Made by a program: the position numbers and the translations under genes
DNA from: Lepidurus packardi
Lineage: Eukaryota; Arthropoda; Branchiopoda; Notostraca; Triopsidae
Assembly (NCBI GenBank): GCA_023053545.1
Contig: JAKZAN010000004.1
Location: 7,936,001-8,000,000 of the forward strand
Length of the DNA: 64,000 nucleotides
Direction: 5' to 3'
Notes under the pieces: generated by a model
Databases searched by the model: none
What the model was told of the DNA's origin: nothing
What the model saw: the letters and a program-made list of their open reading frames with translations, nothing else
Shown: one piece after another, positions 1-64,000 of the stretch
Numbering within the stretch: position 1 is the stretch's first letter
Layout of the letters: the number at the start of each line of letters is the position of its first letter

Positions 1-539
1 GTTCTCAAAATGGGCCAAGGTTGGAATTCTGCACCGCTGCAGAAATTAATGTCATTTGATTGCGAGCCCGTTATTATGTAAGATCAAAACTTTATTACTC
101 CTTATAGTTAATATAATCCTGTATTTGTAGGGAAATTTACCCAAGAAAGAGTGCGTACGGCAATGTGTGGGCTGATTGTATAAAATCTATCGAGTGTGTT
201 AAAACTTTGGAGCATGTAACCTTAACTTTGAGCTTGAAGCATCCACATCGTGGACAACTAAGCCTAAGTTTGACTTCCCCTTCAGGTAAGGCTTCAAAAG
301 CGACGTTAATGTGAAAGAAAAGTATGGATAATAATACATTTCATACGATAGGCACACACTCGGAACTTCTGACCATTAGAAGCTTAGATAGTAAGGCGAC
401 CGGCTTGAATTCTTGGACGTTTGCTACAGTTCAATTTTGGGGAGAACGACCAGAAGGTTTATGGACCATTTCTGTATTTAACTACGGTACAGGAAATGGG
501 TCTATTACAGATTGTTCGCTAAAATTGTACGGCACATAA
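1..539 (+). CDS. Proprotein convertase (kexin/furin type), C-terminal P domain, 5' partial
   Basis: Subtilisin-like proprotein convertases cleave precursor proteins after basic residues in the secretory pathway. Three exons are visible: 1-77, 131-285 and 352-539, joined by GT-AG introns of 53 and 66 bp with phases that match. The spliced reading runs through KSAYGNVWADC, TLSLKHPHRGQLSLSLTSPSG, NSWTFATVQFWGERPEG and ends SLKLYGT followed by TAA. The order 'HRGQL-SPSG ... NSW-F-WGE-PEG-W ... LYGT' is the hallmark of the P (Homo B) domain found directly after the catalytic domain in this family. The protein stops right after LYGT, so no Cys-rich region or membrane anchor follows, which suggests a soluble enzyme, as in some PC1/2 or PC7-like members. 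The catalytic domain lies outside the window. Which convertase subfamily it belongs to is not resolved. Confidence 0.85.
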
Positions 540-694
540 CAATAGATGCTCCAATCTAGCGAATACCACAACCTTATTGAGTTATCTCAGTGATGGGTTG
601 GGTAGGTTTTCCTTTAAATAACCTCAAGAACCCAGGCCCAATCCTAAGAATAAGAAATAATACTTAAAATTGAACGCTTACGGAAACTTTTCAG

Positions 695-3061
695 TCACTT
701 TTCCAGATCTTCCGCTTGTTGTAATGTTTCAGGAAGTGGTTGACCAGCAGTTTCGGGTAGGATAATGGTAGCGCCACCAGCAATAAGGGCAGCTATTCCG
801 ATGATTAAATAAGGCAAAGATTCCTCTCGAAGACCCTAAGAAAATGAAAGAGATTCAGAGCTTAATTTTTTGCATTACTTTGAGGTGATAACTTACAAGA
901 CTGGCCACAACAGGAGCCAATATGTTTCCTAAACCACTAAACGTAACGCATAAGCCCATAACAGCACTCCGAGCAGCTGTGGGAAATAGTTCCGTAGTAA
1001 AAGAATACGTTGTTCCAAAAGCCATACTGACGAAAAATTTCCCGATAAGAGAAAACGTGATAATAATTATTGGGTAACCTAAGACGCAGTTAGAGATGAC
1101 AAGATTAAGTCTCTTGTAGTAAGTGATTTTGCTTGTTTAATATGTACCTTTGAGACTACCAGCGATTACGCAGCAAATGCCACAGAATAGGAAAGAGAAA
1201 GATAATAGGACACTTCTCCCAATACGGTCAATAAGGATGATTTCTACCAATGTAGCAGGGATTTCTATCAGCGTTGTTAATTCATAATTGAGGTACATAT
1301 TTCCACCGAGATTGGTGGAAGCCATCGACAACCCGAAATAGCCTAAGCCAGCCACCATCCTGTGAAATGTATTAGGAAATGCTCAATGCTCAATTTTTTA
1401 GAACAAAATTATTAATACTCTCACCAGGCAATGAAGATTACTAAAGCACGTTTGCGAAGGGTGCGGTTTTTGAAAACCAATACCAACGAGCCCGCTTCCT
1501 GCTTTAGGGCTTTTTTGTCAATCTTGGCTTGGTTTTCTCCGAACGCTTCTGTGCTTCTCTAAAGAATGAAAAAATTACTATAGAATTCCAGAAGATTTTG
1601 AAGTACACATGAAGCTAATGGTTGTTACTAGGCAGACTTAACCGGTCCACATTGATTTCTAAATCCTTATTTGTACCTGTATATCCTCAACATCTTTATG
1701 CACATCTAAAGGAAGGAGCATATGACTCGGGATAACCTTCCCATTAGCTTTAGCCGCCACCAGGATTATCTTCTGAGCTTCCAGTAATCTGCCTTGACTG
1801 ATAAGCCAGCGGGGAGACTCGGGCAAAAACCTAGTACGTTCTTATATTATAAAGAATTTTAAAAGAAGGATATTCTAAAGGCATTGTTAATGCGTTACTT
1901 TTTAAGTGAGTCACGACTTACCACCAGTAGAAAAGGAGTAGAAAGACAGGGGCAGACAAGACACATTGTAAAGTTCTCCAGTCCCTTATAAAGTAAGACG
2001 CAATTCCTGTTAACATGTTTCCAACGGTATAACACATTTGAAAGCAAAGGCCAGAAACTGTTCTGTATTCCGTTCCAACCATCTCAACCCCTATTTTTTG
2101 TAAAAATTTGAGGTGAATTTTGTATTTCAACGGACGTCTTCGTAAAAAACTAAATTTACCTGTTATAAAGGCCACCGTGAACATGGATTCTCCCGTAGCT
2201 CCTGCGAAAGCTCTTAGAGTTGTAAAAGTGACGTAATTTGGAGCAAATGCGCATGCTAAATTGAATGTACCCATCCACAGCACCAAAGCAAAGAAGCAAT
2301 ACCGCCTCCCAATCCTACAACAATATCGTAAAATAAAACAAAGAACTAAATTGTAATCTCTTATACTTATCAGCCAGATTCCCAAACGGAAAGGAGCCTA
2401 TTAACATGCCCACCATAAATAAGGATTCTACCAGTGTATGCAAGAATTCATTGTCACAAGTCAATCCAAACTATAGATACAGTACGTTACCTAATAAGTT
2501 AGCATTATTCTTATAGTCTCGTACTGCTATTACTTACTTCAGTGACTAAAGTCGACTTAAATATAGAGTTATCATATACCCAAGATTCACAAGTTATTGT
2601 TTCATTAGTCCACGCTGATTCAGTGTAACATTGCTCTGTTGACGTAAAATTGACGTTGTAGCGTGTGCAAGCACTAACAAGCCCGTCTTCGTTTTCTGGA
2701 GCAGTATTGTTGACCCATGGAGCACTGTACTGAGACCCAGTTTCATTGTCGCAAACAGGAATGTAACATCTATAACAATCAATCAGTATTTACTGTATCA
2801 TTTTGTACAAATATAATACCTATAGTTGGGCAGGCCGCCTACGAAATTGTAACTCATAACAGAACAGGCTGCAAAAACAATCGGAATGGTCATAAGAGCG
2901 TATACTTTGCGTTGAAGTGAACCGAATCCTCCAATGAATTCTAAAATTTGATCGTAATCGAGTGTGATAGCACTTTTTTGTCGTTGCTCAGCTTCTATGG
3001 CTGCTACTTCTAATACAGGAGGTGAAGGATTCACTTGCGAATTGGTTTCTGGGACTGACAT
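695..3061 (-). CDS. SLC22-like MFS transporter, copy A
   Basis: Plasma-membrane major facilitator protein of the SLC22 (organic cation/carnitine/zwitterion) type. Ten exons reconstruct cleanly: 2820-3061, 2538-2769, 2367-2470, 2160-2314, 1922-2090, 1677-1830, 1425-1558, 1148-1359, 897-1078 and 695-835. They sum to 1725 nt (574 residues plus TGA). Family signs: a short cytosolic start with [14 protein letters not shown] before TM1; a Cys- and Asn-glycosylation-rich extracellular loop ([10 protein letters not shown]) between TM1 and TM2; NLADKIGRR after TM2; the SLC22 motif [13 protein letters not shown] after TM6; [13 protein letters not shown] before TM11; and [20 protein letters not shown] at the C-terminus. 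It heads a co-oriented cluster of paralogues. Substrate is unknown; arthropod relatives include carcinine-type and orphan organic cation transporters. No frame-breaking lesion was seen. Confidence 0.88.
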
Positions 3062-3582
3062 AGTGTTTTATATCAACTTTCACCATAATTTAGTGCTTGA
3101 CAAGTTTCACTGCTGTTAGCTCTCTATTATCTGAGCTTATAAAGCACGATGTTGACAGCTCTAACACCCGTTCGAAAAGTTCATCCGTAGGGATGGACAC
3201 GCTTCTTGCTATTGATACGATACCGTCAAGAATATTATGTTTATGTTATATTCATTACATTGCTCCCATCGTTTTTATAGATATCTAATCTTCCTTGCTT
3301 AAAAAAAATAAACGCAGTTTAAGAGTTCAATAGAGGATTCTCCAACGTTTTCTCTTGATAAGGTGAATTTGGTCTGCAATCGCTCTCAATAGGTGACTTG
3401 GATTGAGTTATCTTTCCTTGCCGAACAACGTCGATTATATGAAACATGCCTAAGATCAAAGGTGTTATAAAATTACGTGAATAATTACGTGAATAATTAT
3501 ATAATTAATCAAAGGTGTTATAAAATCAGTGTTATAAAATTATAGTAACATCCCTAAATTCAAGCACTATCATTTGATTACT
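3062..3582. other. Spacer upstream of transporter A
   Basis: No gene is supported here. The first ~230 bp resemble the sequence upstream of transporter B (8248-8420), so it probably carries the shared promoter and 5' UTR. The stretch 3462-3545 is AT-rich with short direct repeats (two copies of an ATTACGTGAATA-like unit, and repeated GTGTTATAAAAT) that the matching place near 8600 lacks. Confidence 0.5.
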
Positions 3583-5105
3583 TAATCAAGATTTTTTGCT
3601 TTTAAAAATGTTGCAGACAGGGTTTATCCCGCTGTTTCCGGCAATATACTCGATCCAACCCCGGCTATTAATTCAGATGTGTAAGTTTTAAGTACACAAA
3701 CAATGGTGATCAATTCCTAATATACCATAAAAGGTTTGCTATGGAGTTAGACTTGAAAGAAGACCAAGATTTGGTTGCTATGTAGCCTATGTGTGGTCAG
3801 TGTTAGAGTCGGAAAACAACACTTAAAAACGGAATAATCCGTTAAATAGTATGGAGTTATTTGTCTGTTACTTCGATGTGAAAATTATCTTTCGCACGTG
3901 TGTTTGCAGTTAGGTTTTTTTATGCAACAAATCTTCTCAAAAGGTTCCGTGCAAAGGTTCTCCTTCCCTAACCTTCTGTAGTAGGAGTAAATTTTTCGGC
4001 CCAGTTTTACGACATAATAGATCGTGACCGTCACTGGACCTCTGGTCCCTGCCTCCGTGGAAACGGGCAGCAGCAGCTCCAAGCTATTTGGACATACCAG
4101 TTCGAGTGTCAAGCGACGGCCTGATGTCATAAACAAAGGGTTGGTAGTTCAGTCAAATAATTAGGATAACTGAGTCACGGGTCAGACATTAAATTCTAAC
4201 AGATATGAAATCCGTCCCTTCCGGAGTGATCCGGAACTCTTCCAAAACCCCCAGCAGTGATACATATGGGCCTACTCCTATTATTGCACTCTTGATGGGT
4301 GTTGGAAATAATTCAGTCCTGAATGAGTAGTCCGTAAAGAAATTACAACGAAAATCTTCGCCAGTAAGGGTAGAGCCAAGGTTGCAATAGGTGCACCGAA
4401 AGGTTTCATGCTTATCTTGAAACTAGCTTGAGTATTAGCTTGAAACGGATTTACTGTATACCCTGGATAAAAGCGGCCGAGAAACAAAAAGCGGAGCCTA
4501 GTGTGAAATAACTATATGAGGCAAGGCTTCTTCCCAGTTTTGTATAAACCTACATTTCTTGCTAATACTGCCAAGATTTCTACGAACATCAGAAGTTCAT
4601 AAGTAAAGAATATATCGCTGTTCAAGTTCGCTGAAAACCTGGACAAACCGGAGTTGGCATGAAAAGCTGTTTTGCTAAAAGACATTCCGAAAAATAATTT
4701 TTCAAATAACATATTAAGTCAAATTAAAAATTTCGTAATTAGTTACCATATTGGAATTGGTATTGCGAGTCTTCGCTCAAAAACCTTGTCTTAAAGGGAT
4801 TCTTCAATCTAATGGATAAATTTGAATTCTTCCAACGTAAATTCATAGCTTCTGTGCTAATAATGTTGCGCATTACCTAAAGTAATTAAAAATTAGTTCG
4901 ATATGTATAACAATTTCTGTTTTCTGTATTTTCTTTGGGAGTGAGCAGTATATAATTTGGCATGACCCGACTATTAAAGGCAGCAGCTTTCAGAATAATC
5001 TGCGCATTTTGTATTCCTCGGCTTATTAAGCAGAACACGGATTATGGGACAACACAACCCCATTAAGTCCCTTTGAAAGGGTTTAAGCTAAGTCACGAAT
5101 TTGGT
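3583..5105 (-). pseudogene. Decayed SLC22-like transporter (sister of copy C), truncated
   Basis: This stretch aligns by eye with exons 6-10 of transporter C (8649-9780) but is broken in several ways. In the exon 10 equivalent the codon after PETAG is TAA (3624-3626 on the plus strand) where copy C has CAA. In the exon 9 equivalent the acceptor corresponding to C's CTTTAG|AT is CTTTCGGT, so the AG is gone. The exon 8 equivalent is split between two frames (SRFSANLNSDIFFTYELLMF in one, LGRFYPGYTVNPF in the other). The exon 6 equivalent (around 4930-5040) lacks the open frame of C. Exons 1-5 are absent: similarity ends near 5105, inside what is intron 5 in C, and convertase-derived sequence follows. 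A dead, truncated duplicate is the simplest reading. Confidence 0.8.
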
Positions 5106-5162
5106 TCAAGTTTGGCAAAAGATCTAAGAATTGCATCTATTTTATGTATGCATCCCCTTTAG

Positions 5163-5334
5163 GTGTAAAACTTCTTACTGGCGGTCGTGTTACAGATGTC
5201 CAAGAAGCAAGAGCTCTTAATTACTGTTTCCAGATGTGTAGCATATTGTTATTAAGTTCTATAAACCTCCCAATGTCGAGAAAGGTGGGATTACCAACGT
5301 AATCCGTTGTTCGTTAACGTTGTACGGTACATAG
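5163..5334 (+). pseudogene. Relic of a second proprotein convertase gene
   Basis: After a possible acceptor (CCTTTAG ending at 5162) the plus strand reads GVKLLTGGRVTDVQEARALN, which resembles the 'G-R-LDG-VTD--EA--' segment of the kexin/furin catalytic domain. About 100 bp on, and in another frame, it reads NVEKGGITNVIRCSLTLYGT followed by TAG, the last strand of a P domain, matching SLKLYGT-stop of the convertase at 1-539. The sequence after the stop (5335-5485) also matches 540-694. Everything between the two pieces, most of the protein, is missing. It marks the left end of the duplicated block that carries transporters B and C. The catalytic-domain match is by eye and less certain than the P-domain end. 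Confidence 0.62.
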
Positions 5335-5486
5335 CAATAGATACTTCGATCTAGCAACCACCATTACCTTGAGTTGTCTCAGTGATGGTTTCGATGGGGT
5401 TTCTTTTAAATAACCTCATGATCCCAGGTCCAATCCTAATAATAATAAAAAAGACTTAAAAGTGAACATTTACGGAAAATTTCCAA

Positions 5487-8247
5487 TCACTTTTCCAGAT
5501 CTTCCGCTTGCTGTAACGTTTCAGGAAGTGGTTGACCAGCAGTTTCGGGTAGAATAATGGTAGCGCCACCAGCAATAAGCGCAGCTATTCCGATGATTAA
5601 ATAAGGCAAAGATTCCTCTCGAAGACCCTAAGAAAAATGAAAGAGATTCAAAGATGAATTTTTTGCATTACTTTGAGGTGATTGCTTACGAGACTGGCCA
5701 CAACAGGAGCCAATATGTTTCCTAGACCGCTAAACGTGACGCATAAGCCCATAACAGCACTCCTAGCAGCCGTGGGGAATAATTCCGTGCTAAAGCAATA
5801 CGTTGCTCCGAAAGCCAAATTGACAAAAAATTTACCCATAAGGGAAAACGTGATAATAATTATTGGGTAACCTAAACGCAGTTAGGGATGACAAGATTAG
5901 GTTTCTTGTCGTAAGTGATTTTGCTTGTGATATTTGTACTGTACTATGGTTTCGAAAAGACGGGTATAGGGAAACCTCTGTGGTCTAATCCTTACCCGTA
6001 GGGTTAATTAAATGTATAATTTCACACCTGCTATCCTCTAAAACTGAGCCGAAAATAAGAAAGTAGAATCCGCCCATACTTTCAGTTGGGGCATTTTCTC
6101 AACTGAAAGTATAGACGGATTCCACCCACTCGGAGTAAAAGCGGATTTCACTTTTTTAGAGTTTTAGTTTGGTTTTAGACAGAAGATCTACAAAGCGGTT
6201 CGACATGAGCAGACTTCACTTAATCCCACTAGTAAGTATTAGACCAAGGAAGTTTCCCTATACCCGTTTTTGGACAGTATTGTACCTTTGAGACTACCAG
6301 CGATTATGCAGCAAATACCACAAAATATGAAAGAGAAAGATAATAGTACACTTCTCCCTATACGGCCAATAAGGAAGATTTCAACCAATGTCGAAGGAAT
6401 TTCTACGAGAGCACTTAATTCATAATTGAGGTACATGTTTCCGACGAGGTTGATCGAAGCCATCGACAACCCAAAATAACCTAGTCCAGCCACCATCCTG
6501 TTAAGTTCATGTATAATTATTCACCTTTTTTTCTTCAGAAAAATGGTATAATCTTACCAGGCGATAAACATAACTAAAGCACGTTTGCGAAGGATGCGGT
6601 TTTTGAAAACCAATACCAACGATCCCGCTTCCTGCTCTAGGGCTTTCTTGTCAATCTTGACTCGGTTTTCCCCGAATGCTTCTGTGCTTTCCTAAAGAAT
6701 GAAAAAAATTACTACATTTGAAAGAATAATGAAGTTAAGGATTGTCACTATTATCTGCGCAGTTGTACAGTACACAATATTTTATAAATGCTTATTTGTA
6801 CCTGTATGTCCTCAACATCTCTATGCACATCTAAAGGAAGGAGCATATGACTCGGGATAATCTTCCCATTAGCTGTAGCCGCTACCAGGATTATTTCCTG
6901 AGCTTCCAGTAATCTGCCTTGACTGATAAGCCAGCGGGGAGACTCGGGCAAAAACCTAATACGTTCTTATATTATAAAAGAATTTTAGAATAATTATATT
7001 TTAAAGGTATTGTAAAAGGTATTTTTAAAGGTAAAGAATTTTAAAATAAGGATATTCTAAAGGCATTGTTAATGTGTTACTTTTTAAGTGAGTCACGACT
7101 TACCACCAGTAGAAAAGGAGTAGAAAGACAGGGGCAGACAAGACAAATTGTAAAGTTCTCCAGTCCCTTATAAAGTAAGACGCAAGTCCTGTTAATAAGC
7201 ATCCAATGGTATAACACACTTGAAAACAAAGGCTGGAAACTGTTCTGTATTCCTTTCCAACCATCTCAACCCCTATTCTTTGTAAAAATTTTTATTCATT
7301 TTGTGTTTTAATTCTTCGTAATATACTAAGTTTACCTGTTATAAATGCCACTGTGTACATGGATTCCCCCGTAGCTCCTGCGAAAGCTCTTAGTGTTGTA
7401 AAAGTGACGTAATTTGGCGCAAATGCGCATGCTACATTGAATGTACCCATCCACAGCACCAAAGCAAAGAAGCAGTACCGCCTCCCAATCCTTCAACAGT
7501 AGTGCAAAATAAAACAAATTAACCTAGAACTAGCTGTAGTTTCTTATACTTATCAGCCAGATTTCCGATTGGAAAGGAGCCTATTAACATGCCTACCATA
7601 AATAAGGATTCTACCAGTGTATGCAAGAATTCCTTTTCACATGTCAGTCCAAACTATAGGTGAATTACGTTAATTAATACGTTAGCATTACACTTATAAT
7701 GCCGTTTTGCTATTGCTTACCTCAGTGACTAAAGTCGACTTAAATATAGAGTTATCATAAACCCAAGAATCACAAGTTATTGTTTCATTAGTCCACACTG
7801 ATTCTGCGTAACATTGCTCTGTCGACGTAAAATTGACGTTGTATCGTGTACAGGAACTAACAAGCTCGTTTTCGTCTTCTGGAGCAGTATTGTTGACCCA
7901 TGGAACATTATAATGAGCACCAGTTTCATTGTCGCAAGTAGGAATGTAACATCTATAACAATCACTCAATATTTACTATATCATTATGTACATATCTGAT
8001 ACCTATAATTGGGTAGGCCGCCTACAAAATTGGAACTCATGACAGAGCAGGCTGTAAAAACGACCGGGAAGGTCATAAGAGCGTATACTTTCCGTTGGAA
8101 TGGACCAATTCCTCCAATGACTTCCAAAATTTGGTCGTAATCGAGTGTGGTAACATTTTGTTGTGGTTGCCCAGCTTCTGTGGCTGGTACTTCTACTACT
8201 GGAATTGAAGGGATCACTTGCGAAATGTTTTCTGGGACTGATGACAT
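5487..8247 (-). CDS. SLC22-like MFS transporter, copy B
   Basis: Close paralogue of copy A with the same ten-exon plan. Readable segments in order: [14 protein letters not shown] start; [14 protein letters not shown]; extracellular loop [19 protein letters not shown] then [34 protein letters not shown]; a TM-rich exon starting [27 protein letters not shown]; and a C-terminus ending [13 protein letters not shown] with TGA at 5487-5489. Exon 8 ends at 6286 and exon 9 starts near 5874. The intron between them is enlarged by a 342 bp inserted element (5940-6281) but GT and AG are intact, so the gene looks functional. Coding and intron sequence are both strikingly similar to copy A. Substrate unknown. 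It is part of the co-oriented transporter cluster. Confidence 0.88.
5940..6281. mobile_element. MITE-like element with imperfect terminal inverted repeats
   Basis: Absent from the same intron in copy A. The left end (ACTATGGTTTCG..., core GACGGGTATAGGGAAAC, then TGGTCTAATCCTTAC) is an imperfect inverted copy of the right end (GTAAGTATTAGACCA ... GTTTCCCTATACCCGT ... GGACAGTAT) over about 55 bp. The middle holds a long hairpin: AGAATCCGCCCATACTTTCA around 6064-6090 pairs with TGAAAGTATAGACGGATTCC around 6102-6124. The element is flanked by GTAC on both sides (5936-5939 and 6282-6285), a likely 4 bp target duplication. It has no coding capacity, so it is a non-autonomous DNA element. The superfamily was not determined. 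Confidence 0.75.
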
Positions 8248-8648
8248 GGTGTTCTATATCAACATTCACCATAATGTAGTACTTGACAAGTTTCACTGCG
8301 GTTAGCTTTCTATTATCTGAGCTTATAAAGCGAAACGCTGGCACCTTTTTATATCCAAGGAATACTCTTTTTACTTTGTATTCACTAAGTTTCTCCCGTC
8401 GTTTTTTTACATATCTGATCTTACGTGCTTAAAGGAAAAAAACGAAGTTTAAAATTTCAACGAAGGATTTTCCCGTCTTTTTTTTTTTGGTTAAGGTGAA
8501 ATTTTTCTGCAAGCTCTGAAGAAGCGACTTGGGTTGACCTCTCTTATTTCTTTGCCAAACAACGTCGAACAAATGATACATGCCTAAGATCAAATACAGT
8601 ATTATGAAATTATGGTGACGTTCCTAAAAATCAATCCCTATCATTTGG
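8248..8648. other. Spacer between transporters C and B
   Basis: No gene is seen. The part nearest transporter B resembles the spacer upstream of copy A and should hold B's promoter and 5' UTR. The far part contains the 3' UTR of transporter C. A run of T near 8470-8487 is the only low-complexity feature. Confidence 0.5.
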
Positions 8649-10835
8649 TTACTTATCAAGGTTTTCCGCTTCTAATAACGTAGCAGGCAGTGTTTGTCCC
8701 GCAGTTTCCGGCAATATACTTGATCCCACGCCGGCTATTAATTGAGATGAGCCGAGTATTAGATACAAAAACATCGGTGAATCAGTTTCCTTGACAAGAA
8801 ATACAAAACTTCAGTTACTGTAAGATCGATAGTATCGAAAGATTTATATCACCACAGTTGTTGTAATTGTAGCTGCTATGCTTCCCAAACCACCAGCAGT
8901 GATACATACTCCCATAATTGTACTCCTGATGGGTGTTGGAAATAATTCCGTAGTGTACGAGTACATCACACTGAATGATATTACAATGCAAATCTTTGCT
9001 AGTAAGGAGAGTGCCAAGGTTGCAATAGGTGCATCTAAAGGTTTCATACTTAGTTGTAAACAACGCTCCTTACACGAGGATTAGCTTAAAATGGATTTAC
9101 AGTACCCTGAATAAAAGCGGCCGAGAAACAAAAAGCGGAACCCAATATGAAAGAACTTGACAAAGCAAGACTTCTTCCTAGTTTTTCGTAAACCCACATT
9201 CCTGCAAATACTGCTAAGATTTCTACCAACATGGAAAGTTCATAATTAAGGAATATATTGCCGTTCAAGTTCGCTGAAGACATGGACAAACCATAATAGC
9301 CATGAAATGCTGTTATCCTAACATAAATTCCGAAGATAATTTTTTCAAGTAAAATATTAAGTCAAAGTAAATATTTCATAATTATTTACCATATTGGGAT
9401 TAGTATTGCGAGTCTTCGCTTTAAAGAAGCTGATTTGAAGAGCTCTTTCAATCCGATGGATGAATTTGAACTCTTTTGTGACGTAGAATTCAAAGCTTCT
9501 GTGTTGGGCTAATAGGGTTACGAATTAGCTAAATTATTTAAAAAGTAATTCCAATTGTACCACAATTTCTGTGTTTTCTGTATTTTCTTTGGGAGTGAGC
9601 AGCATATGACTTGGTATGACTCGACCATTAAAAGCAGCAGCTTTTAGAATAATCTTCTGCGCTTTTAATTGTTCTCCTCGGCTGACTAACCATAGTACCG
9701 ATTCCGGGACGACCCTATTTCAACACAATTCGGTTAAATCACTTGAAAGGGTTTAAGCTGAGTCACGAATTTGAAAGACAATAAGTTTAGAAAAAGGCGT
9801 TGCTAATTAAGTTATATGAATTTGCTTACAGGCGATAAAAAAGGAATAAGAAATAAGGTATGGCCGAGATCAACTGCAGTGTTCTCCATTGACGTACGAA
9901 AAATGCAACGGCACCCAGCAACACACCTCCTAATGCAAATATGGCCTGACCTAGAAAACCAACCAGCGTTCGATAACGTGGACCCACGAGTTCCACACCT
10001 GTGCAAATTGAAATCACGTTCTTTTTGTAAGATCCAATACCGTAAACATCTGACTCATGCACGTACCGAGGATGAACGCCACCTGAAAGATAGATGATCC
10101 GGCTGCCCCGGCCAGAAATCGAAAGACTACGTAGACGACGTAGTTTGTTGCCAGGGCACATGCTAGGTTGCAACAACCCATCCAAGTGCAGAGATAGAAG
10201 AACATAGTTTTTCTACCAAACCTTTCGCCCAAAATAATGCTATTAATATGGGTGATTTTGTTAACGTCTGAAAGCGTGAGATTCATCCCCGTAAAGATAA
10301 ACATACCGATCACTCAAGCTCCCTACGGGAATGCAACTTGAGAGCATTCCAATCATGTATAAGGAGCCGACCAAAGTCTGTTTCCATTTGTTGTTGCACA
10401 CCAAATTGAACTACAAAACAATTATTTCTTGTCATAAGCCAATCCTTTCAAGAGCCTCGGCGAATTACTTCCGAAACCAAAGTCGATTCGAACGGGGAAG
10501 GTTCATAAGTCCATTCGTTACAATTTTCGCAAACTGAAGCGTTAAGCCAATTCTCCGAATCATTAGTCCGATTCGTGCATCTGAATAAAAAGTGTATTGC
10601 GAAGGTTATGTTTGTTAAGCTCAACTTTTACTTACTGGTATTGAGGAGAAAAGCCAACAAAGGAGAACAGATGAACAGAGTAAGCACTCATCATAATAGG
10701 TAAACACATTAGCAAGTACGTGAGACGTTGATATCTTCCAAATTCTCCGATAGTTTTCAAAATTTCGTCGTAATCCAATAAGTTAGTCTCTTGTATAATT
10801 ACTGTACCCACTTTTTCTGTACTCATGTTGTCCAT
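8649..10835 (-). CDS. SLC22-like MFS transporter, copy C
   Basis: A more diverged member of the cluster, apparently intact. Exons read: MDNMSTEKVGTV start with LDYDEILKTIGEFGRYQ (exon 1, from 10835); a shortened extracellular loop with Cys and Asn (CTNRTNDSENW, then CNEWTYEP); MIGMLSSCIPVGSLSDR joined to FGRKTMFFYLCTWMG; GVELVGPRYRTLVGF; VVPESVLWLVSRGEQLKAQ; HGYYGLSMSSANLNGN; ELFPTPIRSTIMG; and [20 protein letters not shown] ending in TAA at 8649-8651. The exon 8-9 junction keeps phase only if exon 9 begins after CTTTAG, giving IQ-DAPIATLALSLL. The last intron ends at 8790 (TCAAG|GAA). The extracellular loop is about half the length seen in A and B, so substrate handling may differ. Confidence 0.82.
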
Positions 10836-11137
10836 GTTACTTGCTTAAAAGTTGGAAGACAGCTAGACTGATTTTTTCCTATTTTCTTTTCTGTTCGACT
10901 ACATTTATTTAAGAGGGCAAAATTGCGTGACCATGAATAGGATTTTTGCTGAGTTTATCCAACAAAAGAAGCAAAATACAATGCGAAGCTCACCGTATAA
11001 AATATATAATAAATTCATCATGTAGGCTTTCCACATCCGCAATATCTTTTTAAATTATCAAGTCTTCCCACGGTATTCCTACATCACGTTTGAGATTATT
11101 GTCTGGGCTCTTTTTCTCTTTTTGCTTAGTCTATTTC
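10836..11137. other. Spacer between transporters D and C
   Basis: Roughly 300 bp with no supported gene. It should hold the 3' UTR of D and the promoter of C. AT-rich, with no notable repeat. Confidence 0.5.
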
Positions 11138-13829
11138 TTACTTTTCAAGAGCTTCTGCTTCTTCGAGCGTGTCGGGTAATTTTCGACCCAAGGTTTCGGG
11201 TAATAAGATCGAAACCAGGCCGCCTGCCAAGGACAAGCTACCGAATATTAAGTAAGGCAATTCCACTCGCGTTTCTCCCTTTAACAAAAAGGGAAAGTTA
11301 AAAAAAATATTGTTTCTTCTAACTAATGGATTTTAATTACCAAGGCAGCGACGTATGGCGAGAGAGCTGTTCCAATACGGCAAAAAGTGGAACATATTCC
11401 CACTGTCGCAGCTCGGGCTGATGTAGGGAAGAGTTCAGCGGTATAATTAAACACTTCGGCGAATGCTAAAGACACACAGAATTTTCCAACAAGAGAACTA
11501 GTTATCCCGGCAGCACTAACGTCAAGGAATTCGAAAGCCGCTGCTAAGAGCACACTGAGGCCTCCAACTATTAAAGTACCGCTGAGGGTAATATTCCGGC
11601 CTAATTGAGTGATGGACCACATGCCAAATACATATGAAGGTACTTCGACCAACATCGAAAGCTCAAAGTTCAGAAAGAATCCACCACCTAAGTTGGTAGC
11701 TGCCTGTGATAGACCAAAATAGGCCATAGCACTAGTAATCCTAAGGAGATTGAGATGTAAATAAAAATACAATACTACACAGCCTTAAAATCTAGGATAG
11801 TCGTTGTAATTTGCTTACCATGAAATAAATAGAATGAAAACCCGTTTGCGTAAAACTGGATTTAGCAAGACATCTTTTAAGCTGCTGTCTAATTCATTTC
11901 GCATTTCATCTTGCTCCGAAGTCTTCTCCGGTTTCCCGGATTCTGGTTTCTCCTAATCATGTTTAAAAAATTTAATTTAAAATGTTATCTTAGGATTTTA
12001 AAGGGTTTTCACTGCGAAGTATTCCAAATAATCGTCCGGAATTTGTTTCCCATTAATTCGAGCCAGATTTTCAACTATGGCTTGCGTTTCTTTTATCTTT
12101 CCTTCAGCTACTAACCATCTAGATAATAAAAGATTCTTACGGTTTTAAAGAGAAATTAATAGTGTTCAGCTTACCGTACGGATTCCGGGATAAACCTTAA
12201 GGATAAAAAAAAAATTAATGAACAGTAACGTATGATTTTAAATTATGCAGCTCACCACCAGTATGAAAGAAAGGCTATATATGGAACGGATATCACGACT
12301 TGCAACGTTCGCCAGTCACGGATAAAATATGCCACAACGCCCAATAGTAGTCCGCCTATAGAGAAGGCTATTTGAAATCCCATACCAGCATAAGTTCGAA
12401 AAGCAGGTCCTACCAACTCAACCCCTAGTAAATTTTTTTAATTCTGTGAAAAAATGCTCTCTTTAATAATCTTGTAATACCTAACACGAAACTCATCTCA
12501 AATACGGCGACTCCTCCAACACCAGATAAGAAACGAAATGCTGCAAAAGTTTCGTAATTGGTGACGAATGCGCTGCCAAAAGCGAAGACAATCATCCATG
12601 CATTTACAATAAGGAAGGTTGATTTTCTTCCAATCCTATAATCAAATAAATGTAGAGATTATTTTTATTTATTTATTTAAAGATTAAAGTTTCCTTACTT
12701 GTCAGCCAAAGCTCCGAAGGTCAAGGCTCCTACGAGCATCCCAAACATGTATAAAGAACCGGTCAAAGTCGCTTCCCATTCTTTACCACACGTTAAGCCG
12801 AACTATAATTTATAAGTGCTCAACTCCATACCTTTTAGAAAAAAAGGCGTAATACTTCTGTGACTATAGTGGATGTAAATAATGAATTGTCATAAACCCA
12901 TTCGTTGCAATTTGCAGTCGTGTTATCCGTCAAGCTTCCATCCCAACATTGTTGTTGGTTTGTTAAATTGAGATCATAATAAGTGCATTTATCCGGTACT
13001 CCATTGTCGTACGGCACAACGTTCTCTAGCCAGTCGGGTTCGTAGAGAGATGTTTCGTTATCGCAAACTGCTACTTGACACCTAAGGAACTAAATTAGCT
13101 CATATCGTGTAGTGAGGATAATACACTCGATAGGAGACTAAGAGAAACTAATAGGAGAAACTAACGCCATCACTTTTAAAACCGAACTATGTTCAATTCA
13201 TGGAGTTTGTGATCATATGGAGAGTAATAATGTTGAAAACACTACTATTTGGTAATAGTATACAATGATGGTACAGTGATGATTGATATTCTTTCTGCGA
13301 AAAGACCGTCTAGAATTGATAAAAGTGACATGCTAAGTTTTGTATTTAATAATTTAGACTCGAAAGTCTTACATTGTGTTAGGATTTAAGTGAATCCTAG
13401 TGAATCACTATAATCAGAACTACTGCAAAAACTATAGTTAACCTCTAAACAGCAAACAGGCCTTTATTTTCGCAGTATTTAGCTAAAACTTTGTATGTAA
13501 ATTCCTATTGTACAGTGTTTATATAGTCCGGGGCCTGCAAATGGATGTCTTCGATTTTTCTATAAAGTATCTCTACTACATGCTCCTTGTTGTCACTTAT
13601 GTTTTGTGATGTTGGGTTACCTGTGGTCGGGGATATATCCAACAAAACTGAATGACAGTACAGTAGCTGCAACACAAGCCGCAGGGAGCATTAATAAGCA
13701 GTATACTCGGCGCTGAAACGGTCCAAATTGGCCCACGATTTGCAAAAATCCATCATAATCAAACGGAGCACGTGTTTTGTCATACAAATGAGTTTGACTG
13801 TGCTCGTAAGTCGGTTCCAGATCTGTCAT
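11138..13829 (-). CDS. SLC22-like MFS transporter, copy D
   Basis: Same architecture as its neighbours. Start MTDLEPTYEHSQTHLYD, then FDYDGFLQIVGQFGPFQRR before TM1. The extracellular loop exon (about 12850-13081) begins CQVAVCDNET, is rich in Cys and NxT/S sites, and ends with STIVTEV. Then MFGMLVGALTFGALADK and IGRKSTFL; VELVGPAFRTYAG; IPESVRWLVAEGKIKETQ; AYFGLSQAATNLGGG; ELFPTSARAATVGICS; and the C-terminus LLPETLGRKLPDTLEEAEAL with TAA at 11138-11140. Introns are short except for the first (13082-13616), about 0.5 kb. No disruption was seen. Orphan substrate, presumably an organic cation or zwitterion by family. Confidence 0.85.
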
Positions 13830-14423
13830 ATCTTTTCTTGATTGAAAGGAGTATGTAACTGAAATTCACTTCATGTAGCATCAACTATATATCAGCTTAA
13901 GACGTACTGTAGTGCACGCGATCACTGATAAAACGCTTCTTTTATCATCCTTGTGACCAGTAAGACACTATAATCCATTCTCATCCGAGGTTTTCACCGT
14001 TATCCTCCTTTAGTCTTAGGTGAGCATAGGAGCAATAGTTTACATCGTTAAGATATAAAAATCTTAGGGAATATACTATTCTCATATCCGCAAGTCATAC
14101 GTCAAAATCTTTTAGAAAACCTGACTTTAGCTTCACACTACCGGTTTCAGCACGGAACTATAAACAGGTTTTAAACTATACCGTATGCTTATGTAACTCA
14201 AAGAAAACTTCGTAGTGGAAAAGTGCATTCTAGACAGCTTAAAATTGTAACAAAAACTGAATAATTGAAACAGGATGTATTGTGGCAAAATATTTTTTAA
14301 CATCATGCAATTGTCATTCAACTTCATTCTCATTAGGCTCTGGCATTTTCCGGCAACAGGGGAATAACCGGGGCCTATTCCTGCAACACAAGTTAGAAAT
14401 CTGAATACGTAAAATTTGTTTGA
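13830..14423. other. Spacer between transporters E and D
   Basis: About 600 bp with nothing recognisable beyond the expected 3' end of E and promoter of D. The reading frame of 66 codons at 14133-14333 has no similarity to anything known to me and overlaps the 3' UTR of E. Confidence 0.5.
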
Positions 14424-16830
14424 TTACTTCTCAAGATCTATGGCTTCTTGCAAATTTTCGGGCAAATTCTTTCCTAAAGTCTCAGGAAGCGTTAGTGATA
14501 GAACTCCAGAGGTAAGTCCGCACGCTCCAAAAATAAGGAAAGGCAAAGTTGAGTCCTAAACATACCATTATTGTTAGATTTAAGCTTATTAAGAGAGCCA
14601 AAGTTACCAATAGAACAATATAAGGAGCAGCAATAGACCCAAGCCGGCTCATAGTAGAACATATTCCCAAAGCTGCTCCTCGGGAAGCTGTAGGGAACAA
14701 CTCTACGGTGTACCCATAGATCACACCGAAGGCTAAAGATACGAAAAATTTGCCAATCAACGAAAACGTCGTGGCTAAAAATGGAGGATCTATTCCAAAA
14801 ACGAAATGATTGCTTCATATTTATTAGATTTTAAAATGCATTCTTACCTGGAACAAATGCGACTAAAAAGCAGGCTATTCCTCCGAGAACCAGGGAACCT
14901 CCTAAAGATATTTTTCTGCCCAGTTTCTCGAAACTCCACACTCCCAGAAGGTATGATGGAAGTTCAACTATCATTGACAACTCATAATTCAAGAAATAAT
15001 CCCCGCTTAGGCTTGTTGACGCTATAGAGAGTCCGTAATAGCACATCACTGTGACCACCCTAAAAGAAATCTAAGTATAATATAACGAGCTGAGACACTA
15101 GCTCAAATTTACCAAGCAAAAACCATGATCAACAAGCGTTTGAGAAGGGCAGGGGTTTTCAAAACATCCCAAAAATTCCCCACATTGTCCTCTTGATGAT
15201 CCGGTGGAATTGCTGGAAAACCGTTATCCGCGAGATTTTGATTACTTTCCTAGATAAAATGCCATTTGATTAATACTTTCAGAATTTTCAACGAAATATC
15301 ATACAGATTTTGAATCCATCTTCTCGTGACGTTCGCAATTGTCAAGGAAGTTCACACTCTCAGGTACAGATTTGCCATTGGCTCGAGCTATTTTCTGGAT
15401 AATTTCTTTAGCTTCCTCGTTACGATGTTTGCTAATTAGCCACCGTACTGATTCCGGTACCAACCTATAAAAAATTAGAACTTCACAATCAAACACTCCA
15501 CTCTTATAGATTATTACTAACAAAACGTACCACCAATATATAACGAAAACAGCATACGGAGCAGAAATAATTAATTGCAGGTTTTGCCAATCACGTACAA
15601 AGTACGCGACAAGTCCTGTTAGGATGGCTCCTGTCGTAGAAGCAGCCTGAAAGAAAAAGTTCGTTGCTGTCCGATACTTTGGGCCCACAACTTCAAGTCC
15701 TAAGAACAATATTCGTATATTAACTTAATTCCGTTTATAGTATTCCCATATATTTTTACGAAAGGTACACTTTATCATATCTTACTGTTTATGTATTATA
15801 TTCTTTAGGTAATACTTTTATTCCAGAATGTTTATATTTTTAGCATAATTTATTTTGCCCTTACTTATGCTTATATTTATTTATCTAACATATTGTTAAC
15901 TTTTGCTTAATTACCTAAAACGAGGCATACGGTAAACATTCCTATTCCTCCGGCACCGGCACATAATCGAGATGCTACAAAAGATGCATAATTGGGCATA
16001 AAGGTTCCTCCAATGCAAGCAACGGCCATAAATATCGTCAAGAAAAGAAAAGTGGGCTTTCTTCCTACTCTAAGTTCAGTCAGATCATATATCTCTTGTT
16101 GGTGCAGGGCAAGTAAACTTACTTATCGGAGATGGAACCAAACGAGAAGGCGCCAATGAGCATGCCAGCCATATAGAATGACTCTATTGAGGCTGCCTTC
16201 CAGCTATCGTCGCAGACGAGGTCAAACTATAGGTCCTTTTTTTTACGAAATAGACTAAATAAAACGTACGTGTTTACCTTGGTCACGACGGTGGTTTTAA
16301 ACAGCGATTTGTCATATAAGTAATGTTGACAAGCTATGGCGACAGGGCGAATCGGAGATTCGCCCGTACAAATACTAGGGTTCCAACTTAAGCTATTATT
16401 ATAAATTTGACATGAACTGGGTTTTCCATCTTCCCAAGGTACGGTGTAATTGAGCCATGTCGGAGTATTGACTTCGTAAGTCGAAGATTCGTTGTCGCAG
16501 GCTGGAACAAAACACCTTGAATAATAAGTCTTTCCGTTAGAGTTTCTACACTGGTTTATCTAAATTACAATGCTCATGTTTAAGCTACCTGTGGTCAGGA
16601 ACATTCCCCGCAAAAGAGTAGTACATAACCGAACCAGCTTCGACCATGGCTGTGAAACCCATAAGGATCACAATAAAGAGCTGAAAACTTCCAAATTCAC
16701 CGATTTCAACTAAGATATCATCGTAATCAACCACTGGATCTATTCTGGATTCTTTCTTGAGACCCGAGGGGTCCGACGTAATTTGCACTTCCAGGTGACC
16801 ATTATTCTGCTCAATTTCTGGATCTGACAT
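14424..16830 (-). CDS. SLC22-like MFS transporter, copy E
   Basis: First gene of the cluster in transcription order and the most diverged. Start [15 protein letters not shown] with [17 protein letters not shown]; extracellular loop [20 protein letters not shown], extended and Cys-rich; [14 protein letters not shown] then [82 protein letters not shown]; and [20 protein letters not shown] ending in TAA at 14424-14426. The exon ending at 15299 onward runs to 15709 if intron sequence is included, and its usable part carries [10 protein letters not shown]. The intron upstream of LEVVGPKYR (about 15.7-15.9 kb) is AT-rich and longer than average. Intact by inspection. Confidence 0.85.
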
Positions 16831-18294
<1,464 letters not shown>

Positions 18295-18566
18295 ATATTA
18301 TCTTTAACTCTGTAACCATTTATCTATGATTTGAGTGCTGAAGCAAATACGGGATTTTGTAATATATCTGCTAGTGAATAGCGCAAGTCTTAAAAGTACT
18401 TATCATTGCTTAACACGTTGTGACGCACGCTGGCTCCTCCCAGACCCTGCAGACGTGTTGATGAAGTAAACATTGTTGGAAATTTCTAACATAAGCGCAA
18501 TGAAAGTGGACGGAAGTTCTGTACGGTTTTAGTCAACAAAAAAACGTTTTCTTGAATCGAAGAGCT

Positions 18567-19017
18567 ATGGCTTACATAACGTCAAGTAAAGCTTTCTATA
18601 AGAAACGCTTTCCATTCAAAACTATTCTATTGTTTTTCAGGTGGTGAGCTTGTGGAAACGAAACCTTGGAGTCTTCGTACCATTCCGGATTATTTTATCG
18701 GCATATTTTATGCTATCTTGTTTTTGTAAGCTTATTTATTTGGTGATAATTAGTTGTTTTAATATTTATTCTACTTCAGTTTTCAAACTTTGGTCAATCC
18801 TGGAGGTTCGAGAAAAGGAAGTCGTTATTCCTACGATTACCGTGCTCCTGGGCGTGGCTCTGGGTAATTTTAACACATATTCCTAGTACAACACTTTAGT
18901 AAAACTTTTGCATTGGCATCTAGGCCTCCAAAACCTCCACAAAGAAGAATGGGAGGGCTGGGATTCTCTGGAAGTTCACCCTGTGCTCCACCTGCAGGTG
19001 GTGGCGGATGAGGTTAA
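18567..19017 (+). CDS. SELENOK: Selenoprotein K (UGA = selenocysteine)
   Basis: Small ER membrane protein with roles in ER-associated degradation and, in vertebrates, palmitoylation with DHHC6. Four exons: 18567-18585, 18641-18725, 18780-18863 and 18924-19017, all phase-consistent, encoding 93 residues. Reading: MAYITSSGELVETKPWSLRT, one membrane span (DYFIGIFYAILFFFQTL, about residues 23-40), then a Gly/Arg/Pro-rich cytosolic tail (RYSYDYRAPGRGSG, PPKPPQRRMGG) ending CAPPAGGGG-Sec-G. The TGA at 19009-19011 is followed by GGT and TAA, so Sec is the second-last residue, like the GG-Sec-GR end of vertebrate SelK. Calling TGA as stop would lose only two residues and hide the selenoprotein. A matching SECIS lies downstream. 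Confidence 0.96.
19009..19011 (+). other. In-frame selenocysteine codon (TGA)
   Basis: TGA preceded by four Gly codons and followed by GGT TAA. It is read as Sec because the family has Sec at exactly this place and because a SECIS hairpin lies about 100 nt downstream. Confidence 0.93.
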
Positions 19018-19110
19018 AGTAACTCTTGTCTGCTAACAAGGAAGCTTTACATGCGTCCTTGAGCATTCCAAGAGTGTCTTTCTCTCTACATCATAGCTAA
19101 GATGTCTACA

Positions 19111-19178
19111 ACTTGTCTGTGATGAAGCTGAGTCTGTAAACCGCAACTAAGGTATGACTCGGCGGATGGAAGACAAGT
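19111..19178 (+). promoter_or_regulatory. SECIS element of selenoprotein K
   Basis: All parts of a eukaryotic SECIS are present in order. The lower helix ACTTGTCT (19111-19118) pairs perfectly with AGACAAGT (19171-19178). The quartet has ATGA (19122-19125) opposite a GA at 19165-19166. The upper helix GCTGAGTC (19127-19134) pairs with GACTCGGC (19156-19163), with one G-U pair. An AAA at 19138-19140 lies in the apical region, 12 nt after ATGA, the expected spacing. It recruits SBP2 and the Sec-specific elongation factor to recode UGA. AATAAA follows at 19202-19207. Confidence 0.93.
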
Positions 19179-19201
19179 ATTGAAGACATTTTTAACACGA
19201 C

Positions 19202-19207
19202 AATAAA
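19202..19207 (+). terminator. Polyadenylation signal of selenoprotein K
   Basis: AATAAA placed about 185 nt after the SelK stop and 24 nt after the SECIS, so the SECIS stays inside the mature 3' UTR. Confidence 0.7.
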
Positions 19208-19339
19208 GCAACGACTCACCAAAATGTTAATGTATCGTATGTTTTCGTAAGACTGCCTTCATTCATACATAACTGATAACTTTAAACGAAACACGCTATG
19301 AATTGGATAATAAGCACACACAAAAAAGAACAAAAACAA

Positions 19340-22300
19340 TTAAGGATTTTCGTTTGAGGGGTTATCAGCGCTGTTTCTTGGCACTGAAGTCGCCGCAACA
19401 AGCTTCCCTGTCGTACTTTTGAAAACCATGATTTGTCTATTGGACGCTAAAAGGCGTTCACGTAACTCGGGGGTAGAATTTAGTGGTGTCATTTGAACAG
19501 GTTTTCCATTGCTGGAAGTCGGCATGAAATAAACAGGCATGGTAGAAGTCATTCCAGGCTTGTTTGTCACTAAGGTAGTAGTTGGGATCGAGTATATCAC
19601 CGTACCTTTCTTGACAGCCGAGCTTGAAATGGGTAGCAACTTCGGAGTCGAGCTAGGTTGAAAGGGAACAACGCTTAACAAAGGCGGTGGAGGGCGTATT
19701 GTACTGTTAATCGCCACGTTATTCCCCGCATCAGCGATACTCGTAGCCACATTTGAGCTGACAGAAGGCGTGGGCACAGTCGACGTCGAGTTCACAACCG
19801 TGAATTGTAACGTTGGACTCACGTTGGATGCCAAAGTTATCCGGCTTGCTTGACTGGAAAAGAATGTTTTAGCGGGTACTTTGATAAATTCGACGACACC
19901 GGGACCAGGTTTGCTAGTAAAGGTATTAACAGCCCAACTAGCACTCTTAACGTCTTTTAAGGATTTTACGATAATTCCGCCAGTTTTGTTCTTGGCTGGG
20001 CCGCTAACCAGACTCACCCTTTGAGTTAAAGTGGTCGGGGTTCGACCCGTTGCTTTAACTGTCCTTTGCAGTATAGGGATTCGGTGAATAGGCAAAGGAA
20101 CTGTGCTGGACATGGCTTTAACCATATCGTCTTTCTTTGTTGCGGCAAGAGCGCTTGAATGGGTCCCAGGTGTTACGATTGGCTGGCTGTGTACTGGCGT
20201 AGTCACGACTGAACTGTCAGGACGTAATAATGAGTGACCGGACTCAGTTATAATTTGGACCGCAGTACTCTTCGATGTTATAGCAGGCACTTTCTTCTGC
20301 GCAGATTTTAGTTTCGCGATATCCGAAACTCTGAGAAAGTTATTCATAAGAACGGTAGCTTGACTGGATTTGCTATTAGTCCTACCTCCAGGGTTAGTTT
20401 TGGACAACTCTTCAATTTCTGACGACTCTACACTGATGTTTGCCGTCTCGAGCTCAATACCCGGTTCTGACTCTGCAGCTTCATCTTGCTCGTCGAAATC
20501 AAAGTGGAAATCACTGCCTGCCAAGGACTGAACCGAGGAAATCATAGGTAGGAATTCCGGTTCCTCAATTTGCTGTGGAGGAGAGGGGACACGTCGCATG
20601 AGAACTGATTTTGAACTTTCATCGCGTGAAGGAATAGTAAACGTAGTAAATTTTCTGGGATTCGCGGGGACGGTTTTGGAGGTTGCTGGCGGAGCTACTG
20701 GAACGTCTTGGCTTGCAATGTCAGGCTGACGGTCTTTTCGGCTGCTAAACATTGGCGTAAAACCGCTACTAGGACCATCATGAATTGGTGTTCCTTCTTT
20801 GTTGTGTTTTTCTGGGACAGTAGTTTTGCAAGCGTCTCCCTTTGCTGGTAAATACACGCGGTGCTTCCTCGAAGATGAGCTGACAAATGGCTTGAGAATG
20901 CTACGATTTCGGTTATATGAACTTTCTACCGCCATCAGCATGTCAACACGTCGGGTTTCGAAGCCTGAACAAGTGCCCATGACAATGTCCAACACAGCTT
21001 TAGCTTCTGGTCCTAAATCTAAGCACAAAACAAAAGTATAAACAATTTAGATACAAAACAACAATGAATACAAAGCACAAAATAAAACACTAAGAATAGA
21101 TCGACAGAACTGCAATATTACTCGTAATGTGATAATAAACATCGAACTACAATATATATACGAAAATTAGGAATAAACCTGTTACAGAAAATTTACAACA
21201 CCAATGTGGAGAAACAGAATTAATTAATGAATGTTGAATTGATTTAACCTACTTTTACAAATTTGCTGAATTCTCCGCAAGTACTTTTTCCGCTCCAGCT
21301 TCAATATCATTTCCTCATTGGACAACTGAGTTGATTTTGCATTAAGAGCTTCCAAAGTTTGTTTGGCCTACAAAAGAATAATTAAGTTAATAACTAAATA
21401 AAAGGACAACATACAACAATTAAAGAACAAATGTAATACACAGCGCCCAATTTAATTGCAACTCAAAGCAAATGATACGAACAAAACCAAAAACACTTTT
21501 ATAGAAATATAATTTTACCTTCGACATGACATAAATCTTCGAAGCTTTTCCAACCTCTTCGTCACTTCCATGTAGTACGCGCGTTAAATTCTTCTGCAAA
21601 TCCGCCAAGGTTCTTCGCCGAATACGTTCATTCGCACTTTTTTCTACGTGACGTCTTTCTGAACCGTCCCTCCTCTTCGTACGAGTTTGAGCCTACAATT
21701 ACCAAAAGAAAAACAACGAATTACAATCTTGCCACGACTTCAAATGAACACAATACTTACTGAGGATGTACCAGGTTGTTCTGGACTGGACGCTTCTTCG
21801 CCGTCGTCGCTTATGGACTCAACATCTACGTAATCTTCCGCCAAAACAGACGCCAAATTGTCAATATTTTCTCTAACGTCTTGGGAATCGTGTGAATCTT
21901 CCGAGTCTTCAACAGCCGTATCCGAATCGTCATCAAGATCCACTGTCTCGTCCGTTTGCAGCGCTTTAACAGCATCAGGTACTTCATCTTTGCCGCTTTC
22001 CAGGGGAGCAAGGGGAGTTGCTATCGGTTTGCCAAGACCCCATTTCTTATACAGCCGCTCCTTGTCATTCTCATATTTGATGAACCACTCTTTGGCCGAT
22101 TCCAAGTTCGTGAAGCCTAACCGCATCTCCGCATTCAAAGGATGTCTAGTCATAACTGTTCCATTAGGGTTAACCTCCACCTGAACGGGTACTTTGAGGC
22201 CCTCCTTTAAACAAATGACAGAGAACGACTCAGCATTTGTTTTCTTGGTCTTTTTAACCACTCCAGTTCGACGAATAATTTTAACCGCACCCGCCGAACC

Positions 22301-25300
22301 GTCGCCGGATGAACTTCTAATCACTTTCGCGCTTTTTTTCCTGGAATCGTTGGCAATCTGCTCCAACTCCGCCAAACGCTTAGCCAATTTCAGTTCTTTA
22401 GCCTTGAGTCTCGTGATCTTCTCGTTGGACTCCTCAGCTTTTTCTTGCTCCTCCCGTGCATGTTTCTCGTCAATGGCTTGGCTTACACGGGACCACAAAC
22501 TCTCCAAAACCCTGCTAACCACCGCCGAACTCTCTTTTTCCCTCGTTTTATTGTTGCTGATACACGGTACTAGTCTTACCGCAGGAGGCAGCTCGGACAT
22601 AGAAGAAAGAAAGCTTGTGGAGAAAGGTCCCAGGAATACATGCTCGTTGATCCCGGGGAAGGCGTAAATCCCGAAAGTTTCCAGCATAAACGGCGCTGCG
22701 GGTTCGTTGTCCAGCAATTTGATGGGTAAAGTGACGCGGACTCGTTTATCATGAGCCACTTGCGCGGCTTGGTACATCAGCGAGCGAGGGATCGGGCAAT
22801 TAGTACCCGGCATGAGCAAACCGGCGTTCGTCATGCCTTTGAGCGCTACAATGCACCAGCGATCCTCTTGGGACATCATAGGCAGCAAACACATCACCTG
22901 TGACTCGCTTTTGGGACCCTGCTTGACGAATGTAGCATCCGTCATGGGTAGAATGAGCTTCATTCGACAGTGTTTGGTCTGTGTACCAGGCAACGTACCG
23001 ATTTGCAAGGCGGCGTACAGCGGTTTAGGGAAATATAAACTTTCTCGCTCTAAAGCTAGCTCCAATTGTCGTTTGGCATCTTCGAAGCGTCGAGAAGGGG
23101 GAGGATTCGCCGGAACAGAAGGAACGAAGGCAGTTGCATGGATTTTGCCACTCGGCTCGGGCTCGGACGGTTTGGGGAGGGTTTGTGGCCGCACTTCCAC
23201 TTCGCGATTAGGCTCTGGGGCTTTACGTGATGCTGGAGTTTTAGGTGGTCCTGGATCTTTGTTAAGTTTGTCGGTGATTTCAATTTGGCGGTTTGAACGC
23301 GGTAAAGCGGGCCGTGTGCGTAACTTGGGTCGGTTTTCAATAAGATCCAAGGGTAATTTGGTCTTCGACGTAGGTTTAGGAGCAGCATTAGGGGCAATTG
23401 CTGCTGGGGGAAGTTTACTAAGAAGTTTCTTATTGGACTGACCCTCCAAATTGGCAGCCAGCTCCCATTTGACGCTATCGCAGAACAAAATGGCGTACGA
23501 AGTGGGCGGAATTGCGGTCGAGAAGAGAATATGTACCAAACCTGGCGCTTCTTCTTTGTCTTTCAAATCCCGCACGTCCACCGTGATGTCTGTTGCTACC
23601 GCGTCTTGGGGTTTGGAAATGATAACGGTAGATTGGTTGCGTCGCTTCAAGACCCGAATGGAAACGAGATTATCCGCTAGCAATTGCTGCAAGCGAACCC
23701 AACGCACTACTTGAATCATCTCTTGGTTGCGGATAGTGAGATCTATCTCGCTATCGTGGCGGACTTCTTCCTGCGCGACCAAATCCTTGAATAATAGCTT
23801 CTTTTCTTGCATGACTTTGTGGATTTTCTGCGAAATCACCGTCTGGTTAGCAGCTTCATTTGGGTTGCCTGAAGAAGAGCGTTTAAGGCCGCGAGTTGGG
23901 CCTTGTTGCTGTTTAGGTGTATAGTTTTTGTTGACCATGTCTTTCAAAGAGCGCATCGAGTACTCTTTGCTGTTGTACTTGGAAAGATTTACTGGAGACG
24001 GAGACCTCTCAAATCCGCCTGAGACGAATTCCGAGCCCATGAGGAACACGCTGTCTTTGAAGCGGTTCGGAATGCGACGCTCGCGTTGCTTTTTCTCGCC
24101 CATAACGACAACTTCGGATCCTTTCTTGACCACCGTTTGCAGAAAATCCTTTTCGGTTTTGGATAAATTTTTTTTCCCTTCGTCTTCGATCTGGTTCAAG
24201 TAAGCCTCAGTCAAAAGCGTTTTATGCGTTGCACTTGTTGATATTCTGGTGATCCGATCCGGAGGGCAACTGCATTCGAACATACAATCGGCCCGGCCGC
24301 AATGCTCGATGGTGTGGCTGTCAGCTTTTAAACTATCGCAAAGACAGCCTAGTTTGCAGAACGCTTGCTTGCAAGCATCAGGATTTGACGCTTTGGTTTC
24401 CTTTCGAGCTTTTTCTTCCTCTTCACCAGTTCCCACGACGTCAATGATCTCGTTGTCCATCTCAACGTACTGGACGCCGAGTCGTCCTAACTCGAGTCGT
24501 ACTCTTTTGGAAGGTTTGGTACCGTTCGGCATTTTGCGCTTCGCAATTGGCGAGGGGCTTACTGACGTCGAACTAGCTCTGGAGACGTTGCAGACGTCAA
24601 TGTGAGAATCAGGGCTTTCCGGACATGTCTGCTTAGGCATTTTAGGCAACCGGGCGACTTTCGGTTTTCTACGGCGAGTTTTACGTACACGTACTGGAGT
24701 ACAGCACGCCGGAAGTACGAAGGAGTCCAAGTTGACTGTGGGGGCATTAAGCTCGAGTCTATGGACTCGAACTTGCAATTCGGGCAGCCGTAAGGCTTGC
24801 AAAGCGTAGTTGACGTATTCTGCGTTCATCTCCCGTGCTACTAACGCTAGTTTTTTCAAACGGCGCGCTTTTTGGGGTAGTGGTACGGGTACGGTGACTG
24901 GCTGCGGTGAAACTGTGGTTTCTTCATCGCTTACGACTGATACTATTTCTTCGTTGGACCCAACAGGAATTATGTTAAATTGGGACATTTTCTTACGCCA
25001 GCCTTTAACTTGCTTGATATCGTTCGTTTTCCGCAAGACGAGATCTTTGATTTGGGATTGGGCTGCTTCCGGAGGGAACGTCAAGAGATCTTTCTCGGAC
25101 CTGAAGGATAAAATGGTAACATCATCAATCACATCTTGCTCCACATCAAAGGGTTTACAGAGTTTGCGATTTTTCGAAGCTTCCAAATCCCAATCTTCCA
25201 AATCAGCTAAGCTCTCTTGCGCAGTAAGCGGGGCCGGATTGGACATTTCTGCTGGGGATGACATAGCCCGATTCATTTCCGGTTCATTCGAAGCTGCACT

Positions 25301-27877
25301 TGGAATGACAACTTGCTGTTTAACTTCCGAACTTGATATTGTAACGTCAGTTTGCACTTCATTTTCCAAATTTGTAGCTGGCATATCAACTGGAGCTTCT
25401 TTCGAAAATGTAAACGACGCTTCACTTTCATTTACATTTTGGGTACTTTTAATAGGATTCTCCATTAGACTTGTAGATTCAAGAATTTCTTCAACTGGAG
25501 GAAATGGTACTGCCGGTGATGATTTGGTCTTTGATGGCGGACCCTGAGTTTCTTGCTCTTTGTTCTCATTCCCAACTTTAGAAGGTTCTGAATCGGTTGT
25601 TTGACTGTCAAACGTGTTTAATAGAAATGGATTAGACAACTCGCTGAGGGCTTCGTTATGATGTGGATTCGGAATAGAATCTGGTTTGCTTTGGGGCTCT
25701 GAATTGGCCTCTGGCTCACTGCATTTGTTAAAAGAACCATCTCCCAAGACAGGATTGACGAGTGTAATTTCCACCGTATTCTCCTTAGAAGGATTCAAGG
25801 GTTCCTTGAACATTGGACTTACCATAGCCACTGGGATGTTCCCTTTGGCAACTTTGGCGAGCAGAGACTCGGAGACTGGAATGATACAGCCGCACGGTCT
25901 CTTTGTGGCATCCACACAGACCCCTGGTTCGGTAACTCTAATTTCCAGCTTTTCTTCATCCTTTGCAGTAGGCATATTTTGCAATGTTTGTATACTTCGT
26001 TGCTCATTTTCGTGCTTCTCTGTTTCCGTATTTCCTACTGCTGCCTGTTCACAATCCCAATCATCCCATAAAATGTTGATTTTTTTTGCAGGAACTGGAG
26101 ATATGGAATAGTCTCCATCTTCTTTCTGAGTAATTACTACAACTTGATCTTTTTCTGTAATTTGTTTTGAAGTTGACGCAAGTTCTTTAAATGACTTCTC
26201 GGAATAGGTTTTCACCTCACTGGTGGTTTGTCGCTCTGTTTTCACGCTAGAGGGACGATACGTCTTGCGAACCGCTAAGGATTTGGGTTCCGCATTTAGA
26301 ATTAATACAACTTTCTTTTCTGTCTCACTTTCAACCGTTGGAATCGTAGCTGAAGTTGATGGTTTGGGGACCGTCATGGTTTTGCTAGGTCCGATGCTGA
26401 TCTTTTGTAATCTCAATACGGGCATTCTGATGTTTGAATGGGTCATTTTGAATTGATGGGTTAGGACCGTTTCTTCTTGGGGTTGAGCGAGAGTAATATC
26501 GACTATTTCCACAGGTTTAGAATTGGTTTCGATAAGATCCTCCATTGAGGGTAAGGTTTTGCTATTCTTTTGCATGTAAGCCCTTTTCTTCATGATCTTT
26601 ATGTTCCTTTTCTTCTTCTGGATTCTAACTTTTCCTTTCGACCTGGCTGCAGCTAATTTCTTACTTAAGGGCGCTGGTTTGCAGTCGGAGATTGCGACGA
26701 CTTTTGATTCCGAATTGGTAGACGAAGCGGATTCGTAAACAACTCGCTGTTTAGCTTCACTTGAAACTCTTCTATTGGCGATGGAAGCGCGTAACAAAGG
26801 TCTGGGGCGTTGGGAAGTGTCTTCATTACTTGAAGGAATTGTAGAGCAGTCGGATTCGGAAGCGTCCTCGAGTTTCAAAATGCGACTAGTTTCATTTAAT
26901 TGTATCTGCCCTAGACCAGTGATGACATCCAAATCAGCTCTGGAAATACGAATCCCCTGGGTTTTCTTTTTCTTCTTTTTAGGTGACGTTTTTCTAGTCG
27001 TCTTACTTGTCGATGAATTACCAGTTTTGGTACTTATGCTATATGCTGGAGATTTTGCAGGTTTAAAGATTTGGGATTCTTTCCTTAACGAGTCTGATTG
27101 TCTACTAGCAATTAGGTTAATTTCAGCTGGACTGGTCCTAAGCGGAATCCTAGTTTCGCAATTCGGTTTTGTTCGCCCCTCAATTCGCTTTACGATCTTT
27201 TCTGTATTTAGTGATGCAGTTTTGGACCTCTTATAGTTTGACTTCGCTTCAATGTCTTCTCGCGATTCAGATTTTGGCAATTGCGGCACCTCCTCGGTAG
27301 CCTCTACAACGGCTTTACTTCTCACTTTAGCATAGTTGCGTTTCAAATTTTGTATCAGTTGGTGAGTTTTCTTTTGCTTTATTTCTGCTACTTTTTTACG
27401 TTTCACTGCTAATGCCTCAACAGCTCTTTTGCTGTTTTCTAACCGATTTGCAGATAATTCAAAGCTTTGTTCGGTAATTTGGTCTGGGACAACTTGGGAC
27501 GTACCAACTTTTGCTTGGTTTGGCAGAACGATGGCGCCACTTTTAGTTCCAGGCTTAGATAAAGAGTTGCTGTCCGTTGCCGCGCCTAGCGCAGGGGTTT
27601 TGGAGTACGCCTCCCTTACTTGGTCGTAATCTCCTTCACTATTAACCTTTTTAGCAGGAGATGAATAACTTTGAACTTTCCCCATACCTTGACGACAACG
27701 ATTGCAAACGAAATAATAGTACTTAGTACACACCGACTCTTTGAGATTTATGTTCACCCACAACGAAATGCAACCGGAAAACGCTACGATGCCTTGGTAT
27801 CCACGAGCACCCAAAAATCCAGACACGAAAACTAACCCGAAACCAACCTGCCATAAGATAATTGAGAAAATGGTCAT
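19340..27877 (-). CDS. MGA-like protein: Cys-rich MGA domain and bHLH-zipper
   Basis: Nuclear DNA-binding scaffold resembling MGA, the MAX partner that nucleates the PRC1.6 repressor complex. Coding exons: one giant exon down to 21761, then 21519-21692, 21253-21367 and 19340-21018. With the ATG at 27685 this gives 2630 residues; the frame is open further, to an ATG at 27877. Near residue 1100 is CKLGCLCDSL ... HCGRADCMFECSCP, the Cys pattern of the conserved domain specific to MGA proteins. A globular stretch follows (MKLILPMTDATFVKQG onward). Exon 2 gives the basic helix-loop-helix (RRHVEKSANERIRRRTLADL ... VGKASKIYVMSK) and exon 3 the zipper (AKQTLEALNAKSTQLSNEEM). The long N-terminal part is Lys/Ser-rich and disordered; the last exon is Ser/Thr/Val-rich. 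No T-box, present in vertebrate MGA, was found in the window. Confidence 0.85.
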
Positions 27878-29249
27878 TCAGCACGAACTTAGTTTTACGT
27901 TACTATAATTAACAGAGTTACTAACTTCAGTTATTCCTCCCCCCTTTTTTGACATGCCATCTGATCTCTAGCGTGCACAAGAAAATGGCGGACACTGAGG
28001 TAGATAGCGTAAATGTCAACGTCATGTTTCCCTTTACAGGTATGGCATGCTATATAGCGACATTAGCGTTATGCGGCGAAATTAGGAATCAGAAGGCTAA
28101 CGTTTAAAGTTAATGTTCATGTTTAATTTTAACACTCATAATATTAACATTCGTAAATTCTCTGAAACAACCATACAAACACGCCTTTCTTACTAAACTA
28201 TGCCTAGCTGGCCAAGCCCCGTAAACGCCAACATTGCCGCGGCAGTTGGCACACGGGCCTTTGTTTACAAAAGCTACCCACTCAGACGGCCTTCATTCTC
28301 AACACTTTACAGCAAACCACCAAAACTAGTCCTCATGCATATCCTATCTCTTTTTGTTCTTTGTTAAATCAGATTAATAAACTCTGAACATACCTCTTGC
28401 AAAACACCTTCCAGTCGAGAACTAATAACACAAAAATAGACCACGCTCCACACAACAGACAAATGCTCGTTTTCCGGTTTTCTTCACTCCAGTTCAATTT
28501 CTAAGTTGGCCGTCTAATGCTACCGAAACGCGAATGACATTCAATACACTAGAAATTTCTAATAGTAACGGTTCAGAGAAATCATGCAAAAGTCGTTCTA
28601 CTTCTATGCTTACTCAAATTTTAGTTAACCCTTAAAGCATTGAAACAAACAAGGATGTAAACATTTAATGAGAAAAAAACTAATTTTTGGGATTCGCCTC
28701 GGCGCTCTCAGGCTACGGTGCCTTTAAGCTCAACTACTTATATAATCTCGTCTAATGCAAATTGCTTAAAACAGTGATGATGGGAGCTAATAACATAAAT
28801 CAAAGCTTCGCGTCAGTTTGTTTAGCTATATATACTAAAAACGATGCGAAGCTGTAGAAAGATGGTATCGAATCAGCTTACCTGCTGAACATAAGAAAGT
28901 GGTGTCCATACACAACGATTAACCGCGTGGCAAGGGCGGCCATGTTTACTTTTCTGCCAAAACAAAAGGAAGTGAATATGGGGCGTTTGATGGCGCTGAT
29001 GTTGTGCGCAATTCTAGATAATGGCTGCCGACAGGAAAACCGTTAATATTTAATTATCGAATTAATTTCCCAAGAAATTTAAAAGCCGATTTACTTCATA
29101 TACTCTTTGCCCGTTTGTATATCTTTTCAACGCTGCATTCCAATTTTTCAAGACAAACAATACACGTGACATTCTTGTAGTGAAAATACAAACATAATAA
29201 AAATTTCACCACTTCCAGTTTTCAATCAAATATAAGATGAAAATTACAT
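27878..29249. other. Spacer with likely MGA 5' region; one candidate 5' exon
   Basis: No complete gene is supported. On the minus strand at about 28898-28962, ATG GCC GCC CTT GCC is followed by an open frame (MAALATRLIVVYGHHFLMFS) and a consensus donor AG|GTAAGC. This could be a leading exon of the MGA-like gene or of an unrecognised transcript. On the plus strand, ATGGCGGACACTGAG at about 27984 begins a 40-codon frame with no match. The region is otherwise AT-rich. Confidence 0.35.
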
Positions 29250-29550
29250 CTAGACATAGATGCCCACCCAAAGCATTAAGAACAAAACTCCGAAGCCCAA
29301 AAATAAAGATGCGACAAGGGCTACCAAAAGCTCCTTAACGATGTCTCTGGTTTGCTTGGTACTGGTAACTTCATAAACCGAAAACCAAGACGTAAAGAAG
29401 AGTCCGATTACCATCAAAATCATACACAGGTGAGGATAAACAGCAGGGTTAACCGGCGAAGCGAAACGCTCCATAGATTCCAAATCAATTGCCTAAAAAC
29501 AGCAGAGAATATAAATATACAATCTATAGTATGCATTTTAACCTTACCAT
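29250..29550 (-). CDS. TMEM258: TMEM258 (Kuduk), oligosaccharyltransferase subunit
   Basis: Small ER membrane subunit of the oligosaccharyltransferase (OST), which transfers glycans to Asn in nascent proteins. The first exon is just the ATG (29548-29550), followed at once by GTAAGG; exon 2 is 29250-29492. The joined product is 81 residues (human 79): [20 protein letters not shown], first membrane span through [17 protein letters not shown], then [20 protein letters not shown] and the end [15 protein letters not shown]. The second half is nearly identical to the vertebrate protein. A 3 bp coding first exon means a simple ORF call starts too late. It is divergent from the OST3 gene, another subunit of the same enzyme. 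Confidence 0.97.
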
Positions 29551-29931
29551 GGCAAGTTTTTATAATATATTATATCAACAAATAAGAAGACCAACAGTTG
29601 GGGAAACTCGGCTGTGTATGGGAAAAACAAGGAGGCCGCAAGTGCAAAAGCCAAACAATAAAGGACGCGTGGGCCTCGTTGCCAAAATAATATTTCATAC
29701 ACATTTTTCATTCTCAATAAATCACGTAACTAGTTTCAAACTATTTGGTTGGTCTATAAAAATGTATTTGTCTTCCTAAAGTACACAATATGTGTAATTA
29801 ACCTTGTAAATCGTTTGCATGTGGCTAAAGTTTTTAATAAAGCCAAAGAAAGGCAACAGCGGGCGACGTATTTTGTTGACAGGCATTCCGACTCGTATCG
29901 AACGTAAAGGATTCGCCGGTTTCTGACAGAA
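29551..29931. promoter_or_regulatory. Putative bidirectional promoter, TMEM258 / OST3
   Basis: 381 bp separate the two start codons, and both 5' UTRs and core promoters must fit here. No TATA box stands out in a useful place. GGACGCGTGGGCCTCG near 29663 is the most GC-rich patch. The shared-promoter role is inferred from geometry only. Confidence 0.5.
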
Positions 29932-31464
29932 ATGTTGTTAAAATTCTGTTACCTTCTCTTGTTCGTGCTATTTGTAGCGACTAGTGATGGTCAGAAAAAG
30001 AAATCAGAGGTACATTCAACAATACTAAACGCTCAATAACTTTTTGACACAATTTCTTAGGCCTCTGGTCTAAATGACCGCTATCAACAACTTACCGAAA
30101 TGGCTGCAAAGCGCGCTTTAATTAAATTGAACGGCAATAAGTACAGAGATTTGGTTAAAGCAAGCCCAAGGAATTACTCTATGGTTATCATGTTCACTGC
30201 AATGGCTCCCAAGAGACAATGTGCCGTCTGCAAGTAAATAGAACCCTTTTTTATCTTTTAAAATCTATTTCCTGGAAAAGGTTAACATTGTCTGCCTTAG
30301 CCCAATCCAGCATTAAGATTATGTTGGGTTGAATTCCAAAGACATATAGCAAAATAACCGGCAAATAAGGAAAGACAGAGACATTGTCCCCTTCCTGCTG
30401 ATACCGGCTTTCATTCCTCTTAAAAACAGAACAGCTTTGATGCGGTGCTGCTAACATTCTGTTTGCATTCTTCTGTAGACATGCCATGGAAGAGTACCAA
30501 ATTGTGGCCAATTCTTATCGGTACCAGCAACCCCAGAATGGACAATCCATGTTCATGGCCGTCGTAGACTTCGACGAAGCGCAGGATGTCTTCCAAACGG
30601 TTACTATTGGTTATATTTACAGGAATAGGCTTATTTCTAACTTCTTAAACGTCGCAGCTGAAACTAAACACTGCTCCCGTCTTAATGCACTTCCCGGCGA
30701 AAGGAAAACCTAAGAAGAGCGACACCATGGATGTCCAAAGAGTCGGGTTTGGCGCTGAACCGATTGCCAAATGGATTAGTGAGCAAACCGATGTCCAAGT
30801 ATTCCTGTCCAAGTTTTTTTTTTTTAAATTCTAAGAATTTGCTTTTCCTAGATTCGAGTTTTGAGACCACCCAACTACTCTGGTACTATTGCTCTAGTCA
30901 CTCTCTTCGCTGTCGTGGGTTCTTTGCTTTACCTTCGGCGTAACAACCTGGAATTCTTGTACAATCGTACTATGTGGGCTGTTGCCGCTGTCGTAAGTCT
31001 TTTTTATGTATATTTTCTGAAGTTAGTTTAAGCTAACGCCCATTTGTTTTCCAGCTCTTTGCGTTGACCATGACTTCAGGACAAATGTGGAATCACATTC
31101 GTGGTCCTCCTTTTGTCCACAAAACTTCTTCGGGAAACATTGCCTACGTCCACGGATCTTCTCAAGGGCAATTCGTGTTGGAAACTTACATCATCCTAGG
31201 CATTAGTAAGTTTGCAATAGCTCCTTGTTGGGTCAGAGCAACCATTAAGTTTTTTATTCTAATTTTCTTTTCACAGATGCCGCGATCGTTTTGGGAATGA
31301 TCTTGGTAACGGAGTCTGCTGACGGGAGCAGCAAAGGCGATGTGCGCAAGCGTCGTATTTTGGCTGTGATTGGCGCAGCGTTATTCGCTGTCTTCTTTTC
31401 CTTAGAATTATCTATTTTCCGTTCTAAAGCGCATGGTTATCCATATAGTTTTTTATTTAAGTAG
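29932..31464 (+). CDS. Oligosaccharyltransferase subunit OST3/OST6 (MAGT1/TUSC3 family)
   Basis: ER oxidoreductase subunit of the STT3B-type OST, which holds substrate cysteines by mixed disulfides so that nearby Asn sites are glycosylated. Seven exons: 29932-30009, 30061-30233, 30479-30599, 30658-30798, 30852-30992, 31055-31205 and 31277-31464 (330 residues). Signal peptide [20 protein letters not shown]; thioredoxin-like domain with the CxxC active site CAVC inside [36 protein letters not shown]; then [15 protein letters not shown]; four membrane spans; and the signature [15 protein letters not shown]-like segment (here [17 protein letters not shown]) with GYPYSFLFK at the end. One ancestral-type gene stands where vertebrates have MAGT1 and TUSC3. 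Tail-to-tail with KIF3A (198 bp between stops). Confidence 0.97.
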
Positions 31465-31662
31465 AGCCATTCCAAATTTGTTTTATCACGGTTGGGTTGT
31501 CTTGAGTGAAACATTGCACAGATTAAGGTGTGATGTGACATGCTCTTGATGAAGCGTTGCGGAGTGAGATCAATACACTGGTGTCAAGAATTGGCTGAGA
31601 ATTATAAAAATTCAGGAAAGAAAATGCAAATAGCTCGTTTCAAAAGACAAGATCTTGCTGAC

Positions 31663-34422
31663 TTAAATATGCATAGAACGGCGTGATGAAGCTGAGCGCA
31701 CGCGCGACTTGGGACGCAGGCGTACGGGTTCCGATACGCTACTGTCGTTATAACTCAGATAGACATGACTTAGATCCACCTCAGGGCGCTGTAAACCAAC
31801 CAAGTAGTAATTGTAAATTAATAATTTAAGCTAATATGAAAAGCTTACGTATTTCTTGGCTGACTGTGGAGCAGGCGACGTTTTTCGCATATTGTTGCCT
31901 GCATAAGCCACGCCCTTGAGATGCCATTCTCCAATATCTTCATTCCAATGCACATGTTGCTCAATAGCTTCCTAAAGCGCGAGCACGAAATATAAACGAA
32001 AATTACTGAATTGATAATTTGAGTTCAGTAGGAATACTTGATATTCATGAGGAATGAAAGAGTCGATGACCAAACTTTGCAGCCTCAAGTCACGTGTGAG
32101 ATGGCGAACTCCTTCTAACAACGCTTCCATTTCGCGTTGATGCTCTTTAGTCAGATCCTGAACTTCAGCTTTGGCGCCTGCCAATAACGTGGCTACTTTA
32201 CGTAACTTGCGCGTTTTGCCCACTGCTTCTTCTTGTAGACTAGAATAGCGCTCTTCCATATCGATACGCTCAGCCTTAAATTACCCATACATAAGAATAG
32301 TTCCCTTTTCAACTCATTCTGAATCACCTCTTTCTCTTCAAGCTGCTTTCGAAGAAGCTCCTGCTTTTGCTGACGGTCTTCAAGCTCTTTTAAAGCTTCT
32401 TCGAGCAACTGGGCCTGTTCGGTTGCCTTCTCCAGCAAGTTTTCTCCTCCCACCAGAACTTTCTTCTCCAAGGCTTGGAGTTTTGCTCTTAAAGTAGCTT
32501 CAGCTTGCCTATAACACAATTTTACATGTTTTTTTACATATTTTTTTTACAAGTGACATTTGTTATGAAGGAAGAACATACTGGGCTTGCGTTAGCTCTT
32601 CTTTGTGTTTGGCCAATTGGTCGGCTACACGAAGTTTTTCTTCTTCTGCCATGTTAGCGCCTTCTATTAGCCGCTTCTTTTCTGTTTCAATCTTCGCCTG
32701 ATTGATAACCAATAATTTTAAATAATATCTTTAAATATTCATGACCGTTACTTGAATAGCTGTTTTGTCTTCTTCAGTTAACTGTTTCGCCTTTTTCTTC
32801 TTTTTCGTTTTTTCCTTAACGCCTTTATTAGTTGCCACTTCATCCTCTTCTGGATCACTGACTTCTGACCCTGATCCTGCCATTTTAATTTATAAGTGAA
32901 TTTTTTAAGAAACAAATATACCTTCTTGTAATTGGCGCTTGAGGTCTTCGATTTCTTTCTGGAATTGCTTGAGCAATGCATCTTTGGGATCTTCGTTTAT
33001 CTTCGCCTTGTTCCTGATATTCTTAGCTCTATTGGCGTACCTTAGCGTACTAATAGTTTCGTCGTAGTTGTATCCCGCAGGCCCAACATTAGCTACCTAT
33101 AATTGAATGCTAGTCTTCGCTCAAAGAGTTTATTGGTCCTTTTACCATGAGGGTTTTGGCATTGCCTCCTAAAGCGTCTTGCAATAAACGTGTAAGCTTG
33201 GAATTACGGTAAGGAATATGTGTAGATTTGCCATCCACTAAGGCTGAGATCACGTTGCCTAACGTGGACAACGAGAGATTGATTTTGGAAGCTTCTTTTA
33301 AGCGTTGACCACTAGCACCCGTCTTGGACTGTCTTTCAGATCCCTAATAAAATTAAAGAAAAACATAATAATACTAATAATATAATAATATGAAAGAAAA
33401 AATATAGAAAAAATACTTATAGAACTTACCGCCAAATCTACGAGATGTAATTTGCCCATATGGACATGCTGTCTCCCCTCACGTCGCTCGGAAGTTTCCA
33501 TTGTAATGCTAAAGATCGCATGTGATCTAGAACTGTGTGCATTCATATGGGTAGCACCGACAGATCCTAAGCAAACAATTTAAGCGACAACGCTAATTAG
33601 GAAGACAGAAAGGGAAATTAAGCTTTACGGTTCTTGTTTCCTAGCGCCATAATGCGGTCCATATCATCGGCTGTGTTGACTACGTATGTGGAAAGCTCTT
33701 TAACGTATACCCCTACATCGGGCCTTTCTTTGACTTCCAGCCTTGCTGTTTGGTTCTTGCCTAGCAAATCACGTACTTCTTCGTTGTATATTTCTAGGTA
33801 AGATACTCTGACTAAAAACCTGCCATTTAGGAATATAATTAGAAGTTATATGGAAATGTATACATTGTTATTACTTTTGGTTTTCATTTCCTTGGGCAAT
33901 GTGACCAAAAATATGAGCAAAAGAATTGGGTATAATTCCTTTCAATTCAGGTGTATCCCGAATGCCTTCCATTGTGAACGTTTTGCCAGTACCAGTTTGT
34001 CCATAGGCGAATATTGTACCATTATAACCTTCCAGAACATTAGCAACGATTCCTCTGGCAGCCTCATTGTACACATCCATCTAAAAAAGACAAAACAACA
34101 TCGTTTAAGTGCTTTAAACAGGAAAAAAAATTATACCTGCTTCGAATCTGAGGCAAATACAGCATCAAAGGAGAAGGACTTGGGTGGTTCTGTGGCATCA
34201 ATGTTAGGATTAAAGACAGAAATGGTCCTGCCAATCTGGTCTACTTCTACGACACTCTTGTGTTGAGCAGCGATCTCCTTCTCACTTAATGGACGAACGC
34301 GTACGACCACTCGTACGTTTTCTGAGGTTGCAGAATCAATATTTCCCTACAGAAGACAAGAAAAAAAATGTGAACTCAGTTAAGGATCAGAAAAGTTAAA
34401 CTAATAACTAACTTACTGGCAT
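31663..34422 (-). CDS. KIF3A: Kinesin-2 motor subunit KIF3A (Klp64D type)
   Basis: Plus-end microtubule motor that pairs with KIF3B and KAP3 for intraflagellar and axonal transport. About 13 exons. The first holds only ATG CCA (34417-34422); then 34137-34346, 33875-34080, 33629-33819, 33430-33566, 33146-33343 and 32922-33096 make the motor, followed by coiled-coil exons to 31663. Motor motifs: P-loop [13 protein letters not shown], switch [12 protein letters not shown], switch [17 protein letters not shown], and [20 protein letters not shown]. The segment [20 protein letters not shown] matches KIF3A rather than KIF3B. The neck is followed by an acidic/Lys-rich segment ([20 protein letters not shown]), a coiled coil, and the tail [20 protein letters not shown] plus [11 protein letters not shown] 53 bp intron splits [15 protein letters not shown]. 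Confidence 0.95.
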
Positions 34423-36251
34423 TTCGCTGACTAAAACCTACGGAACAGACCAGGCAAACGTCAATATTGATTCACTAGGGACACCTAACGTCAACAATTC
34501 GTAAGCCACGCCTCCTAACCAAATTTTCTATGCCGTGGGCGTGCCATTATTCCGCAAGATTCGGCGCTTTTCTAGCTGGGACGAAATATCTGAATCAGGA
34601 TGATGTGAATAACATCAAAGTTACCAAGAAATAAAATAATAAGGCAAAGGAAACAAGTTTTAAATGAAACGAAATAGACGAACCGACAACTTAATTTAAG
34701 TGAAAGAATTTCAAAAGACAACTGAACTACGTAAGTTAATTTATTCACAAAGTTAGCTTCCACTCGAACTATAACGTTAGATCTTTATTGAACTATTCAG
34801 TAGACATACTATGAATTTTTCAACTTGAATTGAGCTTCAATTGCCAGATCTATCTTTCAAAATATAATAAGGGTTTAATGTAAACTAGAAGCGAATAAAC
34901 GTTATTAAACCCGTAAAAAGTTTCAGCTTCTGATGACGCCATTTACATATGCATTCCGCCTCGCTCCTAAGCCCCGTGATGACAAGCGTCAACAAGGTAA
35001 CCCAATTACTGTTCGTTAAGGCCAAAACCGACAAGGACTTAAGCCGTCTGTTTGCCTTCTCTTGCGCACGCCAAGGCAAACAGGCGCACTTTCAACTTTC
35101 CCCATTGCCTCTTGCTCTTGCACAACCCACGCTTTTTTTACGTCAGAAAAAAAAATTAAACTTCAACTCATAAACTGGTGGAGTATGGTAAAAACCACGA
35201 GTTAATGCTCTACCGAATAAAAATCTCTACCAAAAAACCCGAATATCGGCCAATAAGCGTGGGTGGACAACGGAAGCGTTACTTAAAAGACAATACCTTA
35301 CAATATATCGCGGAAGAAATTATGGGAGTCATTGTGAGAGTTAATCGATGGTCCCACGAGAAAAGTACTCCGTAAATTAGCTACTCCTATATACAATACG
35401 ATCCAAGGAAGGTGGGGCATCTGGGTAAGCTCCTTCTCGTAAGGATCCACAGTGTCAGTTCCAACCCATCACACATCACTAAAATTTTCTTCACCAATCC
35501 CACGATGGTATCTCCACATATGGGAGGGTCTTTGGTGGGATGCTACTCTTGTAATGGACCGTCGACGCCGCCGACGCTCCACGACGCTTATACTCTCCCC
35601 ACTATAAGCCCCAACCCTGAATGTGATCATCCACCCTCTTCCCTTGTATTGCACCATAGAACGTGAAAGGGCTCAAGCTATCCAACGTTGGATCGAATGT
35701 GTATATACGGAAGCTGTAGTCGGACTGCCGGGGCAGGATCAAAGATCCACGGTGGGTTCTTCCTGATTGAATTAAGGCTTGATCACTTGATTTCTGCCCG
35801 GCCCGCTACTCGGCCGCCGCTACACCAGCAACCTTTTCTTCTCCACCTTTCCCCAGGACTCGAGAAAAGGGCCGCAGATAGCCAAGTCCTTTGGACCGAC
35901 CCAGTAAATCGAGTTATTATCCATAATCGTCATAATTTGATCGTCCCTTGATCCAGTTAGTGTCGCGAACAAGTATTGCTTCCAACCTGGTTTGACACAA
36001 ACACAACGTGTCAGTGTCACCTAAAAAAAGTGTTTGAAATCTTTTTTCTTGGCTAATCCAACCATCAACTTCTTCACCCCACTCACTCGTTGTTCAACGC
36101 ATCGTGACAGAAAAAAAGAAACACGTACTACACTTGAAAATCGACGTGCTGCAATAGTTTTAAAAGTTCGTAGTTCGGAAAAGATAACTAAACGAGTGTT
36201 TAAACTAACGAAATATCCCTAATCAGTGATAACCAAGTTATACCAGCAATC
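34423..36251. other. Spacer between KIF3A and Phox2
   Basis: Divergent promoters of KIF3A (leftward) and Phox2 (rightward). The frames present (for example 35412-35666) are short, not conserved-looking, and start within repetitive or Pro/Ser-rich translation, so none is called. No repeat or RNA gene was recognised. Confidence 0.45.
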
Positions 36252-39200
36252 ATGGACTACTCGTACTTGAATCATGCAGCAGCAGGTGCTCCTACTTTCG
36301 ACCCATCCTCGTGTACATTTACCACGGGGATGGACAGTTCTTCCGCGCTAAGTTCGATGCAGTGCAGTTATAATGACTTGACTTCTTGCGCCCAAATGCC
36401 CAATTATCGCTATGGCACCATGAGCTCTCGGGCTGGTGGTTATCCAAATCCTGCCTGTACTTCTTCTATGTCGGTCTCCATGGCCATGGGGATGTCCATG
36501 TCCGCACGCGGTCCAGGTAACCAGCATCAGGATCTTCAGGTTCCTGGTCGCACCTTCCACCACATGAACTTACAAGGTAACAATAATTCCTTCTAGGCTT
36601 CCGGAAATGTGCTTGAATCCGTTTTGCAAAATGTACCTTGCACTTAACCTTTTAAGGTATAAGTAAAACGACGTTGCGGTGGTCGGCGACCACGGCAAGA
36701 AGTCCGTAAGGCGAGTGGACTTGATGTCTGGCCCGGCCGGGGATTTTGTAGGGCTCGGGGCTTATGAGTCTTTTTTTCGTTCTGTAGTTCCTCGACTTCA
36801 TGATAAGCTTATAACCTGATCACAGGCCGCCATAACTCGGTGGCGGACGACATTAACCCAGTTAGCTCTGGAACCAGCGCCCCAAATAATTGAATCGCCT
36901 GGCCCAAGTTATCGACAATAATTGGGTTTGCCAGCCAGGTCGCTCCTTAGCTTCTTGGTACATGGCTGCCACCGCAACTTCTGTTTCCAGTCTCCTAATT
37001 TTCTAATTCAACTCACACAAACCGAAACTCCAAACAGCTCCATACCATCTATAATATACCACGGAGGCAATCCAGTTATAAGGCCTCAGTTTACTCACAG
37101 CTCTTCCCAAGACGCTCACGAACGAACCCAACCAACCTTAACACCTTATTCATGCAATGCCATTAAAATATCTAATACTCAAAAAACGCATTGACATACA
37201 ATTTGACCTTTCAATTGCAGGAGGACTTTCTCCATACAAGATGTACGGTACTGGAGATATGTCGATGGGAGTTGTCAGCTCAGTCGGGGGTTTAGGCAGT
37301 TTGGCCGAAAAACGTAAGCAACGACGGATTCGAACTACTTTTTCCAGCGCTCAGTTAAAGGTGAGAAATATTTACTTAGCTACTTCAGTCCTATCTTAGA
37401 GTGAAAATACCTGCTTTAGAGCAAATCTACGTTAGACCAAACGCTCTAACGTCAGTAAATTTCCAGAGCAAGTCACTCTAAAACAGAAAAATTTTCGCTC
37501 TAAGACAAAACTACTTATAGCATTGAATACATTATTTTGAAGCAAGAAAAGGCCAAGAAAGTAAGAAAAATTAACATAATTTGTGTGTGAAAATTTAGGA
37601 ACTCGAAAGAGCGTTTCAAGAGACGCATTATCCGGATATTTACACCCGGGAGGAAATCGCTATGAAAATCGACCTCACGGAAGCTCGTGTTCAGGTTCGT
37701 GTGCATTACTTCCTCCACAATAACTGATCTCTATATCCGCAATTGAAAATGTGACAAGGTGGTCACGTGCTTGACAAGAACCACGTATTCATAGGGCCCC
37801 CGAAATGATAAGCGTTCATTTTGCACGTGGCCCTCTTGTCCCCAATGTTCCTACATCCTAACTATTCACCCCTCCGTGTCATTACGTTTCCATTACTGAC
37901 TAGGGCTTTTCCTGCTTGTACACCCGCAAGATGAACAGCTAAAACCCACAGCCCACCCCTTTTTCAATCCCAAAAGCGCGGCAACCTAACATCCCGACAC
38001 CATAACACCCTCCCTCTTATGCTTCCTTTGTTGTTGTTGCAACAATAACCAGACAGCACAAGTTGATCCTCGGGAGGATTACTTTCCAGTTTATATATTG
38101 CCGCTCCAGTATAAGCCTGAGCGAGCATGTTTTATATTGTTGCCTGTTTCGGGAGTGTGTCAAGGGACGTCCCAAGACGCTACGTCTTGCTCAATTGCCT
38201 AATGGACCTGTATACTTTACCATTGGTTTTACTTGGTCAGTCTACGACCCCCGAGTCTCTCACGACTTGTCTCGAATTGAATAACGTGAGAAACACCTCA
38301 AAGTCAACTTATCCAAACTCCTTGTTTTACTCCTTTTTCGATCACTAGGCTCATACTAGGACAGTATTTCTTTGCGTTAAAGTTATTTCAAGGCTAATTG
38401 CAATGCTATGATGTCCATGAGGAGGCAAGGGGAGAGATTATGCTAATGACGGTACTCAAACTCGAACTCGGTGGGCCTTACCATCATGTCTCTGCTCTTG
38501 TTATGGTTGCTAATCATTTCGTTATGGGAAGCCCACGCCTACTTCCTCTCCCGGGGTCCTTTCTGCACCGTTCGCCCGCCTTATAGATTATGCATGATGT
38601 TCTGGAAAGATTGTCAAGTCAAGTGAAGAAAATATCCTGCTTGCTCTCCTCTTTGGATGTCGGATAGCTTGTAGCATAGCGAATTGGGGTTCGTGGCAAT
38701 GGCAACATACTCACTATCACTCTCTCTCTCTGTGCCCTGTATATTACTCGCCTACTTGGCATCCCTAAGACTTAAGACAAGAGACACAAGTGCTTGGCGA
38801 AGCTGTCAACTGGCTGGTTGACAGAAAAGACTCATTAATCTCAAGATCGAAGCTTGTGCAAGGGCTTTTAGATCGCTCTTTTCTCCTTTTTCTTCCGAAA
38901 CGAGACGAGAAGGAACGAAACGGCTGGATGGATGCACAAGATACTGATGCGTGACACCATGTTGGCACAATGTTTGGTGTGACAGAAGGTGTCATTAGAC
39001 CATTAAAGCCCCGGTTGTGCTGGTGACCTCCGACCTGCAACAAGAAAAAGGCAGGGGGTCGTCAAGCTCGGCTAACTCCTTGGTTTCCATTTCTACAGCA
39101 TCCCATATGGCCACCATCTTCGCCGCGCCGACTGTTCGATTGGTTTTCAATCGCAAATGCGCAGTATTGTATATACATAAACTCCCTGTCCCGGTTTTCC

Positions 39201-40588
39201 AAACAGTGAATAAAAAAAGAGAACATTAAGTTAACCGTGAATGCAAAGGTTGATAGACCAGGCTTCGGGGCAGTTTAGTCGAGACTCAAAGAAAAACTAA
39301 ACAGCGCCTTATGGGGGTTGGGACGCGGGTGACATGGATGAAAGCTAATTCACGGGGACAGTGTAGCAAAACATGCGACGGGGAGGTGAAGGAGGGTAAG
39401 CTATTCGATTGATGATGTTAAAAAAAGAGAGAACGAGGGTGACGCTGCAAATCCTTTCTGCTAACACGGTCATGGCTCATAGAATTTGTTGCCTAACACC
39501 CACCGGGACCACCTGTCAACTTGTACACATGTTAACCATCACATCAGATGTACACAACTTTTGAAACATCTTAATATCTTCCAAAAAGAACTTTATGTTG
39601 GCCTTCGGAATCCTAATTGTTAAATACCAACCCACATTCACCCCACGTTTACTTTCTCGAAAATACCTCGTATTCTCTTTCTTTTAAAGACTGAATTGTA
39701 TTGACTCTTTAGGATGTTTAAACGATGACTCGATTTCCTTTTTACGCTCTTAATAATGAAAAACTTCCTATTTTTGGGGTATTATAGGTGTGGTTTCAGA
39801 ACCGTCGAGCGAAATTCCGTAAGCAAGAGCGTTTGACGCAACAGAAGAGTAACTCCACCAACAACAATAGCAACAGTGCTGCGAACTCACCGAATGCCAA
39901 AAGTGAGTCCAATAAAGACTCGAATAATAGCGGTAAAGATGGTTCGGGATCAAATAACAGCTCAAAGACTACCTCAGCAACGGAAACTAAAGTCAATGGT
40001 AAGTGATAGTTATAGTACGAACGTTTAGAGATCGATTATTTTTTTCCGAGTACTTCTCCAACACACATGTATCCTGGATTAAAGCGAGAAGCGAGAGAGA
40101 GAAACAGGGAGAGAGATAGTAAGAGATTCGTGGTGGGGGAGAAACTCAGAGACATTAACCAAGATGGACGATGATGCTTGGGCCCTTTTGGCCACTTTCA
40201 AAAATGAGATGGACTTGCGGAGGGGTCTATTGGCTTTTTCCTCTACTTGCTGCATCCACCATAGAACATAGATCATATTTTATATCCATATACAAGCCCT
40301 TTTTACGTCTAATATTTCCATTCACTCATGCGAAGCGTTTCGTTCTTTTCCATTTTTGCAGTGTTGAATAGCTCCGAAGAATCGCCCGCGCTCAAATGGA
40401 CTTCGCAAACAAGCACAGGAACGGGTTCAAGCTCGCCCCCGACTTCCAACAATGCGCTCATCAATTCCTTGCCCAAGAATCCTTCCATTGTCAGTCCAAA
40501 TGTTCAATCCTATTACAATACCGGCTTATTGCACCCTCATTCGGCCATGTTTGGTAATGACTTATCCAAATCCTTGCCGAACTACTAA
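36252..40588 (+). CDS. Phox2: Paired-like homeobox transcription factor Phox2
   Basis: Nuclear homeodomain factor; in vertebrates PHOX2A/B specify autonomic and noradrenergic neurons. Five exons: 36252-36576, 37221-37360, 37599-37694, 39788-39998 and 40362-40588 (332 residues). The start [12 protein letters not shown] mirrors the MEYSYLNSSAY of vertebrate PHOX2. The homeodomain reads [18 protein letters not shown], then [20 protein letters not shown], then [20 protein letters not shown], with Gln at position 50. Introns fall after ...SAQLK and between the RVQ and VWF codons (homeodomain 46/47), the classic paired-class site. The C-terminus is Ser/Asn/Thr-rich, and vertebrate-type poly-Ala tracts are absent. 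Intron 3 is about 2.1 kb of non-coding sequence. Confidence 0.96.
37695..39787 (+). other. Phox2 intron 3
   Basis: 2.1 kb intron inside the homeobox. No coding exon or RNA gene is recognised. Frames on both strands are short and overlap each other. CT-rich stretches occur near 38715-38735. Enhancers are possible but nothing specific can be claimed. Confidence 0.5.
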
Positions 40589-43500
40589 CTTTATGGAAAC
40601 AACTCAAAAACACGTTGTAACTTTTAAACACGATAGAACGAACCCTCAAGTCTTATGTCTTGCCCAAATTCTTCATCAAGTCCAAGTCACGTCGTCTCAT
40701 TCTAAAAATGGATGTTTGCTGGTGATGTCGTTGAGCTAGAATGTATACAATGTTAAGTCGCCAGTTCTTAAAAATCTAGTCCACAGTATGCTCGCGCCCT
40801 ATGTTTCATGCTGGTCAATACAATATTTCTGTTCGATTTCATGAAGTTAGTTCCGTGAAGTTAGTTCTGTGACCCATTATTCCAAAGCCCATCCCTAACA
40901 ATCTTTTAAACTAGTCCTTAGCCATTACCTTCAAAATATGCCCAAAGCCCAGTATTTTCAGAATTAAACTTTCGGATGACTTTTGGAATGTTCTAACTCT
41001 AATTCTGCAGAACTAGGGTTACAACGAAATATTCTAAGCATGCTTACAATATTTCTTTTGTAAGTTTAACATTCTAAGCTGCAAAGTGCCTGTACATATT
41101 ATAGTAATACACTAATACTACTATAATATAATTATCATTTCAGTAATTTTACGTTTTGTTATTGGCATAGAAGGTACCCTTTTATTTAATTTTTTTTAAA
41201 TACAAATTTTTTACATTGTAATATTTGAATATAGATATCAAGCCACACTAATGCTATAGTTCTCAGTAAAAACAAAGAAAACTTCTTTTGATACTTTTTT
41301 TTTGTTCTTGCGAAAGTTGTTTTTCAGAGAATGTCAATGCTAAAGTAATAAGACAAACCTGGCCAGGGGTCACTCGATTTCCTGCGTTAACCTGTTTTTT
41401 TTTGGGTGTACGTATGTCTGTCAAATGATTGACATTGACGTTTGGCAACAGACTTATTGTTGGATTTCTTCACTACAAACCTATAGTAGCTCTCTAGTCA
41501 ACCAAGTGAAAGCTCCTTACAATACACAAGACTTGTCTGCATCCGTCTGGAATAAAGCTTTCGATGACATTGAGTACTAGAGTTGCATACGGCAGATCGG
41601 AGACGCTCAAAAATGCAAAAGCTTCGAAACTTATACAGGAGGGGAACAGGCTAAAGCAAGCGAGAGAATTGCCTAGGGAGGGGATTTAAAAAATCTCAAA
41701 AGATTCGGGCAAAAAATGCTGGGGATGTACAAAGATCGATGGGGAACCTATATCAATGGAGGCTATGGTCGCAGACTGTCCAATGAACTGTTCTCTCCAA
41801 GACGCTTGTGATGTCCTTCGTTCACAGTTTGGGCGCCGTCCACCAATCGCCGAATTTCGTTGGTCTTGGCACAGATGAGTGCCAGCAAGAACAAAAGGAC
41901 TTCCAAACTGATAAGGTACAACTATGTATTGGGAGGTTGAATTGCACTTGGAAAATGACCAGCATTAGGATAACCTGTTCCGCTTTCTGGCACCAGATGC
42001 TTGTGTTATTTTACCATTTGCGCCAAGTAAAAACCATCAACCCTTGTCCCCAGCAATACTGTAAACATGAAAAGAACCCTTTTTCGCAATATATAAATAC
42101 TACAATAGCCACCCCTTTACGACTTTTGGATAACTCTTCGATTGTTGTCCCAATCAAGTACTCTCATCCGTCTCGTAAAGAGCAGCGGGAAAGAAAAGCG
42201 TCCCCTTTTACCGCCCTCCGACTTAAACCTCCCAACTCCTAACCTCCCTTTTAGCAATCGCTCTCGAACGTCTCCTGGACCACGCCCACTTGTCGTTACT
42301 AACCTGATTATCGCACCCCCTCTATATACGCTTTTGGTATTCTTGTAGTTACAAGACGGGCCAAACATCTCGCTGCACGAAACATCTCGAGAGAGAAGGA
42401 CCAGACAGTATACGCTACACATAAGATAACAGCCAAAGAGAGGAGAGAGCAGAGAGAAAAAATCCCCCATTTACCCTCGAAACTCGAACAAAGGTCTATT
42501 CAGCCACAAAGAACAAGGAAATCAAGTCTCCAGCCTCGAACAGGGTCGACCAAAGGACTCAAAAGAGCAAAAAAGAGAAAATAATAATAAGTATAACTGA
42601 TATGGCACGCTCAATACATACGAAAGCATAAAAACAATTTGGCTATGTGATCAGATAAGGACAAAACAGAAAGAAATTTTAGGAATTAGAGGCTGCGAAT
42701 TGAAAACTTTTGACGTTCGATGCTTGGCAATTTGCAAATCATGCAATTGAAAGACGAAACCCGGGACTTTGGTAAATAGTTTTCCCATGAAGAGAAAAAG
42801 AAGGGGGGTGCCCGTCAGGTTTTATGGGGCGTGTATGGTTCGGCATGAAAGCGAGCAAAAGTCGGAGGGAAATGGTTAGGGTTTAGAATATTGAGAGCGA
42901 GACTGTCGCTGTCGGCTCGTCGATTAGTCTTGTGACGGACTGATTCCATGTTATGATGAGATAGAAGGGGTCAAAATGGGTCATGTTAGGGCAATTGAAC
43001 CCCAGCAAAATGGTCTGGAAAGCTGAGCTCTGAGTAGTAATCGGTCGAAGGAATCCCTTTTTTTTTCTTTCAAAGCAAGTGCCATATTTGCTTGAATAAC
43101 TCGACATTCTGGCAAACGAACTAGAGCGAAAGTTTTATGTCCACTATACAAAAAGTAAATTACGGTTGACTTTGGGGCTTGCAGCAGGGTTGTTCGCATA
43201 CCCATTCGGGTTAGTGAGTATAAGCAAAACAAAGTACATTGAACTCGATTTAGCAAAAGGTTTTATTGCAAACGGCCTACTCAGATTGGTCAAGGTTGTT
43301 CTTGTTGTTGACCCGTTTGCAATCTCGGCTTTGGGTTACAACCCCGGCAAAACTTCTGTCCGTTTCCCTTCGTCGGACTTTTAACTTTGCCCTTTTGAGA
43401 TCGCCCTTAATTGACAAGGACGACAATTTCAACATTATATGGCTCCTGGCCTTTTAAAAACGCCAAGCCAGTCGCTCCACAACAATGTTAGAGCAATTAC

Positions 43501-44705
43501 TTTAACTGGTTCATACAACCAACTTGTGAGATAAACACGCTATTATACCTACCTGGCAATCGGTTTTACCGTATGACGATAATGACAGTAATGACACTGA
43601 AGTTCTTGAAGGTTGACTTAATTGTCTTATAATTTATACAACTTATACTTAAGTTACCTGAGGATAAGAACGCTGTTTTTTAAGTTTTAGTTTTGGCTAA
43701 TTAATATCACTAAATGAAAATGCGTTGCATTTTCAGTTATTGTTCAGTTGTTGTTGCTTCCTTTAAACGAAACGCTATCTATACGGAAATGCCCGTAATA
43801 GTTCCGGAAAGGACTTATCCGCGCCACCTAGTGGAAGAATTACGAACGCCACATTTGGGACATTCTGTAACTTTAAGGTTTTTCGAAATTCTTACCTTAG
43901 AAGGGAATTCATTATTATATAAGTAAATAAACGAGTGAAAGCCAGTTTTTTCATCGATATAGTTTATAAAAAACACGAACACATTGTACATCAGACTAAA
44001 AAAACCCGTCTTGGCGCTGTACAACAGATACAAATTCCCGGACGGGAAAGAAGGCATGAAGGTATTTTGCATCTGAGCAAGGCGAAACGCAAAATTTCTC
44101 AACGAACACGTTTGGTAGGAGTAAAGGTCCACTCTTCTGCATACAAACGACCCATATTATTATTATTATTATGTATAAAGAACCATTCGAAAACATGATA
44201 CCAAGAGTAGCATGAGGGGGGATAAGGTGGTAGACTGAGGCTACAGACAATTCCGAATGGTAGTCAAAGGGGCAAAACGATGGAAAAAGCTCAGTGAAGG
44301 TGACGACTAGAGTGAGCTGCGAGTTTATAAAACTAGGTTCCCTAATTACCGATCAAGAACACGTGATCAGGTCAACAAGAAGGTAAATTGGTCCCTTGAA
44401 CTTTCAATGATACCCGAAACGGCATGCATTTTACATCTAATACTGTCTCTCTCTCCTTTTTGCTTAACGATTGCTCTCCCTGGCTCTAGTTCAAACATGG
44501 GGAATTATACAAAGAATTGGTCCTGGGTTGATAAGAACTTCTGTACATTACTTTAGAAAACTCTGGCAATAAGTCTTGTAAAACATTTTTTCTTTTCTTT
44601 TTTTTTTCTTTGGCTGTTTTTTTTCCCCAAGTTTTATGCGTCAAGTGTTTTTTCTTCGGTTCAAAAATATCTTCCTTTTCTGGGCTGCGTGGCGGTGAAT
44701 GCCTT
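40589..44705. other. Spacer between the convergent Phox2 and cyclin D genes
   Basis: About 4.1 kb with no supported gene. The left part includes the Phox2 3' UTR and the right part the cyclin D 3' UTR. A 144-codon plus frame at 41808-42242 has no recognisable domain and a composition of random translation. An (ATT)n microsatellite sits at about 44155-44172. Confidence 0.5.
44155..44172. repeat. (ATT)n microsatellite
   Basis: Six tandem ATT units in the Phox2-cyclin D spacer. Confidence 0.7.
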
Positions 44706-47700
44706 TCAAAAATGAATATCTTGGACATCGGTTGGCGTTTCGGGTTGTCCATCGTTTTCCAAATGACTTGTGTGCTTGGAATGGGTAGAGGACAATTTGG
44801 TTGTCATTTGTTGCTGCTGTTGACTTTGCTGCTGGCTGATGGCAGACAATTGGGCAGACATCAGTTGATCTAAGCGTTGCATTAACTTCGCCAGTTCTTG
44901 TACTTCCGTCTCGACTAATTTAGCCAGCAGACTCGAGTGAGCAGCATGGTTGGCACCAAAGGCTGCTCCAATACTTGCTGCAGCAATTAATGACGGCCGG
45001 ACTTGGATAAACTCGGATTCTACAAAAGAAAGTAAAGGGGGAAAAATTAATGAAACTGTAAACTCGATGGAACAATTTGTAAACGAATTCAGCAATAAAA
45101 GTAGTATGTCATCAAGTCAATTCCGTCACTCTTACAAGTTTCTCCCCCCTTTTTCCGCTTTCAATTGACAATTGCCTTTTTTCCTTTCCCAGCAGCTGCG
45201 GAACTGTCTCAATAGGCTCCGGATCAAGAAGAGGATAAGAAAAGAGGGGGGTTATTGTATATTCATGATAAGGCACACATCATACACAACACTTTTGTCG
45301 TGAGGGTTACGTGCCCTCCCCCCTTACCCCAACAAGACGCTGCAGCAGACGCCTTGGAACCTTGGATACACCTGGCCTTGACTCCGCAAGATGTTTTACC
45401 TTTACAGGAACCTTCCTTGTGATCGTAATTGACCCTATGTCAAAAAGCTACTAAGCTCCTCCTTCTATAATATCTATCGCAGGGAAGGAGCGCTAACAAG
45501 CAAGTCCTGTTTGGCCTGCTTCTTAGAGTTTTCCCCTTACCAGTCTTCAAGTTTTTTTTCCTCTACCACTTTGCCACGCAACACCTGGACAAAAGGTATA
45601 TACGACAAGACTTCCGGTCATTTTCTTTAACATGCAACTGTTAGAAACCAAATGTGTAGATCCCCTTACAGGTAAACTCTTGCCTCTTACACGCCAAAAA
45701 GAACTCAACGGTACTCTTTAAATTAAGAAAAAAGAGAACTCCTTTACCGCCACCGGATGTCTTAACGTTTTGCTCTGGCGCTCACCATCTTTTTTCCGAG
45801 ACGGACCCACCAAAAGTTTAATTGGGACTGAAAATTAACGACATCCTCCCTACACCTGTGCTGGCGTTATTACCACCATAAAAAAATTAACGTTTTACGC
45901 TTTCTACACATAGGATCACAGATGCTGGACTTTAGAATAAATACAGAAAATTTCTGTAAGGTTCAGAGCCCCTCACGCACAGATACGTACGCAAAAGAAT
46001 CGTCTGGGAACTTATTCGTTACGAAATATTTCGGAGCCTCCTAACAATCGCGTATGGATATCTCATTGCCCTGGTTATTCGACCGGGTCCTAGGACTCTA
46101 GAAAGCGAACAATACTCGATCAAATTCTCCCCCCTTACCTTCCCATGAGAACTTTTGCATTGAAATTCTCGCACCCTAACATACGACCCAATATACCACC
46201 CAGATATAGGTGAGAATCTGCGCCTCGATCCAAAATCGTTACGTGCCAACAGTCTTAACAGTCGCAACACCTTTTCCTTATAACAGCCTAACAACCATAC
46301 AATCGAATTGTGACAGTCGCACTAGATTTCCCCCCAAAGTGTGACCACATATGAGGAATATAGAAATAGAAGCGAAAACGGTCACTGGTCGCTAGGCCTA
46401 AAAGGAATGAATAGGAAATAATATAGAAATAACAACGTTCTGTTAGTCCTAGTCCATATTATGTCACGTAACCGTGTGAAATTTTTCTTTTCCAGCGCTC
46501 GAAAGATTTTTGGCTTTCAGGCAACAAGGTAGTAATAGTGAGGGGGAAGGAAAAATACGAGTTTTTCCCAGACATCCCATTGCTATACACTTTCTCTCCT
46601 CTCCTACCAAATCTTTTCGCTTAGGTCATTGCATTCTATGGCGGACAAGAAAAACAGCAATCCAGCCTCCTTTTTCTCTTCTTCTCTCCTTCTCTCTCTC
46701 TATCTCTCTCTCTTGCTGGGGCCCTTTACAAGCAGTAGAATCTTAAGCTCGGACCTGCTTTTAAAAATTCCTCCCTAAAAGACACCGCCTTTAATTTTGT
46801 TTTTGCTCCAAGACCAAACAATGCCTGGCCAGGTAAGGTACAGTACAGTGAATTGTCCCATAGCATTGTTACCACGGCAAATCGGTGGCAAACAAGTTTC
46901 ACATGACAAAAAGGTGCTAGCGTGCCTTTTAAACATTCATCACATGTTTGCGCACATTTCCTTTGGCATTTGCAGGGGCCTTAACCCGTTCGACGTGAAA
47001 AGTTCTAACCCGACCCACAACCATTCTGTATAAGGTACCAGGGGTTTCCTCTACGCAGCATAACAAAGTTCAGACACCCTTATGTCCTGTTAGATTTAAA
47101 AGGCTAAAATATAAGGGGGGTTATTCACACCTGCCTACGTTATATACTCCTACGTCCTTCCGCGACGCCTATGGTAGTAGTATTACTATACAGTATATAC
47201 GCTTACACCTGGACCACGTGGCATCGCCTTCCATTTTTAAATCCCCGTCTGCCTCGCCTTGGGGCCCTTAAAAACCCCTAGGTTCAAAGGTAACCAGTTT
47301 TGGTCCATGAGGTTCCTGAATTGACTGAATCGAACTAGCACCTGGACGCCACAATCGCGACGTCGTCATAGTATTACTATAGGTCCCCAGGACCGTCTGC
47401 CCCGTCAAGGCCTATTGTAATGTTACGCTGCAGACGTCTCCAGGAAGTTCTTGAACTTCAAACTCTTTTGACTGGCACACAAAAGGCATGCAATGACCGG
47501 CTGCCTATCTTACACAATTATTTTCTTGAAGGAGCTCGTCTTTACACGATAGTTCCACCAGCAGGCCTTTAACCCCCGGTACTATGATCTCTGTCTAACT
47601 TTTCGTTTTCCTCGTATCAGAAAGTTCCTTGGATATATCTAAAGTATCTCTTACATGCATCACAATCCCGTTCAAAGAGAAATCATCAAAACGTAAACAA

Positions 47701-50700
47701 CAGAATTGACAGAGGGGAGTTTAGAATCATGAGGAATCCATGTGCGCATTGCAATGCACCCTACACTACACAACAAGTCGGGTAAGGATAGGTAGTAGCT
47801 TAGGCTGTTGGCAACTCACCCTTTTGATCCGTGATAGTCTGTCCTCACATCTGCCCATATCAAGCAGATGTGTTTAACAAAATTGCGATTAGCCAAGTCC
47901 ACTTTTATTTAGTAAATATAGCAAGTCCTAAAGCTAAAAGAGAACCACCCAAGGATTGAAATTCTCTACTAAATTGGTTCACCTTGCCAATGACCTGGCT
48001 CAGGAAAGGGATTCTGCATTGCAACGTTCTCAACTTGTCTTATCTCGGTTAGATAAATAGCCCTTAATTAGACCACCGCGAGCTCCCCCATGGACCTTTT
48101 TGGAGTTCCCTTTTTCCCCTTATGAAATCAGGTTATCTCTTGGCTAGCTTTAACAGAGGATCTTGAGCAACATGACTAGCTTGGCAAACCAAACAGGTGC
48201 TCAGCGAGATTGCCACGTGGGACCCAAAGTACAGAATACAGAACCTTTTTTAGTTCCTTTTTTCCTTTTAAAATTAGGGGGGAAAAAGAATCACCTCAAC
48301 TAAAACCTGTCGTCAGCAGACAACATATGGAGGAATGTCTGTCTATTTTTTGCCCCATCTTGTTTAACAAAGGCCTCCCACAAAAAGAATAGAAACACGC
48401 AATCTGAGCCTCTAAGTATAGTCAATGGCTGCTTCGGGCTGGCTGATATGAATAAGGAAGGAGAGCCACTGCTACGCGCTTTGGTTCATCGGACGTGGGG
48501 GAGAGAATTTCGAACAATGAACGATAGGGGTGGAGAATTTTTGCAGTGAATACCAGGGGTCTCTGAGTGAAGTGATGTGCTGGCGCGTGCCCCTGCCCGT
48601 CCCCCATCACCTATGACTCCATCCCCAGGTGCTGCAGCTGCTCAGCAATAACGATCTTATACTGCGCTGGCATGTACCTAACTTGTTCTGCATCGCAGAC
48701 CACTTTCTCTGCGTCGTTCCGATAACCAATCACTATTGGCACTAGGCCAGAATCTAGGTTTCTTACGATTCTTATACACCCCAGTTTGATAACTCGGAAA
48801 GTCTCCCAAGTGTCCCTTAATGTAAGGGCGATTAGTGAGAATTTCTGCGCCACTCTCTATGCAATGAAGGGCGACAAGGGGGGAGAGATGCTCTATTGTG
48901 AAACCATGAATGGATGCCAAAAGGGACAGATGCGTCGTTCATAGACATACACAACGGTGTGTACAGGACCCCCTAGACAAGACCGACGTCTACGACGCCC
49001 TTTTCTTGAGCCATTGCACCTTTACTTCCTTTTGTTACTCTATCCAACTTCTTCCCCATGCTGCAAGACGTCGCAAGGGGTGAATGCCATCAAACAGGCA
49101 CATAGTAGAGCGGTAACAGTGGAGCGAATCCAACCGATGTCTTCTACGCGATCAAAGAAAGAATCGCAACACAAATAGGCATAGCATTTCTTTGCAGCCT
49201 TCCTTTTTCGCACCTGGACTTGTTCATCCTGTATCTTGTATTGCAGCAATACACGGAGTACCTATCACCTATACTGCCCTTGTCAAAGGGCTTAATAATA
49301 TAATCTCACACTAATACCTCGTTATCTAGCTCAAATTAATTAACTATTTTTTAGATTCCATTGTTAAGTACCGCAGTAAAATGTCTTCCGATTCGTGTAG
49401 AGGAATTACACGTTTCCAAGGTAAGGTCAAACAAGAAAATTTTTTTAAACAATTCTGTGGACTCTCTCGTCTGTCTGGACAATACCTAAAAGGGACTTTT
49501 GATTGGGGCTCTTGGGTTGGTGCCGGGAAACAAAGGGACACCCCCCCCTTTTTTTTTCTCAGGCGAAACTCTATTCTCTCAAGGTATGGCCGCTTAAGAG
49601 ATTTCGAAAGCAAAGCTGAGGGCATACACATACACATAGCCACCAACCACTACCACCACCAAGCCAGACCTAAACTATTCAGGGAAGGTTATAAGAGGAA
49701 GTCTTTAATAGGGAACCATATGCTGCATTGCTGATGGCTGTTTTGGTGCGCACGAACTGCAGGTTCTTCCTTTGGCTTTTGGGAAAGAAAAAGAACGAAA
49801 AACGAACAAAAGCCTGGCCAAGACGTTTGTCGAACCATGGGGTCCAAAAAGCGCGCAAAAGCAAGCAGGTTCATGAACCATGGATCTCGGAAAACGTCTG
49901 TGGAATCCGTCGTTCTTTGTTTTGCGGCCTGACCTTCGACCTTATACTATCCGGAAGCCGCACCCTTGCTACCCCGACGTTGACCTTTCACCTTACCTTC
50001 TTCTTCCTCACAACAATACTTGAACACCCTTTTTATTTCAAATAGACTACCAAAATGACAACTTTTTGCTCAGCGTACAATCTGAGGAAGAAGCTTTGGA
50101 GGCAAAAATCAGAAGTCAAAACTTCTGAAGGCAACTTGGGACATTCCTATGAATAGGTCCAAACGTTTTCTTCTATCTCTCGTTCCATTCAAGGTGATCT
50201 CTCCAGATCTCCTAACGAGTTATTGTCCTGCGCATTAAGGACCTCCCTGGTAGTTCTCCGGACGTCGGGGTGTCGACAAAAAAATAAAGATAGAAAAAGA
50301 GCTCCAGAAAACCCTTTGAGAGCTTTTGCTAAAGGTCTGTCACACTTTAAACTACTCGAATGTCGCGATAAAAGGGAGGCACTTTGCATGAAAAAGACGT
50401 CTTGTTTCCTCCATTTCCTTTTTTTTTTTTTTTTTCGTTTTTAACTAAACTCCCCAAACACCAAACTAACCTAACTGCATTCTTGCCTTGTAACCATCTT
50501 GGGTTGGGTTTTTGGTCAGCTCTCAAAGTCATGGGCAGTTCCAAGATCTGTTGCTGTTACTATCCAATTCAAAGTATGGGCTTCGCCGGTGTGTAAAGAC
50601 CATTGACGAGTTAACCCCTCTCACCTTTTTCTCTTGTTTTCGAATCGTGGGATGATATGTTCGAGTTCAAAACTCTTGTAAAAAAAAAAAAAAAATGAAA

Positions 50701-53700
50701 ATAAAATAAGAACGCCAGTTGGCCATGGGCTCAGCTTCCAAGGACGCAAAGGGTACAGGTAAGTCAGGTGTTTTTTGCATTGCTTGGCTGGCTCTTTCTT
50801 TAATATAATACTTAAAAATAAAGTTTGTTAAAAAAGAAGAAAGCCTTTTGCTTCAGTAAGGTGCACGAATATAGCAGCATCAGTGGGATCCCGGGCGAAA
50901 AGAAGGGGGCCTAAAACGCGGGTTCCTTTCTTTATCGAGCCCTCTTTTTCTACCTCTTATTACTCTAAAAATGCGGTTTTATGATGAGATTCTCCACAAG
51001 GCTAAGCAGGGCTATAATAAGTGTGCACTGACTCAAAATTTTCCTGCCTATACCAGCATAAGGGCCAATGCTAATGTGGCATTTCCGTGGCCTTTAGCAG
51101 CTTCTTGCTTCTTTTGCTTCTGAACAACCACTTGAGGTTCATTCAAGCTTTCGCTTCTTTGTGCAAGCTCCCACCACTTGCTTCTTTTGCGGACTTGGTT
51201 AGCTCCGCCGCTACAAGAAAAGCACAGGTTGCTCGCCCCGGTAATTGCCGGGTTTGAAAAAGGGGAAATGGCTTAAGTTAGGAACGTCGTTTTGACCCAA
51301 AGCAATGAGAATGAAGTCGTTTTCTCTCCCGTATTTAAAAAATTAGAAATTCAGCAATTTTTCCACCTCGGGACATCCTCTAACAAAATTTCTTTTAAGA
51401 TTTTCGAGATCGTTTAAAAGCAATTCACAATCCTTTAAAAACATTTTTTTTCAGAGGATTTCTAAAGGATGCTGGGCCTGTGGTTTAGGTTCCCCTTTTC
51501 TTTTTTAGCGAAAATTGCTGCTCCGAGGGTGACATACACCCTTTTGTTTGATAAAATTTCTAGCTTGATGGGGGTGATGGCCATTGTTAAATGGTAATGC
51601 GTCTGAACTGACTGGGTGCTGGTAGTTGGTTATAGCTTTGGCTGCTCTTGGACAATAAAAACCCCACCATGTGTGAGTATGAAGAGTATGATGTAGCGGC
51701 AGCTGTCACGGAATCTAGCGCAGCTGGCTTTGGGAGCCTGTAGATGCTGGAATAGTCCCTCTAATACCGATACGTACTATATAGGTCTCTAGCAATGTCG
51801 CCTGGTCTTGTTTAGTGGTGCAATAGCCCGATTCTCCCCTTTACGCTTACGAATTTCCTCCCCTCTTGAATTAATGTCACATGCAAAAAAATAAATAAAA
51901 AAAACACGCCTAACTCTGCTCCGTTTGCGTTAGCGAGTGACAGAGGAACGAATAACGCAGCCCTAACGTCGCCATTGATAGAAAAGATAGGAAGATATTT
52001 ATAGAACATAAGCATTTTAGGCGGTTCTATATTTAGACGCATTTTTTCCCAGAATTTGTAAAAGCTTTTTACCTGTGTAGCATAAAGTGACGTAGGTGAG
52101 CGCATGGCTCCGGACGGTATTTGTGCATTGGACTGTTGCGGAGGATGCTTTGACGTTGACTAACTCCAAAGGTAGTCGTTGATGATGATTCGGACCAGAT
52201 AATGGTAAGCGTTCTAGAAGGTGATCGACAAAGTCGAATGCCGTCACGGAATTAACGTCCCATTGTAGCTTGGCCAGCAGGAGCATTTCCCAAACCTGTT
52301 AAGAGACAGGGACAAGGACGTTAAGAGAAAAATCTTGAGCTGGCCATCATCAATATTTTCGTAATCAATAATTGCTTCATCAACCCTGGACCTTGTTAAA
52401 AATTATGGGAGAATTAGATACCCCCTGGAACATTATTTGCGCAACAATGAACGATAACAACCCTCCCCCCAAAGCAATGCTTTGACCAAGGCTTTTTGGT
52501 TAAGCATTCAAAAAAAGGACCTACAAGGATCCATGTGTGGTCGTCGTCTTTGTATGTTATATGGTGGTATTTGGTCGTGAAGGTCAGCTTCACGTTTTCT
52601 CTCTCTTCTCGCACTCTTGATTCCTTGGAAGGGCCCTGGCTAGAGTAGGGTCCAGTCGAGTCGGTCCTCTCTACTTATTACTGCCGGGTCGTGAGAACGA
52701 GGCGCATTCCATCGCCGCCATCCTGAGCACCGCCAAAAGGTTAAAAGAGTCAAGAACCCGCAATTTATGGACGCCCCCATCCAACCTTATAAGGCACTGG
52801 GGTAATGGCAAAAAGCCATGCATACAGCTCAAACCCCGCACAAAAAGTCCCAACACTGTTAAAAATCTTTTACTATTACTTACAAGCTTACACAACCAAC
52901 ATGCCTCGAAATTTACACCCTGTTAACCCCTTGCTAAAACCTTCAAACTGCTCTTATCTCATTGGCTTTTGCCTTAAAAATCTTTCCTTTCTTCTTGTTT
53001 TTCGTAACAAGTGTCCACCAAGCATTTCAACGCATTCCAAAATACATTCCAGTTCCTTTTCCCAAAACAACACAAACTCGTTTTGGGTTGTGGGGGATAT
53101 TCCAAGGATGCTGCTTCAGATTAGGACACATTTCACCCCTGGAGTGAAGACAAGGCGAGCAATTAGCAAGTCCCCTTTTTACCACTCCCGTCTTTTAACC
53201 CTTTGGGATGCCTTAATGAGGACTAAAGACTAAGCAAGACAAGTCAAAAGTAAAGGTTTGCGCGGAAGGGGGAAGTAAACTAGCCCCCTTTATACACCCG
53301 TACGAAACGGCGGAGACGTGCGCAGATCGAGAGACCATTGAGCCCATAACAAGCCACGATATATTTGACCAAACTTTGTCCCATCTCTTTGTTCCCGTTT
53401 TCCCAAGCTTCTACTCTTTTATGCTGGCCATGCTATACGATCTGACAGCCTTTAAAACTCCCCAGAACGCAATATTTTGAATATTCTTCAAAGTTTTACG
53501 ACGTCTTTGGCGGTCACTGTGGTCATTCCCAGCCTCTCTTTCGCTCCTTGCATATATACTTCCCCGCTTCAGGCCTTTTTTCCTTCCATTTCTATCCCAC
53601 CACGACAACTACAAGGACCTTTGCTGGAATGCGTCGTATCTACTGTCTCAAGCATCATCAAAAGGTCTCTCTTTCTTTCTACCTTTTATACAGCTCTCGC

Positions 53701-56700
53701 ACGAAAAGGAAATGTATTGGTCAAATCTTATCCACCACGCGAGAAAAATTTCAGTCGTTAAGACGAGTGTGTTGTGTTGGGACCCTGGGTCATCTTCTCG
53801 CACATCCATCAAAGCCTATGCACTCTTCGGATACGGACAGTCCGATCAAAAATCTCTCTCCCTTTTCCGCCTCTCTCCAAGCACTCTGAGCCTCTCGATA
53901 TAGTCTTCTGCGTGATGCGTCCAGCTAAAAAGTCGAAAGGATCCAACACCCAGCGGCTTTCTTGGCGCTAAAGGAACACTGAAAAAACTAGTCTACCTCA
54001 ATTTACTTTGGTATCGGACGGCATTAACAAGCTTGGCTTTGGGAATGCTTCGCTTCCTTTTAGCGCCCCCCTTTTCGACTTCATCTATATACATCATCCC
54101 ATGGATGAAGTTTCTGGCGACCGCGTGTTTAAGAATGACGCAAAAAGGTTTTATTAGCGGGCAAGTAGCGGTGTTGGTTCACTTCATATACTGTATCGTC
54201 GCCTTCCAAATCCCTGTTGTAACGTAATCTCAAGATAGAAAACGAAGGGCCCTCGTTTCCGGTGCCAGAGTAATAGAGTCCGGAGCAAAAACCGAACCGC
54301 CCGTCGAGACAGTGCCCATGCTAAAAGCGAAGAGACAACCTGGAACCTCCCTGCTTCAGTCCAAGTCCAAAAAGCAAGAGATGACCATAGAGACCATCCC
54401 GAAGCATCCCCAAAGCCCTCATATAACGCCCTTGATATCCGAAGCTGTCTCTACTGCTTTGCAATGTCAAGTAAAGTGGAAGTAAGAATACAGCGTACCG
54501 CAAAAAGGCTATTCCAACAATGAAATCCAGCGCTCCAACAACGAAAAGCGCAAGCCTCCCAAAAAACCTCCCCCCGAAATGAGGGCACGGAGGTGCCGAG
54601 GGAAAAAATACATAATATAAAAGTGCATAGAAGCGTTTCAATAAAAGCAGATCGCGTTTTACTACGAGACTGAAAAGCGGCCTCCCCTTGTATTTATATT
54701 TTTTTCATCTCATGAGAAAAATTTCCCCCACAAAAGCTTTCCTTTTGCTGCCGTTGCTGCTGTAAACTACGTTTCGAAGTTTTGGAAAAAGCTCAGCCCT
54801 TGTGTTGGTTAGGGCATTACTTCCAAGATGCGGGTGAAGTACTTAAGGCGATGGAAGGTGTGAATATTACGGGTATATGCAGGTTCTTTTGGAGGAGAAG
54901 GTGGCAAGTGGGGAGGAGAAGGAGAAGGTGGCATAAATCCCCTCTGTTTTGCATGGTCAATGCAGCGGAAGACCTATTTACCTGCATGCTCCAGCATCTT
55001 GGCTAGTTATGGCCATGTTAACAGGTGGGAAAGTGGAGTTTGGAAAAATCAAGGTGTGTATATGATGGTGGTGCTGGCGGAAAAGCTCGTGAGTGAAGGT
55101 TATTCTTTGTTCTATTTCGTGATGGCGCGGTTTTAAAAGCTCAGGTTTTTGCTTTTGGGAATGAGCAGAGAAGAGAGAGACTTTTCGTTTGTAAGAAAGC
55201 AAATAGGCTTTTGCTATTCCGTGCGCTCTTGCCCCCTTTGACAGATTCCCAGAGTCTTTCGCTCGAGTGGAGACTCCAAAGTTAAGAGCAAAGGATCACA
55301 CCGCACTGCCAGGACAGGAAACTGGCAAGGTTCATAAGTATATATAGAGTATAGGCACCTTATTACAGTGCGTACAGAAGTACACATACACAGGGAATAA
55401 GCTCATTCATCAACCTGTAAAGCTCCCAGGAATGTTCTGTTCAGTGTGCGCCCTTTGTGCCCCCGCACCCGCCGAACTTCCGATTCATGAGTATTCATAA
55501 TTGTGAATGAACCTCAACACTTTTCATTTCAAACTTTCCAACCCCTGTCTACACCTTCTGGGATTTTTACTCACGGTGACCGGCTTTTTTTGTTTCCTTG
55601 AGAGGATCATAGGCTCTGGATATATGCTCTTCAAGAAAAATGGATCACGCCTTTCCAAAGGATTCTAAAAGTGGATTCAGGGTCGCTCAAAAAGGGTACT
55701 ACTTTTGACGGGCCCAAAGAGTTGCCGACAGGTGAAACAAGAGGCGGGTTCCCAGACAAATGAAGTGTCTTCAAGCCCCTTCTTTCTAGGAATGCTTAAG
55801 TAAAAAAGCTTCCAAAACGAGCGCTCGGAACTGATTTCCTTGTCCATCTTTAAAGCTAAAGCTGCTTATCAACTTGCCTCTGCCCCACGTCCATTCTTGG
55901 ATTCTTGAAGGAATCAAAGAGCTTTTTAATGCCCGCATCGTCCCCTCATTAACGCCCATCTTTTGAAAACCCTAAATATTCATGTTTTCGAGACCTTCCA
56001 AACGTTTTCACTTTTTTCTTACTCTATGGAGCACCCAAATGAATCTTAGATGCATCTTAAATCAGTGTCCCGACATTTGCAGCCTCAAGGAACCCGCAGC
56101 CGCAGCAGCTTCTAAAAGGGAACCCGAAAGCCCGCTTTTCAAGCATAACACGAACAATGTAAGCTGATCTGCGGGCTTGTAATACTGCGCCTATACACTT
56201 TGAAAGGCTCCCAATAAGGGAGGCGGCGCAATGGGTACCCTTATTCTCCTAAGCAAATGGGCTGCAAAGGAATGCAAGCCTTCCATACAGTATTACGCGA
56301 GTAATGGAGTAAATTTTAATAGTACTACCTGTACAACAACCAAAATGCGTACCGTTAGCTTCCGGACGTGTTCGGGCAAGACTTAACATACTAACATATG
56401 CCCTCTTACTATGGTCTAACCATAGTACTGCATCTTGCGGTGGTCCCACACAAATTCTTAACAAAGATGTAATTTCCGCTTCACTAGGCTGAAGAACATA
56501 ACTTCTGCAAGGCTACCCCGCAATTATTTCGCTCATCGGCTCGAACATAATATAACGCAACCTACAACCTTACTGCATTCGTTCACCTGTGAAAATTTAA
56601 AGGTCTACGAAAATCTTCCCCCAAAACGTCTGGGGAAGTTTTTCGGGAGGATACTGAAGAATAAGAATGTGATACTAAATACCGTTAAAAGATAAGGAAA

Positions 56701-59469
56701 ATGTTCTGTAGTGTATCCGCGACTCATTGGACCTTGTTGGGGCATGTACCGTTAAAAGCCAACCAAAAGTGTTTGTGTACATGGACATGTATCGTGTCTC
56801 CTCGGTTTGTTCAGAGGATCTGGGCCCACCGCGGCTGTCCGTTTTCACTCTATAGCTGACCAACAATGTTTTTCTAGCCTTAATAACACATGGACCTCGT
56901 CACTGTCTAACGGTGTTGTTCGCCACGGATTTAACAGGGAAACCTGAACTAATTTACTCTCCTCTCTTCGGCTTTCTCAAATTTCCCTAAAAGAAACCAA
57001 AAGATCCTCAAAGAAGAAGGAAAAAAAACTTCAAAGTCATTCAAGTCATCTTGAATGACTGGGGCTCAAGATTACAGAGACTTTGTTTGAAGCCAGATCG
57101 TTGCCAAAGGCACAATCAACAGTCCGACAAGCTCGGGTTAAGTCAAAGCCTCGTGTGTCAATAACTTGTGTCATGTTAATGCTAGATCTTGTGTATGCGT
57201 GTTGTCGTGTCGCTTCCTATATGGAGGCCAAAGGCATAGCATATAGAAAGACCATTTTCTGTGTCGGCAGTGAACAAACAGCCAACCCCCCCCCCCATTC
57301 AGATAAACATACAGGCCTTCTGGCATGGGAAGCGACAGCCAGAAACGAGAGAGAAGAAATTGCGAGACTTTTTGGAAGATCGTCCACTATGCAAGAGGAG
57401 AAGAAGATCGGCCAAGATGGACCACTGCATTAACCCCGAAACCATGAATGAACCGACTGCCAGCTTCGGGTGTGGCTCATCTTGCCTTGCAAGCCTGCAA
57501 GTCCCTTTTTATGGCCATGATGTGCTTCCAATTGTCATTCTAGTGCTGGTTTGGGGTCTCTTTCATCTCCTATGCCAACAACGCTCATCTCCAGGGTTTC
57601 GACAAGAATTATTAATTACAATTATTCTGAAATTGTAATCTTGTTAAGAAATCCCAAAGAGGAAGACGAAACTCCAAAGGGATTTACCGTTTCCAAAGAC
57701 TTGGAAACCATAACGTGTAAAACAAAGTGAAACAAGGGCTATTAAAGGGGTGCAGCTCGGAACCTAGTAACAAGGAAACTTGTATGGTCGGTCCTGAACT
57801 TCACCCCGTGAGAACTGGCTCTTAAATGGAAAGAAAGACCGACAAGTTACTCGAGGTTTTCTGTGCGTTCTTAAGATCTTATAAGAGGGTGACGAGGAGA
57901 GTGACAGATGATAGACAAGTATGTCTTGGGGGCCTCCAAAAAGCCTCCCAAAATCTCGCATCTTTGGTGGTCTCTAATTTACTCCATTGAGTTCCTGCAA
58001 CAACTTGAACGATACTACAAATACAAATATATCCAATACCGAGAATTGACGCCTGAAAATAAACGGAACAAAATCGAAAAATAAGCGAAAGGGATGCTTA
58101 CTCGTATTTGTTCGGCCGTCACGCTGTAATCCGTATAATAGACCAGAAGATCCACCGATAGTGCTCTACATTGTCGCAATTTAGAGGCGGTGAGGAGGCA
58201 TACTGAGCCTAGTAATTGGAGATGACAACGCTGCACAGGACTGAAGGCCAAATAACGATCCAATAAGCTGATAGCTAAAGGAAAAACTTGCTCTTCGCAG
58301 CATTGCTCTTCACATACCTATAGTCCGCAAGAAAATCCCACAAGAAAACAATGAAAAAAAAATACAGGATTAATAGTATCGTTTTATCTTGGCGGAAATC
58401 AGATGACAAGCTTCTTAACATAGAAATTTAACGCGCGCACACAGCATACAACCCTTAACTTCCCAAAAACCGTGATTTGTTGTTTTTTTCCCAAAGAAAA
58501 TTAGGTATCCCAAACGGCAGGTGGCCTCTGGGCACATGCAGAGCGATTCTCATCTAAACTTGAGACACGATCATGCACCAAAAAAGAAATCAAGGTAAAA
58601 AGGTAGAAGAGACGCAGGTGAGATCGTGCAACTTTCGGAATGCACCATGCCGATAAGAACATTGGGAAGGTTCTGAGGTGGTCTGGATTTTTTTTTTTTT
58701 TTTAAGAAAACGAAAGGAAGTTCTTTTTAAAGCGTCCAAGAATTGACCATGCTGGACAGTCACGTGACCTCGGATGAAAGGAGGTGGTGCGAACCAAAAT
58801 CAGGTCAACAAGTAAACCAAGCATACTTGGAGGTGACCATTATAGGGCCGAGAACCAGGAAGGATATTGAAGATATTGAAACTTTGGGTTTATGCCACTT
58901 TTTGAGAAAATCTTGAAACCAACTCGGTTTTTGACCCCTTTGTACTAATTAACGTCCCTCGGGATGGATTGTGTGTGCCTTGGGTTTTAAATTTTTCCCT
59001 TTGTTGACAGACTCTAACAGATTTTGAAGGATCCTCGTGTTGCCAAGCACAAAAGGTCGAAATGAGGTCAAACAATGGGTCAAAGCAGGTCAGACCTAAC
59101 AGTATCCAAAGTTTCTCCCTATCCCTCAACCGAAAAGATGCAATAATGTTTTGTCCAGCCTTTATTAATCCACCATGGCAACAATGGAGCTAGAAGGCTA
59201 CCCAAATCCTAAGTATCAGCTGTTTAAAATACCTCAAGCATCCAGGTCGCGAGGATTCGGCGCATATAAGGTTGCATGTCGCCGGGATTGGAGGTTAGGT
59301 AATCGTTGGAAGGTAGGCAATAGTGTTCCAGTTGCAGCAACTGTTGTAGCACTCGAGGATCAGACAACAATACTTGATCTCGGGGTGCAATGGGAGCTCC
59401 TCCGATCACGTCGCCTTCAGGTCCGGGACCTGGTTCCGCACATAGGAGAGCCAAACAAGAAGATGCCAT
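44706..59469 (-). CDS. CycD: Cyclin D
   Basis: Regulatory partner of CDK4/6 that starts G1 progression by phosphorylating RB-family proteins. Four exons: 59233-59469, 58102-58317, 52073-52295 and 44706-45019 (329 residues). Residues 8-12 are LLCAE, the LxCxE pocket-binding motif of D cyclins. The cyclin box runs through QPYMRRILATWMLEVCEEQC, FPLAISLLDRYLAF and LGSVCLLTASKLRQ. The second fold starts VWEMLLLAKLQWDVNSVTAF and includes VRPSLIAAASIGAAFGAN. A Gln-rich linker precedes the tail QPETPTDVQDIHF, matching the TPTDVRD-type end of vertebrate D cyclins, whose Thr-Pro controls nuclear export and destruction. Introns are 0.9, 5.8 and 7.1 kb, far longer than elsewhere in the window. Confidence 0.96.
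45020..52072 (-). other. Cyclin D intron 3
   Basis: 7.05 kb of non-coding sequence. Contains homopolymer A/T runs (about 50417-50435 and 50680-50694) and a CT-rich microsatellite (about 46675-46715). Many short frames exist on both strands; none shows a domain, splice-consistent neighbours or family motifs. No nested gene is called. Confidence 0.55.
52296..58101 (-). other. Cyclin D intron 2
   Basis: 5.8 kb of non-coding sequence. The longest frame (57083-57433, plus) has no recognisable motif. No RNA gene is seen. GC- and CT-rich patches alternate with AT-rich ones. Confidence 0.55.
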
Positions 59470-60804
59470 GATTTTTTGGGAAAAATAGCTGTCTTCTTAT
59501 TTAAAACTCGAACCCAGAAATTTACTCCCAAACAATTCCGAATAATTTTTTCCTTTGGCTATAAATTCCCACACAAAGTTGCACTTGAAGAAAAAATTCC
59601 GGCAATAGGAACACAAATCAAGAAAATGGCAAAGAAATTGTTGAGTCTGTCACTTCTTTTCCACGTTTTCCACTGGCAACAATCCGCTACTGTTTTGAAG
59701 GGAATGGACCTGCACCACACAAAGATACACAGCTATAGGAGCGAAAAAGAAACGTAATGTCGTTCCGACCAAAGTTGGCTCTGCACTGAGAAACTAAGGC
59801 CTTGGTGTAGCCAGGTATTTAAGCCGTCTCTCTCGCTCTCTCGGGACTGCCGTAGCAATAATACAAGGAAAACCCTGTGCCGGTGGGCTGTGCTAAAATG
59901 CTAAAGGAAGAGCTCGGAGGCCAGCTGGCGTCAATGAAAAGCTTAAAGGCAGGACAAACTAGCTCTACTGGGAGTCTAAAATCGCCCTTTGCGATTCAAA
60001 CCAGCTTCAATGTCTGGGCCACAGTGGTCTGGGGCCTGTTGCCTTTCGTTAACGCTATGGTTGCCTAGAATTGCCCTTGCATCGCAACCCAAACCTCCTT
60101 GGACTATCTAAGCCGAAAACGATAACAATTTCCTCGAAAAATACCAAAAATTGCCATACTCAATCTTATCTAGCTTTCCAGACGGGACCAAATAAATGAA
60201 AAAAAAATGAATAAAATGTACCGCAACGGAAACCATTCGAGTACACTGTATTTTCTCGATGCACTGCGTCCCGGTCTCATCATCGAATTTTCACAAGGGC
60301 AGAACTGTGGCGCGCCAAGTGTAAGTTCCTTTAGATTATAATTTCTTATCTGACCTTTGCTTTACATGGAAATATTTTCATAGTACTTCTGCTAAATTCC
60401 GGAAAATAAAAGGGGAATTCTAGGTAAGTCCCCGTGGACGTTGGGTTCGCGCAAGCTCTTAATCACTTGCGATTACCTTAGAATTACATTAGTTAGGTCG
60501 CATTGAAAGTTTCGCAACGGATTTGGAAAACAAGGATATGGGGTGAGGAGATTTTGTTGGCAACGCCAACTGTTGGAAGAGAAAAAAATGCGATACCCAT
60601 GATGGTGAAACGAATGTTGGGAGAAACTATAGAAACTTAGAAACCCAGGTTTCGGTCCAGTTTGTCGTATATAGGAGACAGAGAGAGATTATGTAGGGCC
60701 TCAAAGTGTAACCGCAGCTTCTTTTGCACACAGCTTCCAACAATTTCATCTCAAATCACTCCTTTTCAAGCTTGTCGAGCTTTGGGAAGGTTCCGCTTTC
60801 TTTC

Positions 60805-60829
60805 GGGGGGGGGGGGGGGGGGGGGGGGG
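60805..60829 (+). repeat. Homopolymer G25 tract
   Basis: Twenty-five consecutive G bases, able in principle to form a G-quadruplex on this strand. It lies about 1.3 kb upstream of the cyclin D start codon. The true length may be uncertain because such tracts are error-prone in sequencing. Confidence 0.85.
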
Positions 60830-61856
60830 CTTTTCAAGTTAAGTCGTATGCATACACAAAGCTTTTACAACCTCGACAAGCAAGTCTTGCCTTTGTGTCA
60901 CATAAGATCTCCGCGTTGGTCTCAACCCTGGGGGCCGGAAAAGGGCGTGAAAAATAATGAGTCTGGCACTCATCTTTTACTGCTTCTCACTTAATTTACG
61001 AATTCCTCTATCTCAGTATGGGGCTTGGTGTTTCATTCAACTGGAGCTTAAACGCCGGAATATATCGGTATGTTACCGCATACACGCCAGTTCGCACAGC
61101 AATTTCATTGATGAGCAATTCTTTTCAATATGTGTTCATGTTCAGTGTGCCGATCCAAGGTTCAGAATTCGAGTCAAACGCTTTACTGATGCAGGAGAGC
61201 AAAACCAACTAAATGAAACTGTCCAAACTAATCAAGTAGAAAGTAGTAAAATAAATTGTACAAACGACTTCTTCCGGTTTGCCCTACGTGGGAAAAGTGT
61301 TGCAACATTCAAGCAAATGCCCCCTCCAAAGGCTAATTTTCCCTCCTCTCCTTTTCTAAGCCTTTCCCCTGAACACTTCCCAACATGATGTAATGCAAAT
61401 TGTATGGTTTGTAGTTGTAGTTGATGTGTTGCTATGTGGCGTCTTCCGGAAGACCCCCTTGCCCGCAAACTTCTTTAATAGATGCAGTTTGTTAACTATT
61501 AGGAACGGAAATGAGAAGGGAAGACTTCCTCTCAAAAACTTTACCGGGAAAAAGGTGGGAAACCAAACAGAACAATAAGCTTGAAGGGGGAAAAGCTAAC
61601 AAGTGTTGCACTTGTTGCAATCTCAAGAACATCACAGGACAAGACATGTCACTTCCTCTCGCTCTTCATCACATCATACAGGGATGGGTCATTCCCTTAA
61701 GCATTGCATTATGATTAGGGACGGTCAAGATGCAAGGTCAGTTTCCGGTCGAGATTAGACGCCGCTAGCCGACAGACGGAGAGGTTAAACTCTATGGTTT
61801 AAAAGTTCAAGCAAAGATGTAAGTTTCGTGTGTGTGTATGAGAAAGACCGGCCACA

Positions 61857-62350
61857 CTAAACGTTTATAAGGGGAAGGCATTGTTTAGCATTTGTACGAG
61901 GCCACCAAAGTACAGGACTCTCCAATTTGATGTCATGACTTTTCAGGAAGGACGTTCCTATTGTGTCTTTCAACTCCCTTAGCCTTTCCGCCTCATTGAT
62001 ATAATTGGGGTCCTGGACTAATCTGAAATGAGTTTGCATGGAAAGAAAAAACTTCATCCCTGACACAATTCTTTGGGTTCCAGACAGCAAAAATAAAAAA
62101 AGATAAATTCCCACACTATGGAACTCAAAACAAATTCTAGCTAATAGACCAGAGGAGCTTCATCCTCCATAAAACGACCATCGGTATAATTGCAAAGGAA
62201 TTTTTCGTTAAAGGGTCCAAAAGAGCGTGTAAAGCGTGAAGAGATAAGGGTTTCGGTTCTAACTTTCAGACCTAGATTAACATAATCATATGCCGGACTG
62301 AGTAAGCGCCGAATGATTTTCTCGGTGAATCGTTTGAATAAATAAGTCAG
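61857..62350 (-). pseudogene. Unrecognised exon-like pair, possibly a decayed gene
   Basis: Two minus-strand open stretches look more like protein than chance. One (62141-62350) follows a good acceptor (TTTTTTCAG) and reads LTYLFKRFTEKIIRRLLSPA ... GPFNEKFLCNYTDGRFMEDE, ending in TAG. The other (61857-62018) also follows an acceptor (CATTTCAG) and reads LVQDPNYINEAERLRELKDT ... ESPVLWWPRTNAKQ, ending in TAG. A stop separates them, and the only donor before it (CTG|GTCTAT) is weak. I do not recognise the family. They could be the last exons of a diverged gene, alternative ends, or a remnant. Confidence 0.3.
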
Positions 62351-63378
62351 CTGAAAAAAGTGAGAACGGGTTGTTAGATACGAAAGATCAAGGGGGGAAG
62401 CGGTTAACAACAGGCATAGGGCAAGAGAATAGATTTATGATGGGTGTTGTCTTTAAAAATAGGAATGAAGAATTTGAGGGGGATTATTATACGTCGGTCC
62501 AAAGGAAACCTTTGGCGTAAAAACAGTCGGACTGTGAAAACCTATGGCGAACAAATCAGGCTCAAACAGAGTTTGTGTTTTATTTTGACAGCCCGTTTGT
62601 TTAGCATACGATGTATAACTTGCATACAAGATCAAGCAATGATGCTCTTAGCAGAAAGGGCCATTGTCACGAAAGTTGGCTCATAATAAGACAGCATAGA
62701 CTTTACGAGTCAACAATTAGGTCTGTTTACCTTCAGTTTTTAGAAGAAACAATGACGTATAACCAACATGGGCTCTTTCGTTTCCACAACGGAAGGGAAA
62801 GTGGATGAAGGAAAACCGCCTTGACCGCAAAAATAACTTGCGCCAGAATGTGGTATAGCGTATACACAGTGTGTCGGCAATACAAGAAACAAACAAAAAA
62901 CTCCAGCTCTACACGCAGTACAATTCGTTCCATGCAATTTCATCCATAACGTCATCACGCTTATCGAACCCGAGTCGACTCATTCTTGCCGAAACTTTCG
63001 CTCAAGTCAGTAGTGACTTTTACTTCATCGATAACACTCGTAATTCGGTAAGATAACATCTTTTAATAACTCTCTGGTCTCTGCTGTGATCGCAATAAGT
63101 TAATTAATCACAAGATATTTTCGTTCCTAAATCCACTTACCTTTAATTTAAATCCGTTCTGCTAGTGTTCCATAGTTCTGAATAGCGAAACAGGCTAGAA
63201 AATCCTTGGTTACGGTTCGTCAACCTTGAATTAGACAGTCTTCTTAACCTTAAACCGGCGATTTGTGTTGTCATTCAAGATCAGCATAAATTACTAGCTG
63301 GTCACCAGAAATTTGGGTCTCGTTTGCTTTAGGTTTATTCAAGAGACTCTACGCACAGAAACCATAGAGATAACCAAC

Positions 63379-64000
63379 ATGGCGAACTCACTAGAACAGC
63401 TGAAATCACTGACCATTGTTGTGGCCGATACTGGAGATTTTGAGGGTAAGTACAAACAACATACCGTAATTTTGGAAAATTTATATTATTTAATTATAAT
63501 CTGTTTGAAATTAGCCATGAAGAAGTATCAACCTACTGATGCTACCACCAATCCTTCCTTGTTATTGGCTGCTGCAACCCTACCTCAGTACCAGAATTTA
63601 ATGGATAAAGCTATAGCATATGGAAAGGCACAAGGAGGGTAAATGAGCTTTACTTTTATGGAATAATCCGCATAAATAAGTTATAACTAGGAGTAAAGCC
63701 GAGCAAGTAGACGCTGCTATCGATAAGCTGTTCGTTCTGTTTGGGATTGAGATTCTGAAGATTGTACCCGGGCGAGTGTCCACAGAAGTGGATTCTAGGT
63801 AAAAAGAAATACTCTTTGTTGGGTTAAATGAGTGTTTCGAGCTAATTCTTTGGGAGGTTAGATTGTCCTTTGACAAGGAGGGAAGCGTGAGTCGTGCCTT
63901 GCGTTTGATTGAACTGTACAAAGAAGAAGGGATTGACAAAGAGCGAATTCTGATTAAACTGGCTTCAACTTGGGAAGGCATTCAGGCAGCAAAGTATGCG
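63379..64000 (+). CDS. TALDO1: Transaldolase, 3' partial
   Basis: Cytosolic enzyme of the non-oxidative pentose phosphate pathway that moves a dihydroxyacetone unit from sedoheptulose-7-phosphate to glyceraldehyde-3-phosphate. Exons 63379-63445, 63515-63638, 63691-63798 and 63862 to the window end are phase-consistent. Reading: [40 protein letters not shown] (the family's DATTNPSL motif with the active-site Asp), [20 protein letters not shown] and [26 protein letters not shown] carries the Schiff-base Lys. The rest of the barrel lies beyond the window. Divergent from cyclin D. Confidence 0.98.

Follow-up and report, generated by a model that had tools for sequence, protein, structure and literature searches.

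A probable selenoprotein K gene with an in-frame TGA as its penultimate codon and a SECIS-like hairpin in its 3' UTR

Selenoprotein K (SelK) has been described as an ER membrane protein linked to palmitoylation and ERAD (PMC10298544, PMC6555942), and in mammalian SelK residue Sec92 was reported to stabilise the acyl-DHHC6 intermediate and to promote palmitoylation (PMC5789314). Sec-encoding SelK genes are described in most Drosophila and in mosquitoes (PMC2500217), in ticks (PMC6555942) and in the beetle Onthophagus taurus (PMC5330540). The survey of Drosophila and mosquitoes also searched Daphnia pulex and, in the sections available to us, saw no selenoprotein loss outside Endopterygota (PMC2500217). 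The available sections of another report credit D. pulex with 16 selenoproteins and mention two Sec-less mites outside insects (PMC5330540). As far as these sections go, Sec retention is the usual state outside insects (PMC2500217, PMC5330540).

The locus described here lies in a window of 64,000 nt (the whole stretch of DNA that was analysed), which corresponds to C3:7936001-8000000 in an assembly of 108,557,554 bases and 344 contigs. The SelK gene was read on the + strand at 18567-19207, where splicing by script joined four exons in one 93-codon frame. Exon 1 (18567-18585) encodes MAYITS plus 1 nt and ends in phase 1, exon 2 (18641-18725) contains the start of the putative membrane-spanning stretch as judged by hydropathy, exon 3 (18780-18863) encodes a Gly/Arg/Ser-rich portion, and exon 4 (18924-19017) encodes PPKPPQRRMG, Cys83 and GGGG-Sec92-Gly93 and ends with TAA. 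The three introns (55, 54 and 60 nt; phases 1, 2 and 2) are all GT-AG, and the unbroken frame of 282 nt translates as MAYITSSGELVETKPWSLRTIPDYFIGIFYAILFFFQTLVNPGGSRKGSRYSYDYRAPGRGSGPPKPPQRRMGGLGFSGSSPCAPPAGGGG-U-G-stop. Codon 92 of 93 in the spliced frame is an in-frame TGA (19009-19011), which is followed by GGT and by TAA at 19015-19017, the end of the frame being GGGG-TGA-G-stop. We take this penultimate position of Sec to be that of the family. An AATAAA polyadenylation signal at 19202-19207 (+ strand) is the sole AATAAA or ATTAAA in 18501-19500.

Our results bear out the preliminary description of this DNA in that it recognised a complete four-exon SelK gene with a TGA ahead of the last Gly codon. 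Its statement that the gene is invisible to ordinary ORF calling was overstated, as what keeps the gene off ORF lists is the length of its coding exons, 19 to 94 nt, as for any short-exon gene, and not the Sec codon. The warning that standard annotation would truncate or miss the gene also went too far, since a protein ended at the TGA would lack no more than Sec92 and Gly93 and keep 91 of the 93 residues.

The identity of the spliced protein was established using Pfam, in which PF10961 (SelK_SelG) matched over its full profile (1-86 of 86) with 76.2 bits (cut-off 23.3) and an E value of 3.1e-21. The best 19-residue hydropathy mean, 1.56, was found at residues 25-43, a borderline value from a single calculation. 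A tblastn-type search of the assembly, carried out with a SelK query in which one residue differs, returned this locus (as three exon pieces) as the sole one, and the gene is apparently single-copy; just one candidate was scored in this search, hence it may have overlooked a second, diverged copy. A PDB search with SelK gave two chance matches only (E ~0.7), no SelK relative was matched in phage records, and 49 pattern stretches in viral contigs included no relative. Furthermore, an ER-stress promoter element (CCAAT-N9-CCACG, with at most 2 mismatches) matched 27 times compared to 38.4 expected and never within the gap between RPB10 and SelK (18295-18566), which leaves the idea of an ER-stress promoter without support.

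RPB10, an RNA polymerase subunit (RNA_pol_N, PF01194, E 1.8e-33), is encoded by two coding exons upstream of SelK (18037-18294, + strand). Downstream of SelK, the - strand carries a 562-aa open frame with no Pfam match and one uninterrupted open frame of 2045 aa (21740-27877) that matches the MGA conserved domain (MGA_dom, PF16059, E 2.1e-14) and otherwise has no Pfam match. Elsewhere in the window, three transporter fragments were observed on the - strand at 1918-2385, 11323-11772 and 15299-15709 (two matches to MFS_1 below cut-off and one to Sugar_tr above it), which probably represent exons belonging to organic-solute transporters in a tandem array. ARAGORN found no genes in the window.

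The 3' UTR of SelK contains a SECIS-like hairpin (19111-19178, + strand). Its 8-bp lower helix pairs ACTTGTCT with AGACAAGT (19111-19118 with 19171-19178), its core consists of ATGA (19122-19125) and GA (19165-19166), and its 8-bp upper helix pairs GCTGAGTC with GACTCGGC (19127-19134 with 19156-19163). An apical AAA (19138-19140) starts 12 nt past ATGA, and 110 nt separate the TGA of SelK from the ATGA core. The predicted fold adds a small 3-bp stem above (19140-19142 with 19151-19153), which we take to be as in form 2 SECIS elements. The region 19105-19185, whose folding had been proposed as a check, folded at -27.2 kcal/mol (z -4.24), and none of 200 shuffles was equally good. We also scanned both strands of the window (128 kb) with a pattern that demands ATGA, AA at 9-13 nt, GA, and helices of at least 8 and at least 8 bp (strict) or at least 7 and at least 6 bp (loose). 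The strict pattern found one site, compared to a shuffle mean of 0.015 (3 of 200 shuffles with any), and the loose pattern likewise one site, compared to a mean of 0.275 (45 of 200); these rates are indicative, as the thresholds were chosen after the hairpin had been seen.

Covariance models were less generous. Rfam returned no match at gathering level in the whole window, and SECIS_1, with a cut-off of 35 bits, scored 22.3 bits at 19113-19176 (E 0.072 for 501 bases). A genome-wide SECIS_1 search, in which 133 of 1629 candidates were scored, did not include the SelK hairpin among the 4 places listed. Covariance scores are described as generally lower for non-vertebrate SECIS elements (PMC6555942). 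The helices, the ATGA/GA core, the apical AAA and the spacing are as the preliminary description had them, and its word 'textbook' is a little strong given the SECIS_1 score.

Decoding of the TGA would require selenocysteine machinery, and a search for SBP2, eEFSec, SPS2 and tRNA-Sec found all four in the assembly. The machinery genes lie on long contigs, C1 to C5, and the protein genes were identified as exon pieces. An intronless tRNA-Sec at C4:8069987-8070072 scored 77.8 bits (cut-off 47) and was called tRNA-SeC with anticodon TCA by ARAGORN. eEFSec is represented on C2 by selB pieces and a GTPase start, with human eEFSec as best PDB match (E 6.7e-32). SepSecS is represented on C5 by four ordered pieces above cut-off that span 22-317 of 389 positions, and PSTK on C3 reached 101.6 bits, a translated stretch matching TIGR03575 at 2.2e-27 and PSTK in the PDB at 9.2e-11. 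The selB and PSTK models match exon by exon only, below their whole-protein cut-offs. An L7Ae family search of the assembly listed 9 places, none of which was recognised as SBP2; a direct query revealed an SBP2-type L7Ae stretch on C5, 40% identical over 55 residues, for which SBP2 was the top match in the PDB (1.7e-8, against 0.051 for the next best). Finally, SPS2 on C1 was identified from TIGR00476 pieces and carries an in-frame TGA in LKG-TGA-GCKVP.

Other candidate Sec genes of the host were also found. Pieces of a thioredoxin reductase on C4 are followed by GGC-TGC-TGA-GGT-TAA, that is, a GC-Sec-G end, and the ~815 nt after this TGA yielded no canonical SECIS. At SPS2, the two candidates from a first SECIS scan were weak, lay upstream of the Sec codon and were rejected. 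A looser scan then found a hairpin 3' of SPS2, near C1:5089907 (ATGA..AAAA..GA, upper helix of 11 pairs, z -3.15, equalled by 1 of 200 shuffles), which the first scan had missed because of its lower-helix rule; when 395 pieces of 900 nt were drawn at random from the window as a control, 3 had an upper helix of at least 9 pairs. Rfam reported no SECIS in the same 5 kb around SPS2 and did not list the downstream hairpin. A search for the selenoprotein W/T/H family (PF10262) gave two places, both on short contigs (C108 and C122), and none on long contigs. Together, the tRNA-Sec, eEFSec, SepSecS, PSTK, the SBP2-type domain, the Sec-codon SPS2 and the GC-TGA-G end of thioredoxin reductase mean that the host very probably makes selenoproteins. 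The view that this lineage keeps the Sec machinery stands in so far as the machinery genes are in the assembly; its framing by comparison to insects is not supported, as nothing tested places the host in insects.

The assembly also contains sequences of other kinds. Many COX1-like fragments in which TGA is read as sense occur on C1, C2, C4, C5, C6, C21 and C38 and are nuclear copies of mitochondrial DNA. Read with the invertebrate mitochondrial code, locus L029 shows an ND2-like frame followed by one that resembles COX1, and ARAGORN found no tRNAs at three COX1-type loci. The COX1- and ND2-like pieces presumably resemble arthropod, possibly crustacean, proteins, and by these pieces the host looks like an arthropod. 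Intact bacterial-type cytochrome oxidase frames lie on C52 (L026), C214 (L027) and C43 (L028, which we take to be cbb3-like), and C52 and C60 carry selD-like matches, apparently duplicated; C43, C52, C60 and C214 are bacterial contigs. On C122, a selenoprotein W-like protein with CGG-TGA in a 130-aa frame (L070, 38179-38412) has a SECIS_1 match of 25.9 bits just 3' of it on the same strand (L053, 38471-38531), and this short contig may come from another eukaryote in the sample. A second, different tRNA-Sec (L005, C325:20396-20482, 64.1 bits, anticodon TCA) lies on a 51-kb A+T-rich contig and is probably from another organism. A second SepSecS (L034 and L036, C229:39557-40876) has in-frame TAG in its best stretches (3 in each) and one TAA, which suggests a eukaryote, perhaps a ciliate, that uses TAG and TAA as sense; introns read through are an alternative.

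We consider it about 95% probable, on the strength of these sequence features, that the locus is a functional, apparently single-copy SelK gene in which TGA is decoded as Sec92 via the 3'-UTR SECIS. The SelK mRNA with its four coding exons would be translated up to the TGA at 19009, where the hairpin would recruit SBP2 and eEFSec with Sec-tRNA, allowing TGA to be decoded as Sec92 before Gly93 and the TAA stop. The predicted product is a membrane protein of 93 residues that has a single hydrophobic segment and a disordered tail, rich in Gly, Pro and Arg, that carries Sec. Like its mammalian counterpart, this SelK may reside in the ER membrane, where it would aid DHHC6-type palmitoylation and the quality control of ER proteins.

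If the TGA were instead a true stop, the product would be a 91-residue Sec-less SelK and the hairpin a relic or a chance structure. There is precedent, as a Sec-less SelK with a degenerate SECIS is described in Drosophila willistoni and D. persimilis (PMC2500217), and the sub-threshold Rfam score of the hairpin points the same way. However, TGA-GGT-TAA retains the Sec-Gly end two codons ahead of a second stop, both 8-bp helices and the core motifs of the hairpin are intact, and the assembly contains tRNA-Sec and Sec factors, which makes termination at the TGA very unlikely. A pseudogene, or a contaminant in place of a host gene, seems to us slightly less probable still. Contigs from bacteria and from other eukaryotes do occur in the assembly, but the contig that contains the window is 12.9 Mb long, SelK is flanked there by RPB10 and other multi-exon genes, and its four exons share an open frame and have intact splice sites.

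The single cysteine of this SelK, Cys83, is located nine residues before Sec92 in the flexible Gly/Pro tail. Human SelK is not known to contain any cysteine, and that of Drosophila has one near the place of Cys83. One could imagine that Cys83-Sec92 (Cys-X8-Sec) in arthropod SelK forms an intramolecular selenenylsulfide redox switch absent from cysteine-free vertebrate SelK, an idea that we consider improbable.

With respect to known systems, SELENOK (PF10961) shares with the protein described here a small size, a PPxPPxRRMG-type stretch and a penultimate or near-last Sec after a Gly run; its single membrane span and its 3'-UTR SECIS have likely counterparts here in the hydrophobic segment and the SECIS-like hairpin. 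Sec92 bears the same residue number as Sec92 of human SELENOK in the available text of PMC5789314. As far as published descriptions allow the comparison, the SelK genes of flies, mosquitoes, ticks and O. taurus are Sec-encoding with a SECIS, to which the TGA and the SECIS-like hairpin described here correspond. The SECIS of tick SelK also scores modestly with a covariance model, its Infernal score being 19.62, a value that was obtained with SECISearch3's own model and is not comparable bit for bit to ours (PMC6555942). D. pulex, an arthropod, likewise keeps Sec, but both of its tRNA-Sec genes are described as having introns (PMC5330540), whereas the tRNA-Sec found here has none. Since Sec-encoding SelK is already documented in flies, mosquitoes and ticks as well as in a beetle, and selenoproteins in Daphnia, the gene belongs to a known family. 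It adds to the well-supported Sec genes of animals a further one, found along with its machinery, and raises no new question alone; its use lies in correct annotation, with the last two residues restored, and in mapping which arthropods keep Sec.
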